Shown here: positions 1-7,415 of the stretch, piece after piece
Layout of the letters: the number at the start of each line of letters is the position of its first letter
Position numbering within the stretch: position 1 is the first letter of the stretch
Assembly (NCBI GenBank): GCA_913776795.1
Contig: CAJYRH010000316.1
Coordinates: 1 to 7,415, forward strand
Length of the DNA: 7,415 bases
Direction: 5' to 3'
Origin: an uncultured Pseudorhodoferax sp.
GTDB lineage: Bacteria > Pseudomonadota > Gammaproteobacteria > Burkholderiales > Burkholderiaceae
Translations under genes and position numbers: made by a program
The notes under the pieces: model-generated
What the model saw: only the letters and a program-made list of their open reading frames with translations
What the model was told of the DNA's origin: nothing
The model's database searches: none

Positions 1-1
1 G

Positions 2-613
2 GCCGTGGCCTTCAAGGAACTGGGCCACGAGATCGCCTGCCACGGCTGGCGCTGGATTCACTACCAGAACGTGGATCCGGCCGTGGAGCGGGAACACCTG
101 GAACGCGGCATGGAGATCATCCAGCGCATCACGGGTCAGACGCCTTTGGGTTGGTACACCGGCCGCGACAGCCCCAACACGCGCCGCATCGTGGCCGACC
201 ACGGCGGCTTCGAGTACGACAGCGACTACTACGGCGACGACCTGCCGTTCTGGCTGCGCGTGAAGAAGACCGACGGCAGCCTCGCGCCGCACCTGGTCGT
301 ACCGTACACGCTGGACTGCAACGACATGCGCTTCGCGCTGCCGCAGGGCTTCAGCCACGGCGACGAGTTCTTCGAGTACCTGCGCGATGCCTTCGACGTG
401 CACTACGCCGAGGGCGACGAGCGGCCCTCGATGATGAGCATCGGCATGCACTGCCGGCTGCTCGGCCGGCCCGGCCGCATGCGCGCGCTGCAGCGCTTCC
501 TGGACCACGTGCAGTCGCACGACCGGGTCTGGGTCACGCGCCGCATCGACATCGCGCGCCATTGGAAGACCGTGCATCCCTTCGATGCCAACACCGCCTT
601 TGTCTGGGAGTGA
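2..613 (+). CDS. puuE: PuuE-type allantoinase (polysaccharide-deacetylase fold), C-terminal part
   Basis: Allantoinase of the PuuE family, which opens the hydantoin ring of allantoin to give allantoate. The gene is cut by the left window edge: the frame is open from base 2, and the GTG at base 5 is an internal Val codon. About 203 residues are visible; the family is usually near 300, so roughly 100 N-terminal residues are missing. Visible family hallmarks are the stretch HEIACHGWRWIHYQ near the start, then TGQTPLGWYTGRDSPNTRR, EYDSDYYGDDLPFW, and MMSIGMHCRLLGRPGR followed by ARHW near the end. These match the cofactor-independent NodB-like allantoinases and not the metal-dependent AllB amidohydrolases. 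The stop is 2 bases before the next start, so the two genes are almost certainly co-transcribed. The next gene supplies the steps just before and just after this one (OHCU decarboxylase and allantoate amidohydrolase), which supports the assignment. The alternative of a peptidoglycan or chitooligosaccharide deacetylase of the same fold is unlikely given this context. Confidence 0.93.
   Translation, partial: AVAFKELGHEIACHGWRWIHYQNVDPAVEREHLERGMEIIQRITGQTPLGWYTGRDSPNTRRIVADHGGFEYDSDYYGDDLPFWLRVKKTDGSLAPHLVVPYTLDCNDMRFALPQGFSHGDEFFEYLRDAFDVHYAEGDERPSMMSIGMHCRLLGRPGRMRALQRFLDHVQSHDRVWVTRRIDIARHWKTVHPFDANTAFVWE
606..610 (+). promoter_or_regulatory. Shine-Dalgarno site of the uraD-allC fusion
   Basis: GGGAG lies 5 bases before the ATG at 616 and sits in the last codons of the allantoinase gene, next to its TGA. 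This fixes the start of the fusion gene: the same frame is open much further upstream (to about 151), but that part is a shadow of puuE and has no domain similarity. The overlap with the preceding stop suggests coupled translation. Confidence 0.7.
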
Positions 614-615
614 AC

Positions 616-2394
616 ATGCCGCTGACGCTGGAGCAACTCAACACGGCCGCGCAGGCCGAATTCGTCGCCCTGCTGGACGGCACCTACGAGCATTCGCCCT
701 GGGTCGCCGAAGGCGCCTGGGCCGCACGGCCCTTCGCCTCGCTGGCCGCGCTCAAGGCGGCGCTCGCCGCATCGGTGCGCCGCGCCGGCCGCGAGCTGCA
801 GATGGCACTGGTGCGGGCCCACCCGGAACTGGCCGGCAAGGCCATGGCGAGCAACCAGCTCACGGCCGAGTCCACCAACGAGCAGAACAAGGCCGGCCTG
901 ACCCACTGCACGCCCGATGAGCTCGCACTGATCGGCCGCCTCAACGCGCAGTACAACGCGCGCTTTGGCTTCCCCTTCATCATGCCGGTGCGCGGGCCGC
1001 GCGGCACCGGGCTGTCCAAGCAGCAGATCATCGCCACGGTGCAGCGCCGGCTGAACCACCACCCGGACTACGAGTTCGCCGAGGCGCTGCGCGCGATCCA
1101 CCGCATCGCCGAGATCCGCCTGGACGACAAGTTCGGGCAGGCGCCCTTGCTGGGCAACCTGGTCTGGGACTGGGCCGAACAGCTGGCCGTGCACACCGAC
1201 CCCGGCTACGCCGAGCGCGGCGAACTCACGGTGACCTACCTGACCGATGCGCACCGCGCCTGTGCCGCCCAACTGGCCACCTGGATGCGCGAGGACTGCG
1301 GCTTCGACGAGGTCACGATCGACGCGGTCGGCAACGTGGTCGGCATCTACCACGGTACCGACCGCAGCGCGCCGCGTCTGCTGACCGGCAGCCACTACGA
1401 CACCGTGCGCAACGGCGGCAAGTACGACGGCCGGCTCGGCATCCTGGTGCCCATGGCCTGCGTGCGCGAGCTGCACCGCGCGGGCAGGCGCCTGCCCTAC
1501 GGCCTGGAGGTTGTCGGCTTTGCCGAAGAAGAAGGCCAGCGCTACAAGGCCGTGTTCCTGGGCTCGGGCGCGCTGACCGGCGATTTCGACCCGGCCTGGC
1601 TGGACCAGCCGGACGCTGACGGCACCACCATGCGCGCGGCCATCGCGCATGCAGGCCTGCGCGCGGAGGACATCGCGGGCCTCCAGCGCGACGCGGCCAA
1701 GTACCTGGGCTTCGTCGAAGTCCACATCGAGCAAGGCCCCGTGCTCAACGAGATGGACCTTCCGCTGGGCATCGTCACTTCGATCAACGGCAGCGTGCGC
1801 TACGTGGGCGAGGTCATCGGCATGGCCAGCCACGCCGGCACCACGCCCATGGACCGGCGCCGCGATGCGGCCGCGGCCGCGGCCGAACTCGTGCTATTCA
1901 TGGAAAAGCGCGCTGCGGCCGAGCCGCACCTGGTTGCCACCGTGGGCATGCTCGAAGTGCCGAACGGCTCCATCAACGTGGTGCCGGGCCGCTGCAGGTT
2001 CAGCCTGGACATCCGCGCCACCACGAACGAAGCCCGCGATGCCTGCGAGCGCGACGTGCTGGCCGAACTGCAGGCCATCTGCGAACGCCGCGGCGTGCAC
2101 CACCAGGTCGAGCAGACCATGCGCGCCTCCGCTGCGCCGAGTGCCGCCGCGTGGCAGCAGCGCTGGGAAGCCGCCGTGCAGGCCCAGGGCCTGCCGCTGT
2201 ACCGCATGCCCAGCGGCGCCGGCCACGACGCCATGAAGCTGCACGAGCTGATGCCCCAGGCCATGCTGTTCGTGCGCGGCGAGAACGCCGGCATCAGCCA
2301 CAACCCGCTGGAATCGACCACCAACCACGACATGGAACTCAGCGTGCGCGCGTTCCAGACTCTCCTGACCCAACTCGCGAGCGAACAAGCATGA
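616..2394 (+). CDS. uraD-allC: Bifunctional OHCU decarboxylase / allantoate amidohydrolase (UraD-AllC fusion)
   Basis: A 592-residue two-domain protein. Residues about 1-165 are an OHCU decarboxylase, which turns 2-oxo-4-hydroxy-4-carboxy-5-ureidoimidazoline into S-allantoin. The HPEL motif carries the expected catalytic His69. STNEQNKAGL carries Glu89, 20 residues later as in the family, and ARFGFPFI is at 115-122. After a short linker, residues about 185-592 are an M20-type allantoate amidohydrolase, releasing ammonia and CO2 from allantoate. Its metal ligands all look present: His260 in GSHYDTV, Asp271 in GGKYDG, Glu305/306 in FAEEEGQRY, His370 in HIEQGP and His562 in SHNPLE. The lid motif SHAGTTPMDRR (405-415) and NGSINVVPGR (450-459) are also typical. 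Both domains have full family length, so this is a true fusion and not a frameshift artefact. The fused activities flank the allantoinase step encoded immediately upstream. The C-terminal half could act on a related N-carbamoyl compound, but the operon favours allantoate. Its stop overlaps the next start (ATGA). Confidence 0.93.
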   Translation: MPLTLEQLNTAAQAEFVALLDGTYEHSPWVAEGAWAARPFASLAALKAALAASVRRAGRELQMALVRAHPELAGKAMASNQLTAESTNEQNKAGLTHCTPDELALIGRLNAQYNARFGFPFIMPVRGPRGTGLSKQQIIATVQRRLNHHPDYEFAEALRAIHRIAEIRLDDKFGQAPLLGNLVWDWAEQLAVHTDPGYAERGELTVTYLTDAHRACAAQLATWMREDCGFDEVTIDAVGNVVGIYHGTDRSAPRLLTGSHYDTVRNGGKYDGRLGILVPMACVRELHRAGRRLPYGLEVVGFAEEEGQRYKAVFLGSGALTGDFDPAWLDQPDADGTTMRAAIAHAGLRAEDIAGLQRDAAKYLGFVEVHIEQGPVLNEMDLPLGIVTSINGSVRYVGEVIGMASHAGTTPMDRRRDAAAAAAELVLFMEKRAAAEPHLVATVGMLEVPNGSINVVPGRCRFSLDIRATTNEARDACERDVLAELQAICERRGVHHQVEQTMRASAAPSAAAWQQRWEAAVQAQGLPLYRMPSGAGHDAMKLHELMPQAMLFVRGENAGISHNPLESTTNHDMELSVRAFQTLLTQLASEQA

Positions 2395-3632
2395 CCACGA
2401 CGACCACCACCTACGACGCATTGGACCGCTGGGTCGACGCGCATTTCGACGAGCAGGTCCGCTTCCTGCAGGCCCTGGTGCAGGTGCCGACCGACACGCC
2501 GCCCGGCAACAACACGCCGCACGCGCTGCGCACGGCCGCGCTGCTCAAGGACTTCGGCTTCGAGGCGCAGGCGCACGAGGTGCCGGCCGCCACCGTGCAG
2601 GAACACGGCCTGCAGTCCATCACCAACCTCGTGGTGCAGCGCCGCTACGGCAAGGGTGGCCGCGTGGTCGCATTGAACGCCCACGGCGACGTGGTGCCGC
2701 CCGGCGAAGGCTGGACGCACGAGCCCTACGGCGGCGAGGTTGTGGACGGCAAGCTCTACGGCCGCGCCGCGGCCGTCAGCAAGTGCGACTTTTCCACCTT
2801 CAGCTTCGCCACGCGCGCGCTGGAGGCGGCCGGCGTGCCGCTGGCCGGCGGCGTCGACCTGCTGTTCACCTACGACGAGGAGTTCGGCGGCGAACTCGGC
2901 CCGGCCTGGCTGCTGGAGAAGGGCATCACGAAGCCCGACCTGGAGATCGCGGCCGGCTTCAGCTACCAGGTCGTGACCGCCCACAACGGCTGCCTGCAGC
3001 TGGAGGTGACGGTGCACGGCAAGATGGGCCACGCGGCCGTGCCCGAGACCGCGGTCGACGCGCTGCAGGCCGCCAACCGCATCCTCACCGCGCTGTACGC
3101 CGAGAACGGCGAGCTGCGCAAGACCAGGAGCACCGTGGAAGGTATCCACCACGGCTACATCAACGTGGGCCAGATCCACGGTGGCACCAACACCAACGTG
3201 GTGCCCGGCAAGGTGGTGCTCAAGGTCGACCGCCGCATGATTCCCGAGGAAGACCCGGTGGCCGTCGAAGCCCGGCTGCACAAGCTGATCGAGGAGGCTG
3301 CTGCAGGCCAGGCCGGCATTTCGGTGGAGATCAAGCGTTTGCTGCTGGCTCACGCGATGAAGCCGCTGGCCGGCAATGCGCCGCTGGTCGAGTCTCTGTG
3401 CGGCCATGCCACGGCCCTGTTCGGCGAGCCCGTGAAGGCCTCTGGCACGCCGCTGTACACCGATGCGCGGCTGTTCAGCGAGCGCGGCATTCCGGCCGTG
3501 ATCTACGGCGCCGGCCCGCGCACCGTGCTCGAGTCCAACGCCAAGCGGGCCGACGAGCACATCGTGCTGGAAGACCTGCGCCGCGCCACCAAGGTGGTGG
3601 CGCGCACGCTGTACGACCTGCTCAAGGCCTGA
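2391..3632 (+). CDS. M20-fold peptidase/deacylase-like hydrolase with altered metal site
   Basis: A 413-residue protein of the M20 (ArgE/DapE/acetylornithine deacetylase-like) fold. The start overlaps the previous stop as ATGA, and the N-terminus has six consecutive Thr. Recognisable elements are NAHGDVVPPGEGW (96-108, first ligand His98 and Asp100), LYGRAAAVSK (122-131), TYDEEFGGE (160-168, Glu163/164), the dimerisation-domain stretch VHGKMGHAAVP (208-218), GGTNTNVVPGK and VDRRMIPEE (about 264-287), and YTDAR (356-360). Several positions that normally bind zinc seem changed. Val129 stands where the bridging Asp is expected, Lys385 (in NAKRADEH) where the last His is expected, and Ala/Phe near 188-190 where a Glu is expected. 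Asp133 and His390 are nearby and might substitute. As last gene of a ureide operon it may process a downstream ureide or N-acyl compound, but the substrate cannot be read from sequence. The fold is certain; that it is an active metallohydrolase is not. Confidence 0.85.
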   Translation: MTTTTTTYDALDRWVDAHFDEQVRFLQALVQVPTDTPPGNNTPHALRTAALLKDFGFEAQAHEVPAATVQEHGLQSITNLVVQRRYGKGGRVVALNAHGDVVPPGEGWTHEPYGGEVVDGKLYGRAAAVSKCDFSTFSFATRALEAAGVPLAGGVDLLFTYDEEFGGELGPAWLLEKGITKPDLEIAAGFSYQVVTAHNGCLQLEVTVHGKMGHAAVPETAVDALQAANRILTALYAENGELRKTRSTVEGIHHGYINVGQIHGGTNTNVVPGKVVLKVDRRMIPEEDPVAVEARLHKLIEEAAAGQAGISVEIKRLLLAHAMKPLAGNAPLVESLCGHATALFGEPVKASGTPLYTDARLFSERGIPAVIYGAGPRTVLESNAKRADEHIVLEDLRRATKVVARTLYDLLKA

Positions 3633-3662
3633 GCCGGCCAGCGCGCACCTGGCAGCCCACTT

Positions 3663-3699
3663 AAGGCGGCTGCAGGCTCCGGCCTGCAGCCGCCTTTTT
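3663..3699 (+). terminator. Strong intrinsic terminator of the ureide operon
   Basis: A perfect inverted repeat: arms GGCGGCTGCAGGC (3665-3677) and its reverse complement (3682-3694) around a TCCG loop, followed by five T at 3695-3699. Two A-T pairs extend the stem to 15 bp. It begins 30 bases after the stop of the M20 gene, so it should end the ureide transcript and insulate the monooxygenase gene downstream. No T-run suits termination from the opposite strand as well. Confidence 0.93.
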
Positions 3700-3753
3700 C
3701 GCTTTCTGCAGCGGCGGCCGCATCAGCGCATGGCCGCATGGCCGTATGTGCGA

Positions 3754-3776
3754 ATAAGCATCTGCGGAAAGCTTCG
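3754..3776 (+). promoter_or_regulatory. Possible LysR-type regulator site upstream of the monooxygenase promoter
   Basis: This AT-richer patch in an otherwise very GC-rich region contains AAGC (3756-3759) and GCTT (3771-3774), an interrupted dyad with an 11-base spacer, within AATAAGC...AGCTTCGTTGG. It lies immediately upstream of the candidate -35 box, where an activator would sit. The ATAAG...TTCGTT layout reminds me of elements in front of sulfate-starvation genes controlled by CysB-like regulators, but this is recollection and inference, not a scored match. Confidence 0.3.
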
Positions 3777-3805
3777 TTGGCCGGTGGCAGCCACCTTCGA
3801 ACAAT
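3777..3805 (+). promoter_or_regulatory. Candidate sigma70 promoter for the leader/monooxygenase transcript
   Basis: TTGGCC (3777-3782, 4 of 6 to TTGACA) and AACAAT (3800-3805, 4 of 6 to TATAAT) are separated by exactly 17 bases. Transcription would start near 3812, leaving about 50 bases before the leader ATG. A perfect dyad GGTGGC-A-GCCACC (3783-3795) lies between the two boxes and could be an operator. Since the ureide operon ends in a strong terminator, the downstream gene needs its own promoter in this gap. Confidence 0.4.
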
Positions 3806-3823
3806 CGCCTTCTGCGCACCCAG

Positions 3824-3840
3824 CACCGCCGCCGGCGGTG
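3824..3840. repeat. Inverted repeat in the leader region
   Basis: CACCGCC (3824-3830) and GGCGGTG (3834-3840) form a 7-bp GC-rich stem with a 3-base loop, ending 10 bases before the leader Shine-Dalgarno sequence. GGTGGCAGC at its right edge (3837-3845) repeats the GGTGGCAGC at 3783-3791. There is no T-run, so it is not a terminator. It could be an mRNA structure or protein-binding site, or chance in GC-rich sequence. Confidence 0.35.
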
Positions 3841-3850
3841 GCAGCGCGCC

Positions 3851-3855
3851 AGGAG
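3851..3855 (+). promoter_or_regulatory. Strong Shine-Dalgarno site of the 18-codon upstream ORF
   Basis: AGGAG is placed 5 bases before the ATG at 3861. It is the best ribosome-binding site in this part of the window, and it serves the short upstream ORF, not the monooxygenase, whose own ATG at 3919 is preceded by no good match. This is the main evidence that the short ORF is translated. Confidence 0.65.
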
Positions 3856-3860
3856 ACCAC

Positions 3861-3917
3861 ATGCCCCATTTCCTCTTGCGGCAGCACGCGCGCTGCCAAG
3901 CCTTGCCGAGCGCCTGA
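3861..3917 (+). CDS. Putative 18-residue leader peptide coupled to the monooxygenase gene
   Basis: Reads MPHFLLRQHARCQALPSA and stops with TGA at 3915-3917, one base before the ATG of the monooxygenase (TGACATG). It has an excellent Shine-Dalgarno sequence, while the downstream gene has a weak one, so ribosomes finishing the leader would be well placed to reinitiate on the enzyme gene. The peptide is basic, with two Arg and two His, and has one Cys at position 12 in HARC. It has no signal peptide or TM segment and is too small for an enzyme. Its role is most likely in cis, as a translational leader or sensor of amino-acid supply. A Cys-sensing or sulfur-sensing role is an inference from the Cys and the class of enzyme downstream. 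It could also be a chance ORF, but the combination of start signal and stop placement makes that less likely. Confidence 0.55.
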   Translation: MPHFLLRQHARCQALPSA

Positions 3918-3918
3918 C

Positions 3919-5271
3919 ATGGCCCGCCGCCAATTGCGCCTGGGCGCTTTCATCATGGCCACCGGCCACCACATCGCGGCCTGGCGGCACCCGGGCTCGC
4001 AGATCGACTCGGGCGTCAACATCGACCACTACATCGAAGTCGCGCAGACGGCCGAGCGCGGGCTGTTCGACCAGGTCTTCGTGGCCGACAGCCCCGGCAT
4101 CGGCTTCCGTGGCGACGAGGAGGCGCTGCGCCGCCAGGGCCGCGTGTCCTACTTCGAGCCGGTCACGCTGTGGGCCGCGCTGTCGGCCGTCACCAAACAC
4201 ATCGGCTTCGTCGCCACCGCGTCGACGACCTACGAAGACCCCTACCTGCTGGCGCGCAAGTTCGCCTCGCTGGACCACATCAGCAAGGGCCGGGCGGCCT
4301 GGAACGTGGTGACCACGAGCGCCGACAACGTACACGGCAACTTCGGCCTCGACGCGCACCCGGACCCGGCGCTGCGCTACGAGCGCGCCCACGAGTTCGT
4401 GCAGGTGGTCAAGGGCCTGTGGGACAGCTTCGAGGACGACGCCTTCGTGCGCGACGCGGCCTCGGGCGTCTACTTCGACCCGGCCAAGCTGCATGCGCTG
4501 AACCACGTGGGCAAGCACTTCCGGGTCAAGGGCCCGCTGAACCTGGAGCGCCCGCCGCAGGGCTACCCCGTGATCGTGCAGGCCGGCTCGTCCGAGGATG
4601 GCAAGGAACTCGCTGCCGCCACGGCCGAGGCCATCTTCACGGCCTGGACCAGCCTGGCCGAGGCCCAGGCTTTCTACAGCGATGTGAAGGGCCGGATGGC
4701 GCGCTACGGCCGCCGGCCCGAGCAACTGCTCGTGCTGCCCGGCATCTCGCCCGTGGTCGGCCGCACCGAAGAGGAGGCGCAGGCCAAGTGGGCCGAACTG
4801 CAGGCGCTGATCCATCCGGCGGTGGGCCTGGCCGCGATCGCGCCGTTCTGGCCTGGCGAGGACCTCACCCGCTGGGACCCGGATGCGCCCCCGCCGTACA
4901 TCCCCGAGGCGCCCAAGGGCATCCGGAGCCGTGCCCAGGTCGTGCTGGAGCTGGCCCGGCGCGAGCGTTTCACCGTCCGCCAGCTCTACGAGTACTTGGC
5001 CGGCGCGCGCGGCCACTGGGTGGTGGTGGGCACGCCCGCGCAGATCGCCGACCGCATGCAGGAGTGGTTCGAGAACGGCGCGGCCGACGGCTTCAACGTG
5101 ATGCCGCCCGTCCTGCCGGCCTCGCTGAACGACTTCGTCGACCTGGTGGTACCGGAACTGCAGCGGCGCGGCCTGTTCCGCACGGCCTACGAAGGCCGCA
5201 CGCTGCGCGAGAACCTGGGGCTGGAGCGGCCGGCGAACGCCTTCGCGCAGGCGCGGCGCGAGGCGGCGTGA
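3919..5271 (+). CDS. NtaA/SnaA/DszA-type FMN-dependent monooxygenase (LLM class)
   Basis: A 450-residue bacterial-luciferase-like monooxygenase, the usual length of the NtaA/SnaA/SoxA(DszA) family, which uses reduced FMN from a separate flavin reductase and O2. Family marks in order: LRLGAFIMATGHHIAAWRHP (7-25), the FDQVFVADSP strand (50-59), TSTY-like flavin-pocket segment ATASTTYEDPYLLARKFASL (99-118), GRAAWNVVTT (124-133), QAGSSEDGKELAAATAEAIF (221-240, phosphate-binding region), and the C-terminal HWVVVGTPAQIADRM (366-380), GADGFN-like ADGFNVMPPVLP (389-400) and LRENLGL (429-435). The same frame is open back to 3730, but the homology begins at the ATG at 3919, so that start is chosen. Known members attack nitrilotriacetate, EDTA, dibenzothiophene sulfone and S-(2-succinyl)cysteine derivatives; the substrate here cannot be told from sequence. 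No flavin reductase or transporter is beside it. Expression probably depends on the upstream leader ORF. It is separated from the ureide operon by a terminator and is convergent with the next gene. Confidence 0.92.
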   Translation: MARRQLRLGAFIMATGHHIAAWRHPGSQIDSGVNIDHYIEVAQTAERGLFDQVFVADSPGIGFRGDEEALRRQGRVSYFEPVTLWAALSAVTKHIGFVATASTTYEDPYLLARKFASLDHISKGRAAWNVVTTSADNVHGNFGLDAHPDPALRYERAHEFVQVVKGLWDSFEDDAFVRDAASGVYFDPAKLHALNHVGKHFRVKGPLNLERPPQGYPVIVQAGSSEDGKELAAATAEAIFTAWTSLAEAQAFYSDVKGRMARYGRRPEQLLVLPGISPVVGRTEEEAQAKWAELQALIHPAVGLAAIAPFWPGEDLTRWDPDAPPPYIPEAPKGIRSRAQVVLELARRERFTVRQLYEYLAGARGHWVVVGTPAQIADRMQEWFENGAADGFNVMPPVLPASLNDFVDLVVPELQRRGLFRTAYEGRTLRENLGLERPANAFAQARREAA

Positions 5272-5356
5272 TCAGGGCCGGTTGCCTGTCGGCTGCCGCA
5301 AGGTCAGCCATGTGCCGGTGCGTTTGCCGAACACGGCCCCGGCAGCTCGCGCACCG

Positions 5357-5370
5357 CGCGCTTCGGCGCG
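5357..5370. repeat. Small UUCG-loop hairpin in the convergent spacer
   Basis: CGCGC-TTCG-GCGCG forms a 5-bp stem with a stable UUCG tetraloop, in the 160-base gap between the monooxygenase and the oppositely oriented diguanylate cyclase. There is no T-run on either strand, so it is not a classical intrinsic terminator, but it could slow polymerase or protect 3' ends. The rest of the gap (5272-5431) shows no gene that I can support. Confidence 0.3.
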
Positions 5371-5431
5371 ACCGCGCAACGCGGCATGGCGCGCACACGC
5401 GGGTCGGCTGCTGTTCCTGCCGCGCGCACGC

Positions 5432-7030
5432 TCAAGCGCTGACGCCGACCTGGTTGCGGCCCCTGCGCTTGGCCTCGTAGAGCGCGTCGTTGGCCGCCTT
5501 GACCAGGGCCTGCGCAGTGTCCTGCGGGCCGGGCACCACAGCGGCCACGCCCAGGCTGATGGTCACCTTGCCAGCGACCACGGCCGCGTGGGGAATGTCC
5601 ATGCCCGCCACCGCCATCCGCGCCGACTCCGCCTTCAAGGTCGCGCCCATCAAGTCGGTCTGCGGCAGCAGCAGCACCATCTCCTCGCCGCCGTACCGCG
5701 CCACGAAGTCCCCGGGGCGCTGCACGGTGGCACGCAGCGCCGCGGCCACGCGCCGCAGGCATTCGTCGCCCTCGACATGGCCGTAACGGTCGTTGTACTT
5801 CTTGAAGTCGTCCACATCGACCATCACCACCGCCAACATGCCGCCATCGCGTTGCGCCTGCCGGAACACGCTCGCCAGCCGGCGGTCGAAGTAGCGCCGG
5901 TTGGGCAGCCGCGTGAGGTCGTCGATGCGCGCGAGCGACGCCAGCCGCTCGTTGGCGATCGTCAGCGCATCGCGGGTTTCGCGCAGTCCGGCTTCCGCTT
6001 GCAGGCGTTGGGCGATGGTCCGCCGGGTGTAGCTGCCGGCGCGCTCCAGCAGCAGGCACAGGAACACCACCCAGGCAGTCTGCAGCAGCGAGTTGATACG
6101 CCAGTTGCGCAGAACCGCGCTCTTGCTGGCTGCCACCGTGGTTTGCAACGGGTAGTTGCGCGCATGCTCGAAACTGTACAGCCGCACCACGCCGTCCAGC
6201 GGCGAGGGCGTTTCGGCCGCGCCCGAGCGCTGGGCTTCCATCAGCGCGCGTGCGGGGGACGGCGGCAGCGGCTTGCCGATGTCGGCCTCCAGGAACGGGT
6301 TGCGCACGACCATGCGGCCCGACAGCGTGAGCAGCATCGCGCCCTCGCCGACGTCGAAGCGCTCCAACAGGCTGCGCAGGTGGCGCACGCTGAGCGTGGC
6401 CAGCGCCACGCCGGCGAAGTTGCCGTCGACGTCGTTCAGGCGGCGCGAGACCGGCACCACCCATTCGCCCGAGGATCGGCTCAAGATGGGCGGGCCCACC
6501 AGCGTGGCGGCGCTGCGGCTTTCGCGGTGGTGGACGAAGTAGCTGCGGTCGGCGTTGTTCCAGGTGCTGTCCCAGCGCGGCTCGGAGGTGGCCACCCACG
6601 CGCCTCGCGCGTCGTACACGAACAGCCCGCGGATCTGCTCGGCCCGCGCCACGTGGCTGACCAGGGTGGGCTGCAGGTGTTCCAGCGCGGAGTGGGACAG
6701 GCCGGAACGGTCGAGTTCCTCGACGAGGCCGTCCAGGATGTGGTCTGCCTCGGAGACCGAGCTTTCGATGCGCTCCATCACCGCCCGTGCCAGGTTGGTG
6801 TTGGCCAGGTGTGCCTGTGCCAGGGCGTGTGCGCGTGCGTCGACGATCAGCCAGACATTGGTCGCCAGCAGCGCCAGGCAGACGAAAACCACCAGCAGCC
6901 AGGCACGCCGGATCTGGTCGCGTGCGGGTGCGGGCGCATCCGGCATGGCGAGCGGGGCCATGTCGCTGAAGGCCGACGCCGCTGGCGCATCGTTCTGCGG
7001 TGGGTGAAGAGCGCCTTTCCTGATGGGCAT
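5432..7030 (-). CDS. Membrane diguanylate cyclase with Cache-like sensor (GGDEF)
   Basis: A 532-residue protein from the ATG at 7030 that should make cyclic di-GMP from two GTP. Order: a proline/alanine-rich cytoplasmic N-tail, TM helix about 44-63 (WLLVVFVCLALLATNVWLIV), a periplasmic Cache-like sensor of about 250 residues with RSYFVHHRES and GEWVVPVSRRL, TM helix about 313-329, a short coiled-coil-like linker, and GGDEF from about 368. The catalytic domain has DDLTRLPNRR, the metal-binding Asp405 region in MVDVDDFKKYNDRYGH, and the signature RYGGEEM (445-451). RPGD at 438-441, five residues before the signature, is a proper I-site for product inhibition. The last signature residue is Met where Phe is usual; the catalytic Gly-Gly-Glu-Glu is intact, so activity is expected. 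No EAL or HD-GYP domain follows. The start is uncertain: an in-frame GTG at 7057 adds 9 residues, neither start has a good Shine-Dalgarno sequence, and an ATG at residue 24 (MAPLAMPD) is possible. The ligand of the sensor is unknown. Confidence 0.9.
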   Translation of the reverse strand: MPIRKGALHPPQNDAPAASAFSDMAPLAMPDAPAPARDQIRRAWLLVVFVCLALLATNVWLIVDARAHALAQAHLANTNLARAVMERIESSVSEADHILDGLVEELDRSGLSHSALEHLQPTLVSHVARAEQIRGLFVYDARGAWVATSEPRWDSTWNNADRSYFVHHRESRSAATLVGPPILSRSSGEWVVPVSRRLNDVDGNFAGVALATLSVRHLRSLLERFDVGEGAMLLTLSGRMVVRNPFLEADIGKPLPPSPARALMEAQRSGAAETPSPLDGVVRLYSFEHARNYPLQTTVAASKSAVLRNWRINSLLQTAWVVFLCLLLERAGSYTRRTIAQRLQAEAGLRETRDALTIANERLASLARIDDLTRLPNRRYFDRRLASVFRQAQRDGGMLAVVMVDVDDFKKYNDRYGHVEGDECLRRVAAALRATVQRPGDFVARYGGEEMVLLLPQTDLMGATLKAESARMAVAGMDIPHAAVVAGKVTISLGVAAVVPGPQDTAQALVKAANDALYEAKRRGRNQVGVSA

Positions 7031-7141
7031 GTCCGGTGTTGCGGGTGCGGTGCACACGGCCGCCGCACAAGGCCTGCACCGTGGCAGGCTTCGAGGTCTT
7101 CGCGTCCAGGGCCCGATTCGTTCGAGCAGCGGACGTTCATC

Positions 7142-7170
7142 ACAATACTAACGCACTAAAAATGCAACAA
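7142..7170 (-). promoter_or_regulatory. Candidate sigma70 promoter of the diguanylate cyclase gene
   Basis: Reading the minus strand, TTGTTG (7170-7165) and TATTGT (7147-7142) are spaced by 17 bases inside the only clearly AT-rich island between the two minus-strand genes. Transcription would start near 7135, giving a 5' untranslated region of about 100 bases before the ATG at 7030. The boxes match the consensus only partly (3 and 4 of 6), so the location is more certain than the exact boxes. The remainder of the gap, 7171-7281, shows no clear terminator or gene. Confidence 0.45.
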
Positions 7171-7281
7171 CTGCCTGGGGAACTCATCCAGCAAACGGGC
7201 GGCGCGGCGCGCACCTTCCGCTTGCCCGGTGGCGGGGCATGCGGCCGGCGTGGGACGCGGTTCAGGGCGGCAGCGCGGCAC

Positions 7282-7415
7282 TCACATCCCGAGCGGGTCG
7301 TAGCGGGACACCACCCATGGCATGCCCGAGCGTTCCTTGATGTCGCGGTGTCCCTGCGCGGCGGCCTGGGCGCCGGCCAGTTCGACCAGCGGGGCCAGTA
7401 CGGGCGCCAGCGCAT
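7282..7415 (-). CDS. C-terminal end of an unrecognised minus-strand gene
   Basis: The last 43 codons of a gene that enters from the right edge and stops with TGA at 7284-7282. The visible protein starts in an Ala/Leu-rich helical stretch (LAPVLAPLVELAGAQAAAQ) and ends GMPWVVSRYDPLGM. The frame has strong G/C at third positions (about 38 of 43 codons), like the confirmed genes here, whereas the other frames of this stretch read as Arg/His/Gly-rich shadows. I do not recognise the family from this short tail. It is oriented like the diguanylate cyclase, about 250 bases upstream of it, but an AT-rich promoter-like island lies between them, so a shared operon is doubtful. Confidence 0.6.
   Translation of the reverse strand, partial: ALAPVLAPLVELAGAQAAAQGHRDIKERSGMPWVVSRYDPLGM

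Follow-up and report, generated by a model that had tools for sequence, protein, structure and literature searches.

An 18-codon frame before a monooxygenase gene in Pseudorhodoferax, probably the relic of a deleted RutE-like reductase gene

The monooxygenase gene in the DNA analysed here, a stretch of 7,415 nucleotides from an uncultured Pseudorhodoferax species (the window), is directly preceded by an 18-codon open reading frame (ORF). This ORF is probably the remnant of a gene for a RutE-like malonic semialdehyde reductase, and probably feeds ribosomes to the enzyme by termination-reinitiation, its peptide sequence having no role. By alignment to relatives, the start of the ORF, comprising the upstream region, the Shine-Dalgarno (SD) sequence and the ATG as far as about position 3872, is homologous to the start of an intact reductase gene. 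We infer that the ORF is translated, that ribosomes reinitiate after it and that selection has kept its frame. The elements concerned are the following.

3851 to 3855, forward strand: AGGAG SD sequence with a 5-base spacer to the ATG at 3861, from alignment and duplex energy.
3861 to 3917, forward strand: 18-codon ORF, read from the alignment of its first 12 bases as what is left of the start of a lost RutE-like reductase gene.
3919 to 5271, forward strand: gene for an NtaA/DmoA-family FMN-dependent monooxygenase of 450 amino acids (TIGR03860, PF00296).

Direct reading of the small ORF gives ATG at 3861, MPHFLLRQHARCQALPSA, TGA at 3915-3917, a single C at 3918 and the ATG of the enzyme at 3919. 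The original prediction was correct in assigning AGGAG, with its 5-base spacing, to the 18-codon ORF and in placing the stop of this ORF one base before the enzyme. It was also right that the enzyme lacks a good ribosome-binding site, the SD:anti-SD duplex energy being -7.4 kcal/mol for the small ORF versus -2.2 kcal/mol for the enzyme. The window thus has the layout of a ribosome-delivery ORF, with a strong upstream initiation site and a weak site of the enzyme's own. When positions 3769-3918 were shuffled 4000 times with dinucleotides preserved, a frame of 8 or more codons that is led by an SD and stops no more than 4 bases from the enzyme start appeared twice, and one that stops no more than 10 bases away three times, so that the arrangement of SD, ORF and enzyme is unlikely to be due to chance. 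It is accounted for by descent from a coupled gene.

The monooxygenase matches TIGR03860 with 593.5 bits (cutoff 279.7) and also PF00296. Among solved proteins, the nearest to it in sequence are YtnJ/MoxC, a nitrilotriacetate-family oxidoreductase, DszA and dimethyl-sulfide monooxygenase, and EDTA, hexachlorobenzene and riboflavin-lyase enzymes also belong to the solved relatives. Because these have mixed substrates, the substrate of the monooxygenase is not fixed by likeness. Scanning with the enzyme sequence brought up 321 stretches encoding a relative, and the best 80 of these 321 loci were used. The nearest relatives are Pseudorhodoferax sp. Leaf265 (genome G001, locus L001), Leaf274 (G002, L002), P. 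aquiterrae (G003, L003) and, by record name, Variovorax boronicumulans DE0202 (G004, L004), each with 96% identity in the best protein segment. All four match the enzyme from residue 1, on an ATG, which supports the start at 3919. A fifth relative, G008 (locus L135), was added from a search of 6 genomes of the genus Pseudorhodoferax. The upstream stretch with the SD precedes the enzyme in five of these six genomes; in the exception, G005, the enzyme lies elsewhere. The start could be scored in 78 of the 80 loci, using the best SD among nearby in-frame ATGs and hence with a bias toward strong values. The enzyme's SD is as weak as, or weaker than, -2.2 kcal/mol in 11 of the 78; a poor SD is therefore not rare for this enzyme.

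The record names of L004 and of L028, L034 and L056 (Variovorax, and metagenome-assembled genomes named as Chitinophaga, Moraxellaceae and Planctomycetota) seem at odds with their sequences, which are close to Comamonadaceae loci; G004 falls in the genus of G001. These records are probably misnamed or misbinned, judging by sequence similarity. In four of the 80 loci, which were inspected (L024 2018-2971, L005 1849-2970, L051 166-1287 and L043 1270-2121), relatives of the enzyme lie near genes for a TauD-type dioxygenase, an NMT1-like receptor or an ABC transporter, neighbors that resemble sulfonate-type operons. A plasmid search matched five records, all at 60-80% identity to monooxygenase genes, and a plasmid origin was rejected.

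The region upstream of the small ORF is shared with the five relatives. The part of the window between about 3750 and 3872, which takes in GCGCCAGGAG as well as the start codon, aligns to them at 78-80% where it is scored alone. The match up to 3872 with the start of the 198-codon reductase gene is 80% from 3754 in L001 and 79% from 3750 in L003, and in L002 it forms part of a longer match. Within the first 12 bases of the window ORF, counted from the ATG, 9 are identical to those of the relatives. In G001, G002 and G003 the SD GCGCCAGGAG, the same as that of the window, starts the RutE-like reductase. Loss of the SD from relatives, one result that the original prediction had listed as speaking against it, is not observed; the SD is conserved, as that of the old gene. 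Three further elements lie upstream.

3663 to 3696, forward strand: intrinsic-terminator-like site with a 15-pair stem, a 4-base loop and a T-rich tail (0.4 expected in shuffles).
3753 to 3805, forward strand: promoter-like stretch AATAAGC...AAGCTTCGTTGG...AACAAT, conserved in the alignment of the window and the five relatives.
3824 to 3841, forward strand: GC-rich near-palindrome CACCGCCGCCGGCGGTGG in the presumed 5' UTR, just before the SD, with few changes across the five relatives.

The terminator-like site is predicted to close the upstream M20 amidohydrolase unit and to separate the monooxygenase transcript from it. The stretch 3753-3805 probably holds a promoter, in which -35 and -10 elements can be read by eye as TTGGCC (3777-3782) and AACAAT (3800-3805), separated by 17 nt, and the transcript would start near 3812, a position likewise estimated by eye; a consensus promoter scan returned no promoter at its threshold, this stretch included. 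Across the 260-base upstream regions of the 80 enzyme genes, CTTCGTT, a motif of sulfur-type promoters, is present 4 times versus 2.3 expected, which is no clear excess. The near-palindrome, possibly a structure or a protein site, is a local hairpin in the predicted folds of L001, L002 and L135 and is absent from the minimum-energy fold of the window. In the latter (positions 3811-3948, -59.3 kcal/mol, a single predicted fold to which no weight is given) the 5' UTR pairs with the region of the enzyme start, unlike in the relatives. In a sample of 299 genomes of the family searched with window positions 3740-3960, 58 match something at E 0.001, but the long upstream match is found only in G001, G003 and G004, the other matches being short pieces. 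G002 and G008 are not among the matches listed for this sample and were presumably not drawn. One such piece, a 54-base, 84% match of G083 to the second half of the leader, lies inside a 435-codon open frame and was taken as a chance product of GC-rich sequence.

The surroundings of the gene pair vary. In L001 the M20 gene and the reductase are separated by an azurin gene (1573-2028; TIGR02695, 193.9 bits), and L003, L004 and L135 have a similar frame at this position. L002 retains an apparent 3' end of the azurin gene at about 2180-2255, and the window has no azurin gene at 3633-3700. After the enzyme, G004 (L104 6280-11340) has about 5 kb encoding a LysR regulator, a TctC receptor, an FAD oxidase and an HGLS-family protein, with similar frames in G002. 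This 5 kb is absent from the window (5272-5434), where the enzyme nearly touches a convergent GGDEF gene. At 616-2394 the window encodes a fused OHCU decarboxylase / allantoate amidohydrolase-type protein, and an adjoining frame at 5-613 looks by eye like a polysaccharide deacetylase; the two together resemble a purine/ureide unit.

In G001, G002 and G003 the conserved ATG opens a 198-codon RutE-like reductase gene. The G002 protein matches malonic semialdehyde reductase (PRK05365) with 278.1 bits (cutoff 152) and the nitroreductase family PF00881 of Pfam. The gene ends in GTG TGA TGG, so that its stop overlaps the ATG of the enzyme by one base (TGATG). In G001 and G003, 190 bases lie between the reductase stop and the enzyme, and the pair is therefore not coupled there by a close stop and start. 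This stretch (2808-3000 in both L001 and L003) supplies the enzyme with an SD of its own, GGAAGG, and would break the coupling; it is missing from L004, which the joint tree described below places as sister to L003. The two remaining relatives carry shortened, in-frame versions, both ending in TGATG. The G008 version has 78 codons; 190 of its first 200 bases match the reductase, as do 33 of the final 34 when the span is taken to include the enzyme ATG. The version in G004 has 25 codons, with 20 of the first 23 and 25 of the last 29 bases matching, and 28 unplaceable bases between. The window is the extreme of this shortening, at 18 codons, and only its start region can be placed on the reductase.

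Positions 3873-3918, the inner 46 bases of the ORF in the window, were compared with parts of the reductase in four genomes, with P values of 0.02-0.32 in dinucleotide shuffles over 12 comparisons. With mononucleotide shuffles, P was 0.01-0.02 when the target was the initial 90 bases of the L002 gene and 0.28 when it was the final 75. For the leader against reductase codons 15-28, dinucleotide P values were 0.02-0.03 for L002 and L135 and 0.12-0.19 for L001 and L003, higher with longer targets, and mononucleotide P values were 0.01-0.02. As a piece of the reductase C-terminus the leader gave P 0.17-0.28, and comparison of the window ORF with the reductase at the peptide level found nothing (P 0.40-0.43). 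Since the inner 46 bases have no convincing alignment, the claim of descent is confined to the start region and does not extend to the remainder of the ORF or its stop; the stop would be that of the old reductase. Each of G001, G002, G003, G004 and G008 carries one or more further RutE-like genes (48-58% identity), so that loss of the reductase may be tolerable. RutE-like genes also occur near the monooxygenase on the opposite strand in L028 (4603-5181, minus strand, 72%) and L034 (6925-7341, minus strand, 55%), and their position within a few kilobases hints at a wider functional link.

The original prediction also proposed, as its weaker idea, that the small ORF is a regulatory leader peptide sensed during translation, by Cys- or sulfur-responsive stalling or attenuation. 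The strong SD, the short frame and the abutting stop would suit such a leader, and some of the solved enzyme relatives are organosulfur enzymes by name (Dibenzothiophene desulfurization enzyme A, dimethyl-sulfide monooxygenase). However, the peptide is absent from the five close relatives, and the start of the ORF is the start of the deleted RutE-like gene. None of the five relatives' frames contains a Cys, and the window has a single Cys codon. The 80 loci and the window were searched for an SD-like string followed by 10-45 codons with the pattern [RKQ]H[AVSGT]RC, which was matched by the window only. Thus the HARC element, which the original prediction singled out for a check of conservation, is found in no SD-led short ORF of this type in the 80 loci, the four nearest included, nor in G008. 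The looser pattern H.RC has six matches in other loci, none of them directly before the enzyme. Furthermore, an Rfam search of the window returned no family at threshold, and no terminator-like site follows position 3696 in the scanned stretch 3600-3960, 3697-3960 being free of such sites. Polycysteine leaderless attenuator ORFs are known in mycobacteria. The window ORF is like them in being a short Cys-containing ORF before a possibly sulfur-related gene, but it has one Cys, is SD-led, is not conserved and belongs to an unrelated organism. Sensing of Cys or sulfur was rejected on the lack of conservation of the peptide, a result that the original prediction itself had listed as refuting, and of its Cys, and a sensing leader of any such kind is now extremely improbable.

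It could also be supposed that the short ORF is ancestral and that the reductase was inserted recently into a pre-existing leader ORF. The outgroup G005, which has no reductase before its monooxygenase, fits this order of events. Against it, G008 and G004 retain 5' and 3' ends of the reductase around differing deletion points, which loss explains, and the sister species of G004 has a complete reductase gene; we regard the insertion as very unlikely. When M20 and enzyme DNA are joined for one tree, G004 groups with G003 and its intact gene (96% support), the window lies outside G001-G004 (56%) and G008 outside that, near the base (88%). The enzyme tree also pairs G003 with G004 (95%) and places the window beside G002 at 26%, whereas the M20 tree does not pair G003 and G004; the trees from either gene alone are poorly resolved. 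Since G004 is sister to the intact G003 and G008 branches near the base, the losses look independent, and three separate losses of the reductase are the simplest reading of these trees.

Among simulated random deletions of the L002 gene, a fraction of 0.337 left a frame that terminates no more than 10 bases from the start of the enzyme. All three short alleles keep the frame, for which the chance is therefore about 0.04, or about 0.11 without the window; the figure rests on six sequences, and a P of 0.04 is weak. Toward the 3' end of the L002 gene, which is intact, neither of the two alternative frames runs into a stop near the beginning of the enzyme. The retention of frame in three of three alleles suggests selection for coupling. 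Conceivably, although we lean somewhat against it, the upstream reductase was lost three times in this one genus, each time in frame, and selection on the enzyme made the dying cistron a pure ribosome-delivery ORF of 78, 25 and 18 codons. Three alleles are too few to establish such a repeated route from decay to a coupling ORF. The same observations bear on a simpler alternative, in which the ORF is a pure deletion scar: it descends from the reductase start, its frame was kept by chance, and the enzyme is initiated independently despite its weak SD. The chance figures for survival in frame, about 0.04 for three alleles and 0.11 for the two clear ones, leave room for this, as do the 11 of 78 scored relatives with an enzyme SD as poor or poorer and the finding, in the part of PMC6728339 available, that reinitiation in Escherichia coli pairs mostly wants an SD. 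On the other hand, all three short alleles are in frame, and the window's enzyme SD of -2.2 kcal/mol is weaker than the -5.5 to -5.9 kcal/mol of the five relatives, yet the -7.4 kcal/mol SD and the adjacency persist. We consider a pure scar unlikely, though less so than the insertion.

On the preferred reading, that of a decayed cistron delivering ribosomes, the reductase gene once lay directly before the monooxygenase and was probably translationally coupled to it. An internal deletion would have taken nearly the whole reductase and spared the promoter stretch, the 5' UTR, the SD, the ATG and a reading frame whose stop lies a single base ahead of the enzyme. The strong SD would load ribosomes, which after 18 codons and a stop would begin anew at the neighboring enzyme start with its poor SD, the sequence of the peptide playing no part. 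The distance from stop to start is +1 in the window, -1 in L002, L004 and L135, and +190 in L001 and L003. Distances of -8 to +10 nt, a range that includes the window's, are treated as predictive of termination-reinitiation in the accessible part of PMC10666635, where coupling in E. coli and Haloferax pairs is described as strongly dependent on distance. The portion of PMC6728339 at hand reports that removal of the second gene's SD substantially lowered reinitiation in four of five E. coli pairs, one pair being uncoupled. Given this dependence and the window's poor enzyme SD, reinitiation could be inefficient. In L002, L004 and G008 the SD of the enzyme is better, at -5.7 to -5.9 kcal/mol, and coupling may therefore be dispensable there. 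The coupling put forward in the original prediction remains plausible in view of the one-base overlap in G002 and of the three shortened alleles that keep the frame from SD to enzyme; that it operates in the cell, we infer.

The window resembles the termination-reinitiation pairs of these two partially available papers (PMC6728339, PMC10666635) in its one-base gap between stop and start and its strong upstream SD, and L002, L004 and L135 have the classic one-base overlap TGATG. It differs from them in that the upstream cistron is an 18-codon remnant, not a protein gene, and that the second SD is poor. Short ORFs proposed solely to deliver ribosomes are described in a review (PMC12548453, in the part available); their layout and proposed role are identical to those in the window, but for the window ORF the origin of the start is traceable, to a metabolic gene that has decayed and of which relatives show intermediates. 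A search of the literature by title or beginning of abstract, of incomplete coverage, found no report of decayed genes kept as coupling ORFs.

The layout is real, the mechanism ordinary and the origin informative. An SD-led 'leader ORF' can be a fossil and not a sensor, and five close genomes are enough to overturn the idea of sensing. If the coupling is true, the genus would be a natural deletion series showing how much of an upstream cistron keeps a coupled gene translated, and it would inform how new upstream ORFs arise.
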